Source: Pedobacter sandarakinus (GTDB lineage Bacteria > Bacteroidota > Bacteroidia > Sphingobacteriales > Sphingobacteriaceae). Taken from it: DNA of 64,000 nucleotides. The stretch is from contig NZ_JAPIVG010000003.1 in the NCBI RefSeq assembly GCF_026240095.1, positions 310,001 through 374,000 on the forward strand, written 5' to 3'. This document shows, piece after piece, positions 1-64,000 of the stretch. The stretch's first letter is position 1; each line of letters begins with the position of its first letter. The notes beneath the pieces were generated by a model. The model saw only the letters and a list, made by a program, of their open reading frames with translations, was not told where the DNA came from and made no database searches. A program made the translations under genes and the position numbers.

Positions 1-1578
1 ATGTAACAAATCATCCCTACGAGTGCTTGATGCGGTAATATCAATGGCAGGGAAAATGCGTTTGTTTGATAATTTACGATCCAGTTGTAACTCCATGTTA
101 CCTGTTCCTTTAAATTCTTCAAAAATTACCTCATCCATTTTAGAGCCTGTATCTGTTAATGCCGTGGCCAAAATGGTAAGTGACCCCCCGTTTTCAATGT
201 TACGGGCAGCACCAAAGAAACGTTTTGGTTTGTGTAGGGCGTTGGCATCAACACCACCAGATAAAATTTTACCAGAAGCAGGTGCGGTAGTATTGTAGGC
301 TCTTGCTAAACGGGTGATAGAATCTAAAAGAATAACTACATCATGTCCACTTTCTACCAATCGTTTAGATTTTTCTAGAACAATATTGGCAATTTTTACA
401 TGGCGTTCGGCAGGTTCATCGAAAGTAGAAGCAATAACCTCTGCTCGTACACTTCTAGCCATATCAGTAACCTCCTCCGGACGTTCATCAATTAACAGGA
501 TAATTAGGTATACCTCCGGATGATTTTTAGCAATAGCATTTGCTACTTCTTTTAGAAGATTGGTTTTACCGGTTTTTGGTTGTGCAACAATTAAACCACG
601 TTGTCCTTTACCAATTGGTGTAAACAAATCCATTATCCGAGTAGAATAGTTATTCGTATCGGTAAATAAATTTAGTCTTTCAGTCGGAAAAAGCGGTGTC
701 AAATAATCAAAAGGAACGCGGTCACGAACTTCGGCAGGAATTCTGCCGTTAATGGTTTCTACCCTAACAAGAGGAAAATACTTCTCGCCTTCTTTCGGCG
801 GGCGGATACTTCCTTTTACTGTATCGCCGGTTTTTAAGCCAAAAAGCTTAATCTGCGATTGCGATACGTAAATATCATCGGGTGAGGTAAGGTAATTATA
901 ATCTGCAGAGCGCAAGAAACCATAGCCATCAGGCATAATTTCTAACACACCTTCATTAGTGATTACATTATCGAAATCTAAATTGGAATAACTGTTTTCG
1001 TTTTTGTGGTGGTTGCCACCGCCTGGTTGTTTCTGCTGGCGATTTTCATCGCGTTGCGTTTTCTCTTGTTTTTCTTTAGGCTCCGGGCGTTGTTTTGGTG
1101 CCGGGGGCAAAACCTCTGCAGATTCTTCGATCAACGCTGAAATAGGTTTTACGCTCTCTTCGCCGTCGAAAATTCGATCGGGTTGTTTTTCAGACTGCTG
1201 TTGATGCTGCGGTTCATCGAAAAGGGTAACAGAATCTTTTTTTCGCTCTATCGGTGCTTTCGAATCATCTTTGCTTAATCGGGCTCGTTTCTTTACCGGC
1301 TTTTCGGCAACACTTGTAGCTGTTGCAGCTGCGGTTGCTTTTGGTGCTTTTTCGGCTTTTGATGCTTTACTCTTTGCTGCCGGAGCTGTTGCAACAGGTT
1401 CAGCTTCAGCATATGGGTCTGCTACGCTTTTAGCAGCACTTATAATTTCTTGCTGGTGCAGTAATACTTCAACAAGGTCTATTTTTCTCAGGGATTCGGC
1501 ACCTTCAATGCCATAGGATTTTGCAAGCTCACGTAATTCTGGAGTAAGCTTATCATTTAATTCTGTTTTGCTAAACAT
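1..1578 (-). CDS. rho: Transcription termination factor Rho (C-terminus cut off by window edge)
   Basis: Hexameric RNA-dependent ATPase that ends transcription. Read leftwards from ATG at 1576-1578, the frame stays open for 526 codons to base 1. Residues 1-45 are a SAP-like N-terminal domain. About 150 residues of Ala/Lys/Glu/Gln-rich low-complexity sequence follow, then a cold-shock-like RNA-binding domain ([15 protein letters not shown]) and the RecA-type ATPase with Walker A (QPKTGKT), Walker B ([16 protein letters not shown]) and the Q-loop region (SGGVDANAL). Rho proteins of Bacteroidota usually carry such an insert. The family is clear; only the C-terminal end is missing. The gene runs divergently from pyrF. 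Confidence 0.97.
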
Positions 1579-1997
1579 TCTAAATATATATGTTTCAAGA
1601 AATTTTTCATTGTTTATAACGGAAGTTTCCTGTTATAAATCTGCATCGGCCTATTTATTTGTGTAAGCACAAGCCTTGCTTTATTTTTTGTGTATAAATT
1701 CTTTGGGCTATAAAACCAAATGAGTTAATAACTAGATACGCTCAAAATATTTCATAATTGTTTACATGCCGAACAAGAACGATAAATCGCTTTCAAAAAA
1801 AGTAAAAAAAACAAGTCTTGATTAATTTTTCTGGGATATTCAGATAAACGGTTGAGAAATTATGTTGCAATTGTATGTATTTGAAACGTAATCCGCAAGA
1901 AAAAGTTTAAAATGTTTATAAAAATATTTTTAATGGGGATATTTTAATCGTGCTAAAACATTTAAAATCTTCATATTTGCAGCAAATAAGGCTATTT
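1579..1997. other. Divergent intergenic region between rho and pyrF
   Basis: This AT-rich spacer of 419 bases must hold the promoters of two divergent genes. I see the rho leader hairpin at 1614-1638 but no convincing TTG/TAnnTTTG pair on either strand. No ORF with coding character is visible here. Confidence 0.6.
1614..1638 (-). promoter_or_regulatory. Hairpin in the rho leader
   Basis: TTATAAC (1614-1620) and GTTATAA (1632-1638) form a 7-bp perfect inverted repeat. G-T and G-C pairs extend it inward. It lies about 36 bases upstream of the rho start codon, inside the presumed 5' untranslated region. It could take part in rho autoregulation or simply be a leader structure; the role is inference. 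Confidence 0.4.
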
Positions 1998-2828
1998 ATG
2001 ACTAAGCAGCAACTTTTCGAGCATATCCAAAGAAAACGTTCATTTTTGTGCGTAGGATTGGATTCCTCGCTAGATAAAATCCCGCCACATCTACTAAAAT
2101 ACAAAAATCCGATTCTGGAATTCAATAAACAGATCATTGATGCCACGAAGGATCTTTGTGTGGCATATAAGCCGAATACTGCTTTTTATGAATGTTATGG
2201 CGCAAAAGGTTGGGAAACCCTGGTTGAAACCTGCAACTACATCCCCTCGGATATTTTCTCCATTGCAGATGCCAAGCGTGGTGATATTGGCAATACCTCT
2301 ACCATGTACGCAGAAACTTTTTTCAATACAGAATCTTCAGGCATGAGTTTCGACGCTGTAACGGTAGCGCCTTATATGGGCAGCGATTCGGTAACACCAT
2401 TTTTAAATTATAAAAATAAATGGGTTATTCTGCTGGCTTTAACCTCAAACCTTGGCCATGCCGATTTTCAATTACAACCGGCGGGAGATGAGCAACTCTT
2501 TGAAAAAGTTTTGCGCATTAGTCAACAATGGGCAACCGCAGAGCAGATGATGTATGTGGTTGGTGCAACCAGGGGGGCAGCATTTGCCGATGTAAGAAAG
2601 CTGGCGCCAAACCATTTTCTGTTAGTGCCAGGAGTGGGTGCACAGGGTGGCGATTTACAAGAGGTTTGTAAATATGGCTTGAACGCTCAATGTGGCTTGT
2701 TAATTAACTCTTCGAGAGGAATAATATATGCGAGTAATGGGGAAGATTTTGCAGAAAAGGCTAGGGAAGAAGCATTAAAACTGCAACAGCAGATGGAGCA
2801 AATTTTAAAAAATGCATCGCTTTTATAG
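1998..2828 (+). CDS. pyrF: Orotidine 5'-phosphate decarboxylase (type 2)
   Basis: Decarboxylates OMP to UMP, the last step of de novo pyrimidine synthesis in the cytoplasm. The 276-residue protein has the catalytic Lys/Asp motif ([12 protein letters not shown]) and the substrate-loop motif [11 protein letters not shown] seen in the longer type 2 OMP decarboxylases. The C-terminal GVGAQGGD and NSSRGIIYA stretches fit the phosphate-binding end of the barrel. I chose ATG 1998 ([10 protein letters not shown]) because it gives the normal family length. An upstream in-frame start at 1950 would add 16 residues with no family support. Confidence 0.95.
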
Positions 2829-2876
2829 TATGAAGCAAATTATTAAGGTTATTTCCATTTTTTGTAATTAAAGCTA

Positions 2877-3800
2877 ATGCCCGGCAGCGCAATGAAATCC
2901 AAAATCGATTTAAAACTTATATTCGCATTAATTGGCGTAGCGTTAATTTGGGGTACAACGTATTTGGGTATTCGGGTTGCGGTGAAAAGCATTCCGGCTT
3001 GGTATGTAACGGCAATACGCCAAAGCATCGCATCTCTTATCATCTTGCTCATCCTCATCAAACAAAATGAATTAAAATGGATTGGCTGGTTGAACTTAAG
3101 AAGACAGCTCTTGCTTTCTATTTTGATGGTGGTAATCGCTAATGGCATGACCACTGTGGCGGAGAAAACCATCCCAAGCGGGCTTACTTCGCTAATAAAT
3201 GCTACCTCTCCACTATTGGTGTTTATAGGTTGCGTTTTTCTTGGTATTCAAAAGGCAAGTTTAAAAGGCTTTATTGGGGTATTTATTGGGTTTTTAGGGA
3301 TTGTTTTTATTTTTAGGGATGGGATCGGTGATTTACTTGATCCCGATTACCGGAATGGAATATTATCATTAGTTATCGCCGTATCTGGATGGACGATTGG
3401 TACCATATATTCTAAAAAACATAGCGGCAAGCCGCAATACATTTTCCTAAATCTGTTTTATCAATTTATATTTTCTGCTGTAGTACAGTTGGGTTTGGCA
3501 CTAATTTTCTCTGGCCGGGCAGATGTAAGCGCTTGGGAAACAGAAAGTTTGTTTGCTGCCGTCTATCTGGCAGTTTTCGGATCCGTTCTGGGCTATTTCT
3601 GCTATCATTATGCACTAAAAAAAGTGTCGGCCTCTGAGGTTTCTATTTTAACATACTTCAACACTATAATAGCTATATTTTTAGGCTGGCTGATTTTAAA
3701 CGAAACCGTAAATTCTGATCTCATCATAGCAACCTGTTTAATTATTGCAGGTGTCTTCATCACCAATTACAAAAAGAAAACGCCTGTAAAAGCCATTTGA
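2877..3800 (+). CDS. EamA/DMT-family transporter
   Basis: An inner-membrane permease of the drug/metabolite transporter superfamily, about 307 residues with ten predicted membrane segments. It is built as two EamA repeats, each about 140 residues long. Typical family features are the first-helix pattern ALIWGTTYLGIRVAVKSI and the second-repeat end ILTYFNTIIAIFLGWLILNE. The substrate cannot be told from sequence. Start is ATG 2877 or ATG 2892 (MKSKIDLK); the latter removes five residues. It follows pyrF by 48 bases and may share its transcript. Confidence 0.9.
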   Translation: MPGSAMKSKIDLKLIFALIGVALIWGTTYLGIRVAVKSIPAWYVTAIRQSIASLIILLILIKQNELKWIGWLNLRRQLLLSILMVVIANGMTTVAEKTIPSGLTSLINATSPLLVFIGCVFLGIQKASLKGFIGVFIGFLGIVFIFRDGIGDLLDPDYRNGILSLVIAVSGWTIGTIYSKKHSGKPQYIFLNLFYQFIFSAVVQLGLALIFSGRADVSAWETESLFAAVYLAVFGSVLGYFCYHYALKKVSASEVSILTYFNTIIAIFLGWLILNETVNSDLIIATCLIIAGVFITNYKKKTPVKAI

Positions 3801-3864
3801 AGCCAGAACATAAAATAGGTTGGTGAACATTAAAACCTAAAGGAATAATTTCCTATCTTCAAGA

Positions 3865-5148
3865 ATGAATTTTCCGGAAGATTTTCTTCATTATGTTTGG
3901 CAGTTCCGTTCTTTCTCCCATACAAATCTGAAAACATCAGATGGAGAGGACCTGAGAATTATTCATCAAGGGATGCTAAATAAGAACGCAGGGCCAGATT
4001 TTGCCAATGCAAAGATGCAAATTGGCGAAACTTTATGGGCTGGGAATGTAGAAATCCACATCAGATCATCTGATTGGTTAAAGCATCAGCACCAGAATGA
4101 TCTGAATTACGAAAATGTTATTTTGCATGTGGTTTTTGAAGACGATGCCAAAATTACACGGATAGATGGATCTTCGATGCCCACTTTGGTACTAAAGCAA
4201 AGAATAGCATCCGAACTCATTGATAAATATGCCAATTTGTTTCTTACGCTTACAGATTTTCCTTGTATGGAGCAAATTAAAACCGTAGATCAATTTGTTG
4301 TCGATACATTTATCTCAAGGGTTTTGGTTGAGCGTTTTGAGCAAAAAACCAATACTGTTTTAGAAACGTTAAATGCTTTAAACGGCAATTGGGATGAAAC
4401 CTTCTATCGTTTTATAGCAAAGAACTTTGGCTTTAAGGTTAATGCGCTTCCTTTTGAAATGCTGGCAGAAGCGATCCCACAGCAAATATTTGCTAAACAT
4501 AAAGATAACGCCTTTCAAATAGAAGCATTAGTTTTTGGAGCATCTGGATTACTGAGCGGTTCTGTTACATCTCCATATCCGAAAAAACTCAAAGCAGAGT
4601 TCGAGTTTTTACAGAAAAAATATGGCATTAAACCTATACAGCCCCAGCTTTGGAAATTTATGAGAATGCGGCCGCAAAATTTCCCAACCATCCGTTTAGC
4701 TCAATTTGCAGCATTAATTATAAAGGCTAACCACCTATTTTCTAAAGTAATGGATATTAGAGATGTAACCCATTTGCGAAGTTTATTTGAGGAATTGCCT
4801 GTAAACGACTACTGGAAAAATCATTATCATTTTAAGAATAACACCACTTCAGTAGCAACACAAATAGGCAAAAAATCTATCGATAATCTTTTGCTAAATA
4901 CGGTAGCACTTTTTCTATTTGCCTATGGTAAACACTCAGCAAGCCCATTCTACATAAACAGGGCACTGAAGTTATTAGAAGGATTACCTGCAGAAGAAAA
5001 TGCCATCACCACGAAATTTGTACACGCAGGGTTGAAATTTGATAATGCGTTTAAATCGCAAGGTGTACTACAGTTGAAAACACAGTATTGCGATAAGAGA
5101 AAGTGCCTATCCTGTAGTATTGGCATCAAAATTCTAAAACAGGCTTAA
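3865..5148 (+). CDS. DUF2851 family protein
   Basis: A 427-residue protein of a family found mainly in Bacteroidota, function unknown. I recognise the N-terminal pattern (MNFPEDFLHYVWQFR, then GPDFANAKM and GNVEIHIRSSDW). The C-terminus has a small Cys cluster (CDKRKCLSC), suggesting a metal or Fe-S site, although that role is not established. No signal peptide or membrane segment is visible, so it is probably cytoplasmic. It lies 64 bases after the EamA gene on the same strand. Confidence 0.85.
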   Translation: MNFPEDFLHYVWQFRSFSHTNLKTSDGEDLRIIHQGMLNKNAGPDFANAKMQIGETLWAGNVEIHIRSSDWLKHQHQNDLNYENVILHVVFEDDAKITRIDGSSMPTLVLKQRIASELIDKYANLFLTLTDFPCMEQIKTVDQFVVDTFISRVLVERFEQKTNTVLETLNALNGNWDETFYRFIAKNFGFKVNALPFEMLAEAIPQQIFAKHKDNAFQIEALVFGASGLLSGSVTSPYPKKLKAEFEFLQKKYGIKPIQPQLWKFMRMRPQNFPTIRLAQFAALIIKANHLFSKVMDIRDVTHLRSLFEELPVNDYWKNHYHFKNNTTSVATQIGKKSIDNLLLNTVALFLFAYGKHSASPFYINRALKLLEGLPAEENAITTKFVHAGLKFDNAFKSQGVLQLKTQYCDKRKCLSCSIGIKILKQA

Positions 5149-5191
5149 AATGCTGTAAAACTTTTACTTATATTATTGGTTAATAGCTATT

Positions 5192-5407
5192 ATGGAATTT
5201 CCTCATGAATTAAAAGAATTGTACGCTGATAAAATTGTTGAAGTTAGGGGTAATGCCGATGCTTTAACCGTTATACTAAAATCAGGCGTAGATATTGGAA
5301 ACTTTATCGCTGATTTAAAGGCCAAATACGTTGGATTAGAAGAGCAACAAACATTATTTATTAAACATGAGCACATGCAGGATTTTGAGAAGCTGACCTT
5401 GTCTTAA
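5192..5407 (+). CDS. Small conserved-looking hypothetical protein (71 aa)
   Basis: I do not recognise a family. The 71 residues are acidic and soluble, with an alternating pattern that suggests a small alpha/beta fold and no membrane segment. It starts 43 bases after the DUF2851 gene on the same strand and does not overlap any other gene. It has a normal amino-acid composition, so it is probably real. Function unknown. Confidence 0.6.
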   Translation: MEFPHELKELYADKIVEVRGNADALTVILKSGVDIGNFIADLKAKYVGLEEQQTLFIKHEHMQDFEKLTLS

Positions 5408-5527
5408 TTCATGTAATTTTCATTTCTATTGTTGTTACTCGAAATTTATCTGTAAATTAGGGTGAGGAACGATTGGTTATTACGCTTCTTTATTTTTATC
5501 TGGGCAAAAATTTAAAATAAGCTTAAC

Positions 5528-5746
5528 ATGTTTCAAAGAATCATCACCTATTTCGAACAACAAAGTTTTGGAGTGTCGACTTACTTAGCCAACCGCTTAA
5601 ATATGAGTACCGCCAAGGTGCGTCTGTTTTTCATCTATTCATCTTTTCTGGCTGTGGGTTTCCCAATACTGTTTTATTTTTTGGCTGCTTTTGTGTTAGA
5701 TATTAGAACATACATGAAAAAAATGCGGTTGCGGATTTGGGAATAG
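5528..5746 (+). CDS. PspC-domain protein
   Basis: A 72-residue inner-membrane protein resembling the PspC domain. A short N-terminal helix with a GVSTYLANRLNMS stretch matches the usual GVCAGLAxYLGxD region. The VRLFFIYSS pattern and one or two hydrophobic helices (AVGFPILFYFLAAFVLDI) follow. PspC domains act in envelope stress or membrane association in other bacteria; the role here is inferred. It is a stand-alone small protein, as often found in Bacteroidota. Confidence 0.75.
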   Translation: MFQRIITYFEQQSFGVSTYLANRLNMSTAKVRLFFIYSSFLAVGFPILFYFLAAFVLDIRTYMKKMRLRIWE

Positions 5747-5776
5747 GTACACCCATTCTTAGTATCTTCAATTTAG

Positions 5777-6433
5777 CTAATCATCATCCCTTAAGATTTC
5801 TGCAATCTCATTAAAGCCTTTTTCTGCTGCCAAGTCTGCCGGACGCTTTCCGCCCTCCATGCGTAAAGAAACCTCTGCTCCGTGTTCTAACAATAAAATA
5901 ATTAATTCAATATTTCCGAGTTGTGCTGCCGTATGTAGCGGCGCCAAGCCTGCCTTCTGACAAACATTTGGATATGCCCCGGCTTCTAAAAGCATTTTCG
6001 TAATATTTAAGTTGTTCGCTGCAACCGCAGAATGAATGGGGAAAACGTTGAAACCATTTTTGGAAGCGAGATTTACATCAGCACCTTTCAGTACCAGGAA
6101 GCGAGCCAGGTCTTCATGCCCAAAATAACATGCTAGACCGAGCGGCGTAAAGCCATCGTCAGAAAATTCGTTAACGATTTCTGGCTGCTGAAAAATGATT
6201 AAGGTAGCGCTATCAAATTTACCAACTGCACAAGCTTCGAAAATGGTTAGGTCATCAGTAAACTCAGCAATAATTTCTGCTATTTCTGGTTTCTTATAGT
6301 AGCAAGCAAGCAATAATGGCGAAATGCGGTGCGATGTATTGGTGTTTGCCAAATTAGGTTGTTTAACCAAAAGGCTTTTTACTGCATCAGCATCATTTGC
6401 CTCGATGTGTTCTTCGAGTTGCGTTATACTCAT
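5777..6433 (-). CDS. Ankyrin-repeat protein (218 aa)
   Basis: A solenoid of about six ankyrin repeats. The clearest are GFTPLGLACYFGHEDLARFL, GFNVFPIHSAVAANNLNITK and AGLAPLHTAAQLGNIELI, each ending in a V/L-L-E-x-G-A type turn. There is no signal peptide, so it is expected to bind a protein partner in the cytoplasm. It is transcribed towards the PspC gene. A second, shorter ankyrin protein lies at 57910-58389. Partner and process are unknown. Confidence 0.9.
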   Translation of the reverse strand: MSITQLEEHIEANDADAVKSLLVKQPNLANTNTSHRISPLLLACYYKKPEIAEIIAEFTDDLTIFEACAVGKFDSATLIIFQQPEIVNEFSDDGFTPLGLACYFGHEDLARFLVLKGADVNLASKNGFNVFPIHSAVAANNLNITKMLLEAGAYPNVCQKAGLAPLHTAAQLGNIELIILLLEHGAEVSLRMEGGKRPADLAAEKGFNEIAEILRDDD

Positions 6434-6567
6434 ATTCGTTTGTTAGTCTATTTAATAATCGTTTTAAATTAACAAAAAATAAATATAGTGAGAAATAATA
6501 ACTAAAATTTGAGTGGTTGAAAAGGATGGTAAGCTCATTTTTGCCTGAAGAAAATTCATATCTTCAT

Positions 6568-6603
6568 AAAAAAATCCCGTCTAACCTCTCCAGGCTAGAC
6601 GGG
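6568..6603 (-). terminator. Orphan leftward intrinsic terminator
   Basis: CCCGTCTA (6576-6583) and TAGACGGG (6596-6603) form a GC-rich stem, with a CCT/AGG extension across the loop. On the minus strand the stem is followed by a run of seven Ts (6568-6574). No protein gene lies upstream on that strand before ftsK, which points the other way. It must therefore end either a small RNA or the leader of the ankyrin gene. Confidence 0.8.
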
Positions 6604-6802
6604 AAAAACCTAAAACAAAATCCGTTTCATTTGATAAAACGCTCAACGTGTGTGTTGTAAAATAATAGACAAGAATTTTTTCTAAAGGTTTAATCAGAAG
6701 CGATTATTTTATCGGCAGAAATGGAGCTTTCAAATTACGATGCGCATAAACAGGACGTTACCGTGGTGGTATACCTAATTTGTGAGTTAGCGAGAAGAGA
6801 AC

Positions 6803-6843
6803 GATAAAATTGTTCGCAAAAGCAACAATTTTATCTAAGTTTG
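6803..6843 (+). promoter_or_regulatory. Likely ftsK promoter with overlapping palindrome
   Basis: GATAAAATTGTT (6803-6814) and AACAATTTTATC (6824-6835) are a perfect 12-bp inverted repeat with a 9-base loop. The right arm abuts TAAGTTTG (6836-6843), a perfect match to the Bacteroidota -7 element TAnnTTTG. A TTG lies at 6810-6812 inside the left arm, 23 bases upstream. The palindrome occupies the promoter spacer, where an operator would be expected. No protein binding this sequence is known to me. Confidence 0.6.
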
Positions 6844-6868
6844 TTGTTAAATATTTATAAGAATAGAA

Positions 6869-9460
6869 ATGGCGGTAAGGGGAAACCAGTTTAAAACCAA
6901 TACATTTAGAGATAAGGGTACCGAGAATACATCGGGAAGGGCGTCATCTAGTCGCCAGCCTAAAGAAAAAAAAGAGTATTTGCCACAATTCGACTTGCAG
7001 GATGGTCGTGCTATAAAAATTGTAGGTTTATTTTTTGTAATCCTTTCCCTTTACTTCTTAATTGCATTTACATCTTATTTATTTACTTGGCAAGATGATC
7101 AGAGCTATGTGATAGATGCAAATGGTGGGTGGTCTAATTTATTTAAAACTGCCGATGAACTCAAAGATTCGGGTGTAACTATCCCGGTGGTACAAAACTG
7201 GTTAGGTAAATTTGGGGCATTATTATCTCATCAATTCATTTATGAGTGGTTTGGTATAGCATCTTTTTTATTCGTTTTAGCATTTTTTATTATTGGTTAC
7301 CGCCTTTTATTTAAGGTTAAAATTTTATCCATTTCAAAGACACTCGGTTACAGCTTCTTCTTTTTACTATTTATTTCGCTCACATTGGGTTTCGCTCATA
7401 GTTTTTGGGCGGAATCTCCCCATTACGTAGAGGGGGAATTTGGCTATTGGAGCAACAAGCTTTTAGCGGCACAGATTGGGGCTGCAGGTGTTGCCGGTTT
7501 AATTGCCTTTGCTGGCCTAACCATCCTAATTATTGCGTATAATATCGACTTCAAATTGCCCGAACGCAAGGCTAAAGAAGTTTATCTTGACAATGAAACA
7601 ACTGATTATGTAAATGAAGTGCGTGCACAGTTTGCTCATAAAGATGAAGTGGATGAGCCGTCAGAAGCGATCGAATTTCCGGTACGCGAAAAACCAGTAA
7701 CCGAACGCAAACAGCAAAACGTAGTACTTCAGCCAAATCGATTTGAAGCCACCAAGGAGCAGGAAGAAGATACGGCCTCGGTTATACTTTCGCCTTTGGC
7801 AACGAACTTGCCATTAGCCACTGCTGCTGCAACGGCTTTGCCATTAACTGTTGAACCAGCGGTGCCAGAAGAAAAAGAACCAACATTCACTATAGAAAAA
7901 ACAGAAGAAGAAAAGAAATCTGAAGATTTAGTTGAGCAATTTGGTAATTATGATGAGAAGTTAGATTTGTCTGGCTACCGATACCCAACGGTTGATCTAC
8001 TTGAGAATTACGGTACCAATAAAATCTCGGTTAATGCAGAGGAATTGGAGGCCAACAAAAATAAAATTGTTGAAACCCTCAATCACTACAATATCGAGAT
8101 TGATAAAATTAAAGCGACTATTGGTCCCACGGTTACACTTTACGAAATTATCCCGGCACCAGGCGTGCGCATTTCAAAAATTAAAAACCTCGAAGATGAC
8201 ATCGCACTTTCACTAGCGGCCCTGGGAATCCGGATTATTGCACCTATGCCTGGAAAAGGAACTATTGGTATCGAAGTACCTAACCAACATCCGGAAATGG
8301 TGCCCATGCGGAGCATTTTAAACACGGAAAAATGGACCCAAAATGCAATGGATTTGCCTATTGCCTTGGGGAAAACCATAAGCAACGAGGTTTTCATTGC
8401 CGATTTAGCCAAAATGCCTCACTTACTGGTAGCTGGGGCTACAGGGCAAGGAAAATCGGTGGGTATCAATGCGATATTAGTATCGCTACTTTTCAAAAAA
8501 CATCCCGCACAATTAAAATTTGTGTTGGTAGATCCAAAAAAAGTAGAATTAACCCTATTCAATCGAATAGAACGCCACTTCCTGGCGAAATTGCCTGGAG
8601 AGGCCGATGCCATTATAACCGATACCAAAAAAGTGGTGAACACTTTAAATTCTTTATGTATTGAAATGGATCAACGCTATGATTTATTAAAAGATGCTCA
8701 GGTAAGGAATTTAAAAGAATACAACGATAAATTTATAAAGCGCAAGCTAAATCCAAATAACGGACATCGGTTCCTGCCCTTTATTGTATTAGTGGTAGAT
8801 GAGTTTGCCGATTTGATGATGACAGCAGGAAAGGAAGTGGAAGCACCAATTGCCCGTTTAGCTCAATTGGCACGTGCCATTGGTATTCACCTGGTGTTGG
8901 CTACGCAGCGTCCATCAGTAAATATTATTACCGGTACAATCAAAGCAAATTTTCCAGCCAGGCTAGCATTTAGGGTGTTGTCTAAAATTGATTCGAGAAC
9001 GATTCTGGATAGTGGCGGGGCAGACCAATTAATTGGTAGGGGAGACATGTTGTTATCAACAGGTAGCGACTTAATCAGGCTACAGTGTGCTTTTGTTGAT
9101 ACACCTGAAGTCGATCGCATTTCAGAATTTATTGGCAACCAACGCGGCTATGCGGATGCCTATCAGTTACCAGAATATATTGATGAAGCAGGGGAAGGAA
9201 GTAAAGCAGATTTTGATCCGAATGAACGCGACAAGTTTTTCGAAGATGCAGCCAGGCTTATTGTAATGCATCAACAGGGTTCTACATCGCTTATCCAGCG
9301 TAAATTAAAATTGGGATATAACCGTGCAGGAAGAATCATCGACCAGTTAGAGGCTGCAGGGATTGTTGGCCCATTCGAAGGTAGCAAAGCAAGAGAAGTT
9401 TTGTATCCGGATGAGTACTCTTTGGAACAATTCTTGAATAACATGGATGACAAGGGCTAA
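6869..9460 (+). CDS. ftsK: DNA translocase FtsK/SpoIIIE
   Basis: A septum-located motor that pumps chromosome ends during division. It has 863 residues. Four membrane helices lie in roughly residues 48-230, followed by an acidic linker to about residue 390. The ATPase motor has Walker A GATGQGKS near residue 525 and Walker B FIVLVVDEFADLMM. The C-terminal winged-helix gamma domain (about 795-863, RKLKLGYNRAGRIIDQLE) reads the DNA polarity sequences. The linker is much shorter than in E. coli, as is usual outside proteobacteria. Start is ATG 6869. A LolA-like gene follows 64 bases later. Confidence 0.96.
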   Translation: MAVRGNQFKTNTFRDKGTENTSGRASSSRQPKEKKEYLPQFDLQDGRAIKIVGLFFVILSLYFLIAFTSYLFTWQDDQSYVIDANGGWSNLFKTADELKDSGVTIPVVQNWLGKFGALLSHQFIYEWFGIASFLFVLAFFIIGYRLLFKVKILSISKTLGYSFFFLLFISLTLGFAHSFWAESPHYVEGEFGYWSNKLLAAQIGAAGVAGLIAFAGLTILIIAYNIDFKLPERKAKEVYLDNETTDYVNEVRAQFAHKDEVDEPSEAIEFPVREKPVTERKQQNVVLQPNRFEATKEQEEDTASVILSPLATNLPLATAAATALPLTVEPAVPEEKEPTFTIEKTEEEKKSEDLVEQFGNYDEKLDLSGYRYPTVDLLENYGTNKISVNAEELEANKNKIVETLNHYNIEIDKIKATIGPTVTLYEIIPAPGVRISKIKNLEDDIALSLAALGIRIIAPMPGKGTIGIEVPNQHPEMVPMRSILNTEKWTQNAMDLPIALGKTISNEVFIADLAKMPHLLVAGATGQGKSVGINAILVSLLFKKHPAQLKFVLVDPKKVELTLFNRIERHFLAKLPGEADAIITDTKKVVNTLNSLCIEMDQRYDLLKDAQVRNLKEYNDKFIKRKLNPNNGHRFLPFIVLVVDEFADLMMTAGKEVEAPIARLAQLARAIGIHLVLATQRPSVNIITGTIKANFPARLAFRVLSKIDSRTILDSGGADQLIGRGDMLLSTGSDLIRLQCAFVDTPEVDRISEFIGNQRGYADAYQLPEYIDEAGEGSKADFDPNERDKFFEDAARLIVMHQQGSTSLIQRKLKLGYNRAGRIIDQLEAAGIVGPFEGSKAREVLYPDEYSLEQFLNNMDDKG

Positions 9461-9524
9461 TTTTAAACCTTTTTGGTTATTACGGCTCTAAAGTTCGTTT
9501 AGACTATAAAATTTAAAACACAAG

Positions 9525-10175
9525 ATGAAGAGATTATTTTCGGTAGTAATGGTTGTAGTTGCTTTTACAACTGCTACTTATGCACAAACAGATGCAAAAG
9601 CTAAAGCAATTTTAGCTGAGGTGAGTAAAAAATACAAATCGTACAATATTGTTAAAACAGATTTCAGTTTTACTTTAGATAATCCTAAAGCAAAGGTTAA
9701 AGAAACGCAGCAAGGAACGCTTTACGTTAAAGCCAACTCTAATAAATATAAAGTGGCTATGACTAACCAGGAATTGTTTAGCGATGGGAAAAGCCAATGG
9801 ACTTACCTTAAGAAAGACAAAGAAGTGCAGGTGAGTAACGTTGATAACAGTAGCGATGCGATTAATCCTGCTAAAATTTTCACGGTTTACGAAAAAGGGT
9901 TTAAATACATGTATACAGGCGAACAGAAAGTTGGAGGTAAAACTTACCAAATGATTGACTTAACGCCGGTTGATGCAAAAAAATCGATTTTTAAAGTTCG
10001 TTTAAGTATTGATAAAGCGGCTAAACAAATTGCAAATGTGGTGTTGTTTGATAAAAACGGAAACAAATACACTTACAACGTGAAAACCTTTTCACCAAAT
10101 GTTAATGTTCCGGAAACAACTTTTGCGTTTGACGCAAAAAAATATCCAGGTGTTGAAGTTGTAGACTTGCGTTAA
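9525..10175 (+). CDS. LolA-like outer-membrane lipoprotein carrier
   Basis: A periplasmic protein of 216 residues with a clear signal peptide (about 1-20, ending AYAQ-type). The mature region matches the LolA fold: a curved beta sheet with the patterns QGTLYVKANSNKYKV, LFSDGKSQWTYLKKDKEVQV and DLTPVDAKKSIFKV. LolA carries lipoproteins from the inner membrane to the outer membrane. Bacteroidota often encode such a protein next to ftsK. A hairpin terminator follows at 10206-10235. The assignment to this family is firm; lipoprotein transport itself is inferred from the family. Confidence 0.9.
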   Translation: MKRLFSVVMVVVAFTTATYAQTDAKAKAILAEVSKKYKSYNIVKTDFSFTLDNPKAKVKETQQGTLYVKANSNKYKVAMTNQELFSDGKSQWTYLKKDKEVQVSNVDNSSDAINPAKIFTVYEKGFKYMYTGEQKVGGKTYQMIDLTPVDAKKSIFKVRLSIDKAAKQIANVVLFDKNGNKYTYNVKTFSPNVNVPETTFAFDAKKYPGVEVVDLR

Positions 10176-10205
10176 CAACCATCACTTTTTAAAGATTTAT
10201 TGAGC

Positions 10206-10235
10206 GGTTCAGTTGGAAACAACTGGACCTTTTTT
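10206..10235 (+). terminator. Intrinsic terminator after the LolA-like gene
   Basis: GGTTCAGTTG (10206-10215) and CAACTGGACC (10220-10229) form a 10-bp stem with one G-T pair and a GAAA tetraloop. Six Ts follow at 10230-10235. Confidence 0.9.
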
Positions 10236-10334
10236 GTTGATTAGCATTTTTACCAATAGGCAAAAATGGATTGGGTAACTTTTTTCCTCGCTGTATTTAT
10301 GGAATGCTGATTAGATTTCTCTAAGTTTGTTTTA

Positions 10335-10607
10335 ATGTCGTTACCATTTACAAATCATACTTTAGAGAAATTAGAACAGTTACTTCTTGCAATGGGTTTC
10401 AAAGTTCGATATGAAAAGGGAAACTTTAAAACTGGTTCTTGCTTACTGGCGCATAACAAGATCATTGTGGTAAATAAATTTTCTAATTTAGAGGGAAAGA
10501 TTGTAGGATTGGTAAAGCTCGTTAAGGAAAGCAATCCTGATGAAAACATGTTAGATGAAAAACAACGCCACTTTTTTCACTCATTACAACAAACTGAATT
10601 ATTTTAA
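10335..10607 (+). CDS. Small hypothetical protein (90 aa)
   Basis: A basic, soluble protein of 90 residues with no signal peptide. Its pattern (GFKVRYEKGNFKTGSCLL, then NKIIVVNKFSNLEGK) suggests a small beta-rich fold. It resembles conserved Bacteroidota proteins without assigned function, though I cannot name the family. It precedes the MBL-fold gene by about 50 bases on the same strand and may be cotranscribed with it. Confidence 0.7.
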   Translation: MSLPFTNHTLEKLEQLLLAMGFKVRYEKGNFKTGSCLLAHNKIIVVNKFSNLEGKIVGLVKLVKESNPDENMLDEKQRHFFHSLQQTELF

Positions 10608-10656
10608 TGCCGATACAGATCTTTAATTACCTGAATAGAAAGGAAAGTTGTTTAGA

Positions 10657-11421
10657 ATGAAAATTACTTTTTTAGGTACTGGTACATCGCAGGGAGTGCC
10701 GGTAATTGCTTGTAATTGCGAAGTTTGCTTATCGGAAGATCACCGTGATAATCGCTTGAGAACTTCAATTTTAATTGAAACTGAGGATAAAACTATTGTG
10801 ATAGACAGTGGTCCTGATTTTCGTTCTCAGCTCCTTAGGGCACATGTTAAAGATCTTGATGCAGTATTATTTACACATGAGCATAAAGATCATATCGCTG
10901 GCTTGGATGATATCCGTCCATTTAATTACCTGCTGCATAAAGTAATCGATGTTTATGCCACCTCTCGCGTTCAGGAAGCCCTTAAAAGGGAGTTTCATTA
11001 TATCTTTGCAGATACCAGATACCACGGCTTACCTCAAATAAAACTCCATACATTGGTAGGTGGCGATGATTTCACGATTGGCAACAGTACCATTTCGCCT
11101 ATCGAAGTAATGCATTATAAACTGCCAATACTGGGTTACCGAATTGGCGACTTTACTTACATTACTGATGCAAAAACCATTTCTGATGAGAGTATTAGAA
11201 AGATCTCTGGCTCTAAAATACTGGTTATTAATGCACTACAAAGAGAGCCGCACATTTCTCATTTTACGTTAGATGAAGCCATTGCATTTGCGCAGTTGGT
11301 TGGTGCTGGTACCACCTATTTAACACACATTAGCCATAATTTGGGTTTACATGCCGAAGTTGAATCCTTATTGCCACCAAATATTAAGCTGGCCTACGAC
11401 AACTTAAAAATTGAATTATAA
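10657..11421 (+). CDS. MBL-fold metallo-hydrolase (PhnP-like)
   Basis: A 254-residue cytoplasmic metallo-beta-lactamase-fold enzyme. It starts with TGTSQGVPVIACNCEVC, where the Cys pair resembles the zinc site of PhnP phosphodiesterases. The metal motif THEHKDHIAG and a later THISHNLG follow. PhnP-type enzymes cleave cyclic phosphodiesters, but the substrate here is not known. I chose ATG 10657 (MKITFLGTGTSQ) over an in-frame TTG three codons upstream. Confidence 0.88.
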   Translation: MKITFLGTGTSQGVPVIACNCEVCLSEDHRDNRLRTSILIETEDKTIVIDSGPDFRSQLLRAHVKDLDAVLFTHEHKDHIAGLDDIRPFNYLLHKVIDVYATSRVQEALKREFHYIFADTRYHGLPQIKLHTLVGGDDFTIGNSTISPIEVMHYKLPILGYRIGDFTYITDAKTISDESIRKISGSKILVINALQREPHISHFTLDEAIAFAQLVGAGTTYLTHISHNLGLHAEVESLLPPNIKLAYDNLKIEL

Positions 11422-11424
11422 TTG

Positions 11425-11456
11425 TTGCCGCAAAATCTAAAATTAAATTATATTTG
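11425..11456 (+). promoter_or_regulatory. Promoter of tRNA-Leu
   Basis: TTG (11425-11427), 21 bases, then TATATTTG (11449-11456) matches the Bacteroidota -33/-7 pair exactly. The tRNA begins 8 bases after the -7 element, where transcription would be expected to start. Confidence 0.8.
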
Positions 11457-11464
11457 CAACACAT

Positions 11465-11548
11465 ACTCAGGTGGCGAAATTGGTAGACGCACCAGCTTGA
11501 GGGGCTGGCGCCCGTACGGGTGTGGGAGTTCGAATCTCCTCTTGAGTA
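11465..11548 (+). tRNA. tRNA-Leu (anticodon GAG)
   Basis: An 84-base class II tRNA. The acceptor stem pairs ACTCAGG with CTTGAGT, including one G-T pair. The D-arm carries AATTGGTAGAC. The anticodon loop TTGAGGG sits in a CCAGC/GCTGG stem, with anticodon GAG at 11497-11499. A long variable arm and the T-loop TTCGAAT follow. The discriminator base is A at 11548, and CCA is not encoded. Confidence 0.96.
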
Positions 11549-11584
11549 CAATATTGTTGAACATCTCTTTGGTGATTGACGAAT

Positions 11585-11622
11585 AAAATAAAAGCCACTT
11601 AGACATAAGTGGCTTTTATTTT
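11585..11622 (+). terminator. Terminator after tRNA-Leu
   Basis: A perfect 16-bp inverted repeat (11585-11600 with 11607-11622) with a six-base loop. The core is GCCACTT/AAGTGGC, flanked by A and T tracts. The symmetrical A/T tracts could let it act in both directions, which would also block the debris transcripts from the islet. Confidence 0.9.
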
Positions 11623-11664
11623 GCCAGTTGGTTTATTATCAACTTCGCAATTTTTTTTGCCTCC

Positions 11665-11770
11665 TTAATTTTGTGGATTTAACACAATAGATTTTTGATA
11701 CATTCCAACTGCTTCACCTTTATTCTTTGCACAAGAAGTGCTTAGCCATAACTTTTCTATGCATTCCAAC
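11665..11770 (-). pseudogene. TPR-like C-terminal remnant
   Basis: A minus-strand frame without a start codon ends at a stop (11665-11667) and encodes a tail like NKGEAVGMYQKSIVLNPQN. This matches the end of a tetratricopeptide repeat (alternating A/Y-x-K-A-L and L-x-P-x-N). Nothing coherent precedes it in frame. I read it as the residue of a decayed gene beside the tRNA; the limits are approximate. Confidence 0.45.
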
Positions 11771-11864
11771 TATTAGGAAATAGTTGTTTAATTGGTTCAA
11801 ATGTTGTAAGCCCTCATAAGTTTCCTTAAATACTTTTAAAGCCTTTTCGTGCTTTTCAGGCGAT

Positions 11865-12104
11865 TCAAATACCTGGTTCAATAACTTCCATTTTTCTGCT
11901 TCTATTAATATTTGTTGCTGGTATTAATTTTATAATATCCGTAAAGAACTCCCTTTTTATTTCCGGGCTACCTGAATTAAGTTTCGCTTCAATTGATAGC
12001 AAAGCTCTCTCGAGTAGCCTTTCTAAAAGTGGTTTTACAGGCTTTTTCTTTTTGCCCTTTGGTCTTCCCGTCGGGCATCCTGCTACTCCTTTTTGAAATG
12101 GCAT
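11865..12104 (-). pseudogene. DUF5681-like protein, probably frameshifted
   Basis: The 79-residue frame from ATG 12104 begins MPFQKGVAGCPTGRPKGKKK. This resembles the basic N-terminus of DUF5681 proteins, which are linked to phages and mobile elements. Near 11915-11930 a second minus-strand frame opens that continues coherently (ILIEAEKWKLLNQVFESPE, then KHEKALKVFKETYEGL) down to about 11760. A one-base shift would join the two frames into one protein. I therefore call it a broken gene, though a short intact protein is possible. Confidence 0.5.
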
Positions 12105-12315
12105 AAAATGCTTTCTTCTTGTTTTTTTATTGATGCTCAAAAATACCTGTAAGTGGTGGGGTGGGGAAGTTGGCGAGGTTACGAGAGAATACAAATAAGT
12201 TGTATATTGGTGGTACACCTAACACTCTTAAATTAATGAAGCTTTTTAATGGGTTAAATATGTTTCCACTCATGGAACTGCTCAAGGTATAATACCTAGA
12301 TTTCAATTGCATTTC

Positions 12316-13104
12316 ATGGAAATGTCGGAATTTGCATTTCCATTCAATAAAGAAAGAAAAAATTTGGTTGAAAGTTTTGTAGACCAAACACAGGATCACT
12401 TCACAAACTTCTATGACGTTTTTAATGAAGTTATTAATTTGCGGAACGAGTATATTGATGGCATCTTAACGGGAAAATACTTTAGCGTTTCTGGAGAAAA
12501 CGAAATTACTTCTGATATCAGTCCTGAAATAGTAATAAGGAGAAAGATTGTAGATTTTTTTATTTCAGGTAAACAGCTCTTAAATAATTTTTGTTTGTCA
12601 AATTTAATCTCTGACGGTGAATTTGAAGCAAAAGATTTTTTGCTTTCTAAACCAGAAGTCATTGAAAAATATATCAGAAAACAATCATCAAAATTCAAAT
12701 ATAAATCTGGTTACACCAAAATTGCAAATATTGCATTTGAGGCTCAAAAAAAGTTTTTGGCAAATTTTATGTTTAGGAGAAATAGAATAGAGCATGATTA
12801 TGGGAAGAATATTCCTGATTTTAAAATTTATGTAAATGATTTAAAGGAGATTAAGATCATAGAACCGATATACTATGAAGAAAATATATTCGAGCAGATA
12901 ATTAATTATTATTATTCAACACTTGATTTAATCGAAGATGTGAGTTCATATTTCTTCGGAGTAAATGCACATATAAATAGCAAAGGTATAATCACGCTTC
13001 TTAAACGAAAGGAGAAAGCTGATCCATCCAAGTTTAAATATAGATATGCAATCAAATTGCATGTAAACGATCCAAATTTAGTGCCTATGCTAAGGTCTAA
13101 ATAG
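12316..13104 (+). CDS. HEPN-like protein with an R-N-x3-H motif
   Basis: A 262-residue, largely helical, AT-rich soluble protein. Residues R155-N156 and H160 (RNRIEHDYG) fit the catalytic R-polar-x3-H motif of HEPN ribonucleases found in toxins and defence proteins. They sit in a helix after FEAQKKFLANFMFR, as in Cthe_2314-type HEPN domains. The N-terminal half is not recognisable. I chose ATG 12316; an in-frame TTG lies 3 codons earlier. It sits in the islet beside tRNA-Leu, next to a SieB-like gene. RNase activity is inferred from the motif alone. Confidence 0.55.
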   Translation: MEMSEFAFPFNKERKNLVESFVDQTQDHFTNFYDVFNEVINLRNEYIDGILTGKYFSVSGENEITSDISPEIVIRRKIVDFFISGKQLLNNFCLSNLISDGEFEAKDFLLSKPEVIEKYIRKQSSKFKYKSGYTKIANIAFEAQKKFLANFMFRRNRIEHDYGKNIPDFKIYVNDLKEIKIIEPIYYEENIFEQIINYYYSTLDLIEDVSSYFFGVNAHINSKGIITLLKRKEKADPSKFKYRYAIKLHVNDPNLVPMLRSK

Positions 13105-13128
13105 TTATTAAATTTATAAATCAATTAT

Positions 13129-13159
13129 TTGACATTGTTGTATATCGGTACTATCTTGG
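13129..13159 (+). promoter_or_regulatory. Promoter of the SieB-like gene
   Basis: TTG (13129-13131), exactly 20 bases, then TATCTTGG (13152-13159), which differs from TAnnTTTG at one position. The expected start point leaves a leader of about 15 bases before ATG 13181. The gene is therefore transcribed apart from the HEPN-like gene. Confidence 0.55.
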
Positions 13160-13180
13160 GTACTAAATTAATATCTCATT

Positions 13181-13738
13181 ATGACATGGGCTTCTTTTGT
13201 TGAAAATGGAAAAGTATCGTTAAGATTTCTTTTTCCAATTGCAGTAGTTTCTGCTTGTTTTCTTTTTTTGCCGGATGATTGGAAAGCAAAACTTTCGATT
13301 GACAAAGTTTCTGAAGATTATTCCAAATATTTTGGCATCGCATTTCTTCTTTCGGTTGTTCTTATACTAACAGATATCGTTTTAAGCGTTTCAAAAGGCA
13401 TTTCAAGCTCAACAAGAAATAAAAAGATAGATAAGTATGTTAATGACTTTGTTAATAGCCTTGCCAACGATGAAAAAGCACTGTTGAGAGAGTTTTATAT
13501 TAATGGACGAGATACATTACCACTACCAATATACAACCCAACGGTTTTAGGCCTCATTTCAAAAAGAATTTTAGTGCAAATTGGTACCGTTGGAACTATG
13601 GTGAATTATGAAGCATGCATGAGTTATGCGGTAAGTGAGATAGCAAAAAAATATCTTACGAATGAAAACATAATGCTACCAAAAGAACAAACCGAGGCAA
13701 ATATAAAGCTTATAGAAAATAATAGGTTTAGGTGGTAG
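13181..13738 (+). CDS. SieB-like superinfection-exclusion protein
   Basis: A 185-residue inner-membrane protein with two N-terminal hydrophobic helices (about 14-30 and 48-70) and a cytoplasmic C-terminal domain. The domain pattern (LANDEKALLREFYINGRDTL, then PTVLGLISKRILVQIG) matches the SieB family. SieB of lambdoid prophages stops superinfecting phages. It has its own promoter and lies in the accessory islet behind tRNA-Leu. A defence role is inferred from family and context. Confidence 0.75.
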   Translation: MTWASFVENGKVSLRFLFPIAVVSACFLFLPDDWKAKLSIDKVSEDYSKYFGIAFLLSVVLILTDIVLSVSKGISSSTRNKKIDKYVNDFVNSLANDEKALLREFYINGRDTLPLPIYNPTVLGLISKRILVQIGTVGTMVNYEACMSYAVSEIAKKYLTNENIMLPKEQTEANIKLIENNRFRW

Positions 13739-13797
13739 TTAATAGCACGTTAAACCGTATGTTAAATTTAAAAATAGCTTTTTAAGCAAATAGCAGG

Positions 13798-14094
13798 CTA
13801 CTGTTTTATACGCCTAAGACGAGTATACCAGAAGTCTTCACTTGTTTGCTGAATAGTCATAATCTTAGTGAATAATAGATCTACAAGTGCTGGAGATTTA
13901 ACTACGGTGTAAAAATACTCTCTTTTTAAGTCTAGTTCCTCCTTAGTAATCCAGTTGGTAGTTGCTCCTCGTTCATTAGATTTAGGTATATTTCTCCATT
14001 CTACCCCATTATAAAGCCTATAATCTTCCGTTATAGTAACTTGCCTTCGTAAATCAAATTCATAAGTTTTGCTGTAAGTTAGTATATGCACCAA
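13798..14094 (-). CDS. Hypothetical protein, probably 5'-truncated
   Basis: A 98-residue soluble frame with no recognised domain; only TTG or GTG starts are available. The frame stays open and coherent for 18 further codons upstream (ILNAEDAKNDDAFGI) to a stop at 14149-14151 without any ATG. That suggests a gene that has lost its 5' end, or one using a weak start. It lies at the far edge of the tRNA-Leu islet and is AT-rich like its neighbours. Confidence 0.4.
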   Translation of the reverse strand: MVHILTYSKTYEFDLRRQVTITEDYRLYNGVEWRNIPKSNERGATTNWITKEELDLKREYFYTVVKSPALVDLLFTKIMTIQQTSEDFWYTRLRRIKQ

Positions 14095-14362
14095 TATGCC
14101 GAACGCATCATCATTCTTTGCATCCTCTGCATTTAAAATACAAAATGTTTATCCAAAAAATAAAATCCTGCGAACCATTGTCAAAATAAAATAACCCAGA
14201 ACCTTAATGGACGGAAACCTTATTTTTATGGAGGTGCTACTTTGCAGTCCGTACACTTAGGTGTATTTACTACACAAATCAGAGAATTAACGCATTACCC
14301 CTTTGAGGACTAAACTGTCATGTATTTTGTCTCGTATATCTAGTAGTTTAAACCCAATAGTT

Positions 14363-14899
14363 ATGCTTGGAATCAAAAGTTTGACAGAAACGAGAATCGT
14401 GGCTTGGAAGGCCAGGAACGGCATGAACATCCTTAGGGTATGCTTAGGAATTATCTTTATATGGTTTGGCATGTTAAAGTTCTTTCCTGGTTTGAGTTCT
14501 GCTGAGGAAATTGCCGGCAGAACAATACTAAAGTTAACATTCGGTTGGGTAAAGCCTGCCTTCTCAATGCCAATGCTTGCAGTTTGGGAATGCATCATCG
14601 GAATTGGTTTAATCTCTAAAGCCTGGCTTAGGTTAACCCTTATTCTATTATATCTGCAGATGGCAGGCACATTCCTGCCGTTAATCTTTTTTCCACATGA
14701 GACATTTAACCATTCATTGTTGGTTCCAACACTGCTAGGACAGTATATCATCAAGAATTTTGTCCTAATCTCCGGAGGGATTGTTATCGGTGCCACTATC
14801 AGAGGTGGAAAATTAACCGTTGCTCCAACTAGTGAAGATAGAGCTGCCAGACTGGAGAAGCGTTTTGGACGAGTTAAAAGACTATTGCGTTTTGGTTAG
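14363..14899 (+). CDS. DoxX-like membrane protein
   Basis: A 178-residue integral membrane protein with four hydrophobic helices (MNILRVCLGIIFIWFGMLKF, then three more). The first-helix pattern with G-x-x-K-F fits the DoxX/DUF417 type of small quinone-linked or stress membrane proteins. No function can be assigned. I chose ATG 14363; the frame extends 20 codons upstream only through a TTG start. Confidence 0.7.
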   Translation: MLGIKSLTETRIVAWKARNGMNILRVCLGIIFIWFGMLKFFPGLSSAEEIAGRTILKLTFGWVKPAFSMPMLAVWECIIGIGLISKAWLRLTLILLYLQMAGTFLPLIFFPHETFNHSLLVPTLLGQYIIKNFVLISGGIVIGATIRGGKLTVAPTSEDRAARLEKRFGRVKRLLRFG

Positions 14900-15061
14900 T
14901 AATGATTGAATATTTTGAGCGCTAGCTAACAACCATCAGCTTAATTCCTTTACCAATTATTGCAGCCTTATCTCGCTGCCATTAACCGACAGATTAAAAA
15001 AACAAAAGTACTCTTGCGGCGATATCACGATTTCTAATTAGGCTAATTTGCTTAAATTAAA

Positions 15062-15103
15062 AAAAGCATTCCCTGTAAGTGCTTACCTACAAAAAATGCT
15101 TTT
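15062..15103. terminator. Bidirectional hairpin between convergent genes
   Basis: AAAAGCATT (15062-15070) pairs with AATGCTTTT (15095-15103), and a nested GTAA/TTAC pair lies in the loop. A and T tracts flank the stem. It sits between the rightward DoxX-like gene and the leftward DUF3072 gene. Confidence 0.55.
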
Positions 15104-15181
15104 AAACGCTACCAGACGGTTATCATTATCCTGTTTTCGAGGTTCAGAATGTTGCAGCGTTAGGCAAGTAAATCTTACAGG

Positions 15182-15436
15182 CTACGGATTAGAATCTAAT
15201 CCACGTCCGGTTTTCTGCTGAAGATCATCTATTTTCTTCGATGCTTCGGATTTGGACAATGTCTCATCCATTTCCTCGCCAGCTTCATCAGATAATGTTT
15301 TAAGGTAAGAATGTTGTGCTCCAGTCATGGGTTCATTGCCGGTTGTCCAATCATCGGGATTTTTGACGGTATTATCACCCTTTAATGCATTATCGTTACC
15401 TGATAAAGGATTATTGTTTTCTTGTTGTTTATTCAT
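15182..15436 (-). CDS. DUF3072 family protein
   Basis: An 84-residue, very polar protein with a disordered Asn/Asp-rich N-terminus. The DUF3072 core follows: PMTGAQHSYLKTLSDEAGE, then LSKSEASKKIDDLQQKTGR. The family is found in many soil bacteria and has no proven role; it is often near stress genes. It is a single gene flanked by spacers on both sides. Confidence 0.85.
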   Translation of the reverse strand: MNKQQENNNPLSGNDNALKGDNTVKNPDDWTTGNEPMTGAQHSYLKTLSDEAGEEMDETLSKSEASKKIDDLQQKTGRGLDSNP

Positions 15437-15648
15437 GATTAGAAGATTATTATTTAATCATATAAACATCAAAAATTACTAAAAGTTTTAGCAATAAACA
15501 GATGAAGGAAAAAAGGTTAGAATTGAGCTACGAATAGCCATAAACCGTGAAGTTATTCATCACCCTTGTGGAAATTATAAGGAATAGAAAGATCAAGAAA
15601 AGATGTTATCTGAAAAATCAGGAAAATTTAATCTTGATGATCCATCCG

Positions 15649-16794
15649 TTATTTAGCTTCAAGTACATGGGCATCATCTTTAACTGCTCTGTGTCGTAAC
15701 CATTTCCTTAGTGGCTCATCATAATATTTTAAAGCCATGTACGCCAGAATGATTGCGCCGAATAAGATTCCCAGTGCATAAGGCAAGGCCATTAACGGGG
15801 TAATTTCTTTGTGGTTGCTAATCCAGGCCACATAAAAATAAACGATGGGATAGTGAACCATGTACAATGGGTAAGATATATCCCCCAGAAATTTACAGAT
15901 TTTCTTTTCTGTTTCACTCTTGATTGTTCCGCTTGCACCAACATAAACAATTAGTGGGAAAATGATAATGATACTAAGCGAATCGTAAATTCCATTCATC
16001 CATTTATCTGCATCCCCACCAATACGAGGCATGTAAAGAATAACGGCAATGGCAACACTACACCACAAAAAAGCATTTTTAATTTTTGTAGGTTTGGCAA
16101 TCCTAGAGAGGAGAAGACCTGCAAAAAAAGGATACACGGTTCTAGTAAAACCTATGCGTACCTGTTCTACATTTAAAGTCCACCCTCCGCTAACATCGCC
16201 ATTGCTAATGGCCAGGTGGGCAAGGGCTACAGCAGCTATTGCCACCAATACCCCAAGTGCAATTTTCGAAAATTTTCTAATCCAAACCGCATAAAGAATG
16301 TTGGCAATATATTCAAAAAAAAGAGACCATCCCACACTGTTAAGTGGATGCATCTCTTGCCAACCCCTGATATCAAGTGATAATGGAACCGGAAGAATGG
16401 TGTAACCAATCAACATCACCAGAAGCATTTTCCATAAGGGTATGGTATGGATTAGTGGCCATATTGTAGAGTCTGTGAAATAAAAACCTATCGCTCCAAG
16501 TGTCATTCCTAAAATAACCATTGGTTGAAGTCTTGCAATGCGGCGTTTAAAAAATGTACCTACATTTATCTGTTTCCAACGATCATCATAAGCATAGCCA
16601 ATTACGAAACCAGAGAGTAAAAAGAAAAAGTCTACCGCTAAATAGCCATGATTTACAAATTTATCTATGTTACTTGTAGAGAATGGTTCGGCTAAATGAA
16701 ATGTGACAACAATGATTGCAGCAATTCCCCGAAGGCCATCTAGAATTGGATAATGAGGTTTAGATAAAGCTTGCGCATCGGGATTAGCATACAT
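15649..16794 (-). CDS. Acyltransferase 3 family membrane protein
   Basis: A 381-residue polytopic inner-membrane protein of the acyltransferase 3 (OatA/NodX-like) family. The N-terminal signature YPILDGLRGIAAIIVVTFHL contains the conserved Arg and catalytic His, and about ten membrane helices follow. These enzymes move acyl groups, usually acetyl, onto surface sugars. The target is not known; the gene is 7 kb from the polysaccharide locus and could modify that or another polymer. Confidence 0.88.
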   Translation of the reverse strand: MYANPDAQALSKPHYPILDGLRGIAAIIVVTFHLAEPFSTSNIDKFVNHGYLAVDFFFLLSGFVIGYAYDDRWKQINVGTFFKRRIARLQPMVILGMTLGAIGFYFTDSTIWPLIHTIPLWKMLLVMLIGYTILPVPLSLDIRGWQEMHPLNSVGWSLFFEYIANILYAVWIRKFSKIALGVLVAIAAVALAHLAISNGDVSGGWTLNVEQVRIGFTRTVYPFFAGLLLSRIAKPTKIKNAFLWCSVAIAVILYMPRIGGDADKWMNGIYDSLSIIIIFPLIVYVGASGTIKSETEKKICKFLGDISYPLYMVHYPIVYFYVAWISNHKEITPLMALPYALGILFGAIILAYMALKYYDEPLRKWLRHRAVKDDAHVLEAK

Positions 16795-17029
16795 ATCTGT
16801 GCAAAATAAGAAAAAGGTCTAATCCGAACAACCAAATAATACCATGTTTTATGGCAATTGATATTATAAGTAAGGTTTTAAGAAAGCATTGATCGATACG
16901 CTTTTGATTACCATCCACTTTAAAGATGTATGCTAACTGATTTCGGGCAAGTTCTGATCGCTTGATTAAATGTGTAAAAAGTTTGTTCTACTAAATCTGA
17001 ACATGACGATTTGCGTATTTTCGCGGTCA

Positions 17030-19237
17030 ATGAAACTACTGTATACTATCGCACTAAGTCTTTCTTTATCTTCCGTTTTCGCTCAGCAATTTCAAGGAAA
17101 GGTCACTTCATCAGACCGCTTACCGTTGGAAGATGTTTATTTACAAAACTTAAGCAATAAACGCCATGCACACACCGATAGGCTAGGTCTTTTCAAATTA
17201 AGGGATGTTAAAATAGGCGATTCGATAAGAGTTACTTTGGTCGGCTATCAGCCTAAATTAATAACCGTCTCCTCAAACGAACAAGATATCCAACTTTCAC
17301 AATCTAACTTCCAGCTAGATGAGGTGGTGGTATCTGAAGGGGTAAATCACCTTTCATCTGTTGCTGCTGTTGATATTGCTACAAACCCCGTAAATTCTGC
17401 GCAGGAACTATTACGGAAAGTGCCAGGCTTGTTTATTGGCCAACATGCAGGCGGGGGTAAAGCAGAACAGCTTTTTCTTCGTGGCTTCGATCTCGATCAT
17501 GGTACAGACATTAATATCAGTGTAGATGGTATGCCAGTAAACATGGTTAGCCATGCACACGGACAGGGTTATGCCGACCTCCATTTTCTTATTCCAGAAT
17601 TGGTTTCAAGTATAGACTTCGATAAAGGTCCATACCATGCAGATAAAGGTAATTTGGCTACTGCCGGGTATGTTGCTTTCGAAACGAAAGAACGCCTAGA
17701 ACATAATTCTTTAACGTTTGAGGGCGGGAAGTTCAACACCTTCAAAGGTCTTGGTCAATTTAGCCTGCTCAATAACGATAGGCAATCTGCTTACATTGCC
17801 GGAAGTTATATTGAAACAGATGGTCCATTCGAAGCTAGTCAGGATTTTAAGAGACTTAATCTGATGGGGAAATACACCCGCAATTTTAACGATGCTGACC
17901 GCTTATCAATTAGCGCTATGCATTTTAGTAGCTCTTGGCTGGCTTCGGGGCAAATTCCTCAGCGAGCTGTAGATAATGGATTAATTAGCCGCTTCGGTGC
18001 CATTGATCCAAATGAAGGTGGCAAAACAAGTCGTACAAATGTTAACCTTAAATACGATGCATTTATAAACGAAGCAACCAGCCTAAAAACAAGTGCTTTT
18101 TATAGCAGATACAACTTTGAACTGTACAGCAACTTCACATTCTTTTTAAACGATCCGGTTAACGGCGACCAGATCAGGCAAAAAGAAGGGAGGAATATCG
18201 TAGGTCTGGAATCTGTACTTGAGAAAAGATACTTTGCTAAAGACATAGATTTCAGCATTAAGGCTGGTGCCGGCGTTCGTGGAGACCTCATAAATGATAT
18301 TGAGCTTTCGCACACGCTGGATAGAACCACAGTGCTGGAGCAAATCCAGTTTGGCGATGTAAATGAGTGGAACGGTTACGCCTTTATAAATGCTGATATC
18401 GATTTTGGCAAACTATTGATTAATCCCGCCCTTAGGGTAGATTATTTTCGTTTTGGTTATACTGATCATCTTAATAACAATCTATTTTCATCAACCAGGA
18501 AAGCTGCGGTAAGCCCAAAACTAAATTTTCTGTACAATGAGAATCCAAATCTGCAGTTTTTTTTAAAGTTGGGAAAGGGTTTTCATAGTAACGATTCGAG
18601 AGTAGTTCTAGCACAACGCACAAACACAATTCTACCGGCGGCCTATGGTGCAGATCTTGGTCTAAGTTGGAAACCGGCACCTCGTTTAATATTAAATGCT
18701 GCTGCATGGTACCTTTACCTGCAGCAAGAATTTGTGTATGTGGGAGATGAAGGAGTTGTTGAGCCGAGCGGAAGGACTGCCAGAAAGGGAATTGATTTTG
18801 GCCTTAGGTATCAACTGAATAACTGGCTGTTTTTAAATGGCGACATTACATATAATCACGGCAGGGCTTTAGATGAACCAATAGCTGAGAACTACATCCC
18901 TTTAGCGCCACCATTTACATTTACAGGCGGTTTAAATGTTAAAGACTTTAAAGGTTTTTCTGGAAGCCTAAAGTCTCGTTACCTGGCATCGAGACCAGCG
19001 AATGAAGATAATTCGATTGTAGCAAAAGGTTATTTTATTACTGATGCAAACGTTAACTACAGTTGGAAAAGGTTTTCGATAGGTTTAATTACAGAGAATA
19101 TTTTCGATAGGGAATGGAATGAGACCCAATTTGCAACCGAATCCAGGCTACTTAATGAGGCCAATCCTGTTGATGAAATCCATTTTACACCAGGTACGCC
19201 TTTTAACATTAGGGCAGTTTTGTCAATTAAATTTTAG
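17030..19237 (+). CDS. TonB-dependent outer-membrane receptor
   Basis: A 735-residue receptor that imports a bound ligand using TonB energy. A signal peptide (about 1-18, ending VFAQ) is followed by a carboxypeptidase-like regulatory domain (to about residue 95). Then comes the plug (ELLRKVPGLFIGQHAGGGK, then FLRGFDLDHGTDINISVDGM) and a 22-strand barrel ending in F. A His-rich segment SHAHGQGYADLHF lies in the plug. No SusD partner is next to it, so a metal or small ligand is more likely than a glycan. I chose ATG 17030 because it begins the signal peptide. Confidence 0.9.
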   Translation: MKLLYTIALSLSLSSVFAQQFQGKVTSSDRLPLEDVYLQNLSNKRHAHTDRLGLFKLRDVKIGDSIRVTLVGYQPKLITVSSNEQDIQLSQSNFQLDEVVVSEGVNHLSSVAAVDIATNPVNSAQELLRKVPGLFIGQHAGGGKAEQLFLRGFDLDHGTDINISVDGMPVNMVSHAHGQGYADLHFLIPELVSSIDFDKGPYHADKGNLATAGYVAFETKERLEHNSLTFEGGKFNTFKGLGQFSLLNNDRQSAYIAGSYIETDGPFEASQDFKRLNLMGKYTRNFNDADRLSISAMHFSSSWLASGQIPQRAVDNGLISRFGAIDPNEGGKTSRTNVNLKYDAFINEATSLKTSAFYSRYNFELYSNFTFFLNDPVNGDQIRQKEGRNIVGLESVLEKRYFAKDIDFSIKAGAGVRGDLINDIELSHTLDRTTVLEQIQFGDVNEWNGYAFINADIDFGKLLINPALRVDYFRFGYTDHLNNNLFSSTRKAAVSPKLNFLYNENPNLQFFLKLGKGFHSNDSRVVLAQRTNTILPAAYGADLGLSWKPAPRLILNAAAWYLYLQQEFVYVGDEGVVEPSGRTARKGIDFGLRYQLNNWLFLNGDITYNHGRALDEPIAENYIPLAPPFTFTGGLNVKDFKGFSGSLKSRYLASRPANEDNSIVAKGYFITDANVNYSWKRFSIGLITENIFDREWNETQFATESRLLNEANPVDEIHFTPGTPFNIRAVLSIKF

Positions 19238-19389
19238 AGTGTAATAAACAAAATATTCGTTCGTATTGTATGTATAAGTTTAACGCTAAAAACAGTCCAT
19301 CATTAAATGCTTAGCGATGGGTAATCACTAACACCAAACAAATTTTGTTAAAGTGCTGTTAAGTATGCAACCTTCTATAAAACTAACAG

Positions 19390-19635
19390 ATGTCTCTAAT
19401 GTTTAATAATACCGAATTTGATAATTTTAAAAAAATTACACTTAAGCGGCTTAAACCAATTTTAAAAATCATGGATATTACGGTCGATTTTGTCGAAATA
19501 TCCACCAGCTATTTGGGAAAATCTTACGAAGTTCGTGTTATGGGCGTTCGCGATGGCAAAGGAAAATGGTCTTGGGACCTTGTGCGAGTGGTAAACCGGA
19601 GTGTTATTCCTTCACAGGGAATTTCTACCATCTAA
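19390..19635 (+). CDS. Small hypothetical protein (81 aa)
   Basis: Unrecognised. A basic soluble protein with a helical N-terminal half (FKKITLKRLKPILKIMDI) and a beta-like C-terminal half (YEVRVMGVRDGKGKW). It follows the TonB receptor by 150 bases. Its last 24 bases overlap the end of the leftward small gene at 19612-19815, so at least one of the pair has a dispensable tail or is spurious. Confidence 0.5.
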   Translation: MSLMFNNTEFDNFKKITLKRLKPILKIMDITVDFVEISTSYLGKSYEVRVMGVRDGKGKWSWDLVRVVNRSVIPSQGISTI

Positions 19636-19815
19636 TTTCCTGTTTTCAAGGATTAAATAGAAATCATTAACATCTTTTTTCTCTCTAATCAGTAATTTTG
19701 CATGCTGAATAGCACATTCCGCAAAGACATTTATAAATTTTTTTTGATTAGAAAATGGCTCAAAAAGGCTATATGATGCTGAAAAGCTTTCAGTTACTTT
19801 TGTAGTCATGATCAA
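19612..19815 (-). CDS. Small hypothetical protein (67 aa)
   Basis: Unrecognised. The frame has a normal soluble composition (FSNQKKFINVFAECAIQHAK) and an ATG start at 19815, with a possible alternative start at ATG 19809. It converges on and overlaps the 3' end of the gene at 19390-19635 by 24 bases. Coding status is uncertain. Confidence 0.4.
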   Translation of the reverse strand: MIMTTKVTESFSASYSLFEPFSNQKKFINVFAECAIQHAKLLIREKKDVNDFYLILENRKLDGRNSL

Positions 19816-19892
19816 TCATGGGACAATTTTTAGAACATCATTCTTTGGATGGAGAATGATGTTTCTATTTTTGAGCTAACCGTATCTTGTTA

Positions 19893-20642
19893 TTAATAAG
19901 GTAAATTGTGTTTCATTGGGATATTAATTCTCATCCTTGTTCCCTTATAATTTTCGATAATTAAACCTGCTTTTAATCGCTCTGTACGCGTTTTGATGTT
20001 ATTAATTCCCATTCCAGATGATTTAACGTTCGCCGGATCGAAGCCTATTCCATTATCTTTTATAGAAAGAATTAATTGTTCTTTTTCAATTTCGATAAGT
20101 AATAAGACTTCCGTGGCCTGCGCATGCTTCACTACATTGTGCGCAATTTCCTTAGCAATAAGGTAGCAGTCTCTTCTACTTTGACTTTCTAACTCCAGGT
20201 GTGGAATAATTTCGGGAAGTTCAGCCCTGAATTTTATAGGTGTATGTTCAAATAATTTCCTCACCTGTTCTTCAATGAAATAAATCAAGCTTTCCAAATA
20301 GTCACTATTTGCGTTGGAACTCCAAATAATTTCTTTAATTTTTAAAGAAATTTCCCTGATCATGGTATCAATTGTTTTCAATTCTCCTATTTCTGGTCGT
20401 AATCTGGCAGAAATTTCCGAATAAAGCTTTAATCCAGTCAAACCAGAGCCAATTTCATCGTGTATTTCACTGCTAATTCGATCACGTTCAGCTTTTATTA
20501 ATTTATTTTGATTTATGAACCTTTTCTTATACCGATTTGCCAGGCGATAAAATCTTATTGTGAGAAAAATAAAAATAAATAACATCAAAATCAATAAAAA
20601 ATTTGATGATAAGTTGGGCAGGTTTAAATTTAGGAGTGTCAT
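19893..20642 (-). CDS. NarL-type sensor histidine kinase
   Basis: A 249-residue kinase with one N-terminal membrane helix (about 11-28) and almost no extracellular part. The HisKA_3 dimerisation box (ISSEIHDEIGSGLTGLKLYS) holds the phospho-accepting His. The ATPase domain follows, with N box (EIAHNVVKHAQA) and G1 box (IKDNGIGFDP). It probably senses a membrane or cytoplasmic signal through a partner. It is divergent from the matching NarL-type regulator at 21009-21644, its most likely substrate. Confidence 0.9.
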   Translation of the reverse strand: MTLLNLNLPNLSSNFLLILMLFIFIFLTIRFYRLANRYKKRFINQNKLIKAERDRISSEIHDEIGSGLTGLKLYSEISARLRPEIGELKTIDTMIREISLKIKEIIWSSNANSDYLESLIYFIEEQVRKLFEHTPIKFRAELPEIIPHLELESQSRRDCYLIAKEIAHNVVKHAQATEVLLLIEIEKEQLILSIKDNGIGFDPANVKSSGMGINNIKTRTERLKAGLIIENYKGTRMRINIPMKHNLPY

Positions 20643-21008
20643 ATTAGGGGGCAGATTTTGGATCAGAAAAGCACATTTATCTCATATTTCGTAGTTTTAA
20701 TAATACCTAAAGTATTATTTCTAGTCTGTGTTCGTATTACTGATTTGGCGATTTAGTGTAGTATCGATTTAAGAAAAAAAGTCGGATTTCTATTGTTAAC
20801 TATAAGATATTAAAGGGCATGATTAAAACTTTATGTTTGCTTAGGTTTGTAATGTCAATTTTAGCTTGTACATAATGCCCTTTCTGAACAGATAATGCTT
20901 CTTAAGTCTATACTCGCTTAACTTCGCATTTAATACCTTGTAAAATAAGGCAGATCTTTATGGATTGGGACAAAATATTTAGCAATAATACATAAAAAAG
21001 CCATAATT
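20643..21008. other. Divergent spacer with a 9-bp inverted repeat
   Basis: 366 bases between the histidine kinase and its probable regulator. AAAGGGCAT (20812-20820) and ATGCCCTTT (20875-20883) form a perfect inverted repeat with a 54-base spacer. TAGGTTTG (20842-20849), a perfect -7 element, lies within that spacer, pointing to the regulator gene, but I see no matching TTG at the usual distance. The arms could be a split operator or the stem of an RNA. Confidence 0.5.
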
Positions 21009-21644
21009 ATGATCTCAATATCTATTGTAGAAGACCATTTTCACTACCGAAACAGTTTGGTAGGGTCAATCCTGGAAAGTAAATCGTTTGAAATTAAAGG
21101 CGTACATGCATCTGCTGAGGAAGCTTTACAGAATTTGCCTAAGGAATGTCCTGATATTGCAATCGTTGATATTCAGTTGGCTAATAAATCTGGAATAGAT
21201 CTTATTGTAGAAAGCAAGACGAAAATGGATAAAACACTTTTTCTTATGTGTACGGGCTATCAAAACGACGAAAAGATTTTTAGCGCCCTACAAGCGGGTG
21301 CATCCGGTTACATTATTAAAGGATCTACATCCACAGAAATACATGAAGCCTTATTAGAACTCTACAATGGTGGTTCGCCAATGAGTCCTTACATTGCTAG
21401 AAAGGTAATAAGTTTAATCCAGGGACGTACGCCGGTTAAAGAAAAAGTAGATTTGGGATTAAGTGAGCGTGAACTTGAAGTTTTATCGCTCTTGAGTAAG
21501 GGCTTATTATACAAAGAGATTTCTGAAATGCTTTTTATTAGTCCAAATACGGTGAAGAATCATTGCAAAAATATTTACAAACGATTGCATGTGCAGAATA
21601 AAATTGAAGCACTAAATAAGTTTAAAGATTATAGTTACAACTAG
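21009..21644 (+). CDS. NarL/FixJ-type response regulator
   Basis: A 211-residue transcription factor. The receiver domain (about 1-120) has the acidic pocket VEDHF, phospho-Asp in AIVDIQLANKSG and the conserved Lys in GYIIKGS. The LuxR-type helix-turn-helix follows (about 148-205: LSERELEVLSLLSKGL, then SPNTVKNHCKNIYKRL). It is divergent from a HisKA_3 kinase at 19893-20642, which is the expected partner. Confidence 0.93.
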   Translation: MISISIVEDHFHYRNSLVGSILESKSFEIKGVHASAEEALQNLPKECPDIAIVDIQLANKSGIDLIVESKTKMDKTLFLMCTGYQNDEKIFSALQAGASGYIIKGSTSTEIHEALLELYNGGSPMSPYIARKVISLIQGRTPVKEKVDLGLSERELEVLSLLSKGLLYKEISEMLFISPNTVKNHCKNIYKRLHVQNKIEALNKFKDYSYN

Positions 21645-21871
21645 TTATAGATTTCCCAAACCTAAATTTTGGCAATCTAAACAAGTTTAATAATGCCAAT
21701 TTTAATGTTCAATTTTCGCTCTCAGTTAAATTTTTGAATGTTTAAAACTAAATTAAGAAAAGTAAAACTTTATATCAGTTGATGTGTTTCGTCTAAAAAC
21801 AAACATCAATTTTATTAGTGTTAATTGTTTTTTATTAGAATCAATTTGTTACATGTATAGCCTCATTCAGT

Positions 21872-22063
21872 ATGATTAAATTAGCGTATAGTACCCCTCT
21901 CTCAAAACTCCACAAAATTAAAATCGGAGACAACATTGTTGATGAATACGATTCGAAAGGAAGAGTAGTCAAAATCACAAAGAAATTAAAAACTGATTTT
22001 ACAGAGTTTATCTTCGTTTTGGATAGCCGCCAAACCGTTTTTATTATAAGCGCATCTGCTTAG
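21872..22063 (+). CDS. Small hypothetical protein (63 aa)
   Basis: Unrecognised basic protein of 63 residues with an alternating beta-like pattern (IGDNIVDEYDSKGRVVKIT, then EFIFVLDSRQTVFII). It has an ATG start and stands alone between the NarL-type regulator and the glycoside hydrolase. It may be a small beta-sheet protein; coding status is moderately likely. Confidence 0.5.
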   Translation: MIKLAYSTPLSKLHKIKIGDNIVDEYDSKGRVVKITKKLKTDFTEFIFVLDSRQTVFIISASA

Positions 22064-22175
22064 ATCTTAGGTTTTTAGCTGCTTCATGGAGTTTTCTTAT
22101 TAAAAATATTTTTTTTATTGTATAGTATTCGTTCGCGGAATATTAATTGCTATTTTGCAATCAAATTCCCTATTG

Positions 22176-23768
22176 ATGATGAAGCGCTATTACAAAAAAT
22201 TAATACCCATCTTTTTTGTTTTCTTAGCTATCCCTTTTAACTCCTGTAACAAGGCAGCTGTAGCTCATGAAGAAAAGGTTTCTGCAACTTTGGTCGCTAA
22301 CGAAATACCATTTAGAGATTTCTTAGGTGTAAACGTATTTGAATGGGATTTTACCAGCGATCCTTATCGCGGCGTAATAGATGAGCGAAAATTTCAGGTT
22401 ATTAAGTCGTTCTCAGGCGTTCGTCATTACCTGGATTGGGAGCGTGTAGAGCATTCAGATGGTGCTTTCACTTTTAGCCCATCACACCATGGCGATTGGG
22501 ATTACGATAAGATTTATCAGCAAATGAAAGCTGCTGGCAAATTTGTGCTTCTTGATTTAAAAGGTTGTCCTAACTGGCTACTGGCGAGTTATCCTGCTGA
22601 TAAAAGGGATGCTGAAAACGTTCCTGCTCCTTATGGTTTAGATAGGAGCGATCCGGCAAGCTATATAAAGCAAGCCCGGGCAGGTTTTCAGCTTGCGGCA
22701 CGTTATGGCAGCAATAAAGACATAGATAAGGCGCTTTTACTTATTGATGGAAGCACGCGATGGAGAGATGATCCTCAAAACATTGCGAAGACAGGCTTAA
22801 ATTTGATTACTTATATTGAGTGCGACAACGAGCGTGATAAGTGGTGGAAGGGTCCGTTAGCGCAGCAATCTCCAGAAGAATATGCAGCGAACCTTTCAGC
22901 ATTTTACGATGGACACAAAGGCAAGCTTGGTAAAGGTATTGGGGTAAAAACTGCTGATCCGAATATGCTCGTAGTGATGGGCGGAATAGCAGAGGCAAAG
23001 CCCGACTTTGTACGTAAAATGGTAGAGTGGTGTGCCAAGAATAGGGGAATGAAAGCAAACGGGCAAATAGACCTTTGTTTCGACATCATTAACTATCACC
23101 ATTACTCAAATGACGCATACCGCAACAATGGAAATGCAACCGTTGGTGTGGCTCCTGAACAATCTAATCTTGCAGAAGTTGCTGCCGCTTTTGTTAAATA
23201 TGCAAAAACGGTTAATGGTGGCTTACCCGTATGGATTACGGAAACCGGATTTGATGTAGGCGAACATACCTCGCAAAGAGCCATAAGCATCGGCAATAAG
23301 AGTGCGCAGCAAACTCAGGCCGACTGGAATTTAAGAACTGCCTTGCTCTATTCCCGATCGGGACTTTCGAAATGTATTTTTTATATGCTAGACAATGTTG
23401 ATGTAAACAGCTGGACACAATATACCTCTTCGGGGTTTATTAACCCAGATTTTTCAAAAAGACCATCGGCCGATTATGTTAGTCAGGTAAATAACCTATT
23501 GGGTGCTTATCACTTTCAGTCTACCATAAATTCTGATCCGCTAGTAGATGTTTATGATTTAAACGGAGAGAAAATTTATGTGCTAACTATACCCGATCAG
23601 GTCGGCCGATCGAAACTGCACACGCTTAATCTTGGAACGCATAAAGAAGCTGAGATTTTTAGTCCTGCTTTTGGCAAAAATGAGATGGAAAGCAAAACGT
23701 TGACTACAAAAAATGGCTTATTAGAAATAGCCGTTACAGAAACGCCAATTTTTGTTCGTCCGAAGTAG
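22176..23768 (+). CDS. Secreted clan GH-A glycoside hydrolase-like lipoprotein
   Basis: A 531-residue lipoprotein with a signal peptide and lipobox (IPFNSC, Cys 23). The mature protein looks like a (beta/alpha)8 barrel. Glu219 in YIECDNERD fits the acid/base after strand 4, and Glu356 in VWITETGFD fits the nucleophile after strand 7, as in GH5/GH39-type enzymes. A small beta domain follows at the C-terminus. Its place directly before the polysaccharide operon suggests it trims or degrades the exported polymer. I chose ATG 22176 (MMKRYYKK). The substrate is unknown. Confidence 0.75.
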   Translation: MMKRYYKKLIPIFFVFLAIPFNSCNKAAVAHEEKVSATLVANEIPFRDFLGVNVFEWDFTSDPYRGVIDERKFQVIKSFSGVRHYLDWERVEHSDGAFTFSPSHHGDWDYDKIYQQMKAAGKFVLLDLKGCPNWLLASYPADKRDAENVPAPYGLDRSDPASYIKQARAGFQLAARYGSNKDIDKALLLIDGSTRWRDDPQNIAKTGLNLITYIECDNERDKWWKGPLAQQSPEEYAANLSAFYDGHKGKLGKGIGVKTADPNMLVVMGGIAEAKPDFVRKMVEWCAKNRGMKANGQIDLCFDIINYHHYSNDAYRNNGNATVGVAPEQSNLAEVAAAFVKYAKTVNGGLPVWITETGFDVGEHTSQRAISIGNKSAQQTQADWNLRTALLYSRSGLSKCIFYMLDNVDVNSWTQYTSSGFINPDFSKRPSADYVSQVNNLLGAYHFQSTINSDPLVDVYDLNGEKIYVLTIPDQVGRSKLHTLNLGTHKEAEIFSPAFGKNEMESKTLTTKNGLLEIAVTETPIFVRPK

Positions 23769-23859
23769 CAGGCCTAACAACACACCCACTAGAAACTACC
23801 TGGAGGGGGATTTTGGCTCAAAACATTTCATGTTTTTATGTATTGATACTTAAGGGCTA

Positions 23860-23890
23860 TTGAGCATAGCACAAGTAAGCAATAGCTTTG
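23860..23890 (+). promoter_or_regulatory. Promoter of the rightward polysaccharide operon
   Basis: TTG (23860-23862), exactly 20 bases, then TAGCTTTG (23883-23890), a perfect Bacteroidota -7 element. The predicted start near 23897 leaves about 80 bases before ATG 23977. It would serve the genes to 33747. Confidence 0.8.
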
Positions 23891-23976
23891 TGAATGCAAA
23901 ATTCTCGAGGCCAAGCTTTACCTGTAGGCTTCTAACGCAAGTATCCTTTATACAATGAAAATAAAAACACATAATA

Positions 23977-24519
23977 ATGTTCGCTGATCAGCAGAAGCCC
24001 TCGCTCTCTATCTTTCAAGATTGGAACAACAACAGAGGAAACTTCAAGGCCAGGCTCATTATGGTCTTCTACAGAATCTCCTCCGTTGTTTACCGGTATA
24101 AGGTTTTGAGATATCTATTTTTTTGGTACCTGTTAATCTACAAATTCGCCATTGGCTGGTTAATGAATGTTGGTATCAACAGCAGCGCCAGCATTGGTAA
24201 AGGTCTTAAAATTCAATATGGATTTGGTACCGTAATCGGCCACAACACCATCATCGGCGACAATTGCTGCATCCGGCAACTCACCAGTATTAGTTCAAAA
24301 ATTAAAGAAAATGGTAGTTGCACCGAAGCACCGGTTATTGGCAACAATGTAGATATTGGTATAAATGTAGTTATACTCGGTGCCGTACGCATTGGAAACA
24401 ATGTAACAATTGGTGCCGGATCTGTTATAACCAAAGACGTAGAAGACAACTGCGTAATGGTTGGAGGTGCAGCCGTGTTACTTAAGAAAAAGTACATAAT
24501 TGCCGTAGAAGGTGCATAG
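23977..24519 (+). CDS. Serine-acetyltransferase-like (left-handed beta helix) acetyltransferase
   Basis: A 180-residue protein. The N-terminal helical part (about 1-65) is membrane-adjacent and hydrophobic. The C-terminal hexapeptide repeats (GKGLKIQYGFGTVIGHNTII, then APVIGNNVDIGINVVILGAV) form the acetyl-CoA-binding beta helix. In polysaccharide loci such CysE/WcaB-like proteins acetylate sugars, which fits here. It is the first gene after the operon promoter. Confidence 0.8.
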   Translation: MFADQQKPSLSIFQDWNNNRGNFKARLIMVFYRISSVVYRYKVLRYLFFWYLLIYKFAIGWLMNVGINSSASIGKGLKIQYGFGTVIGHNTIIGDNCCIRQLTSISSKIKENGSCTEAPVIGNNVDIGINVVILGAVRIGNNVTIGAGSVITKDVEDNCVMVGGAAVLLKKKYIIAVEGA

Positions 24520-24644
24520 CTTCCTCCTTTGTTTTTACTACCCGCACAAGCATTCCCGAAATCGTTTCTGTTTCATTTAATATTTTGATTAATAATTGAT
24601 TTCCTGTGTTTTAAACGCAGTTTTATCTTGGTACAAAATGGATT

Positions 24645-24660
24645 TAGCCCTATCGGGCTA
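24645..24660. repeat. Short hairpin in the operon leader
   Basis: TAGCCC (24645-24650) and GGGCTA (24655-24660) pair around a TATC loop. It lies between the acetyltransferase and the receiver gene with no T tract behind it. It could slow polymerase or protect the RNA end; there is no direct evidence. Confidence 0.3.
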
Positions 24661-24764
24661 TTGCCGAAATTCACCAATTAATAGACCTTTACAACGATTT
24701 AAGAAACCTGATCTATCCCGAGAGAAGGTCATACAACTTAAGCTAAAATAAAATTATCCCCAAC

Positions 24765-25169
24765 ATGAAAAGTCCTATCCTAAGAAACAGCATGAGCAAG
24801 GTCAAGAAAAAGCACATCCTATTGGTAGACGGTGGCTTAAATATCGGCAAGCTGCTACACTTTATCCTATCTCCAGATTATAAATTAACAATTAAGACAA
24901 ATGGTATAAATGCGTTAAGTTGGTTAGAGGAAGGAAACGACCCTGATTTGATCATCTCTAGTTTGAGAATGCCTTATTTTGATGGCGGAACGTTTATTCA
25001 AAATTTGCGTTGTAGTGGGTTTTACCGCAACACACCCGTGATGATTCTTTCTGGGGAAGAAAATTTAGCTGAAAAGGTGCAACAAATGGCGTTTAAGATT
25101 GATAGCTACATGGAAAAACCTTTCAATCCAATTGCTTTAAAGGTTAAAATTAACATGTTGATTGCATAA
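24765..25169 (+). CDS. Degenerate response-regulator receiver domain (pseudo-receiver)
   Basis: A 134-residue single receiver domain with a short basic N-terminal extension (ATG 24792 is an alternative start). The fold pattern is intact: HILLVDGG for strand 1, DLIISSLRMPYFDG for strand 3, MILSG for strand 4 and MEKPF with the conserved Lys. The phospho-accepting Asp of strand 3 is replaced by Ser, and one Asp of the strand 1 acidic pair by Gly. It should therefore not take phosphate. It overlaps the sugar-transferase gene by one base (TAATG), so the two are translationally coupled. Confidence 0.85.
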   Translation: MKSPILRNSMSKVKKKHILLVDGGLNIGKLLHFILSPDYKLTIKTNGINALSWLEEGNDPDLIISSLRMPYFDGGTFIQNLRCSGFYRNTPVMILSGEENLAEKVQQMAFKIDSYMEKPFNPIALKVKINMLIA

Positions 25170-26242
25170 TGAACGGCTCGAGCATTGAAAATACAATCGC
25201 TAATATTCGATCTGTTTATATTGGTAGAATTTTAAGAGACTTTATACACGAAAGTCTGGCAACTACTACCAAAGAAGTTATTTTTATCGACGACTTTCAT
25301 TCTTACATACAACAGCAAACCTTTCTTAGTCTGCCTGATTTAGTATTGATAGCCGTGGATGAAAATCCAGATTGGGCAGAACAGGTAGCGTTTATCAGAC
25401 ACCATCCAATTCTTAAACATTTGGTAATTGTGTTAATTGGCACTACCGAGAATGCAAAATGGCGGGAGAGAGCCTTGCAACTGCGTGTAAACGATTACTA
25501 CGTTCATCCTTTTCCGAAAACAGATTTTATTTCGCGGATTGGTTTTCTGATTAAATTCAAAGCCATCCATCCAAACATCATGGATTTATCTATGGAGTTG
25601 GAAGAGCGGTACAAAATGCCCTTGAGTAAGCGTCTCTTCGATATTATCGCTTCAGGGACAGCATTGTTTTTTCTTTCTCCAATTTTTATCCTGATCGGGA
25701 TCCTGATCAAATTAGAATCTAAAGGCCCAATCGTTTATAAAAGTAAACGTGTTGGCGCTGGATACCAGATATTCGATTTTTATAAGTTTCGTTCAATGCG
25801 AAGCGATGCCGACAAAATGATTGGTGAACTTTCATCACTCAATCAGTATGCAAACGAAGGTAATAAGAATGGCAAGTCGGCATTTGTGAAATTCGCCAAC
25901 GATCCGAGAATTACCCGCCTGGGCAAAATTTTGCGTAAAACAAGCGTAGATGAGCTACCACAATTGATAAATGTTTTTATCGGCGATATGTCTCTGGTAG
26001 GCAACAGGCCGCTTCCTTTATATGAAGCAGAACAGCTTACTACCAATAAATGGTCGTCGCGTTTCAATGGTCCGGCAGGTTTAACTGGCCTATGGCAAAT
26101 TAGCAGGCGTGGCAAGAAGGATATGTCTGAAAGCGAACGCAAGGAGCTTGATAACTACTACGCCAACCATTATTCCATATTCCTCGATTTCAAAATAATT
26201 TTAAAAACCATACCTGCACTTATCCAAAAAGAAGAGGTATAA
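25169..26242 (+). CDS. Receiver-like domain fused to an initiating sugar transferase
   Basis: Starts the polysaccharide repeat by moving a sugar phosphate from UDP-sugar to undecaprenyl phosphate. It has 357 residues. About 1-130 resembles a receiver (LPDLVLIAVDENPDWAEQVA, then VIVLIG and HPF), but the phospho-Asp position is Ala and the conserved Lys is His. About 150-357 is the bacterial sugar-transferase domain: KRLFDIIASGTALFFLSPIF membrane hairpin, KFRSMRSDA, and the GDMSLVGNRPLP and GLTGLWQ motifs of WcaJ/ExoY-type enzymes. Only one predicted membrane hairpin is present. The sugar is not known. Confidence 0.9.
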   Translation: MNGSSIENTIANIRSVYIGRILRDFIHESLATTTKEVIFIDDFHSYIQQQTFLSLPDLVLIAVDENPDWAEQVAFIRHHPILKHLVIVLIGTTENAKWRERALQLRVNDYYVHPFPKTDFISRIGFLIKFKAIHPNIMDLSMELEERYKMPLSKRLFDIIASGTALFFLSPIFILIGILIKLESKGPIVYKSKRVGAGYQIFDFYKFRSMRSDADKMIGELSSLNQYANEGNKNGKSAFVKFANDPRITRLGKILRKTSVDELPQLINVFIGDMSLVGNRPLPLYEAEQLTTNKWSSRFNGPAGLTGLWQISRRGKKDMSESERKELDNYYANHYSIFLDFKIILKTIPALIQKEEV

Positions 26243-26269
26243 CACAAGTATAAAATAGTTAAATAGTAT

Positions 26270-26950
26270 ATGAAAAAGTCCCTTAATGTAGTTTTGATCC
26301 TGGTAATGATAGCCTGCAGCAATGCATTCTCACAAGAATCGATACTTGGCGATGTGAATGCTGCCGATATTGAGTCTTATATCGCATTAGCGAAACAAAA
26401 TTATGCCAAACGCAAAGTGCAGCTGGCCATGACAGAAAGTGTAAAAACTGGTGTAGCCATTTCAAAGGCATCATATCTCGATATATTCAATGCATCTTAC
26501 ATTTACAGGCCTGAGGGCAAAACTGTTGTAGATCCAGTTAATCCATATAACGTAAATGGTTTTCAATTAGGGGTTAATGTGAATATTGGCGCTCTATTTC
26601 AAAAACCATATCAGGTAAAAAAAGCTAAAGCCGATTACAAAGTGGCGCAATTAGAGGCTTTGGATTTTGATAATCAACTTGTTGTTGAAGTTAAGAAAAG
26701 ATATTACGATTACATCGAACAGAAAGCACAGTTAAAAATTTTAACCCAAAGTGCGGTTGATAGCAAAGGCGTAGCAGAAAGTTTGCGAAGCAAATTCGAA
26801 AAAGGGGCAGTTACACTCGATGTTTACAACCAATCGCGAATTACCCAAGCCAATGCATTAACGCTCAAAATTAATGCAGAAACAAATTACCTGAAGGTGC
26901 GTGATTTGTTACAGGAAATAATCGGGCAGAAACTCCCTCAAGGGAAATAA
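26270..26950 (+). CDS. Half-size TolC-like outer-membrane protein
   Basis: A 226-residue protein with a signal peptide (about 1-20). The rest is coiled-coil helix and a short beta segment matching one of the two TolC repeats (FEKGAVTLDVYNQSRITQAN, then NYLKVRDLLQEIIGQKL). TolC proteins are normally about 430 residues; this has one repeat instead of two, so a hexamer would be needed to make the same channel. It lies between the sugar transferase and the Wzc-like gene, in the place where a Wza export channel usually sits. That role is inference. Confidence 0.75.
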   Translation: MKKSLNVVLILVMIACSNAFSQESILGDVNAADIESYIALAKQNYAKRKVQLAMTESVKTGVAISKASYLDIFNASYIYRPEGKTVVDPVNPYNVNGFQLGVNVNIGALFQKPYQVKKAKADYKVAQLEALDFDNQLVVEVKKRYYDYIEQKAQLKILTQSAVDSKGVAESLRSKFEKGAVTLDVYNQSRITQANALTLKINAETNYLKVRDLLQEIIGQKLPQGK

Positions 26951-26960
26951 AAACAAAGTA

Positions 26961-29099
26961 ATGAATTTTAAATTATTTTTAGGCCAGGTGCTTAAATACA
27001 AGTGGCTGCTTATTTTGCTTCCCATAATCGCTTTGATTGTAACCTTTCTTTTGGTAAGGAGACTTCCGAAGCAGTATATCTCCGAAGCTAGAATTTCAAC
27101 AGGTTTGCTAGATCCCTCGAAAAAGGTAATTAGTAATGAAACGGTAGATTTTTTCGCCGTAAACCAGCAGTTTGCTAACCTTGTTGAGAAACTCACCATG
27201 AAAAAAATGGTGAACATTCTATCATACAATCTGGTTCTTCACGACCTGGATAATCCTCAGAATGCTTTTAAACGCTTGCCAGAGGTTTCAGAATCTTGGA
27301 GCAGCACAGACAAGAAAGCAATAGCAGATGCATTCAGGAAGAAATTGTTAAATAAGTCGCTTCTCACTTTGGATGATGATGAAGGGAAATATAAACTTTA
27401 TACCATTGCAAATAAAATGGGCTATGATGAAGAAACACTTACCAAGAATCTCGAAGTAAACCACGCAGGTACAAGTGATTTAATTACGGTAAGCTATGTT
27501 TCAGAAAATCCAGACCTTTCGGCTTATGTTGTTAATACACTTTCTACCGAATTTATAAGTAACTATAGTAATGATGTCTCTTTGAACCAAAATTCATCTG
27601 CCAAAATTTTAGATTCACTGCTGCTTGGTAAACGCAATGTTATGGACCTTAAAAATGCCCAGCTTTCTACATTTAAAAAAACCAAAGGTGTACTTAATTT
27701 AAATGAACAATCGGCTACAGTTTATAACCAAATTTCGGTGTACGAGGCACAGCGTGCTGAAGCATTACGGGTAATCCAATCTAATACCGGGGCAATTGCA
27801 ACCATCGTAAGTAAACTTCGGGGGAGCGATAAATTTATCAACGGAAGTAGCCAGGTTGATAACAGGGCACTTATTGATTTAAAAAGGCAATTGCAGTTGG
27901 CTAATAATGCTTTTATAGATGGTGGATTTAAAGCCTCCGATCAAAGAAAAATTGATTCACTAAATCGTCTTTTAGCATCTAAAAGTGCAACAAATATTGA
28001 TGAGAACATTATCGATCCAAGAGCTTCGAAACAAGAATTGGTACAGCAGAAACTTGGATTAGAGATTGCCTTGCAGCAAGCACGTAGCAGCATTCGTTCC
28101 ATCGATTCGCAATTGCAGGTATTAAGAGCAAGATACGGTGGAATGGTTCCTTACGATGCAGATATTGCCAATTATGAACGTGATGCCGAATTGGCTACTA
28201 AAGATTATATGGCAGCCTTAGATCGTTTTAACCAGAGCAAAACCAACCAAAAGTTTGGCCTCAACCTGGAAATAGAACAACTTGGTTTGCCTGGAAATCC
28301 AAAACCATCCAAAAAGGTGCTTTATCTTGCCGGTTCGGGGCTAGGAAGTATGGCCCTTTGTTTAGGCTTTATTTTCCTGATGGTAATTGTTGACTATTCG
28401 ATTAAAGATGTTAAAGAACTCGAGCATGCCACCAAATCTTTTGCAATTGGTAGCCTAAATCTTTTGGGCGGCAAAGAAAGAAACATCCGCAACATTTGGC
28501 ATGATAAAAGCGACAACAAAAAGTACGCAGTTTATAAAGAGCAAATCCGGTCTATCAGGTTCGAAATTTTTAATCAGATGGATGCCGATAAATATAAGAT
28601 TCTCGGAATAACCAGTTTAGGCTTAGGTGCCGGCAAAACGTTTATTTGCTACAGCCTGGCTTATGCATTTGCGCTTACAGGGAAAAAAGTTTTGCTTATT
28701 GCAGATGATTTGCCTTATCAGGCCAGTGAGGAAAAAACTTTAACCACCAGCCAGAGTTTCCAATCATTTTTAATGAAAAAAGAGTTTCATACCGAAGATT
28801 TAATCACCGTTATGAATAAGAGCAGCGAAAGAAATTCTTTGCTCGAAATTCAGAATGTAACGAGTTTAAGGAATGGATTTGATGTATTGCGTAAAGAATT
28901 TGATTACATTATTATTGATGTAAACAGTTTAGCTGATGTAAACATATCTAAAGAGTGGTTACTATTTACTGAGAAAAATATCGCTGTTTTCGAATATGGG
29001 CACTCCATCAAAGAGAATGAGCATAGTTTAATTAGATATATCAAAACGCAACCAGGCTTTATGGGTTGGATTTTGAATAAGGTAACCTACAAAAATTAG
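26961..29099 (+). CDS. Wzc-like polysaccharide co-polymerase with P-loop domain
   Basis: A 712-residue inner-membrane protein controlling chain length and export. Two membrane helices (about 14-33 and 452-475) flank the long periplasmic Wzz domain with coiled coil. The C-terminal cytoplasmic domain has a P-loop (SLGLGAGKT) and a Walker B (FDYIIIDVNSL). The Walker A' motif reads LLIADDLP rather than the usual LLIDxDxR. The C-terminus (ILNKVTYKN) has no tyrosine cluster. Kinase activity is therefore doubtful. It starts 10 bases after the TolC-like gene. Confidence 0.88.
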   Translation: MNFKLFLGQVLKYKWLLILLPIIALIVTFLLVRRLPKQYISEARISTGLLDPSKKVISNETVDFFAVNQQFANLVEKLTMKKMVNILSYNLVLHDLDNPQNAFKRLPEVSESWSSTDKKAIADAFRKKLLNKSLLTLDDDEGKYKLYTIANKMGYDEETLTKNLEVNHAGTSDLITVSYVSENPDLSAYVVNTLSTEFISNYSNDVSLNQNSSAKILDSLLLGKRNVMDLKNAQLSTFKKTKGVLNLNEQSATVYNQISVYEAQRAEALRVIQSNTGAIATIVSKLRGSDKFINGSSQVDNRALIDLKRQLQLANNAFIDGGFKASDQRKIDSLNRLLASKSATNIDENIIDPRASKQELVQQKLGLEIALQQARSSIRSIDSQLQVLRARYGGMVPYDADIANYERDAELATKDYMAALDRFNQSKTNQKFGLNLEIEQLGLPGNPKPSKKVLYLAGSGLGSMALCLGFIFLMVIVDYSIKDVKELEHATKSFAIGSLNLLGGKERNIRNIWHDKSDNKKYAVYKEQIRSIRFEIFNQMDADKYKILGITSLGLGAGKTFICYSLAYAFALTGKKVLLIADDLPYQASEEKTLTTSQSFQSFLMKKEFHTEDLITVMNKSSERNSLLEIQNVTSLRNGFDVLRKEFDYIIIDVNSLADVNISKEWLLFTEKNIAVFEYGHSIKENEHSLIRYIKTQPGFMGWILNKVTYKN

Positions 29100-29125
29100 C
29101 GATACAGCTTACTTATATCTCATTA

Positions 29126-30382
29126 ATGTCGCGATTTTTATATTATTTTTTAATTGCTTACTGCTTCCTATTTTTTCTAATTGCGAGAGAGATTGGGGGC
29201 TTGCCTGTTGGATTATTTATAGATAGCCTTTTCTTAATCCTACTGGTTGCGGCATTGTTTACATCAACCAAGGCAGACTGGAGATCGCTAAATGTTGATA
29301 TTTTTTACCTACTTCTGATTTGGCTTGTGGTAAGCTTGCTAGAGGGATTTAATCCTGGGTCGAGCACAGAGGGATGGATAAACGAAATACGCAGTACCGC
29401 TATTTATCCCTTTTTCGCAGTAATGCTAGGCCTTTTAGTTTTTAAGCAAAACCGCGATTTAGATCTTTTTATCATCATCGTGGTAGGGCTTTCTACGCTT
29501 GCGTCGATTAATGGTTTTAAACAACTTTACATCGGCTTAACCCCCGGAGAACAGGCTTTTCTAAGAGATAACGCAAATACCCATTTGCTATGGGGCAGGC
29601 TAAGGGTTTTCTCTTTTTATAGTGATGCAGGTCAGTTTGGCGCCTCGCAAGCGCATATTGGGTTAATGGCTTTAATTATGGCGCTTGCACCCATCAAAAA
29701 ATGGAAGCGTATCTTACTTGGCCTCTGCGGCGCAATTAATATTTATGGCATGCTCATTTCTGGTACCAGAGGTGCCTTGTTCGCCATTGTGATTGGCGGT
29801 TTAGTTGCGATTATTTTAAGTAAAAACTTCAAAGCACTTTTTGTAGGCGGCTTAATGGCTATAATGATTTTAAGTGTTTTAAAGTTTACACATATCGGCG
29901 ATAGCAACTACCAGATTTATCGATTGAGATCGGCATTAAACCCTGCAGATGCTTCTTTAAATGCCCGCTTCATCAACCAACAGAATCTAAAAATTTACAT
30001 GGCCGATTTACCTTTTGGGGGCGGCCCTGGGGTTACAGGTTACTACGGTGGTGTTTATAATGCCGACAAATATCTCTCAACTGTTCCGCCAGATAGCTAT
30101 TTCGTTAAGATTTGGATGATGTATGGCGTGGTAGGCCTAACCATCTGGTTCTGCATTATGATGTACATTATCGGCAGTTGTTGTGGCATGGTTTGGAACA
30201 TCCAAGATAAGGTGGTAAAAACTAAAATGATTGCGCTAACTGCTGGAGCCGCGGGCATTCTTTTCTGCAGCTATGGTAATGAAGTAATTAATTTAATGCC
30301 AACATCGATAGTAGTTTACCTCTCGTGGGTATTCATATATAAAAGCCGTCACTTTACAACTGCCAACTCACTCTTAAACTAG
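29126..30382 (+). CDS. Wzy-like O-antigen polymerase/ligase family protein
   Basis: A 418-residue inner-membrane protein with 10-12 membrane helices. The large periplasmic loop before the last helices contains LPFGGGPGVTGYYGG and the pattern Y-x-x-x-V-P-P-D-S-Y-x-V. This fits the O-antigen ligase/polymerase family that joins repeat units at the periplasmic face. In this operon it is the obvious polymerase. It lies 26 bases after the Wzc-like gene. Confidence 0.85.
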   Translation: MSRFLYYFLIAYCFLFFLIAREIGGLPVGLFIDSLFLILLVAALFTSTKADWRSLNVDIFYLLLIWLVVSLLEGFNPGSSTEGWINEIRSTAIYPFFAVMLGLLVFKQNRDLDLFIIIVVGLSTLASINGFKQLYIGLTPGEQAFLRDNANTHLLWGRLRVFSFYSDAGQFGASQAHIGLMALIMALAPIKKWKRILLGLCGAINIYGMLISGTRGALFAIVIGGLVAIILSKNFKALFVGGLMAIMILSVLKFTHIGDSNYQIYRLRSALNPADASLNARFINQQNLKIYMADLPFGGGPGVTGYYGGVYNADKYLSTVPPDSYFVKIWMMYGVVGLTIWFCIMMYIIGSCCGMVWNIQDKVVKTKMIALTAGAAGILFCSYGNEVINLMPTSIVVYLSWVFIYKSRHFTTANSLLN

Positions 30383-30387
30383 GAAAT

Positions 30388-30486
30388 ATGCCGTTTGAAA
30401 TTTTTATCCTTCCAGGTGTTTTATGTTTTGGTTATGCTTTTTATAAGGCATATATGACTAATCGGATGCGGGAGGAACAAGAATGA
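30388..30486 (+). CDS. Small membrane protein in the polysaccharide operon (32 aa)
   Basis: ATG 30388 opens a 32-codon frame: one hydrophobic helix (FEIFILPGVLCFGYAFYKAY) then a charged tail (TNRMREEQE). It sits 5 bases after the polymerase stop. Its stop overlaps the next glycosyltransferase start by four bases (ATGA, 30483-30486). The tight packing and membrane character argue that it is translated. Its role may be to couple translation or to bind Wzy or the transferase. Confidence 0.65.
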   Translation: MPFEIFILPGVLCFGYAFYKAYMTNRMREEQE

Positions 30487-31676
30487 TTGTTCAAATATTA
30501 TGGATTATTTTTCAAATCCTGGTTGGCTATAACCTGGTTTTGCCGCTGATACTTTATGGTCTACATAAAATATCCAGCCCGAAGAAATACTTCGATAACT
30601 CGGTTGAGGAACGAGATTATGGCATTATTGTAACCGCTTACGAGCAGACGGAATTATTACCAGCCGTGGTAAATTCGTTATTGAAATTGAACTACACCAA
30701 TTATCTGATTTATATCGTAGCTGATAAATGTGATATCTCTTCGTTAAATTTTGATGATGACCGCGTAGTGCTTTTGAGACCGCCTGAAACTCTAGCAAGC
30801 AACACCAGATCTCACTTGTATGCCATAGATAATTTTACACGTCCACACGAACTTCTCACCATTATCGATAGCGATAATTTAGTGGATCCTGAGTACCTAA
30901 ACGTGCTGAATATATATTTCGACAATGGTTTCGAAGCGGTGCAAGGTGTACGCAAGGCTAAAGCCTATGCCACTAACATTGCCTCAATGGATGCTGCGAG
31001 AGATCTATATTACCACTTTTTTGATGGCGAAGTGTTATTCGAATTGGGTTCATCTGCCACTTTAGCGGGTTCTGGTATGGCTTTTACAACTGCCTTATAT
31101 AATGAATGTTTCAGAACTCATGATATGGATGGGGCAGGTTTCGATAAAGTATTACAGGCGAAGATTTTAATGCGGGATAAACGGATTGCCTTTGCAAAAC
31201 ACGCTGTTGTTTTTGATGAAAAAACTGCCAACTCTACCCAGCTCGTTCATCAGCGTTCGCGTTGGATTAATACCTGGTTTAAATATGTGGGTTTTGGCTT
31301 CTCTATTTTAGCCAGTGGTGTAAAGAATATGAGCAAGAACCAATTGCTATTTGGAGTCATATTACTTCGTCCACCGCTTTTTCTGTTTATCCTTTTATCA
31401 TTGTTTTGCCTTCTCGTAAATGTATTTGTTAGTGGCTTAGCCGCTGCTATCTGGCTATTGGCTTTACTGGCTTTTGTTGTTAGTTTCTTTTTGGCTTTGA
31501 AACATGGAAAAGCCGATGAAAGAATTTATAGTGCTTTAAAAAACATTCCATCTTTCATGTATCTGCAGGTATGTTCATTAATGAAAATTCGCAATGCAAA
31601 TAAAAGGTCTGTTGCTACCAGGCACGTGGTAAGCAATGTTGATCGCGGAAATCATTTTAAAAACAAAATATCTTGA
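30483..31676 (+). CDS. Membrane-anchored glycosyltransferase family 2
   Basis: A 397-residue GT-A enzyme. An N-terminal membrane helix precedes the catalytic domain: GIIVTAYEQTELLPAVVNSL, the metal/nucleotide motif IIDSDNLVDPEY, and the acceptor/product motif QRSRWINTW. Two to three C-terminal membrane helices (about 285-350) follow. This resembles processive or membrane GT2 enzymes (N-glycosyltransferase type). It overlaps the next gene by four bases (TTGA), which shows tight coupling. Confidence 0.88.
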   Translation: MIVQILWIIFQILVGYNLVLPLILYGLHKISSPKKYFDNSVEERDYGIIVTAYEQTELLPAVVNSLLKLNYTNYLIYIVADKCDISSLNFDDDRVVLLRPPETLASNTRSHLYAIDNFTRPHELLTIIDSDNLVDPEYLNVLNIYFDNGFEAVQGVRKAKAYATNIASMDAARDLYYHFFDGEVLFELGSSATLAGSGMAFTTALYNECFRTHDMDGAGFDKVLQAKILMRDKRIAFAKHAVVFDEKTANSTQLVHQRSRWINTWFKYVGFGFSILASGVKNMSKNQLLFGVILLRPPLFLFILLSLFCLLVNVFVSGLAAAIWLLALLAFVVSFFLALKHGKADERIYSALKNIPSFMYLQVCSLMKIRNANKRSVATRHVVSNVDRGNHFKNKIS

Positions 31677-32860
31677 AAAATCGTAATATCATTATTGTTG
31701 GCCAGCAAGCCTGGGATACTGAAATCGGTAGCAACTGTAAAAACATTGCGCTTGAATTTTCCAAGCAAAATAGGGTTCTTTACATCAATCCACCTTTAGA
31801 TCGTATTTCTAAAATGCGTGGGCGAAACGATCCTAAAGTATTAAAGCGACTGGACATCATATCGGGTAAAAATTCCGGGCTCGAAGAAATTACACCCAAT
31901 CTATTTACTTTATATCCTGATTGTCTTATCGAGTCGATCAATTGGTTGCCCGGCAGTTTCCTGTTTAATGCGGTGAACAAGATCAACAACAAAAGATTTT
32001 TTAATGCCATAAAGGCTACGATATCAGATTTAGGATTTACCGATGCCGTTCTGTTTAACGATAGCGATATTTTTAGAAGTTTTTACCTTATCGAGCTGCT
32101 GCAACCAATTGCCTCAATTTATTATTCGAGAGATAATATGCTCGCTACCGAATATTATAAAAAGCATGGCACTGTCTTTGAACCTTTACTAATTGCAAAA
32201 AACGATCTGTGTGTGGCCAATTCATCTTATCTTAGCGATTATTGCGGAAAATATAATAGTAACTCCCATTATGTAGGGCAGGGGTGTGATTTTGCGCTTT
32301 TCGACGCATATCTTGCAAAAAAATCTCCTAGACGAAAGAACCAACGTCCGGTGATTGGATATGTTGGCGTGCTTACATCGGCTAGATTAGATATAGCATT
32401 AATAGCCGATATCGCCAGGCAGATGCCGGGATGGATAATTGAATTGGTTGGGCCAGAAGATGATGATTTCAGAAAGAGTGAGCTACATGGCCTTGATAAT
32501 GTTAAGTTCCTTGGGCCTCAAGACACCGAAGATCTTCCGAAATATATTGATGGTTTCGATGTTTGCTTTAACCCTCAGGTTGTAAACGAGCTTACGATTG
32601 GCAATTATCCACGTAAAATTGATGAATACCTGGTTTTAGGCAAGCCAACTATTGCAACAGATACACCAACTATGCAGTTGTTTAAGCCATACGTTTTACT
32701 TGCCAGCAATGCATCTGCGTATGTTCAGGGGATAAAAGAACTGATAGACACTGATAACGAAACGATGCAGCAGCAACGCAAAGCATATGCCCGAACCCAC
32801 AGTTGGGCAACATCGGTAAACGAAATTTATAACGCACTCGAAAATACAGTTAAGAAATGA
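31673..32860 (+). CDS. Glycosyltransferase (GT-B, TuaH-like)
   Basis: A 395-residue GT-B enzyme. The N-terminal half (NIIIVGQQAWDTEIGSNCKN) and the C-terminal donor site (GYVGVLTSARLDIALIADIA, then KIDEYLVLGKPTIATDT with the conserved Glu) match TuaH-type glycosyltransferases. The start is TTG 31673, overlapping the previous stop. No ATG of suitable length fits better. It overlaps the next gene by four bases. Confidence 0.85.
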   Translation: MKNRNIIIVGQQAWDTEIGSNCKNIALEFSKQNRVLYINPPLDRISKMRGRNDPKVLKRLDIISGKNSGLEEITPNLFTLYPDCLIESINWLPGSFLFNAVNKINNKRFFNAIKATISDLGFTDAVLFNDSDIFRSFYLIELLQPIASIYYSRDNMLATEYYKKHGTVFEPLLIAKNDLCVANSSYLSDYCGKYNSNSHYVGQGCDFALFDAYLAKKSPRRKNQRPVIGYVGVLTSARLDIALIADIARQMPGWIIELVGPEDDDFRKSELHGLDNVKFLGPQDTEDLPKYIDGFDVCFNPQVVNELTIGNYPRKIDEYLVLGKPTIATDTPTMQLFKPYVLLASNASAYVQGIKELIDTDNETMQQQRKAYARTHSWATSVNEIYNALENTVKK

Positions 32861-33747
32861 AGGTTGCACACATCATAATGGCATACAAATCGCCACAACA
32901 AATTGAGCGAATGATTAGGGCTATGGACCACCCAGATTTTCATTTCTTTATCCATTTAGACAAAAAGATTTCAATAGCGCCTTTCCGATATCTCCAGACC
33001 ATTAAAAACGTTAGTTTCATCAGAAATCGCTCCGTGTGCAACTGGGGAGGCTTCTCATTTGTAAAGGCTGTTATAAATTCACTTAGTGAAGTTTTAGATG
33101 GCCACCAGGTTTTCGACTACTATAATCTGATGAGTGGACAAGACTATCCCATTAAGCCTGTTAATCAGATTTTGGCATTCTTGAAGAAAAATGAAGGCAA
33201 GAGTTATGTTTCTTTTGATACACCCGATAAAACCGACTGGTGGAGCCATGCGGTATCGAGGTATGAAAAATTTCATTTTACCGATTTCAGGTTTAAAGGA
33301 CGGTACTTGTTGCAGCGTATTGTGAATGCAGTTATGCCTAAACGCAAATTTCCACTACCTATTCAACTCTATGGAAGTTCCATCTCTAGCTGGTGGACAT
33401 TGCATGCTCCATGTGCACGTTACCTGGTTCAGTTTGCTCAGAGTGAAAAGAAACTCGGCCGTTTTATGCGCTTTACCTGGGGTGCCGATGAATTCTTTTA
33501 CGCCACAATCTTGATGAATTCGCCGCACAGGCACAATATTGTAAATGATAACTTAAGGCTCATCAATTGGGAAGAGGGTGCATCTAATCCGATAATTTTT
33601 ACCCAAAAGGACCTTGAGCTCATTAGTAACTCCGAAAAGTTTTTCGCCAGGAAGTTCGATGTAAATGTCGACAGTATCATCTTGGATGATATTAACAATT
33701 TGACTACATTGGTTAAAACAACGCTGGCTTTGATGATGATGAGCTAG
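32857..33747 (+). CDS. GT14-family (core-2/I-branching-like) glycosyltransferase
   Basis: A 296-residue enzyme of the branching beta-1,6-N-acetylglucosaminyltransferase family. The pattern AHIIMAYKSPQQIERMIRAM, then FFIHLDKK, NLMSGQDYPIKP and TWGADEFFYATILMNS is typical. GT14 also includes UDP-xylose transferases, which matters because this locus makes UDP-xylose. The donor here is not known. It is the last gene of the rightward operon. Confidence 0.85.
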   Translation: MKVAHIIMAYKSPQQIERMIRAMDHPDFHFFIHLDKKISIAPFRYLQTIKNVSFIRNRSVCNWGGFSFVKAVINSLSEVLDGHQVFDYYNLMSGQDYPIKPVNQILAFLKKNEGKSYVSFDTPDKTDWWSHAVSRYEKFHFTDFRFKGRYLLQRIVNAVMPKRKFPLPIQLYGSSISSWWTLHAPCARYLVQFAQSEKKLGRFMRFTWGADEFFYATILMNSPHRHNIVNDNLRLINWEEGASNPIIFTQKDLELISNSEKFFARKFDVNVDSIILDDINNLTTLVKTTLALMMMS

Positions 33748-33792
33748 CGGAAAAATTGCTCATTATTTTTCTTGAAAGTAGAATGTGAGATT

Positions 33793-33814
33793 GGGTTTAG
33801 TTTTGGCTAAACCC
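33793..33814. terminator. Hairpin at the convergent end of both polysaccharide operons
   Basis: GGGTTTAG (33793-33800) and CTAAACCC (33807-33814) pair around a six-base loop. The right arm contains the stop codon of the leftward gene (33807-33809). It lacks a T tract but sits exactly where both operons must end, so it may be a shared stop. Confidence 0.5.
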
Positions 33815-34586
33815 GCTTGAGTGACTTTTGATATAAGATGTCGTAATTGTATTTAACTTGGCGATATACATAGCGGACTACCTTAATTACGCTTGAATTC
33901 TTGGCCTTCCAGCTTTGCCTAGTCATTGTACTTGGCTCATCTTCAGAATTTTTCTGTAAAAATAAATTTGCAAAATCTTTGTAGAACAAGCCCTTTCCTT
34001 TTTGCTGGAGAAAAGAGATGCACATTTTGTATTCTGTTAAATCGCCTTTTAAGCCTTCAGGATACCGGCCAAATTTTTGAAAGAAAGTGGTTCTCCGGAG
34101 ATGAGGGTGATCAGTGTAGAAATAGATTTTGGTATAATCCGTGCCGAATGGAGGGAGATACATTTCATCATAATCAGCATTGAAAGGCTTTAGATAGGGA
34201 TAAGCATAGTAAGCATAGAACTTTACAATATCTAAATCCTGCTTTTCATCCATCAGCCGCAATGCTTCCGTAAATTTCTCTGCAAACACAGTTGCAGGCT
34301 CGAAATCTTCCTGGATGTAAAGCGTATAATTCTTTGTTACCGCATCCTGTCCCTTATTAATATTGTGCCCCAAACCACGGTTTGCCGGTGTAGTAACCAA
34401 ATTGAAGTCGTATTCTTTTTGGAGGACTTTTATTTTTTCGAGATGTTCGGTTTTGCTCCCGTCATCTGATACCACAATTTCGCCGAATTGGCAATTCAAA
34501 TTTCTAAAAGAAAGCAGCAAATTTGCCAGCGATTCACTTCTGTTGTAATGGGTAATCAGCAGGCTAACTGTAGGGAATGTATACAT
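33807..34586 (-). CDS. Glycosyltransferase family 2 (paralogue A)
   Basis: A 259-residue soluble GT2 enzyme. LLITHYNRSESLANLLLSF and the strand with VVSDDGS (DxD equivalent) lead to LYIQEDFEPA, which holds the acidic metal-binding pair. It is clearly related to the genes at 36951-37745 and 37742-38581, with the same N-terminal signature. It shares a 20-base identical block (34303-34322) with the second of these (38283-38302). It is the last gene of the leftward operon, 22 bases after its neighbour. Confidence 0.85.
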   Translation of the reverse strand: MYTFPTVSLLITHYNRSESLANLLLSFRNLNCQFGEIVVSDDGSKTEHLEKIKVLQKEYDFNLVTTPANRGLGHNINKGQDAVTKNYTLYIQEDFEPATVFAEKFTEALRLMDEKQDLDIVKFYAYYAYPYLKPFNADYDEMYLPPFGTDYTKIYFYTDHPHLRRTTFFQKFGRYPEGLKGDLTEYKMCISFLQQKGKGLFYKDFANLFLQKNSEDEPSTMTRQSWKAKNSSVIKVVRYVYRQVKYNYDILYQKSLKRV

Positions 34587-34608
34587 GTTTAAATATTTTT
34601 GTAGTGGC

Positions 34609-35469
34609 TTATTCTCCAGCTACATTTTTGGTATCGTGAGGTTTGTGGGCCGAAAAGAACGAGGTCATTTTGCGTGATTCAATTACAATTCTAGACCATA
34701 ATGCCTTAGAAAAACTTCCGTCTCTTTGCAGTGTACGTGGACCTGTCCAGGCTCTTGCTTTATCTGCCTTAACCTGCTTCACTTTTCCGTATTTCATCAA
34801 GTCGAAACACATTTTTCCATCATCACCCCTAAACATAGTCATGATATGACCGATTTTTAAGCCGTACTCTCTCACGTACCCCATGCTAATGCCATAGGCA
34901 TTTAGGTAAGGGCGTTTGATGTGTCTGATTTCCGAGATGATATCTTTAAGACGTTCTAAAAGAAACAATTTCCATCTGGGATATCCTTTCTCCGGTATAA
35001 ATGAATATCTGCCATAAACACATGAAACATCAGGCTTTGCCAATTCCTTCATCATTTCGTCTATCCAGCAGCTCGGGTAGATGCAATCTGCATCAGCAAG
35101 AAAAATATATTTGCCTTTTGCCCGTTCCAGCCCCATCTGCCTGGCAGGGCCCCAACCCTGGATAGGCTGAAAATGGTTAACGATATTTAACTTATCAAGT
35201 GTAGTTTGCGTGCCATCTGTAGAGTTGTTATTAATTACAATGATTTCGATGGAATATTTAGATTGCAGATCGGCTAGACTGGCTACATTTTTAAGGATGT
35301 TTATTTCTTCATTCCAAGCACCAATTACAATACTTACTTCAGGTTCGCCTTTAGTTAGCTTACTAAGTTTAGAATTAATGTCATCAAAAACCTGTTGCGG
35401 CACATCTTGGATGCGTTCGTAGTCAAATTTGTAATTGGCTATCCAGTTTGGCGTATTTGTTATGTACAT
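34609..35469 (-). CDS. Glycosyltransferase family 2
   Basis: A 286-residue GT2 enzyme with EVSIVIGAWNEEINILKNVA, the nucleotide site IVINNNSTDGTQ and the metal motif IFLADADCIYPS. It is not a member of the three-paralogue group. No membrane helices are visible, so it probably acts at the cytoplasmic membrane face. The sugar is unknown. It lies 26 bases after the flippase gene. Confidence 0.87.
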   Translation of the reverse strand: MYITNTPNWIANYKFDYERIQDVPQQVFDDINSKLSKLTKGEPEVSIVIGAWNEEINILKNVASLADLQSKYSIEIIVINNNSTDGTQTTLDKLNIVNHFQPIQGWGPARQMGLERAKGKYIFLADADCIYPSCWIDEMMKELAKPDVSCVYGRYSFIPEKGYPRWKLFLLERLKDIISEIRHIKRPYLNAYGISMGYVREYGLKIGHIMTMFRGDDGKMCFDLMKYGKVKQVKADKARAWTGPRTLQRDGSFSKALWSRIVIESRKMTSFFSAHKPHDTKNVAGE

Positions 35470-35495
35470 ATTATTAAATTTTAAGCTGATCAGTA

Positions 35496-36935
35496 TTAGC
35501 TAATAGCTGTTCTCAGATTCTTTAAATCCTTAAGTGAAAATTTGTATTGTAGGGTAAAGGCTAAGTAAATTAATCCACCCAGTAAAATCTGCAATATCAT
35601 GTGCACTACCCCGGTATTGCCAACCAGCAACTTGTAGGCTAAAATACCAGCGGCCATTACCACACTAAAGAATATAGGCTTTGCGGTATTGTAAAAAAGT
35701 GTCTCCATGAAATTACCGGCAATAATTTTAATGATGTAAAAGTTGCCCAACATGGCAAAGAAACTGGTTGCCAAGATGCCATAAGCGATGCCGGTGACAC
35801 CGTAAAATCTACCGAGAAAGTATACCAATGGAAACTTAATTAACAATGTAAACAAATTCAGGTAAAACAATAGTTTTGGTTGCCCGGTAGAATATACCAA
35901 GGTAGAAAGCGGATATACCATGCTGGTAAAAAGGCCCATGAATACAAAAATATGTACTAGTGGAACTGTGGGTTCCCATCCACTTCCATAAATATAGGGA
36001 ATTACATTTCCTGCCAACATGAATAAACCAAAAAGCAACGGTGAAATGCAATACATCATTAAATCCAATACTTTGAAATAGGCGGCTTTTAGCTGTGGGA
36101 TATTTTCTTTAAACTTAGCCATAATTGGATAAGCAATTTGCACGATAATTGGGCAAATCCTTGCTACCGGGTAAATGGCAATTTGTGCAGCAATGGTGTA
36201 ATAGCCGAGTTGCTTAACACCCAATAATCCTCCAATAATAATTGTATCGAGGTTGCTATTCGCAAAGCTAAGCAGGCTGTCGCCAATATTGTAAATGCCA
36301 AATATTAAATGGTCTTTAATCTCTTTAAGCTTGAAATAGAATATTGGCGAAAACAGCCGGCGACCTAGAATATTAAGAATGGTCATTTTCAAAAATTGGG
36401 TAGACAGGAGTCCAATAACCAAGGCCTTGGCCTGGTAATTTTGATAAGCAAGCACAATGGCTACTGTTGTACCAACAGTTGAGCAGATAATGTCTGTAAC
36501 CGCAATCCACTTGAATTTGAGTTCTTTCTCGAGCAGGATATTATAAATCTGCCCGAAAAATACAATAGGAAAATAGAATGCCGAAATGCGTAAGATGCCT
36601 ACCAACTGTGGTTCTTTGTAATAGAGCATTAGCAATGGAGCACCAAAGTAAATTACCAAAAGCAGTATACAGCCGGTAATGATATTGAAAAAATACATGG
36701 TAGAAAGGTTTCTAACATCACTTTCTTGTTTATGTATGATGGAATTTGCGAAACCGAAATGCGCAAAAATGCTCAGAAAATTAATCACTAATGTGCTTAT
36801 ACTTACCAATCCAAATTCAGATGGATGAAGTAGTCTTGCCAGGATGGCTACCTGTACAAATTGCAGCACAGCACTAAATACGGTAGATATGCTGGTCCAC
36901 TTTGCTCCGTTTATCGCTTTGTTTTTATTACTCAT
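35496..36935 (-). CDS. Wzx-type flippase (oligosaccharide flippase family)
   Basis: A 479-residue inner-membrane protein with about 14 helices, matching the polysaccharide-transporter (Wzx/RfbX, MOP) family: GAKWTSISTVFSAVLQFVQV, ARLLHPSEFGLVSI and FGFANSIIHKQ. It moves lipid-linked repeat units across the inner membrane to the Wzy-like polymerase at 29126. Its presence together with Wzy argues for a Wzx/Wzy-dependent route. It starts 15 bases after the preceding glycosyltransferase. Confidence 0.92.
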   Translation of the reverse strand: MSNKNKAINGAKWTSISTVFSAVLQFVQVAILARLLHPSEFGLVSISTLVINFLSIFAHFGFANSIIHKQESDVRNLSTMYFFNIITGCILLLVIYFGAPLLMLYYKEPQLVGILRISAFYFPIVFFGQIYNILLEKELKFKWIAVTDIICSTVGTTVAIVLAYQNYQAKALVIGLLSTQFLKMTILNILGRRLFSPIFYFKLKEIKDHLIFGIYNIGDSLLSFANSNLDTIIIGGLLGVKQLGYYTIAAQIAIYPVARICPIIVQIAYPIMAKFKENIPQLKAAYFKVLDLMMYCISPLLFGLFMLAGNVIPYIYGSGWEPTVPLVHIFVFMGLFTSMVYPLSTLVYSTGQPKLLFYLNLFTLLIKFPLVYFLGRFYGVTGIAYGILATSFFAMLGNFYIIKIIAGNFMETLFYNTAKPIFFSVVMAAGILAYKLLVGNTGVVHMILQILLGGLIYLAFTLQYKFSLKDLKNLRTAIS

Positions 36936-36950
36936 TTCTAAAACAGGAGA

Positions 36951-37745
36951 TTATGTATTTGTTAGGTAGCTAAAAGTTTCTCGAAATACCCTAAATCTGA
37001 GATAAAGCCAATAAATGGGTTTGGTATTTCTTAATCTGGCAATCCCTTGTCCGGTTGATCTGGCTTGAGCAGGCTCTTCTTCGGTATTTTCATGGTCAAA
37101 TAAGCTTTGGTTCTCAGCAAAGAGAAGTGCTTTGCCATCGTGTTTTAAAAAGCTGCGGCACATGGCGTTCTCCGTTTCATCGCCTTTCACATTTTCTTTA
37201 TATGGGCCAAATTTATCGGTAAAAGTTTTTCGCTTTAGGTGTGGATGATCACTGTAGACAAAAAACTTAAGGTGCGAGGCATAATACGGCGATATGCTGA
37301 AAAGCAATTTATTAAAGCCATCCCGGTATTTCCTTTGATAAGGGAACTGCGCCCAGGGAAAAGCATAAAACCGGATAATGTCCCAATGTTCTTTTTCCAA
37401 TAAAGTGCTTCCTTTTTTTAAAGCATCTGCAAGCGCAATACCAGGTACAAAATCTTCCTGCACGTAAAAAAAGTAATCAGATCTGGCATTTGTATGTAGC
37501 ACATTCAAGCTGGCGCCTAAGCCTTTGTTTACCGGCGTAGTAAATAATCTAAAGCCAAATTGCTGCGATAACTGCTTCAACTGCTTCAGGTGGTGAGCGT
37601 CGCTACAGTCATCAGATACCAGAATTTCGGCAAAAGTAATTTCGAGCGTTGCCAAGCGTTGCAATAAGCCACGCAATGATTCGCTTCGATTGTAATGGGT
37701 AATAATTAATGAAGTATTGTTTAAATGCAGACGTGACTTGTTCAT
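36951..37745 (-). CDS. Glycosyltransferase family 2 (paralogue B)
   Basis: A 264-residue GT2 enzyme with SLIITHYNRSESLRGLL, ILVSDDCSDAHHLKQLKQL and YFFYVQEDFVPG. Same family as the neighbour at 37742-38581 and the gene at 33807-34586. The Cys in DDCS is shared with the neighbour. It overlaps that gene by four bases, so the pair are translated together. The donor sugar is unknown. Confidence 0.85.
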   Translation of the reverse strand: MNKSRLHLNNTSLIITHYNRSESLRGLLQRLATLEITFAEILVSDDCSDAHHLKQLKQLSQQFGFRLFTTPVNKGLGASLNVLHTNARSDYFFYVQEDFVPGIALADALKKGSTLLEKEHWDIIRFYAFPWAQFPYQRKYRDGFNKLLFSISPYYASHLKFFVYSDHPHLKRKTFTDKFGPYKENVKGDETENAMCRSFLKHDGKALLFAENQSLFDHENTEEEPAQARSTGQGIARLRNTKPIYWLYLRFRVFRETFSYLTNT

Positions 37746-38581
37746 GTACCTGAAATAATCCCGCTAGGGTGTGTTTCTGAAAATCTCTTTTTATTTCTCA
37801 GCAAAATGTTGAGCTTAAAGAATTTATAAAGCATATATCCGCTTTTTAATAAACTCATTATAGGGTTTTTCCTTTGCGACCATGATTTCCTAAAGCTGGC
37901 CGTGCTCGGTTCATCTTGCGAGTTTATTTGCTCGAGCAGGCTGTAGTGGTCATTATAAAATAAGGCGTTGCCCTTATTCTGAATAACCGAAAGACTCATC
38001 TCCAGCTCAGTTCTATCACTGTTTACCGTTTCATTATACCTTCCGAATTTTTCGAGGAACGATGTTCTTCGCAGATGCGGATGATCGCTATAGAAATAAA
38101 ACTTTAGGTTATTGCCCTTAAGTAAAGAGGCAGGGAAATATTTTTCTGAAAAACCGTTTTTGAAGGGCTTGAGGTAGGGGTAGGGAAAGTATGCGTAAAA
38201 TGATATTAGATCCCATTTCTGGTCTTCTTCCATTATCGAAATTGCCTCCTGCAGTTTCTGCGGGAATGCTGGTTTAGGCACAAAATCTTCCTGGATGTAA
38301 AGTGTGTATTTAGATTTCACCAAATCCTGCCCTTTATTAATGTTATTCCCCAAGCCTTTATTTATTTTGGTATCGGCCAGGGTGAATGGAAATTTCCTGC
38401 TTAGCTGCCTTAGCTTCTGCAAATGGTTGTCAGCGCTGCAATCATCAGAAACGATAATCTCCTGGAAACTAGCATTAAGCTTGTTTAGCTCCATAAGTAA
38501 CCGTTCCAAAGATTCGGAACGATTAAAATGCGTAATTAGCAAGGTAACGTTTGGAAAATGATATGGCGTTTCAGCTTTCAT
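37742..38581 (-). CDS. Glycosyltransferase family 2 (paralogue C)
   Basis: A 279-residue GT2 enzyme with TLLITHFNRSESLERLLMEL, IIVSDDCSADNHLQKLRQL and LYIQEDFVPK. The third copy of a local gene family (with 33807-34586 and 36951-37745). Together they would add similar sugars at different positions of the repeat. It lies 24 bases after the acyltransferase gene. Confidence 0.85.
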   Translation of the reverse strand: MKAETPYHFPNVTLLITHFNRSESLERLLMELNKLNASFQEIIVSDDCSADNHLQKLRQLSRKFPFTLADTKINKGLGNNINKGQDLVKSKYTLYIQEDFVPKPAFPQKLQEAISIMEEDQKWDLISFYAYFPYPYLKPFKNGFSEKYFPASLLKGNNLKFYFYSDHPHLRRTSFLEKFGRYNETVNSDRTELEMSLSVIQNKGNALFYNDHYSLLEQINSQDEPSTASFRKSWSQRKNPIMSLLKSGYMLYKFFKLNILLRNKKRFSETHPSGIISGT

Positions 38582-38605
38582 CGGATAGTTTTTATTGAAT
38601 TGATA

Positions 38606-39727
38606 TTAGCGATCAAAAATGAACTTCTTAATGCTTCCTGTATTCCGTTCGAAAATAAACCAGAGTACTGTAGCATAAATCAGCGTGATAATGGTATAGG
38701 TAATGAAGTAAAGTAGGTTTTTATGGTTCCAAACCTGCCCCTGAAATTTGGTTATCGAAGTAATGAAAAATAAAAAGGGTAGGTGTGCCAGGTAGAGCGT
38801 AAAAGAAATGTTAGACAGATACGTAGAGATCCATTTCCCAACTGCATTCTTAATGTTAATATGCACAAGAAATGGAATCAATAAAGCGAAAAGCAATCCA
38901 ACACTATAATTATTAAATAGCTGTGGCATGTACTTCGATCGCGTAAGTACCACTACCGCAATAAATATCGCCGATAGGCTAAACCGAAACAAGCCATTTT
39001 TCAATATTTTTTTATCTATCCTTTCGGCGATGAAATAGCTGATTCCGCCCATTAACCAAATGATAAAATATAGGGAAATTTTAGCCCCTATAAAAAACAA
39101 CAATGCTGCCGCTACCAGGATGAGCACGATCTTGGTGTTGATGTTTTTCTTGATCGTAATACCGAAATAGAGCAGGGGAAAGACAACATAGTACCAAAAT
39201 TCGTTGCACAAACTCCACAATGGTCCGTTTGTGCCGAATGTAGGTACCAGGATAGTTTGCATAAAAAACAGGTTCCCCAAAAATACACTTGCTGAAAGCT
39301 TATAGGCCATTTCTGGTAAGGGGAAGTTTGGGAAATTTCCTAAATAAACAGGGGCATCGCCAAAAAAGTGTAAGCCCGTTTTATCTAATGCAAAGCCAAT
39401 AACTAAACATGGTATTAGTACAGTTAATAACCTGGCCAATCTATTAATTGCATATCCTTTAGTGGTAAATTTTCCCTTATTTGAAGATTCTACAATGCTT
39501 TTAATAATGAGGAAACCACTTAAGACGAAGAAAATCATTACGGCAATGTGTCCGAATCCGGTAATGAAAAAGACGAATTTGCCCAATAAATCCAGTTCAC
39601 TCACCGGGGTATCTGCAATACAAAGTACCCTAAGGTGCCCTGTAAAAACGGCCAGTGCCGAAACTCCCCTAATGAGGTCGAGCCATAGGTAGGGTTCTGG
39701 TTTTGTGGGTTTTTTTACTTTTTCCAT
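38606..39727 (-). CDS. Acyltransferase 3 family membrane protein (polysaccharide locus)
   Basis: A 373-residue polytopic membrane protein. The N-terminal signature WLDLIRGVSALAVFTGHLRV, then FFVLSGFLI and about ten helices, place it in the acyltransferase 3 family. It probably acetylates the polysaccharide, adding to the soluble acetyltransferase at 23977. It is 46 bases from the UDP-xylose synthase gene and 24 from the next transferase. Confidence 0.88.
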   Translation of the reverse strand: MEKVKKPTKPEPYLWLDLIRGVSALAVFTGHLRVLCIADTPVSELDLLGKFVFFITGFGHIAVMIFFVLSGFLIIKSIVESSNKGKFTTKGYAINRLARLLTVLIPCLVIGFALDKTGLHFFGDAPVYLGNFPNFPLPEMAYKLSASVFLGNLFFMQTILVPTFGTNGPLWSLCNEFWYYVVFPLLYFGITIKKNINTKIVLILVAAALLFFIGAKISLYFIIWLMGGISYFIAERIDKKILKNGLFRFSLSAIFIAVVVLTRSKYMPQLFNNYSVGLLFALLIPFLVHINIKNAVGKWISTYLSNISFTLYLAHLPFLFFITSITKFQGQVWNHKNLLYFITYTIITLIYATVLWFIFERNTGSIKKFIFDR

Positions 39728-39773
39728 TCCTGTTAATCAGTTGGCCGAGATGGCCAGCCTATATTGGTATTTG

Positions 39774-40805
39774 TTAGCGGTTGTAGTTTGCAAAATCTTT
39801 ATGTTCTACTTTCGCCAAAGCATCAGCTGGTAAAGATTTGAAATATGCATAGGTACGTTTCAGTCCTTCTGCACGATCAACTTTCGGTTCCCAGCCCAAA
39901 ATTGATTTTGCTTTTTCAATATTAGGTCTGCGCTGTTTCGGATCGTCTGTAGGCAATGGATGGTGAACAATCTTTTGATCGGTACCTGTTAACTTAATGA
40001 TCTCTTCGCAGAACTGGTTAATGGTAATCTCATCCGGGTTTCCAATGTTCATTGGTTGGGTATAATCGCTATGTAACAACCTGTAAATTCCTTCAATTAG
40101 ATCGTCAACGTAGCAAAAAGATCGTGTCTGTGTGCCATCGCCAAAAATGGTAAGGTCTTCGCCACGTAACGCCTGACCAATAAATGCTGGTAGAACACGG
40201 CCATCGTTCAGCCGCATCCGTGGCCCGTATGTATTAAAAATTCTAACGATTCGCGTTTCTACACCATGGAAAGTATGGTAGGCCATTGTAATGGCTTCCT
40301 GGAAACGTTTTGCTTCATCGTAAACACCTCTTGGCCCAACGGGATTTACATTTCCCCAATACTCTTCGGGCTGTGGGTTTATATTTGGATCGCCATAAAC
40401 TTCAGAAGTAGAGGCAATTAGCATGCGGGCATTTTTTGCTCTTGCAAGACCCAATAAATTGTGCGTGCCTAAAGACCCTACTTTTAGGGTTTGGATAGGT
40501 ATTTTTAGGTAATCGATCGGGCTTGCGGGCGACGCAAAGTGCAAGATATAGTCGATCTCACCTGGAATGTGTACATATTTTGAAACATCGTGATGATAGA
40601 AACTAAAATTGCTCAGTTCGAAGAGGTGTTGTATATTGGAAAGGTCGCCGGTAATGAGGCTATCCATTCCAATTACTTCATAATCCTCTTTAATAAAGCG
40701 GTCGCAAAGGTGAGATCCTAAAAAACCTGCTGCCCCCGTAATAAGGATTCTTTTTTTTGCTGACCCGTTCAATTGTTCTGCAGCTCCTGTATTTGAATTA
40801 TGCAT
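39774..40805 (-). CDS. UDP-glucuronate decarboxylase (UDP-xylose synthase)
   Basis: An NAD-dependent SDR-family enzyme that turns UDP-glucuronate into UDP-xylose in the cytoplasm. It has 343 residues. The Rossmann motif is GAAGFLGSH, with Ser in STSEVYGDP and the YxxxK pair in [10 protein letters not shown]. The family motif [19 protein letters not shown] matches Uxs enzymes. It overlaps the UDP-glucose dehydrogenase gene by eight bases, whose product supplies its substrate. Confidence 0.93.
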
Positions 40806-42171
40806 GCTGCGCTAAACTGTGTAGGTTAATGGATGATGTTGCCTGCTCTGTGGTTTGTACGGGAGAGATCAATTGTCTGCCGATGCTGTTATAGTAATAA
40901 TTCAGTTCAACCATCTTTTCTAGTTCAAAAAGATTTCTGCCATCAAAAATTACTTGTTCTTTCAGCAATTGGGATATCTTGTCGAAATCCGGATTTCTAA
41001 ACAGCGACCATTCTGTGGCAATAAGAAGGGCATCAGCTCCTTCAAGAACATCGTATTGGTCTGTAGCGTAATTAATTTTATCACCAAATAAGGCCTTAAC
41101 ATTTTCTTGTCCTTCGGGATCAAACACACTTACCGTAGCACCATTTGCCAATAAAGTTTTAATTAGGTATAGTGCTGGCGCCTCTCTTATATCATCTGTT
41201 TCTGGTTTAAAAGAAAGCCCCCAAAGTGCAAAGTGTTTGCCTTCAATATCATTGTGATAATATTTAAGCAATTTATCTGCAAGAATAACTTTTTGCTTTT
41301 CGTTAACCGTAATAACAGATTTCAAAATCTCGAAATGGTATTCATTCTCATCTGCAGATTTTACCAATGCCTGAACATCTTTAGGGAAACAAGAACCGCC
41401 GTAACCAATACCCGGAAACAAGAAACGCTTGCCAATTCTTTCGTCGGTTCCAATGCCTCTTCGTACCGCATCAACATCTGCGCCTACAAGTTCGCATAGG
41501 TTTGCTACCTCATTCATAAAGGTAATTTTTGTAGCTAGAAAGGCATTTGCTGCATATTTGGTTAGTTCGGCAGAATGTTCATCCATAAATATGATTGGAT
41601 TGCCTTGGCGAACGTAAGGTGCATAAAGTTCAGACATTAATTTCTTTGCACGCTCGCTGGTGGTACCAATTACCACACGATCTGGTTTCATAAAATCATC
41701 CACGGCAACACCTTCACGTAAAAATTCAGGGTTCGATACAACATCTACTGCGATATCGGTATATTTTTTAAATACCGCACTTACTTTGTCGGCAGTGCCT
41801 ACAGGAACGGTAGATTTATTTATAATTACTTTATAGTCAGTTATAAGTGCAGAAACATCTTTGGCCGCGCCAAGAATGTATGAAAGATCAGCAGCACCAT
41901 CTTCTCCCGGAGGAGTTGGTAATGCCATAAAAATAATTTCTGCATGCGCTACGGCTACAGCCAAATCGGTAGTAAACTGGATTCGATTCTGCTGAATATT
42001 GCGATGAAAAAGCAGCTCTAAGCCGGGTTCGTAGATTGGTAGTTGACCACCTCTCATTTTTTCTACCTTGCGGGCATCGATGTCTACACAGATCACATCA
42101 TTTCCTGTTTCTGCTAAACAAGTGCCTGTTACCAAGCCTACATAACCAGTTCCTATTACTGCGATTTTCAT
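40798..42171 (-). CDS. ugd: UDP-glucose 6-dehydrogenase
   Basis: Oxidises UDP-glucose to UDP-glucuronate using two NAD+. The 457-residue protein has the N-terminal NAD site [17 protein letters not shown], the catalytic Cys in [14 protein letters not shown] and the C-terminal UDP domain ([18 protein letters not shown]). It is the first gene of the leftward operon and has a good promoter at 42233-42263. Its product is both a possible building block and the substrate of the downstream decarboxylase. Confidence 0.95.
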
Positions 42172-42232
42172 AAATTTTTTAAACGTTAGTGGATGAATTT
42201 TTTATTAAACTGAATGGGTTTTTTTAACTATG

Positions 42233-42263
42233 CGAAAGTAGTTCTATCGCGATTTTCTATCAA
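42233..42263 (-). promoter_or_regulatory. Promoter of the leftward polysaccharide operon
   Basis: Read leftwards: TTG (42261-42263), exactly 20 bases, then TACTTTCG (42233-42240), which differs from TAnnTTTG at one position. About 60 bases separate it from the dehydrogenase start. The same element recurs at 43598-43628. Confidence 0.7.
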
Positions 42264-42362
42264 TAGCCCTTTAATACCATGTTGTTAAAGGCCTTCTTTT
42301 ATGGCTTTATCTGCTCGGCAAGTGACTATCTGCCAGGTGCTTAAATGGGTTACGTTTTTATG

Positions 42363-43529
42363 CTACTTACGTTTCGACCTTTCCCAGGCGGCGCTTTGAT
42401 TTTTGTTGATGTAACGCCATATCCCCGCTATTACAGCATAATTCATCATGCAAAAATAATAGGGGATAAAGAACGATTTAATTCTGATGTTTCGGCTTTC
42501 CATCATTAAACCTAACAGCGCAAAAAGGTAAAATATAATTTGGGCAACAAGTATTGCTGAATACATTGGTGGCGCTTCATTACTTACAATAATGATATTA
42601 AAGATGAGTGCGAAGATGAGGAGGAAGGGGGTAACTGTCCACCTTAACACGCGGTGAGAGAGGTACTGGAAAGTTAATACCGGGTAATGAAATGGGTTGG
42701 CGGCCTTCTTCAACCTCAATATCGATTGCATTCCACCTGCGGCAATTCTTATTTTACGTTTTAGCTCTTCTGCGGTATTGGCAGACGCCGTTTCACTCGC
42801 ATATGCCTGTGGTTCGTAGGCAATTACGTAGCCTTTTTCGGCAATGCGCATCGCAATCATATGGTCATCAATAATGGTATCGGTTTCTACTGGTTGGTAC
42901 AAAGCCGTTCTAATACTAAAAAGCTCTCCGGCTGCGCCTACATTTGAGTAGAGTTCATAATCCCATTTTTTCAATGCCGACTCATACTTCCAGTAGAAGC
43001 CCTCACCGGCAGCACTTGCATCGGCTTGTTCTGGTACCAGAATTCGTTTTTCACCAGCTACAGCGCCTACTTTTTTATTTTGATAATGTTTAACCAGCTC
43101 CTTTAATGCCGCGGGATTGAGGAATGTATTGGCATCGGAAAAAACGAGAATTTCTCCGGTTACATAGGGTATAGCCCTTTTTATAGCAGCCATTTTGCCG
43201 CTTCTATCGTCGTTATGTAATAAAGTAATTTCGCTATGTGGAAGAATAAGCCCCGGTGTGTTATCGGTAGATCCATCTGTGATAAAAATTATTTGGAGTA
43301 ATTCTTTAGGATAGTCTATTTGCAGCGTATTCTGGATTTTTTCGCTTATCATTTCTTCTTCATTCCAGGCGGCAACAAGAAGTGTAACTGTTGGCAAAGG
43401 TTCTGTTTGGATAAGTTTAATGGGCTTTACAAAAAGACGTTTAATCTTTATCAATATAAATAAGATTAATCCATAACCCGCGAAAGTGTAAAATACAATG
43501 ATGAGACAAACCCAAAAGAAAATGATCAT
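42363..43529 (-). CDS. Membrane glycosyltransferase family 2
   Basis: A 388-residue GT2 enzyme with an N-terminal membrane helix, VTLLVAAWNEEEMISEKIQN, the metal motif LVFSDANTFLNP and three C-terminal membrane helices. This resembles cellulose-synthase-like or hyaluronan-type processive enzymes, but the Q-x-x-R-W motif is not evident. It is transcribed from its own promoter (43598-43628) towards the dehydrogenase operon, from which it is separated by 191 bases. Confidence 0.86.
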   Translation of the reverse strand: MIIFFWVCLIIVFYTFAGYGLILFILIKIKRLFVKPIKLIQTEPLPTVTLLVAAWNEEEMISEKIQNTLQIDYPKELLQIIFITDGSTDNTPGLILPHSEITLLHNDDRSGKMAAIKRAIPYVTGEILVFSDANTFLNPAALKELVKHYQNKKVGAVAGEKRILVPEQADASAAGEGFYWKYESALKKWDYELYSNVGAAGELFSIRTALYQPVETDTIIDDHMIAMRIAEKGYVIAYEPQAYASETASANTAEELKRKIRIAAGGMQSILRLKKAANPFHYPVLTFQYLSHRVLRWTVTPFLLIFALIFNIIIVSNEAPPMYSAILVAQIIFYLFALLGLMMESRNIRIKSFFIPYYFCMMNYAVIAGIWRYINKNQSAAWERSKRK

Positions 43530-43597
43530 GTTTATAAGGGATATAAATTAATGGTAATTAACCATTTATAAGATTGTTAACGGTTATGAATGAAGCA

Positions 43598-43628
43598 CGA
43601 AAGTAGATATAAGTCGATAATCACTCAA
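43598..43628 (-). promoter_or_regulatory. Second promoter with the same -33/-7 form
   Basis: Read leftwards: TTG (43626-43628), 20 bases, then TACTTTCG (43598-43605). The element is identical to that at 42233-42263, suggesting joint control of the glycosyltransferase at 42363-43529 and the dehydrogenase operon. Confidence 0.7.
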
Positions 43629-43666
43629 TAGTACTTTACTACCAATTCGTATGCAAGTGTATTAGG

Positions 43667-44584
43667 CTATGCTATAACAGCTGGATTTTGGGCGATATGA
43701 TTTTTGGAGTGCACAATGTTCCATGAAATTGCTTTCCCGAGGTATGGAATTAAATCAAACCTCCCATTTACTGCGTACTTTATTAACTGTTTTGGTATGG
43801 CGAACAGCAGGTAGTGGGCACAGAAAATCAGCACATTTCTGCGGCTTGCGTTTCTCCTCATAAAAAGCAGGCGGTTGCGGGTAACGAAATAAGTTTTTAA
43901 GGCACTTTCCTTTCCAACACTTATAGATTCTTTGTGGAAGATGTGTGTTTTTCCGGTGAACCAGATCTTTTTGCCTGCTCTTTTAAACATTTCACACCAA
44001 TCAAGCTCTTCGTAGTATAAGAAATATTGCTCGGGCATGAGGCCAATATTCAAGATATCGGATCTCCTGCACATCATGGCGGCACCATGGCAAAAGGCCG
44101 TTTCCTCGCTTACCGTTGCATATTGATTGCGATTTCTCGTCTTTAATCCGATGGTATCATTCCGCCCAGTCATATAATTCATTTTAGTATATCCCGCATA
44201 CTGAATTAAATTGGGATCATCGTAATAAAGAATTAATGGTGAAAGCATGCCGATTTCGGGTTGTGCAACCATTTCTGCTACCATTTGCTCTACAAAACCT
44301 GGAATCAGTTCTGTATCATTATTAACCATTAAAATATATTCACCTTTGGCTGCTTTAATGCCCAGGTTATTGCCGCCTGCAAACCCGAGATTTTCGGCAG
44401 AACGAATATATTTTAAATCTTGATAGCAGGATCTAAATAATACCTCGTTGTCTGTTTTGCTAGCATTATCTACAAGTATAACTTCAACATCCAATGCTGA
44501 ACAGGTGTTTTTTATTGAGTTTAACAGATCGACCGTTACGGCAGGTTGGTTATAGTTTACGGTGATAATAGAGATTGATGACAT
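43667..44584 (-). CDS. Glycosyltransferase family 2 (rhamnosyltransferase-like)
   Basis: A 305-residue GT2 enzyme: SIITVNYNQPAVTVDLLNSI, VILVDNASKTDN, LGFAGGNNLGIKAAKGEYIL and YFLYYEELDWCEMFKRAGKK. This pattern is common in GT2 enzymes annotated as rhamnosyl- or galactosyltransferases. The acceptor is probably the lipid-linked repeat. The start codon lies 6 bases from a -7 element, so the mRNA may be leaderless. Confidence 0.87.
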   Translation of the reverse strand: MSSISIITVNYNQPAVTVDLLNSIKNTCSALDVEVILVDNASKTDNEVLFRSCYQDLKYIRSAENLGFAGGNNLGIKAAKGEYILMVNNDTELIPGFVEQMVAEMVAQPEIGMLSPLILYYDDPNLIQYAGYTKMNYMTGRNDTIGLKTRNRNQYATVSEETAFCHGAAMMCRRSDILNIGLMPEQYFLYYEELDWCEMFKRAGKKIWFTGKTHIFHKESISVGKESALKTYFVTRNRLLFMRRNASRRNVLIFCAHYLLFAIPKQLIKYAVNGRFDLIPYLGKAISWNIVHSKNHIAQNPAVIA

Positions 44585-44589
44585 CGCTG

Positions 44590-44597
44590 CAAACCTA
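44590..44597 (-). promoter_or_regulatory. -7 element immediately before a start codon
   Basis: Read leftwards, TAGGTTTG (44590-44597) is a perfect Bacteroidota -7 element. Only five bases lie between it and the ATG at 44584. Transcription would start at or next to the ATG, giving a leaderless message. The -33 element is weak. Confidence 0.5.
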
Positions 44598-44806
44598 CCT
44601 CATCACCGTTAATTGTGCTATAGCCTTTTAGGGTGAATTTGTAAACCTAAGTGTTGGCTGATCTTTAACAAATTAAGATACATGCAACTAGCTCACGCTC
44701 CGGGTATGAGGTTGCGTTGATGCAAGTACCTTAACATCCAAAAAGAACAGTGCTGTCAATGTAAACATCACAGGGCATTTAGGTTGCGAGCCTTATATGT
44801 AATTCA

Positions 44807-44836
44807 AAAAAAAAGCCTTCCATTTCAGAAAGGCTT
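44807..44836 (-). terminator. Leftward intrinsic terminator
   Basis: AAGCCTT (44813-44819) and AAGGCTT (44830-44836) form a stem. On the minus strand nine or more Ts follow. It would end the transcript of the small leftward ORF at 44901-45098. Confidence 0.8.
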
Positions 44837-44900
44837 CTCCTTAAAATCTAAATCGTCCCGATGATTTAATTCTAACAGTGTAAATATAAGTGACATAGCT

Positions 44901-45098
44901 CTACCTATACAATTCTGGGGACAATTTGTTTATGACTTTAATCAATACAAATCGTTGATGAAATTTTAAATCTTCCGTAAATATTGTTTGCTTTGATGCC
45001 ATATCAATATTGAAACAATTGCCTTGTGCAATAGAAATAATATACTGAAATATTTTCGCATTTATCGAAGCGATTTTGGTTAACAAGCAACGTCCCAT
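44901..45098 (-). CDS. Small hypothetical protein (65 aa), low confidence
   Basis: A 65-residue basic protein without recognised domains. An internal ATG could give a 33-residue version beginning MASKQTIF. It is followed by a good leftward terminator at 44807-44836, which shows that this strand is transcribed. The transcript may instead be a regulatory RNA, because the coding signal is weak. Confidence 0.35.
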   Translation of the reverse strand: MGRCLLTKIASINAKIFQYIISIAQGNCFNIDMASKQTIFTEDLKFHQRFVLIKVINKLSPELYR

Positions 45099-45152
45099 TG
45101 ATCTACAATTTTGTTAACCAACACGTTTTTTTTTAGAGGGCGTGTTAAAGAT

Positions 45153-45180
45153 AGCAGGTGATTTCACCTGCTTTTCTTTT
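45153..45180 (+). terminator. Orphan rightward intrinsic terminator
   Basis: AGCAGGTG (45153-45160) and CACCTGCT (45165-45172) form an 8-bp stem with an ATTT loop, followed by TTTCTTTT. A second inverted repeat, AACACG/CGTGTT (45120-45125 with 45141-45146), precedes it. No rightward gene lies upstream as far as 44585, so it may end an unannotated RNA or act as an attenuator before the LytTR regulator. Confidence 0.75.
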
Positions 45181-45390
45181 TTAAAGATATTGTTTCTTTC
45201 TTGTAACCCCTTTTTTTTCATCCAGTTAAATCAGATCTTCATCACAATCATTACAAATGAGTATTGCTTCAGTAATGGATTTTCTTATCAATACAAGTGT
45301 ATCAATCAAGTTAACTTCATCAAAAAGATAGATAAGATTATAAATCGAAAATGATAAAGCCCTATCTTTATAATTTAATTATCCTGTTGC

Positions 45391-46110
45391 ATGTATAAGT
45401 GTATTATTGTTGATGATGAACCGCATGCGGTAGAGGGTTTAAAGCGTTATATTGCCACAATACCCAACCTAGAGCTTGTTAATAGTTTTACAGATCCTGT
45501 TAAGGCACTGATGGAAATAACTGCAGGAGCAAACGTAGATTTGATTTTGCTAGATGTAGATATGCCTGGTTTAAATGGAACGACACTGGCACCAGAAATC
45601 AGGTCTAAAACAAACAAGCTGGTTTTTACAACTGCCCATAAAAAATATGCATTCGAGGCTTTTGAAGTTCAGGCAGATGCTTTTTTATTAAAGCCTTACA
45701 CCCAAGGCAAATTTGCTGTAACCATTAACAAACTTTTCCCGCACACAAATGAAACAGTAGATGATTTCATGTTTATAAAAAGCAAAGAAGAAAATTTTAG
45801 ACTTATTAAAGTTAAGTATGCCGATATTATAGCTATAGAAAGCAAGTTGAATTATGTGCAGGTACATACTCTTAACAAAAGCATTCTCACCTATACTTCA
45901 TTAGCAGAAATTTCTAAAAAGTTAAAAATATACGATAGGTTTTTGCAATTTCAACGCAGTTTCATCATTTCGCAGGATTACATTGATTACATAGAGGGGA
46001 GTTCGATCATCATGATCAATGGAATCAAAATTAGTGTTGGCGAATACTACAAAAAGTATTTCAATGAGTTTATCAGTAGTAAGCTATTTAAAGCTAAACG
46101 AAGAACTTAA
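45391..46110 (+). CDS. LytTR-type response regulator
   Basis: A 239-residue DNA-binding regulator. The receiver (about 1-120) has DDEPHAVEGL, phospho-Asp in LILLDVDMPG and the conserved Lys in FLLKPYTQ. The LytTR domain (about 130-232) has FIKSKEENFRLIKVKYADII and the loop pattern FLQFQRSFIIS, which binds DNA as a beta sheet. The kinase at 46269-47369 is the expected partner, 158 bases downstream. Confidence 0.93.
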   Translation: MYKCIIVDDEPHAVEGLKRYIATIPNLELVNSFTDPVKALMEITAGANVDLILLDVDMPGLNGTTLAPEIRSKTNKLVFTTAHKKYAFEAFEVQADAFLLKPYTQGKFAVTINKLFPHTNETVDDFMFIKSKEENFRLIKVKYADIIAIESKLNYVQVHTLNKSILTYTSLAEISKKLKIYDRFLQFQRSFIISQDYIDYIEGSSIIMINGIKISVGEYYKKYFNEFISSKLFKAKRRT

Positions 46111-46268
46111 AATGCTGGTGTACGCCAGCCGAGAGCGGTACGGTGAGTCGGCATCTTCAATGCAACACTATATTTGAGATTTGTAAATGATAGGTGAAAC
46201 TGCAACCGAGCACAGCGGTTATAAAATGAATTGTACATAGCGAATGGGGTTAAGGTGAATAAAATTAG

Positions 46269-47369
46269 ATGGGCGAGCACATTTCTTCTTGGTTTAAGCG
46301 AAATTGGATACATGTATTAGTTTGGTCGATCTTTATTGCTTATGAGATTGGCGTGGTGGGCCTCGTTCTTGGAACCTTCAGTAATCCTATTAACTATGCC
46401 AGCCACTACATCATTATCATTAGTTTCTTCTATTTTAATGCCCATAAACTATTACCGTGGGCATTAACGAAAGAAATTAACACATTTTGGTTGTTGCCAC
46501 TTTCCCTGGCAATTAGTATCTCGATTTATATTCTGGCTAACTACGAGCTGGATATTTTACTTACAAAAAATCATCTTGTAGAGACCGCAACCCCAATAGT
46601 ATTAGATACGAACTATATTCTCAAAATTCTTTATCGAAGTGTTTACATTTTAGGCTTCTCTGTAGCATATTTTTTCCTGATCAACTATTTACGAGAAAGA
46701 CAGCTAACCGAGCGCATGCATAACGAGCATTTAGAAAGGTTAATTGAGGAAGAAAAGATGAAACGATCTTTAGCTAAAGCCCAGAATGACTTTTTGAAAG
46801 CCCAGATTAATCCACATTTTCTATTTAATACATTAGACTATATATTTCATACCATCAGCGAAGTATCACATGATGGTGCCGATGCGGTAATGACCCTATC
46901 TGAGATGATGCGCTATGCCGTGGATTCTACAGATGTAGATGATGCCGTTTTATTAGGCGACGAGCTGGAACAGGTAAACAAATTAATTTACATCTATCAA
47001 CTGCGGAAAAATATGGAGTTAAAAATTATGACCTACTTTAGCGATGAAGTAATGGCTTTGCGTATTATTCCATTGGTGGTGTTAACATTGGTAGAGAATA
47101 TTTTTAAGCACGGCAATGTGAACCATCCAGATTTACCAATATTAATTAGTGTAGTATTGGCAGAGAAGAAACTATGCATTGAAACCCGTAACGCGATAAA
47201 CCTTAAGCCTAAAATAGGAGGTACCAATGCTGGGATGAATAACATCAAAGAACGTTTGCTTTTTGCTTACGGTGATGAAATAACCTTCAACTTTGGGCAA
47301 GAAGATCAGTTGTTTTATACCAAAATTACAATCCCGATAGGTTTTCTTCATTCATCCCCAAAAGATTAG
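46269..47369 (+). CDS. LytS/YehU-type sensor histidine kinase
   Basis: A 366-residue kinase with four predicted membrane helices (about residues 12-150). The HisKA-like box (LKAQINPHFLFNTLDYIFHT) carries the phospho-accepting His. The ATPase domain has VLTLVENIFKHG and GMNNIKERLLFAYG. It is probably the partner of the LytTR regulator just upstream. Such pairs in Bacteroidota often control cell-surface genes; here the polysaccharide locus next to it is an attractive target, without direct proof. Confidence 0.9.
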   Translation: MGEHISSWFKRNWIHVLVWSIFIAYEIGVVGLVLGTFSNPINYASHYIIIISFFYFNAHKLLPWALTKEINTFWLLPLSLAISISIYILANYELDILLTKNHLVETATPIVLDTNYILKILYRSVYILGFSVAYFFLINYLRERQLTERMHNEHLERLIEEEKMKRSLAKAQNDFLKAQINPHFLFNTLDYIFHTISEVSHDGADAVMTLSEMMRYAVDSTDVDDAVLLGDELEQVNKLIYIYQLRKNMELKIMTYFSDEVMALRIIPLVVLTLVENIFKHGNVNHPDLPILISVVLAEKKLCIETRNAINLKPKIGGTNAGMNNIKERLLFAYGDEITFNFGQEDQLFYTKITIPIGFLHSSPKD

Positions 47370-47596
47370 CATGTATAGCTTATTCTAATCTACGGCTCTT
47401 ACTTTTTTAAACGGCCAATGACATAAATAGCTCCAAAATATGCTACAATGCGATACCTTGCATGTTTTTGATAGCACATTTTGCGGCAGGATAAATTCAA
47501 AGCAAATTATTAATCGCTTTTTTCTTTTAGGGTAAAACATTAATAACCTGCGCTTGTTATTAATTCATCTACCATTACACAAGATTAATATTCAAT

Positions 47597-48058
47597 ATGG
47601 AAAATCAAGAAAAAACAGTTGAGGTATTAAATGACCTTATTCAAATTAACAACGACAGAGCAGATGGCTTTGATAAAGCTGCGAAAGATTTAGATGATAA
47701 AAACATTGACCTTAAAGCTACGTTTGATAAACTTTCATCAGATAGCAGGGAAAATGTAACTGAACTTGCTGGTTTAGTAGGCAGAAATGGTGAAAATCCT
47801 GATAATGGCAATACCGTTTTAGGGACTTTACACCGTGCCTGGATTGATATCAAAGCAAGCTTCGGTGGTGATGATCGTCATAGTATTCTAGCAGAATGCG
47901 AAAGAGGTGAGGATGCAATTAAAAAAGCTTACCGCGATGCCCTTCAGGAAAATGAATTGGGTGAGCAAGTAAGAACAGTTTTGTTGAAACAACAAGATGG
48001 AATTAATGCTAGCCACGATGCCATTAAAGCACTTAGAGATGCACACGCTGCATTGTAA
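47597..48058 (+). CDS. PA2169-family four-helix-bundle protein
   Basis: A 153-residue, acidic, all-helical protein of the PA2169 (DUF2383, ferritin-like) family: VEVLNDLIQINNDRADGFDK, then GTLHRAWIDIKASFGGDDRH and ILAECERGEDAIKKAYRDAL. The family is linked to stress and stationary phase but has no proven reaction. A clear terminator follows. It is a single-gene unit. Confidence 0.9.
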   Translation: MENQEKTVEVLNDLIQINNDRADGFDKAAKDLDDKNIDLKATFDKLSSDSRENVTELAGLVGRNGENPDNGNTVLGTLHRAWIDIKASFGGDDRHSILAECERGEDAIKKAYRDALQENELGEQVRTVLLKQQDGINASHDAIKALRDAHAAL

Positions 48059-48072
48059 ATAAGCTAAAATTG

Positions 48073-48110
48073 AAAAACCCGTAGAATTTACTTCTACGGG
48101 TTTTTTGTTT
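48073..48110 (+). terminator. Terminator after the PA2169-type gene
   Basis: AAAAACCCGTAGAA (48073-48086) and TTCTACGGGTTTTT (48092-48105) form a 14-bp perfect stem with a five-base loop, followed by further Ts. Confidence 0.93.
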
Positions 48111-48186
48111 TAAAGCTTTTTTGCCGCGTATTTTTTTGCGAGGACAGGCCGAAATAGTCGATTGAATTTGACCAGCACCACAATGG

Positions 48187-51100
48187 CTATATTAGCGGGA
48201 GTTCCTGCGCACTTCCCATTGCAATATTTCCTTCAAGCGGTATTTCAAACCAAAATTCTGACCCTTCGTTAACTTCACTTGTAACGCCAATTTCTCCATT
48301 GTGGCGGTGTATGATTTGTGCAGAAATATATAACCCCAATCCCAGACCAGAAAAATGACTTGAAGATTCTTCTACTCTAAAGAAACGATCGAATATAAAT
48401 TTCGCTTTATCTTTCGGAATACCAATACCCTGATCTTTTACCGATAACCGAAGTTTCTTTCCATCTGATTTTGCTTTTATCAATATCTCTTTCCCATGAG
48501 GAGAGTATTTAAGTGCATTTGATAAAAAGTTAGATATCACTTGTTCAATTCGATTGCGGTCTGCTGTAATTAAAACTTCGTCGATTTCTTTCTTGATGAT
48601 TTGGTTGCCCAAATTGCCTTGTATGCCATCTATTGATTCGCCGACAATCTCTTTAATCTGGAAAGAGGAAATGCTAAATGCCATTTTGCCCGCCTGAATT
48701 TTTGTTACATCAAGTAAATCATCTACCAAGCGGGTTAGCTTGCCAATTTGCCTGTTCGCCTTATCAATAAACCCAAAAATATTACCAAACTTTTCTTCCC
48801 TCGCCATCTTCATCGCAAATTGTAAATATCCTTTTATAGAGGTAATCGGCGTTTTCAATTCGTGACTTGCAATACTCATGAACTCGTCTTTCTTGTTCAT
48901 AAGTTCTTTGGTAGTACGTTGGGCAATCATCAGGTCTGTTACTTCAAAGCCGAAAAAAGAAATTCCGTCTATCTTACCATCGGCAGCAAACACTGGATTT
49001 ATAATCAAATCAAACCAGGTGTCTACAAATTCTCCGGTTTCAAGATCTTTCTGGCGAAGTTTGTATGAATTAGCAATGTAGGTTTTCCCTGAACGAATTA
49101 CCTGTTCTTCAATTGCGCTAAGTTCCTTTGTTGCAAATTGCGATTCTGGGTGCATCGGTTCGCCAATATAACTCCTTTGATCGTCGAAGTTGGAAAAAGC
49201 CTCGTTCACGAACTCATATAACAATTGCTTTCCTCTACGAATGCTAATTAACGCCGGCGCTTTTTTAAAGATGCTATAAAATTCATCTTGCTGCTTTTTA
49301 ATTAGGCGCTGTAATTCGTTTCTTCGTTTTTCGTTATGTTTCTGCTTGGTGATATCTATAACGTAAGTAACCGCATCCTTAAGTTCCTCATCTAACACTG
49401 CCGATCCCAGTAGCACATCTATCGTTTTACCATCTTTCCTAATGTATTGCTTTTCGAATGGGGGGCAAAAACCTTCATTCTTTACCAGCTCTGCCGAAAT
49501 TTTGCTGATTGGTAAAAACTCATCCGGCGTTATATTTTGCCAATGAATTTTACCCTGGTTAAATTCCTCTTCGGTGTAGCCAAGCATATCAAGGAAGATT
49601 TTGTTCGCCATTTCAATCATACCCGTATCAATATTCGAGAAGAGCATTCCAATTACATTAGAATCGAATATTTTCCTAAATTTCCTTTCAGTATTGCTTA
49701 GTTTAATTTCGGTATCTGCTAAAACGGAAATATCCAGGATAGATCCCACCATTCGATATGGCACCTGGTTCTCATCGAATAAAATACTACCCCGATCAAG
49801 AATTGTGGCGTAACTTCCATCGGCCTTGTTTAGTCTGTATTGTGCTGTCCACTGTTCCTGGCTGTTGTTGATGGCATTGTAAACACTTTCTTTTACACGC
49901 TGCCTGTCGTCTGGGTGGATGATATCAAAATAAAAAGAAATATTATTGTTTCCAGCCCCATTTTTATAGCCAAACATGGTGGTAAAATTATCACTTCGCC
50001 ACATGGTATTATCGGCAAGGTTCCAATCCCAAATGGTATCATTGGTAGCTTGCGCAACTAAATTGAACCTGGTTTCGCTTTCTGATAAGCGTTCGGTCCT
50101 TTCTTTTACTTTATCTTCAAGATCTTGGTTTAATCGCTTAAGATTCTCCCGGGTACCAAGAAGCTCGTTATAGTTTTTCTTTAATTTATCTTCAGATATT
50201 TTTTGCTTGCTAATATCTGTTAACGTGGCTGCAAACCCATCAGACATCTTCACCGCTACCAGCTCGAGCCAGACTTTATCATTTAACTTAAATTCGAATT
50301 GCAGCGGATTTCCTTTTTCTACTACGCCCACGTATCTTTCTAATAAGGCAGCTTCGGTAAGTTCGGGTAAACCTTCCATCAGCCGGGCTTTAGTAAGGTC
50401 GTCCTTAGATTTGCTAAGAATTTTCAGCGCAGCATCATTAAAAGATATGCACTCAAAGTCTGTAATAAAGTGCTGTTTATTTCTAACAGCTTTAAACGCA
50501 AGTACACCATTCAAACTTGCGTTAAATACACCGTTTATAATATTGTTAAGTTCGGTAAGTTTAGAAATATCTACAAAAGTAATTACAACTCCGTCATTCT
50601 TCTTATCCTTGCGGGTATAAGGCATAATGCGCATTAGGCTGCTGTCTCCATTTCTAATTTGGATCTCTTTTTCAACAACCTTTCCGGTTTTTAATACCTG
50701 CTGAATATCACTGTTCAGGTTATCTACCTTTATGTTATTCGAAATTTGTAGAATAGAGCGACCAATATCTGCCTCAATAAGGTTAACCATCGCAATTGCA
50801 GCGGCATTAAACTTGCGGATATACATGTTGCTATCCACAAATATTTGCCCAATTTCAGTACTTCTAAAATAGTTATCTAAATCATCATTTAATTCCAGAA
50901 GTTCTTTAATCTTTAGCTGATGTTCGGTGTTGAGTGTATGCAGTTCTTCATTTAACGACTGCAGTTCTTCATTGCTCGATTGCAGTTCCTCATTGGCCGA
51001 AAGAAGCTCTTCGTTAGTAGACTGCAGTTCTTCATTGGTGGTTTCCATTTCCTCAACAGCCAGCTGCAGGTTGCTTTTGGTTTCGTTGAGTTCGGCCTCT

Positions 51101-53031
51101 AATTCGAAGATATATTCGTTCTGGGTGCCACTGTGGGCATCTAAAACACCCATTTCGTTTTTCTCTGGAATAGTCTCGAGCGTACTCTCTCCAAAAACGA
51201 TCATGGTATAAGGATTGCCATTTTGAGTGACAGGCGGTTGTACGGAAATATTTAAATAAATTTCCTGGTTATCTTTAACAAAACGGATCCTTTTGAGGTG
51301 TGTCGTTTCATTTTCTTTCCAAGCTTTGCGAAGTGCTGTATTTAATGTAATTGATACCTCTTTAGGTACCATTTTCAGGATATTAAGTTCAATCTTATCT
51401 TCAGGTAAAGAAAGATACTGCCGATAATCGCCCAAAGCATCCTGCATGATGTAAGACTTGTCTACATATACAGCAATGTATCCTAAATCTTTGGTTAAGA
51501 ACTGTGTGAGGCTCTTCTCAATTGGGCTCATCACGAAATCAACATTGCTCGGCTTCTTATTTCCTTTTTCGATGATGGATCTGGTACCGGTGTTGTACGT
51601 GTTATAGCTTGCGTAATTAATGATACCCGTTTTTTGATAAATTTTCCATTTGCTTGATACTTCTGTAAAACCATCTTTTAATGATGATGCAGTCTCACTA
51701 GAACCTAAAAAAAGATAACCTCCATGTACCAGTGAGAAATGAAATACAGAGAGTATTTTTTCCTGAAGAATATTATTCACATAGATGAGCATGTTCCTAC
51801 ACGTCACCATGTCGTTTTTAATAAATGGTGGCGATTTAATTACATCATGCTTTGCAAAAACCACCATCTTCCTGATTTCTGGGAGCACGCCATAGAATGC
51901 TCCATCCTGTACGAAATACTTTTTAAATAATTTAGATGGCACCTCATTACCGATGCTTTCAGGATACTGGTTCTTGGCCGCAATCTCGATACTCTTTTCA
52001 TCGATATCTGTTGCGAAAATTTTAATGTCTATCTTTTTTCCTGATTTTTCTACACGTTCTTTTGCCAGAATAGCAACGGTGTAAGCTTCCTGCCCTGTAC
52101 TACAGGCACATACCCACACTTTTAACGTATCGCCGTTTTCCTTTTTCTGGATAATTTTATTCAGGTGATCGCTAAAAGCTTCAAATGCTTGTGTATCTCT
52201 AAAAAATTTGGTTACGCCAATTAAAAAATCTTGCGCCAAACGAGCCGTTTCCTGCTCGTCTTTTTTTAACAGACTTACATAACGTTCAAGTGATTTGATC
52301 CCATTCTCATTCATCCTACGGCCAATTCTTCTAATTATTGTTGGCGTTTTGTAGAGATTAAAATCGTTTCCGCTCTGTTGATGGACAATCTTGAAAATAT
52401 CATCGAGCAAGAGTTCATTTATTTTTCCGTTTTCGAGTATTTTAATGGGTTCTTCGTTAACATAGTTGAAAAGCTCACGGTGCATATCAGCAGGTTGCAA
52501 AATGAAATCTGCATTTCCTGATGAAATTGCGCTGTTTGGCATACCGTCAAACTTTGCTGAGCCAGGTTCCTGAACAATCACCATCCCGCCTGCTTCTTTG
52601 ATTGCTTGAATACCCTTAGTGCCATCAGTACCTGTACCAGAAAGGATAATGGCAATAGCTTTCTCTTTCTTGTCTTTGGCCAATGTGTATAAGAAATGGT
52701 CTATTGCTGTATTTGGAGCTTTAATTAGCGATTTTTCTGCCAGTTTTAGCCTACCATGGCTAACCGTCATTAATTTGTTATTTGGGATAATATATACACA
52801 ATCTTGCTGTATGGCCATTTCGTTAACGGCCTCGAAAACTTTCATGTGTGTGTGCTTGGCAACAAGCTCTACCAGTAGGCTTTTATAATCTGAAGATAAA
52901 TGTTGTATAACAACAAAGGAGAAGCTTGTATTGGCGGGCATGTGATCAAAAAATTCATGAATAGCTTCGAGGCCACCAGCTGATGCACCGATGGCGACAA
53001 TGTACTTATCATAACGTTTTATAGATTCCAT
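48187..53031 (-). CDS. CheB-CheR-PAS hybrid sensor histidine kinase
   Basis: A 1614-residue cytoplasmic signalling protein. In order: CheB methylesterase (about 7-190; IGASAGGLEAI, FVVIQHLSSD, ILSGTGTDGT), CheR methyltransferase (about 205-475; VWVCACSTGQEAYTVAILAK, ATDIDEKSIE, TCRNMLIYV), and a coiled coil of repeated N-E-E-L units (about 660-700). PAS-type domains follow to about 1370, then HisKA (HELKTPITSIKGYL, near 1387) and a HATPase domain (VKDQGIGIPKDKAKFIFDRF). No receiver is attached. I chose ATG 53031; a TTG lies 5 codons upstream. The gene follows the phytochrome by 26 bases. Confidence 0.93.
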   Translation of the reverse strand: MESIKRYDKYIVAIGASAGGLEAIHEFFDHMPANTSFSFVVIQHLSSDYKSLLVELVAKHTHMKVFEAVNEMAIQQDCVYIIPNNKLMTVSHGRLKLAEKSLIKAPNTAIDHFLYTLAKDKKEKAIAIILSGTGTDGTKGIQAIKEAGGMVIVQEPGSAKFDGMPNSAISSGNADFILQPADMHRELFNYVNEEPIKILENGKINELLLDDIFKIVHQQSGNDFNLYKTPTIIRRIGRRMNENGIKSLERYVSLLKKDEQETARLAQDFLIGVTKFFRDTQAFEAFSDHLNKIIQKKENGDTLKVWVCACSTGQEAYTVAILAKERVEKSGKKIDIKIFATDIDEKSIEIAAKNQYPESIGNEVPSKLFKKYFVQDGAFYGVLPEIRKMVVFAKHDVIKSPPFIKNDMVTCRNMLIYVNNILQEKILSVFHFSLVHGGYLFLGSSETASSLKDGFTEVSSKWKIYQKTGIINYASYNTYNTGTRSIIEKGNKKPSNVDFVMSPIEKSLTQFLTKDLGYIAVYVDKSYIMQDALGDYRQYLSLPEDKIELNILKMVPKEVSITLNTALRKAWKENETTHLKRIRFVKDNQEIYLNISVQPPVTQNGNPYTMIVFGESTLETIPEKNEMGVLDAHSGTQNEYIFELEAELNETKSNLQLAVEEMETTNEELQSTNEELLSANEELQSSNEELQSLNEELHTLNTEHQLKIKELLELNDDLDNYFRSTEIGQIFVDSNMYIRKFNAAAIAMVNLIEADIGRSILQISNNIKVDNLNSDIQQVLKTGKVVEKEIQIRNGDSSLMRIMPYTRKDKKNDGVVITFVDISKLTELNNIINGVFNASLNGVLAFKAVRNKQHFITDFECISFNDAALKILSKSKDDLTKARLMEGLPELTEAALLERYVGVVEKGNPLQFEFKLNDKVWLELVAVKMSDGFAATLTDISKQKISEDKLKKNYNELLGTRENLKRLNQDLEDKVKERTERLSESETRFNLVAQATNDTIWDWNLADNTMWRSDNFTTMFGYKNGAGNNNISFYFDIIHPDDRQRVKESVYNAINNSQEQWTAQYRLNKADGSYATILDRGSILFDENQVPYRMVGSILDISVLADTEIKLSNTERKFRKIFDSNVIGMLFSNIDTGMIEMANKIFLDMLGYTEEEFNQGKIHWQNITPDEFLPISKISAELVKNEGFCPPFEKQYIRKDGKTIDVLLGSAVLDEELKDAVTYVIDITKQKHNEKRRNELQRLIKKQQDEFYSIFKKAPALISIRRGKQLLYEFVNEAFSNFDDQRSYIGEPMHPESQFATKELSAIEEQVIRSGKTYIANSYKLRQKDLETGEFVDTWFDLIINPVFAADGKIDGISFFGFEVTDLMIAQRTTKELMNKKDEFMSIASHELKTPITSIKGYLQFAMKMAREEKFGNIFGFIDKANRQIGKLTRLVDDLLDVTKIQAGKMAFSISSFQIKEIVGESIDGIQGNLGNQIIKKEIDEVLITADRNRIEQVISNFLSNALKYSPHGKEILIKAKSDGKKLRLSVKDQGIGIPKDKAKFIFDRFFRVEESSSHFSGLGLGLYISAQIIHRHNGEIGVTSEVNEGSEFWFEIPLEGNIAMGSAQELPLI

Positions 53032-53057
53032 AATTCTGCGCTGCAATATTCCCTTTT

Positions 53058-54587
53058 TTAATTGTACTGCTGTGATGATTGAAAATCGAACATGAAATTT
53101 TTTAATGATTCAGCTGCTTCAACTTCTAATCTAGACCATTCTTCAGCTTGTCCGTATACCGTTTGAAGCCAAATCTTGAACGAATTACGTGGATGATATT
53201 TCAAACCATCTTTAGCGAAATTAATTGCCTGATTTGGATCACCTCCCCATTTAATATCTTTTATCGACTCTGGTCTAAAACACATAATGAAGTCACTTCC
53301 GTTATTACTTGTTGGTATAACAAGCACACCACTTGCAATATCAGTGTAAGCCCTTGCTTCATCATAAACTTCTCCAAGTTCGTGGCTTGCAAACACGGCT
53401 CCCGAAGTCTTTCCAGCTGCCCATAAAAGCAAATTTTCTAGTGCTTCTTCATCGGGAACAGCGCCCTCAGAAGTGATTTTTCCGTTAATGCTCACCACAA
53501 ATCCTGATGCCTTAAACAAAGAAAGCAGGTTTTGGTTTTCGTCATCGATCAATCCGTTCACAATACTGCCTTTATTAAAAACATTTTCGGTAATTGCTGC
53601 CTGTATTTTCAATAAGGTAGTAGATTCTGTTAGCGTTTCTTGCATGGTTACACCGGCAATACGCGATGAGATCTCCATACTTAACCATTCGAAAATTGAA
53701 CGATGCTCGTTACTTAAATATTTAGGGGTATTGTGATGACAAGATATTAAACCCCAAAGTTTTCCATCAACCATAACCCTTATAGACATTGAGGCCATTA
53801 CGTGCATATTGGCCATATATTCCAGGTGCACGCCTGCTACGCTACGGAGATTGCAATCAGATAGGTCGAGAAAACCATTGCTTACAGGATTTATTACAGG
53901 ATATAATTTGTAAGCGATATAACTTCTGTTAGGAATTAACCTGTATGGATTATTTGTATATAGTGCTCTTGCTTGTTTAGGTACATCAGATGCCGGGAAT
54001 GTTTGCCCTAAATAAGGCTCAAGTTCACCGGTAATTTCTTCCGCAACTACGCTTCCATTCCAGTTTTTATCAAAACGGTACATCCGTATGCCATCAAACC
54101 CAGAGATTCGCCTTATTTCTTTAATGCTTGCCTCGCAAATTTCTTCTAAACTATTCGTATGCTCTATAGTGGATATAAAAGACCGCACTTCTTTAAAAAC
54201 TTCTGTAAAGCTTCTAGGCGGATTCGAATCTTCCTGTTCAATTTCCAGAATGAGCATATCTTTCTTTACGTGTAAAAGCACATTAACGGGAATGGCCTTA
54301 CCATTAACGAGTATTGGTAGCAAGAAAGGTATTCTATTCCGCTCGCCTTTGGCTACTTCAGCGCCAAGCATTTCAATATCGCTGCTACTGAACCAATCTT
54401 GTAATTTGGTCCCGACGGTCTCTTGCACCGTTTTAGTGGTAAGCTGATCAATATTTTCGCTACCCTGGATAATTTCGAAGGTCTGTTTATCTGCTACAAG
54501 CAAGTAACCGTAATCTTGTATGGAATTGGTTTGATGGATGGCAAGATTTCCACAGAACTGCGCATCGTAATTTTTCATTTCAGGCAT
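53058..54587 (-). CDS. Bacteriophytochrome photosensory module without a kinase
   Basis: A 509-residue PAS-GAF-PHY protein that ends after PHY. Cys 12 (QFCGNLAIHQTNSIQDYGYL) aligns with the biliverdin-binding Cys of bacteriophytochromes. The GAF domain has FPASDVPKQARALY and GVHLEYMANMHVMASMSIRV with its conserved His. The PHY tongue motif is present as KWGGDP and PRNSF. Usual bacteriophytochromes continue into a histidine kinase, but here only a short helix follows. The hybrid kinase gene starts 26 bases downstream on the same strand, so it is the likely output partner. Confidence 0.92.
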   Translation of the reverse strand: MPEMKNYDAQFCGNLAIHQTNSIQDYGYLLVADKQTFEIIQGSENIDQLTTKTVQETVGTKLQDWFSSSDIEMLGAEVAKGERNRIPFLLPILVNGKAIPVNVLLHVKKDMLILEIEQEDSNPPRSFTEVFKEVRSFISTIEHTNSLEEICEASIKEIRRISGFDGIRMYRFDKNWNGSVVAEEITGELEPYLGQTFPASDVPKQARALYTNNPYRLIPNRSYIAYKLYPVINPVSNGFLDLSDCNLRSVAGVHLEYMANMHVMASMSIRVMVDGKLWGLISCHHNTPKYLSNEHRSIFEWLSMEISSRIAGVTMQETLTESTTLLKIQAAITENVFNKGSIVNGLIDDENQNLLSLFKASGFVVSINGKITSEGAVPDEEALENLLLWAAGKTSGAVFASHELGEVYDEARAYTDIASGVLVIPTSNNGSDFIMCFRPESIKDIKWGGDPNQAINFAKDGLKYHPRNSFKIWLQTVYGQAEEWSRLEVEAAESLKNFMFDFQSSQQYN

Positions 54588-55050
54588 TCATTCTTATTTG
54601 TTGCTTAATTAATTCATGGTCGGTAGGGGCCAGCTGAGCAACCAAGCAGGTTGTTTTTAATCATTGCCATTGTGGCATTAAGAGGGCATAAAAATATGTA
54701 TTATAAGTCGTTTTTTTAGGTCCGCAGGTCATAATTAAGTAATCTACTAAGCTCGAGATGGTTTAAAATTATAAGAGTTGATTAATCTTTAGTTTCAATC
54801 GGCGGCACTTACAACCTATGGTTTTGAAGCTTTACGATTTAAAGCGCTTACACAATCCATCATAATATTATTGAAGTTGCAATCACCAACGCTTTTTTTG
54901 GCTAGGCGAAAAATCTGCTAGCCATCATTCGATTAAAATAAAAATTAGGCAAAACTTAATCTTAAAATCTAGGGTTGTAAATATTACAAGCCAACTAACG
55001 ATGCTTGGTTTGCATTCTTAAACTGAACCGTCTCATTACAAATAATCAAA
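54588..55050. other. Divergent spacer between phytochrome and catalase
   Basis: 463 AT-rich bases upstream of two divergent genes. It contains a Fur/PerR-like palindrome at 54975-54989 close to the catalase. TTGGTTTG (55005-55012) is a one-mismatch -7 element for the catalase. I see no clear promoter for the phytochrome and no coding frame. Confidence 0.6.
54975..54989. promoter_or_regulatory. Fur/PerR-like box upstream of the catalase
   Basis: TTGTAAATATTACAA is a 6-3-6 inverted repeat. It agrees with 11 of the 14 defined positions in the PerR box form TTATAAT-n-ATTATAA. It ends 15 bases before the TTGGTTTG element and 61 bases before the catalase ATG. Repression by a Fur-family peroxide sensor is inference. 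Confidence 0.5.
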
Positions 55051-57240
55051 ATGGATAATAAAAAAGCAGTAAAAACAAAACCTCAACAGCAGGAAAATGA
55101 AAAAACAAGGCAACTATCGTCTTCGTTTTCTGATGCTTCTGGAGCAAGTATGACCACCAATCATGGTGTAAAGATCAATGATGATCAAAATTCACTAAAA
55201 GCGGGAGAAAGAGGAGCCACGCTGTTGGAAGATTTCATCCTGCGGGAAAAAATCACACATTTTGACCACGAAAGAATTCCTGAGCGTATTGTACATGCAA
55301 GGGGTTCTGCGGCACATGGAGTATTTAAAGTTTATGAAGACATGTCTGACCTTACCAGGGCTGCATTTCTTTGCGATCCTGGAGCGGAAACCCCAGTGTT
55401 TGTGCGCTTTTCTACAGTAGCTGGTTCCAGGGGTTCTACCGATTTGGCAAGAGATGTACGCGGCTTTGCTGTTAAATTTTACACCCAAGAAGGAAATTTT
55501 GACCTTGTTGGTAATAACATGCCTGTATTCTTTATTCAGGATGCAGTAAAGTTTCCTGATTTGATACATGCTGTTAAGCCAGAACCTGATAATGAGATGC
55601 CTCAAGCTGCTTCGGCACACGATACCTTTTGGGATTTTATCTCTCAAATGCCAGAATCTGCACACATGGTGATGTGGGCTATGAGTGATAGGGCACTTCC
55701 AAGGAGCTACCGCATGATGGAAGGTTTCGGTGTACACACTTTTAGATTTGTGAATGCAAAAGGCGTAGCAAATTTTGTGAAATTTCACTGGAAGCCCCTA
55801 TTAGGTGTTCATGCTGTAGCATGGGATGAGGCACAGAATATCTCCGGTAAAGATCCTGATTTTCATAGAAGAGACCTCTGGGATGCCATTGAGGCGGGTG
55901 CATTTCCAGAATGGGAATTGGGTGTACAAATCGTATCGGAAGAAGATGAATTTAAATTCGATTTCGATATCTTAGATCCGACCAAGCTAATCCCAGAAGA
56001 GCTCGTGCCTGTTCAACGGATTGGGAAAATGACCCTCAATAGAAATCCAGATAACTTTTTTGCAGAGACCGAGCAAGTTGCTTTCCATGTTGGACATGTG
56101 GTTCCAGGTATCGACTTTACTAACGACCCGCTACTACAGGGTAGATTGTTTTCTTATACAGATACGCAACTAATCCGTTTGGGCGGTCCAAATTTCCACG
56201 AAATTCCGATCAATCGTTCTGTGGCTCCTGTACATAACAACCAGCGAGATGGTTACATGCGCCAGACCATTAACCGCGGTAAAACAAGTTATGGTCCAAA
56301 CGCCATTGCTGCAAATGATCCACAGCAGGTTTCGGAGGCAGAAGGCGGATTTGTAAGTTATAACGAACGTATTGATGCAAAGAAAATCAGAGCGAGAAGC
56401 AGAAGCTTCTTCGACCACTTTTCGCAGGCTAGTTTATTTTTCAATTCACAGAGTGAACCAGAAAAAAACCATATTGTAGATGCGCTTAGTTTTGAATTAG
56501 GAAAGGTGAAGATGGTTGATATAAGGGAGAGAATGTTAGCCGTACTGGTGCAAATCGATACAGACTTAGCCAATAAGGTTGCTGCAGCACTCGGGTTATC
56601 TATTCCAGAAATTCCTTTAGAAGCGCTTAACAACAGCATTCCAGCCGATGGTGACAGGGAAGCTTATGCTTCGACCAATCCAAAATCAACATTGGAAAAA
56701 TCTGCAGCTTTAAGCATGGCAGATACAATTAAAGACTCCATCAAAACCAGGAAAATTGCGATTTTAGCGGCTAACGGTGTTGATGAGGTTTCGCTAAGCG
56801 CAGTTAAAGATAGTTTAGTTGCCGAAGGTGCGGTTGTACACATTATTGCACCTATGCTTGGTGAAATTAAATCAACAGGAAAAAAGACAATGGCTGTTGA
56901 TGAGAGTTTTCTTACTGCTGCTTCAGTACTATATGATGCCGTTTACATTCCAGGTGGTAGCGATGCCATCAACGTCTTACTTGATGAACCGAATGCCATT
57001 CATTTTATTAATGAAGCCTTTAAGCACTGTAAGGCCATTGCAGCCCACCAGGAGGCTATGCCAGTATTAGAAGCAACTTATTTTGCAAAGCAACTTCCTA
57101 AAGACAAGGATACTAAAGCCGCTTTGGCAGCTGGATTGCTGGTTAGCGGCGATGCCAAATCAACTTCAGAAACATTTACAAAAATGATTGCTATGCACAG
57201 ATTCTGGAATCGGGAGAAACCAAGAAAAGTGCCGGCATAA
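55051..57240 (+). CDS. katE: Large-subunit (clade 2) heme catalase
   Basis: Splits hydrogen peroxide to water and oxygen. It has 729 residues, longer than small-subunit catalases. The catalytic His lies in [16 protein letters not shown], the Asn region in [20 protein letters not shown], and the heme-ligand Tyr in [14 protein letters not shown]. The C-terminal domain (about 560-720, [13 protein letters not shown], then VYIPGGSDA) is the DJ-1/GATase-like domain of clade 2 catalases such as HPII. A Fur/PerR-like box lies upstream, a hairpin downstream, and an ankyrin gene 670 bases away. Confidence 0.96.
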
Positions 57241-57250
57241 TCAAAATATC

Positions 57251-57294
57251 AGGTTGTATCATTAGCCGTTTAATATGGATGGATGATACAACCT
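57251..57294 (+). terminator. Hairpin after katE
   Basis: AGGTTGTATCAT (57251-57262) and ATGATACAACCT (57283-57294) form a perfect 12-bp stem with a 20-base loop. It is followed by TTTAATAATTATTT, a weak T tract. The hairpin ends 13 bases before the next start codon, so it could separate the catalase from that gene. Confidence 0.65.
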
Positions 57295-57307
57295 TTAATA
57301 ATTATTT

Positions 57308-57913
57308 ATGGATTCAGCGAATCATTCTAAAATTATTCCCGAGCAATTTGATGGTGGAAAATTAGACGTTGTAGAAAAACGTGTTTGCGACACTTTAGCA
57401 GCCGCTGAAATGGTTTTTACACAGGCGGCTGATCGGTTATTAAATGTGAATAGGTGGGGAGATTTAGCTAATATTTCATCATTCCAATTGCTTAATACGA
57501 AAGGAGTAAGGGTTGAAAGAAGGGCGGAAGTTGGCGATTTTATCAGGATTGATATCCCAGGGCCGGGAACTGCAGCAGGAATGGGGTACGATTGGGTAAG
57601 AATAGAAGCTATTAATGCCGATGACACCCAACTGGAACGGTTTGTATCAATGACGGTAAGGCCCTCAAAACATCCTATAGAGGGAAATGATGAGATCGCT
57701 CATTTCCTTACGGAAAAAGCTACCTCAACATTTATTGTAAGAATTAAGGATAACACAGTTTTTGCTGAAGAACATGCCCGGAATGAACAGCCAAACACTA
57801 ATCAAGGGAATTTACTCGATAAAGGAAGGAATTTGATAGTGGGCTTCGCATCGAAGCTTGGTCTGTCTTACCCACAGTGGCAACGCCTGGTGAAGGCTTT
57901 TCTCGAAGATTAG
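57308..57913 (+). CDS. Hypothetical protein (201 aa) after katE
   Basis: I do not recognise the family. A soluble protein with an acidic N-terminus, a beta-rich middle (VRVERRAEVGDFIRIDIPGP, then YDWVRIEAI) and a helical C-terminal end (LIVGFASKLGLSYPQWQRLV). No signal peptide or membrane segment. It lies behind the catalase and its last four bases overlap the leftward ankyrin gene. A link to oxidative stress is only contextual. Confidence 0.7.
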   Translation: MDSANHSKIIPEQFDGGKLDVVEKRVCDTLAAAEMVFTQAADRLLNVNRWGDLANISSFQLLNTKGVRVERRAEVGDFIRIDIPGPGTAAGMGYDWVRIEAINADDTQLERFVSMTVRPSKHPIEGNDEIAHFLTEKATSTFIVRIKDNTVFAEEHARNEQPNTNQGNLLDKGRNLIVGFASKLGLSYPQWQRLVKAFLED

Positions 57914-58389
57914 ACCAACGCTGATCTCAACAATTCGATTCCAGTTTCATTTCCTTGTAATGCTGCAAAGTCTATAGCCCGCTGGCCTTTCGCATCAGTG
58001 ATATTTTTATTTGCACCATGTTCCAATAATAATGCAAGCACATCATTTCTGCCAAACATAGCAGCGAACATCAAGGCTGTGCCGCCATTTCCATGCTGAA
58101 GATCCAAGTTGGCATTGCTTGCTATAAGTAATTTAGCAATTTCGAGGTATCCTTTAAATGCTGCACCCATCAAAGCAGTGTTTCCACCTAAATCTGCAGC
58201 ATTTACATCCGCCCCGGCCGCTATCAAAAATTTGGCGGTGTCGGGCTGGTTATTGTAACAGGCAATGATGAGTGGCGTATATCCTTTCTCATCCTGATAA
58301 TTAAGATTGACACCTTTTTCAATTAATTCTTGTATTACAGCTGTTTCTCCCTTTCTGGCAGCGAGTATAAGTATCTGATTTAAATCCAT
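57910..58389 (-). CDS. Ankyrin-repeat protein near the catalase
   Basis: A 159-residue protein of about four to five ankyrin repeats (GYTPLIIACYNNQPDTAKFL, GNTALMGAAFKGYLEIAKLL, GTALMFAAMFGRNDVLALLL), without signal peptide. In Pseudomonas an ankyrin protein (AnkB) is encoded beside katB and is needed for full catalase activity; this arrangement is similar. Here it is convergent with the gene after katE, not in the same operon. Confidence 0.9.
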   Translation of the reverse strand: MDLNQILILAARKGETAVIQELIEKGVNLNYQDEKGYTPLIIACYNNQPDTAKFLIAAGADVNAADLGGNTALMGAAFKGYLEIAKLLIASNANLDLQHGNGGTALMFAAMFGRNDVLALLLEHGANKNITDAKGQRAIDFAALQGNETGIELLRSALV

Positions 58390-58513
58390 AAAATCACAAC
58401 CTAAATCATTAAATAAAGTTTTAGCGTGTGGTATTATTATCCAAATGTTGATAGATATTCTAATTCCCTATCTTCGGGAAACCCGGCAGTTGATTTGGAG
58501 GTTTATGATGCCA

Positions 58514-59116
58514 CTAAAGCACCATTAACCTATCTTTTTTATCTTTGAGATTTAACTTCTTGTATCGGCTTTTTAATCGGCTCAATGTCTCTTCTCTCAT
58601 TACCAGATAGCTAGCCAAGATTTTTGCAGGCAGTCGGAATTTATGATCAGAATTGTTAAACAAGTTGTAGCGGTGGTCTGCCGAAGGTAATCGAGAGAGC
58701 TTAGATTCTTCTACAATTTTCTGATATTTGATGGCTAAAATTTTTCTTGCGATGCGTTCTATCTCTGGATAATCTAGATAAAGTTGCTCTACGAATGCTT
58801 TTGGCAGCAAAATGATCGCTGCATCACTTACCGACTCCAAGATCTCGCTGTCTAAATAGCAAGATGTTTCGGAGTATCCTATCATCTCATTTTCACGGTA
58901 GATAGAGAGCGTGATGTGTTTTCCATCTACGGCGGCTAATTTGCGAAGCAATCCGCTCACCACGAAAATAGCATTTCCCTCAGCAAGGCCGTTTGGATAT
59001 AGCTGTGTATTTTTAGGAAGATCTACCGGGATAGCATGCTTCTCTAAGTCGGCTATAAAACCATCAGATACATGATCTAACGATTTACAAAAATTTATTA
59101 ACGGAGTAAGTTTCAT
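58514..59116 (-). CDS. Crp/Fnr-family transcription regulator
   Basis: A 200-residue protein. The N-terminal cyclic-nucleotide-binding-like domain (about 10-120: LPKNTQLYPNGLAEGNAIFV, then MIGYSETSCYLDSEILESVS) and the helix-turn-helix region (ILASYLVMREETLSRLKSRY) fit the Crp/Fnr fold. No Fnr-type Cys cluster is visible. I chose ATG 59116 (MKLTPLI); an upstream TTG would add 13 residues. Effector and targets are unknown. Confidence 0.88.
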   Translation of the reverse strand: MKLTPLINFCKSLDHVSDGFIADLEKHAIPVDLPKNTQLYPNGLAEGNAIFVVSGLLRKLAAVDGKHITLSIYRENEMIGYSETSCYLDSEILESVSDAAIILLPKAFVEQLYLDYPEIERIARKILAIKYQKIVEESKLSRLPSADHRYNLFNNSDHKFRLPAKILASYLVMREETLSRLKSRYKKLNLKDKKDRLMVL

Positions 59117-59249
59117 TTGCACGTTTGGTTGAGTTGGTAAGAGCGTGCGCCGCAAATTTATTTATTTTTTTGATAAAAAGCCGAAAATGTGGAAAACGTA
59201 ACCAAACCAATAGCAATTATCTGGGTTATTTGAACGTAAAAGAAACAAT

Positions 59250-59480
59250 ATGAAACAAGAAACAAATACGCAAAAACACTTACAACTATTTATCGAAAAA
59301 TTTGAACCCAATAAATACAAAGTACTTTCCCGGGGAATTGAGATCCGTGGAATCCATGATGTCTACAAAAGCATCACTATGGCAAAAGAGCTTATAGCGA
59401 AAATGAAACTAAGTCTCACTGTTCATCATTCTGCCGAAATGGCGATGTATGGAGGTTTTGAAGTGAATTACGCTCACTAA
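59250..59480 (+). CDS. Small hypothetical protein (76 aa)
   Basis: An unrecognised soluble protein of 76 residues with mixed alpha/beta pattern (IEKFEPNKYKVLSRGIEI, then YKSITMAKELIAKMKLSLTV). It is divergent from the Crp-like regulator and could be controlled by it. A hairpin follows at 59536-59562. Confidence 0.6.
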   Translation: MKQETNTQKHLQLFIEKFEPNKYKVLSRGIEIRGIHDVYKSITMAKELIAKMKLSLTVHHSAEMAMYGGFEVNYAH

Positions 59481-59535
59481 GAGATCTGAAAATTTTTAAA
59501 AAATCATTAACCTCTTTTAAGCTATATAAATGAAT

Positions 59536-59562
59536 AGGAAAGTTGTATCCTACTACTTTCCT
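59536..59562. terminator. Hairpin between convergent small genes
   Basis: AGGAAAGT (59536-59543) pairs with ACTTTCCT (59555-59562), extended by GTA/TAC around a TCC loop. There is no long T tract on either strand. It lies between the genes at 59250-59480 and 59666-59860 and may end both. Confidence 0.5.
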
Positions 59563-59665
59563 GTTTCAAAATATGGTGCTGGTTACAAACAGATTTATAA
59601 CCTAGAGTGAACACATCAGTTTGTGTTGTTACAAATCGCCCGAAACAGGGTTTTAATCGGAATCT

Positions 59666-59860
59666 TTAACCTGCTATGGAAAGTTGCCATTGATCAGGCA
59701 TTCCAATTGTAAAGTCGTATTTTCTCAATTCGTAGGCAATCGCCAATCGTTGTAGCTGAAAGATTTCTTTTGTTATGTGTGCGTTTTCTTGTTGGGAAGT
59801 CAACTCATTTATAAGCGCAATTGCTGCTTTATATTCGTCGTGATTATTGATCTGGTTCAT
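59666..59860 (-). CDS. HigA-N-terminus-like orphan protein (64 aa)
   Basis: A 64-residue helical protein. The segment NNHDEYKAAIALINELTSQQ, then QRLAIAYELRKYDFTIG resembles the helical N-terminal part of HigA-type antitoxins. The DNA-binding helix-turn-helix is missing and no toxin gene is adjacent. It could be a truncated remnant or an independent regulator. ATG 59860 gives the coherent protein; upstream codons to 59953 look non-coding. Confidence 0.5.
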   Translation of the reverse strand: MNQINNHDEYKAAIALINELTSQQENAHITKEIFQLQRLAIAYELRKYDFTIGMPDQWQLSIAG

Positions 59861-60136
59861 TGTGTGTGTGGATGAAAGGCTAAATTCTGGTATATAACAC
59901 GAATCTGAGATAGAAAGTTTTCCACGAATGTTAATTTTTAATAAATACATCAACTAAAGCGTATAACTAAGGATTAAACGGTGATCAACATCAATTGACT
60001 AACAGTTAAAGTTTTAGCTTATTGGCAATTATTCCTTTAGGTTGTGGTGAACTTGTATTTTTTGTATTTAAAATAAAACTTTATATGCTATTTATTGGTT
60101 CAGCATATGAACAGGACTAGGAATAACAATTAAATT

Positions 60137-60499
60137 ATGGGCAAGAGAATATTTGTGTTGGAAGACAATGATGATATTAGAGAGATTGTATCGATTCTTC
60201 TCGAAGAAGAAAATTATGAAGTTTGTGCTTATTCAAGCATCGCAGAAATTCGTTCTGGAGTAGCTTTAGATTCGCCAGCAGATTTATTCCTGTTAGATGT
60301 GATGGTTCCAGATGGAAATGGGATGGATTACTGCACTGAATTAAAAGCATCTCCAATTACCGCTGCAATGCCGGTTATTATGATGTCGGCAAATTTCTCT
60401 AAGGATGACATGTATAAAAGATGTAAAGCCCAGGACTACATTCATAAACCATTTGAAATAACTGATTTTGTAAATCGAATTTCAGCTCAAATACATTAG
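60137..60499 (+). CDS. Single-domain response regulator
   Basis: A 120-residue receiver without an output domain. It keeps all key residues: EDNDD acidic pocket, phospho-Asp in LFLLDVMVPDGNG, Ser in VIMMSANF and the conserved Lys in YIHKPF. It may be a phosphate sink or relay to the hybrid kinase at 48187-53031, which has no receiver. No cognate kinase is beside it. Confidence 0.9.
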   Translation: MGKRIFVLEDNDDIREIVSILLEEENYEVCAYSSIAEIRSGVALDSPADLFLLDVMVPDGNGMDYCTELKASPITAAMPVIMMSANFSKDDMYKRCKAQDYIHKPFEITDFVNRISAQIH

Positions 60500-60640
60500 C
60501 TAGGATTACTATTTTATGCATAGCAGTTTCCATCTGCTAATACTTACATCGGTATAACCGAAAGTTTATTCTCATCTTTCGATTTGTTATTAACCAATGC
60601 CCGGATTAATAGAAAATTGTGGTTAAATTTGGCCGCATTA

Positions 60641-62734
60641 ATGAGTAAGCCCAAAGAAGAAAACTTCATCCCATTGTTCCTTGACAAATGTAAATCCATC
60701 TTTAATGAGATTTTTCATGGCGAATATGTTAGCGATGCCGTAAGAAATACGCTGGCGATTATTGTTCCACTTGTCATTTTCATTTACTTTGGAAGCGTTG
60801 CTACGGGCATAAGCATTTCCATAGGCGCACTTTTTATTAGCTTATGCGACATTGCCGGCAATCGGAGGGATAAAATAATAGGATCGCTCATTTCCATTGT
60901 TGCTTTTGGATTGACATCATTTCTTATTGCAATAAGCTTTAACCATTCTTACCTGGTGGGTTTATTTGTAGTAGTACTTACGTTCATTTTTGCCATGTTT
61001 TCCGTCTTTGGAAATCGACTATCAGTTATTGGTTTAATGGGCACAGCGATGATTGCCTTTACATTGGGCCTGCATCCCCAAAATCCAATCATGTTTAGCA
61101 TCTACATTACAATAGGTGCAATCTGGTATGCGATAATAAGCCTAATTCAGGTATTCTTAAAACCTTACAGATCGCTTCACCACGCTATTTTCCAGGCGCT
61201 TAATGAAACCGCTGCGTTGATGCGCTTACGTGCCAATGCCTACAGAGATACCGTCTCTAGTCGCGATTTTAATACACAAAATATTACACTTCATTTAAAA
61301 CTGAACGCCCGTCAAGAACTCATCAGAAGCCTGTTGCTCCGAGATCGCATAGCAATGTCGCCTGGAAATTACGAAGGGCATAAATTACTCGGCGCTGCTT
61401 TAGACATAATTGATTTGTACGAGCAAGTTACTGCTATTCATTATGATTATGCCGACATTCGAAAGGTTCTTAGCGACTCTGGCTCGCTTACGAAAATTAC
61501 TGGCGTGATTGATGCGTTGGCGGATAAACTGGAGAAAAGTGCTTTTTGCTTTGCCAAACAAAAAGGAGCCAATCAAGCGCAACAATATGAAGATGATATT
61601 TCCATCGATCTGAATGAGATCACACAGCTATCTACTCAGCTAAGCGATGATGAACGTCATTTGCTAGCGCCCGTGATTAGAAATCTGATCGAAGTAACGG
61701 CTATTATCAATAGACTGTATCAGGGGCATCAACATCATCTTCCCGATGCCGATTGGATAGAAAATAATATTTATAAAGATTTCATCCCCGATTCAGGTTT
61801 CAGTTGGCAGAATTTTGGTCAGCATTTTTCGCTCAGATCCCCAACTTTTCGCTTCGCACTGCGCCTAAGCTTGCTTTGCCTGATTGCGGTTTTGCCCACA
61901 TTAATTTTTCCAGAACAAAGGTATAGCTACTGGCTATTGCTTACAGTTGTAATTGTTAACAGGCCTAGTTTTGGTTTAACCAGGAAAAGAAATACGGAAC
62001 GCCTATGGGGCACATTAATTGGTCTTTGTATTGGCCTCATTCTGGCGTTAACGAATACATCTTTTCAACTTGGCTTGGCGGTTGCAGGTTTGCTTGGCTT
62101 TTTCATTTTTAACCGCACGCACTATCTTTGGGGGGTAGCATGCGTTACCGTAATGGTAATTTTGGGTTTGAATGTGTACCATGGACATGTTTCTCAGATC
62201 ATTGCAGATAGGTTATTATTTACCCTTATTGGCTGCGGATTATCTTACGTTTCGATTTTTATTTTCCCGATATGGGAAAGTGCTCGAATCAGCGCCCTGA
62301 TAAACAATATGCTTGTCGCCATTCATCATTACCTTTTCTGCGTAGCGACAGAAAAAAAAGGGTTTTTAAATTATTATTACCGAACTAAGCTTGCCAGAAA
62401 AGAGGCTTACGTTAGTTTTTCCTTATTAAGTGAGGCGCTCCAGTCAGTAAAAAAGGAGCCTGCAGCAAGGTCGCTGGATTTAGCTGCCTTAGAAGATATC
62501 CAATGGTTATCTTACCAAATAAATGGAGTTATTGCTTCGCTCTCGCTTAATGAGATTGATGAAAATGTTGGTTTAGCCACTGATTTTGAGCTTGCTTTGG
62601 AAGATTTAGACCGGGCGGTTATAAATGCTGAAATGATAAATCTTAATCACTTCAGCGTTGCCGAATTTTCCCACCAAGCACCAAGAGCCTTACTTAATCG
62701 CTTAACTCAGCGCTTAAGTAGCTATTTTAATTAA
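60641..62734 (+). CDS. FUSC-family (YccS-like) membrane transporter
   Basis: A 697-residue inner-membrane protein made of two hydrophobic bundles (about 40-170 and 400-535) around a soluble central region. It matches the FUSC/aromatic-acid exporter family (VSDAVRNTLAIIVPLVIFIY and SYWLLLTVVIVNRPSFGLTR). The role is probably export or envelope tolerance; the substrate is not known. I chose ATG 60641, since the frame extends 19 codons upstream only through a TTG start. Confidence 0.88.
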   Translation: MSKPKEENFIPLFLDKCKSIFNEIFHGEYVSDAVRNTLAIIVPLVIFIYFGSVATGISISIGALFISLCDIAGNRRDKIIGSLISIVAFGLTSFLIAISFNHSYLVGLFVVVLTFIFAMFSVFGNRLSVIGLMGTAMIAFTLGLHPQNPIMFSIYITIGAIWYAIISLIQVFLKPYRSLHHAIFQALNETAALMRLRANAYRDTVSSRDFNTQNITLHLKLNARQELIRSLLLRDRIAMSPGNYEGHKLLGAALDIIDLYEQVTAIHYDYADIRKVLSDSGSLTKITGVIDALADKLEKSAFCFAKQKGANQAQQYEDDISIDLNEITQLSTQLSDDERHLLAPVIRNLIEVTAIINRLYQGHQHHLPDADWIENNIYKDFIPDSGFSWQNFGQHFSLRSPTFRFALRLSLLCLIAVLPTLIFPEQRYSYWLLLTVVIVNRPSFGLTRKRNTERLWGTLIGLCIGLILALTNTSFQLGLAVAGLLGFFIFNRTHYLWGVACVTVMVILGLNVYHGHVSQIIADRLLFTLIGCGLSYVSIFIFPIWESARISALINNMLVAIHHYLFCVATEKKGFLNYYYRTKLARKEAYVSFSLLSEALQSVKKEPAARSLDLAALEDIQWLSYQINGVIASLSLNEIDENVGLATDFELALEDLDRAVINAEMINLNHFSVAEFSHQAPRALLNRLTQRLSSYFN

Positions 62735-62790
62735 TCTATCGATGATGTATTGGGTGGCTTAGTATTTGCTTCGAAATCATAAAAACCGTT

Positions 62791-63192
62791 ATGAGTTCGT
62801 TAAGATATAAAGATGCTGCCCGGATATTATTGGGCGCAGGATTAATAGTAGCAGGCATTGGTCACGTTACTTTCGCACGCAAGGAATTTCAGGCGCAGGT
62901 GCCAGACTGGGTGCCATTAAAGAAAGATGATACTGTAGTTTATTCTGGTATTGCAGAAATTGCACTGGGCGTAACTTTGGTTGCAGCACCGGTTAAGTAT
63001 CGTGCACAGGTTGGCCTGTTAACAGCTGCAATGTTTGTTGCCGTATTTCCTGGAAATGTTGCTCAATATCTTAACCATAGAGATGGTTTTGGTTTAGACA
63101 CCGATCAAAAAAGATTTGCCAGATTGTTTTTTCAACCAGTATTAATTTATTGGGCGCTTAAAAGCACACAACAGAAAAGAATGAAATCCTAA
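62791..63192 (+). CDS. DoxX-family membrane protein
   Basis: A 133-residue membrane protein with four helices. ARILLGAGLIVAGIGHVTFA, then YSGIAEIALGVTLVAAPV and the C-terminal QPVLIYWALK match the DoxX-like family. It follows the FUSC gene by 56 bases. A role in redox or membrane stress is plausible but unproven. Confidence 0.85.
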   Translation: MSSLRYKDAARILLGAGLIVAGIGHVTFARKEFQAQVPDWVPLKKDDTVVYSGIAEIALGVTLVAAPVKYRAQVGLLTAAMFVAVFPGNVAQYLNHRDGFGLDTDQKRFARLFFQPVLIYWALKSTQQKRMKS

Positions 63193-63243
63193 ACAAGTCC
63201 CGATTATAAATTTACTTTTCACATATTTGTTTCTAATAGCTAG

Positions 63244-64000
63244 ATGATCAATATGGGAAATTTTATCAAACTCTTAGTTTTATCAGTTTTACTGTCGGCG
63301 TCGGTTTCCGGAGCAACGGTAGATACTGTTACCACCTTTAGTAAGAGCATGCAAAAGGAAATAAAAGCGGTTGTGGTTCGCCCTTCAACTTACAATGCTT
63401 CCAAAAAATATCCAACGCTATACCTGCTGCATGGTGCCGGTGGTAAGTACGCCGATTGGGTTACCGCAACCCCAGATAAAAACGTTGTTAAAAATCTCTC
63501 AGACCAATTCGAAACGATTGTAGTATGCCCTGATGGAGGGGTCACAAGTTGGTATTTCGATAGTCCGGAAATGAAGAGCTATCTTTACGAAACGTATGTT
63601 GCCGATGAGTTGGTCAACTATATCGATAAAAATTATTCCACTATTACAAACAGAACAGGCCGGGCAATTACAGGTTTGAGTATGGGTGGGCATGGAGCGC
63701 TCTATCTTGCATTTAGGCATCAAGATATTTTCGGCGCCTGTGGGAGTATGAGTGGTGGGGTAGATCTTCGGCCTTTTCCGGAAAATTGGGACTTAAGTAA
63801 ACGATTAGGGAAATATAGCGAGCACCCAGATCGCTGGGAGGAAAATAGCGTAATAAATTTAACACATTTACTTATACCTAATAAATTGTCAATCATAATA
63901 GATTGCGGCACCAACGATTTTTTCTACAAAGTGAATGTGAATCTGCATGATAAACTAATGGAGCGCAACATCCCGCATGATTTTATCATCCGTCCTGGGG
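63244..64000 (+). CDS. Secreted esterase-family alpha/beta hydrolase (cut by window edge)
   Basis: The frame is open from ATG 63244 to the end of the window (252 codons). A signal peptide (about 1-23, ending VSGA) precedes an alpha/beta-hydrolase domain of the esterase D/feruloyl-esterase type: TLYLLHGAGGKYADW, the nucleophile elbow GLSMGGHGAL and the acid region DCGTNDFFYKVN. The catalytic His lies beyond the edge. It may remove acyl groups from polysaccharides; the target is unknown. ATG 63253 is an alternative start. Confidence 0.88.
   Translation, partial: MINMGNFIKLLVLSVLLSASVSGATVDTVTTFSKSMQKEIKAVVVRPSTYNASKKYPTLYLLHGAGGKYADWVTATPDKNVVKNLSDQFETIVVCPDGGVTSWYFDSPEMKSYLYETYVADELVNYIDKNYSTITNRTGRAITGLSMGGHGALYLAFRHQDIFGACGSMSGGVDLRPFPENWDLSKRLGKYSEHPDRWEENSVINLTHLLIPNKLSIIIDCGTNDFFYKVNVNLHDKLMERNIPHDFIIRPG

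Follow-up and report, generated by a model that had tools for sequence, protein, structure and literature searches.

A kinase-less bacteriophytochrome and a CheB-CheR histidine kinase as conserved operon partners in Bacteroidota: a likely split light sensor

The window (the whole stretch of 64,000 nucleotides of Pedobacter sandarakinus that was analysed, lying in a 4.09-Mb assembly on contig 23) contains a bacteriophytochrome gene without a kinase domain and, directly downstream, a gene for a large histidine kinase that also carries CheB and CheR domains. The locus raises the question whether light input and signalling output are divided here over two proteins, as a sequence-only reading had proposed. 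The conserved operon described below supports that division, in so far as it concerns the genes; direct contact and light-controlled phosphorylation are only inferred.

The two genes and their products

The presence of both genes is shown. The features of the phytochrome are the following.

53058..54587, minus strand: kinase-less bacteriophytochrome photosensory module, PAS-GAF-PHY, 509 aa (Pfam; motifs kept in 78 pairs; AF2 model matching solved phytochrome photosensory modules)
54552..54554, minus strand: Cys12, the predicted biliverdin-binding cysteine (invariant, 78/78)
53826..53828, minus strand: His254, GAF chromophore-pocket histidine (invariant, 78/78)
53178..53192, minus strand: PRNSF motif of the PHY tongue (PRxSF in 77/78, 99%)

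Pfam assigns PAS_2 (residues 14-117), GAF (147-307) and PHY (327-502), the tridomain expected of a phytochrome photosensory module. The chain ends at residue 509, some 7 residues after PHY, without an output domain; it lacks the fused C-terminal histidine kinase of a canonical bacteriophytochrome (BphP) and does not reach the cut-off of the NCBIfam BphP equivalog (score 277.8, cut-off 1040). The bilin-binding cysteine and the pocket residues of bacteriophytochromes (PASDIP, the GAF His/Tyr and the PRxSF tongue) are invariant or nearly so over the 78 phytochrome-kinase pairs described below: the PASD(V/I)P motif is kept in 97-100%, with Asp201 of PASDVP invariant, and His254/Tyr257 in 100%. The AF2 model is of moderate confidence (mean pLDDT 74, with weak pocket loops) and matches the fold of solved photosensory modules at a TM of about 0.7. 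The nearest solved profile match is FiDCB (9jry), a cyanobacterial dual-Cys phytochrome; membership of that dual-Cys class was rejected, since there is no Cys ahead of the GAF His. We infer from sequence alone that the 509-residue protein is a phytochrome photosensory module, biliverdin attachment and Pr/Pfr conversion being unproven.

The kinase gene has the following features.

48187..53031, minus strand: CheB-CheR-PASn-HisKA-HATPase kinase, 1614 aa (Pfam; orthologue beside the phytochrome in 108 non-redundant loci)
52471..52998, minus strand: CheB methylesterase domain, without a REC domain in front; Ser17, His44 and Asp136 invariant
51643..52404, minus strand: CheR methyltransferase domain, SAM-site motifs kept
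50857..51117, minus strand: coiled coil, modelled as a single helix of ~84 residues
50935..51042, minus strand: five tandem heptads fitting the MCP methylation consensus [AST]xxEExx[AST]
50566..50880, minus strand: PAS_10 domain (Pfam)
49741..49998, minus strand: PAS_3 domain (Pfam)
49348..49650, minus strand: PAS_9 domain (Pfam)
48688..48891, minus strand: HisKA with the phospho-acceptor His1390 (Pfam and alignment)
48232..48561, minus strand: HATPase_c (Pfam and alignment)

Its ATG at 53031 leaves an intergenic gap of 26 bases to the phytochrome, which an alternative TTG start would shrink to 11 bases. Pfam places CheB at residues 12-187, CheR_N/CheR at 210-463, several PAS domains, HisKA at 1381-1448 and HATPase_c at 1491-1600; the full order is CheB, CheR_N, CheR, an unassigned PAS-like stretch, the coil, PAS_10, more PAS, HisKA and HATPase_c. 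Across the orthologues the CheB catalytic residues, the SAM motifs of CheR and every kinase box show little or no variation. With its H, N, G1 and G2 boxes the protein qualifies as a two-component histidine kinase. A fold search with its middle segment returned only generic PAS-helix-PAS matches of poor superposition.

CheB and CheR in one chain, followed by the coil and PAS_10, are also the marks of the CheB/CheR fusion proteins (KEGG K13924, cheBR; PMC11302069), a type to which the window kinase conforms (the KEGG assignment itself was not run). With such fusions, which carry PAS_10 and histidine kinase parts, it has the CheB-CheR_N-CheR-coil-PAS_10 core in common, and with some of them also HisKA-HATPase. 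The clade of the window kinase differs in being tied to a phytochrome gene; the family's remaining CheB-CheR fusions, with 35-52% identity in CheB, fall into a class of their own at lower scores.

The sequence-only reading thus held on the reading frames and domains (the kinase-less phytochrome, the 26-base gap and the 1614-residue kinase were confirmed by Pfam and a check of the open reading frames) and on the retention of the biliverdin Cys, PASDVP, GAF His and PHY PRxSF, all near-invariant in the 78 pairs.

Conservation of the gene pair

In the 400 genomes searched within the family, phytochromes fall into two sharply separate classes: a short one (~500-530 aa, 40-69% identity) and a fused one (~740 aa, about 27-32%). 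The neighbouring genes were retrieved for every clear match of the short class. The CheB-CheR kinase is the next downstream gene, on the same strand as the short phytochrome, in 78/78 pairs, a count that includes the window and a single locus from another family. The gaps mostly range from -32 to +50 bases with a median of 9, and some of the genes overlap. A second scan, of named genomes that partly overlap the first set, gave 80 loci from three orders (Sphingobacteriales, Chitinophagales and Cytophagales), with Pedobacter, Mucilaginibacter, Parapedobacter, Sphingobacterium, Olivibacter, Chitinophaga, Taibaiella, Flavisolibacter, Niastella, Pontibacter and others among the genera; 79 of the 80 are paired. 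After removal of duplicates across both scans 108 non-redundant pairs remain, and chance adjacency is therefore excluded. The kinase-less phytochrome and the CheB-CheR kinase are conserved operon partners. Rare adjacency in relatives had been set in advance as a refutation of the sequence-only reading; the opposite was found in both scans.

The pairing also holds in the reverse direction. Close orthologues of the kinase, separated by a clear score gap from other CheB-CheR proteins, numbered 46 in 251 genomes, and 44 of them lie beside a phytochrome. The two loci without one (L147 and L148) keep deletion scars of the phytochrome right before the kinase: at L147:3783-3931 the first ~22 and last ~20 phytochrome codons remain and the middle is deleted, while at L148 (about 7400-7965) the last 19 codons stand behind what looks, by eye, like a heme oxygenase fragment. 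Reversed-sequence decoys in the scar search gave zero matches. All 46 orthologues therefore have, or had, a phytochrome, and the scarred loci indicate that the kinase can outlive it and so probably has other inputs through its PAS domains. Part of the kinase has been lost in a Sphingobacteriales metagenome bin, an exception to the pairing (L220:5926-10515, in the order heme oxygenase, short phytochrome, PAS-HK). Here a natural domain deletion has left the short phytochrome paired with a 795-aa PAS-HK protein from which CheB-CheR is gone. A phytochrome of 514 aa that is closer to the fused type (L140:6953-8497, genome G420) serves as a negative control; the kinase is missing there and no CheB-CheR gene is a neighbour.

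The short phytochromes form a monophyletic clade against the fused BphPs sampled (support 0.969). Phytochrome and kinase distances are correlated (r=0.88, 117 pairs), without an unlinked control gene for comparison. The histidine kinase domain seems to vary among the orders, with the CheB-CheR-PAS core staying: in the Chitinophaga and Pontibacter types it resembles the histidine kinase of the fused BphP at least as much as that of the window. At L220 the loss runs the other way, CheB-CheR being gone and PAS-HK kept.

Two alternative explanations can be weighed on these data. The short phytochrome might be what is left of a fused bacteriophytochrome after truncation or a frameshift, in line with its lack of a kinase that most BphPs have. 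This is all but excluded, for the same form of ~500-520 aa, with all pocket residues, recurs as a monophyletic clade in >100 genomes. Alternatively, the operon might be shared for regulation only, as light or stress genes, by proteins that never touch. No interaction data exist to contradict this, yet we consider it unlikely: a photosensory module needs a partner if it has no output of its own, the pairing has held across three orders with gaps mostly below 50 bases or overlapping genes, and both phytochrome-less kinases lost the phytochrome by local deletion at the same spot. We favour a functional partnership, a split two-protein red/far-red light sensor, as the likely reading of the pair.

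Operon partners and a second phytochrome

Further genes join the pair in its relatives. In 36/108 loci the gene immediately upstream of the phytochrome encodes a heme oxygenase (in 30 on the same strand, often overlapping); in 23/108 the kinase gene is followed at once, on its own strand, by one for a single-domain CheY-like response regulator; and in 16/108, L120 and L205 among them, all four genes are found together. These occurrences are shown, and heme oxygenase, phytochrome, kinase and regulator together form a set of genes for a two-component light sensor based on biliverdin. The window has a pared-down version of this operon of bphO, phytochrome, kinase and regulator. It has no heme oxygenase gene, as the sequence-only reading had stated, and no response regulator gene beside the kinase, where 23 of the relatives' loci have theirs. 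A heme oxygenase gene is nevertheless found elsewhere in the same genome (contig C12:235401-235961), so that a supply of biliverdin exists. Scans for promoters and terminators gave no more matches than shuffles did.

The canonical systems (DrBphP, Agp1, Stigmatella BphP and the BphO-BphP-BphR sets) have PAS-GAF-PHY, the N-terminal Cys, the pocket residues and two-component output in common with the window pair, and the heme oxygenase and regulator genes near the phytochrome in its relatives recall the BphO-BphP-BphR sets. In contrast to these, the window kinase is a separate protein, of another lineage and with CheB-CheR.

The genome encodes a second phytochrome, an ordinary fused BphP of 749 aa on contig 12 (L001:496-3166, L153:6650-10001). 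The BphP gene is followed immediately by one for a single-domain response regulator and, at a distance of ~500 bases from its end, by a heme oxygenase gene. Together with the window pair this makes two phytochrome systems in one genome. We do not favour the idea that the pair arose when this fused BphP was split, the histidine kinase being only ~28% identical to the BphP kinase and the photosensory modules only ~27%.

The fused BphP suggests another alternative, in which the short phytochrome heterodimerises with it and the CheB-CheR kinase is a mere neighbour. In its favour, the genome has such a protein and phytochromes are dimers. Against it, the short form occurs without any fused BphP in some genomes (G014, G023, G079 and G085) and therefore need not pair with one; the short and fused forms are only about 27-32% identical; and the invariable partner is the kinase. 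We regard this explanation as very unlikely, and retain the kinase as the partner.

Two neighbours in the window may be recorded. A large-subunit catalase with a DJ-1-like domain (55051-57240) is divergent from the phytochrome operon; a conserved link between the two was sought in the neighbour clusters of relatives and was not found. Next door on the other side (45391-47369) is a separate two-component pair, made up of a LytTR response regulator and, after it, a sensor of the His_kinase family.

The methylation coil and a proposed mechanism

Chemotaxis adaptation, by CheR and CheB acting on MCPs, shares with the window kinase the two enzymes and a Glu-Glu methylation consensus, the form of which is known from chemoreceptors. 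The window system differs in that the enzymes are fused, CheB has no receiver domain, and neither MCP nor CheW is present: no MCPsignal domain was found in any of 60 genomes of the genus (0/60), and no CheW in the window's genome. The MCP substrates and CheA/CheW that make up a chemotaxis adaptation system are thus not in evidence, and the fused CheR/CheB are without their usual substrates. Separate genes for CheR (272 aa) and for CheB (197 aa) do occur in the window's genome, after a gene for a 1194-aa HK-containing protein (L152:2269-7638), in spite of the lack of MCP domains in the genus sample and of CheW in the genome.

The coil between CheR and PAS_10, a single helix in a high-confidence model, has five in-register heptads fitting the consensus in every one of the 78 kinases; shuffled versions of the coil never give more than three. 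More distant CheB-CheR fusions retain the heptad pattern while other letters change. At least four tandem sites were counted in 156/159 CheB-CheR ORFs, mostly orthologues of the window kinase, as against 2/35 other kinases, both of these being one and the same protein. The link of the coil to CheB-CheR is thus strong but not exclusive. A 782-aa kinase without CheB/CheR (L109:10169-12517; the same protein at L181:2484-4832) also bears a coil of tandem NEEL units that fits the consensus for methylation.

The sequence-only reading had taken methylation to be part of the output. We consider the CheB/CheR part more likely to be an adaptation module than an output, because the L220 locus keeps phytochrome and PAS-HK without CheB-CheR and because no chemoreceptors were found in the genus. 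The opposite view, that the phytochrome governs CheB/CheR enzymes which modify another protein and that the histidine kinase is secondary, can point to the invariant catalytic residues of CheB and CheR and to a CheB-CheR-PAS core better conserved across orders than the histidine kinase part. It is unlikely in the light of the L220 deletion, of the absence of an MCP substrate in 60 genomes of the genus, and of the CheY-like regulators that join the operon.

In the mechanism that we propose, with the histidine kinase as output, the 509-aa protein would bind biliverdin as a phytochrome photosensory module (binding is inferred). In place of a fused kinase it would control, in trans, the CheB-CheR-PAS histidine kinase with which it is co-transcribed. 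Contact would most likely be made between the C-terminal helix of the phytochrome and the PAS/coiled-coil part of the kinase. Light would alter the autophosphorylation of His1390 and, with it, phosphotransfer to a CheY-like regulator; the gene for this regulator lies downstream in some relatives and, in the window's genome, presumably at another locus. Such direct control in trans is inferred, without contact or phosphorylation data, and we hold it to be fairly likely. Photoreceptors that act in trans are known, namely short LOV proteins and RpBphP1-PpsR2. These are likewise light sensors with no fused output or an unused one, whereas in the window system the sensor gene is constantly paired with that of a two-component kinase. 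We found no account of the architecture in the searchable literature, most subscription papers being outside the search.

The fused CheR/CheB, probably not acting on the absent chemoreceptors, may rather methylate and demethylate the tandem Glu-Glu coil of the kinase itself and so reset its sensitivity. CheR, CheB and the consensus sites do share one chain, as a kinase that accepts methyl groups in cis would require. Modification in cis is an inference that we hold to be possible rather than probable. The bolder reading, a self-adapting light-input kinase with the phytochrome in trans and its own CheR/CheB writing and erasing methyl groups on the same-chain coil, is tentative too, and we hold it to be less likely than not.

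Phytochrome signalling is usually studied as light acting on a fused kinase within one chain. A natural two-protein version, kept over three orders of the Bacteroidota, would allow input and output to be mixed, titrated and swapped, which would be useful for work on mechanism and for optogenetics. The kinase is, moreover, a clean test case for whether methylation by CheR/CheB can tune a kinase directly, without chemoreceptors. If true, a self-adapting kinase would represent methylation-based sensory adaptation outside chemotaxis, and the in-cis scheme could extend to the wider family of CheB/CheR fusion proteins, which are widespread and little studied.
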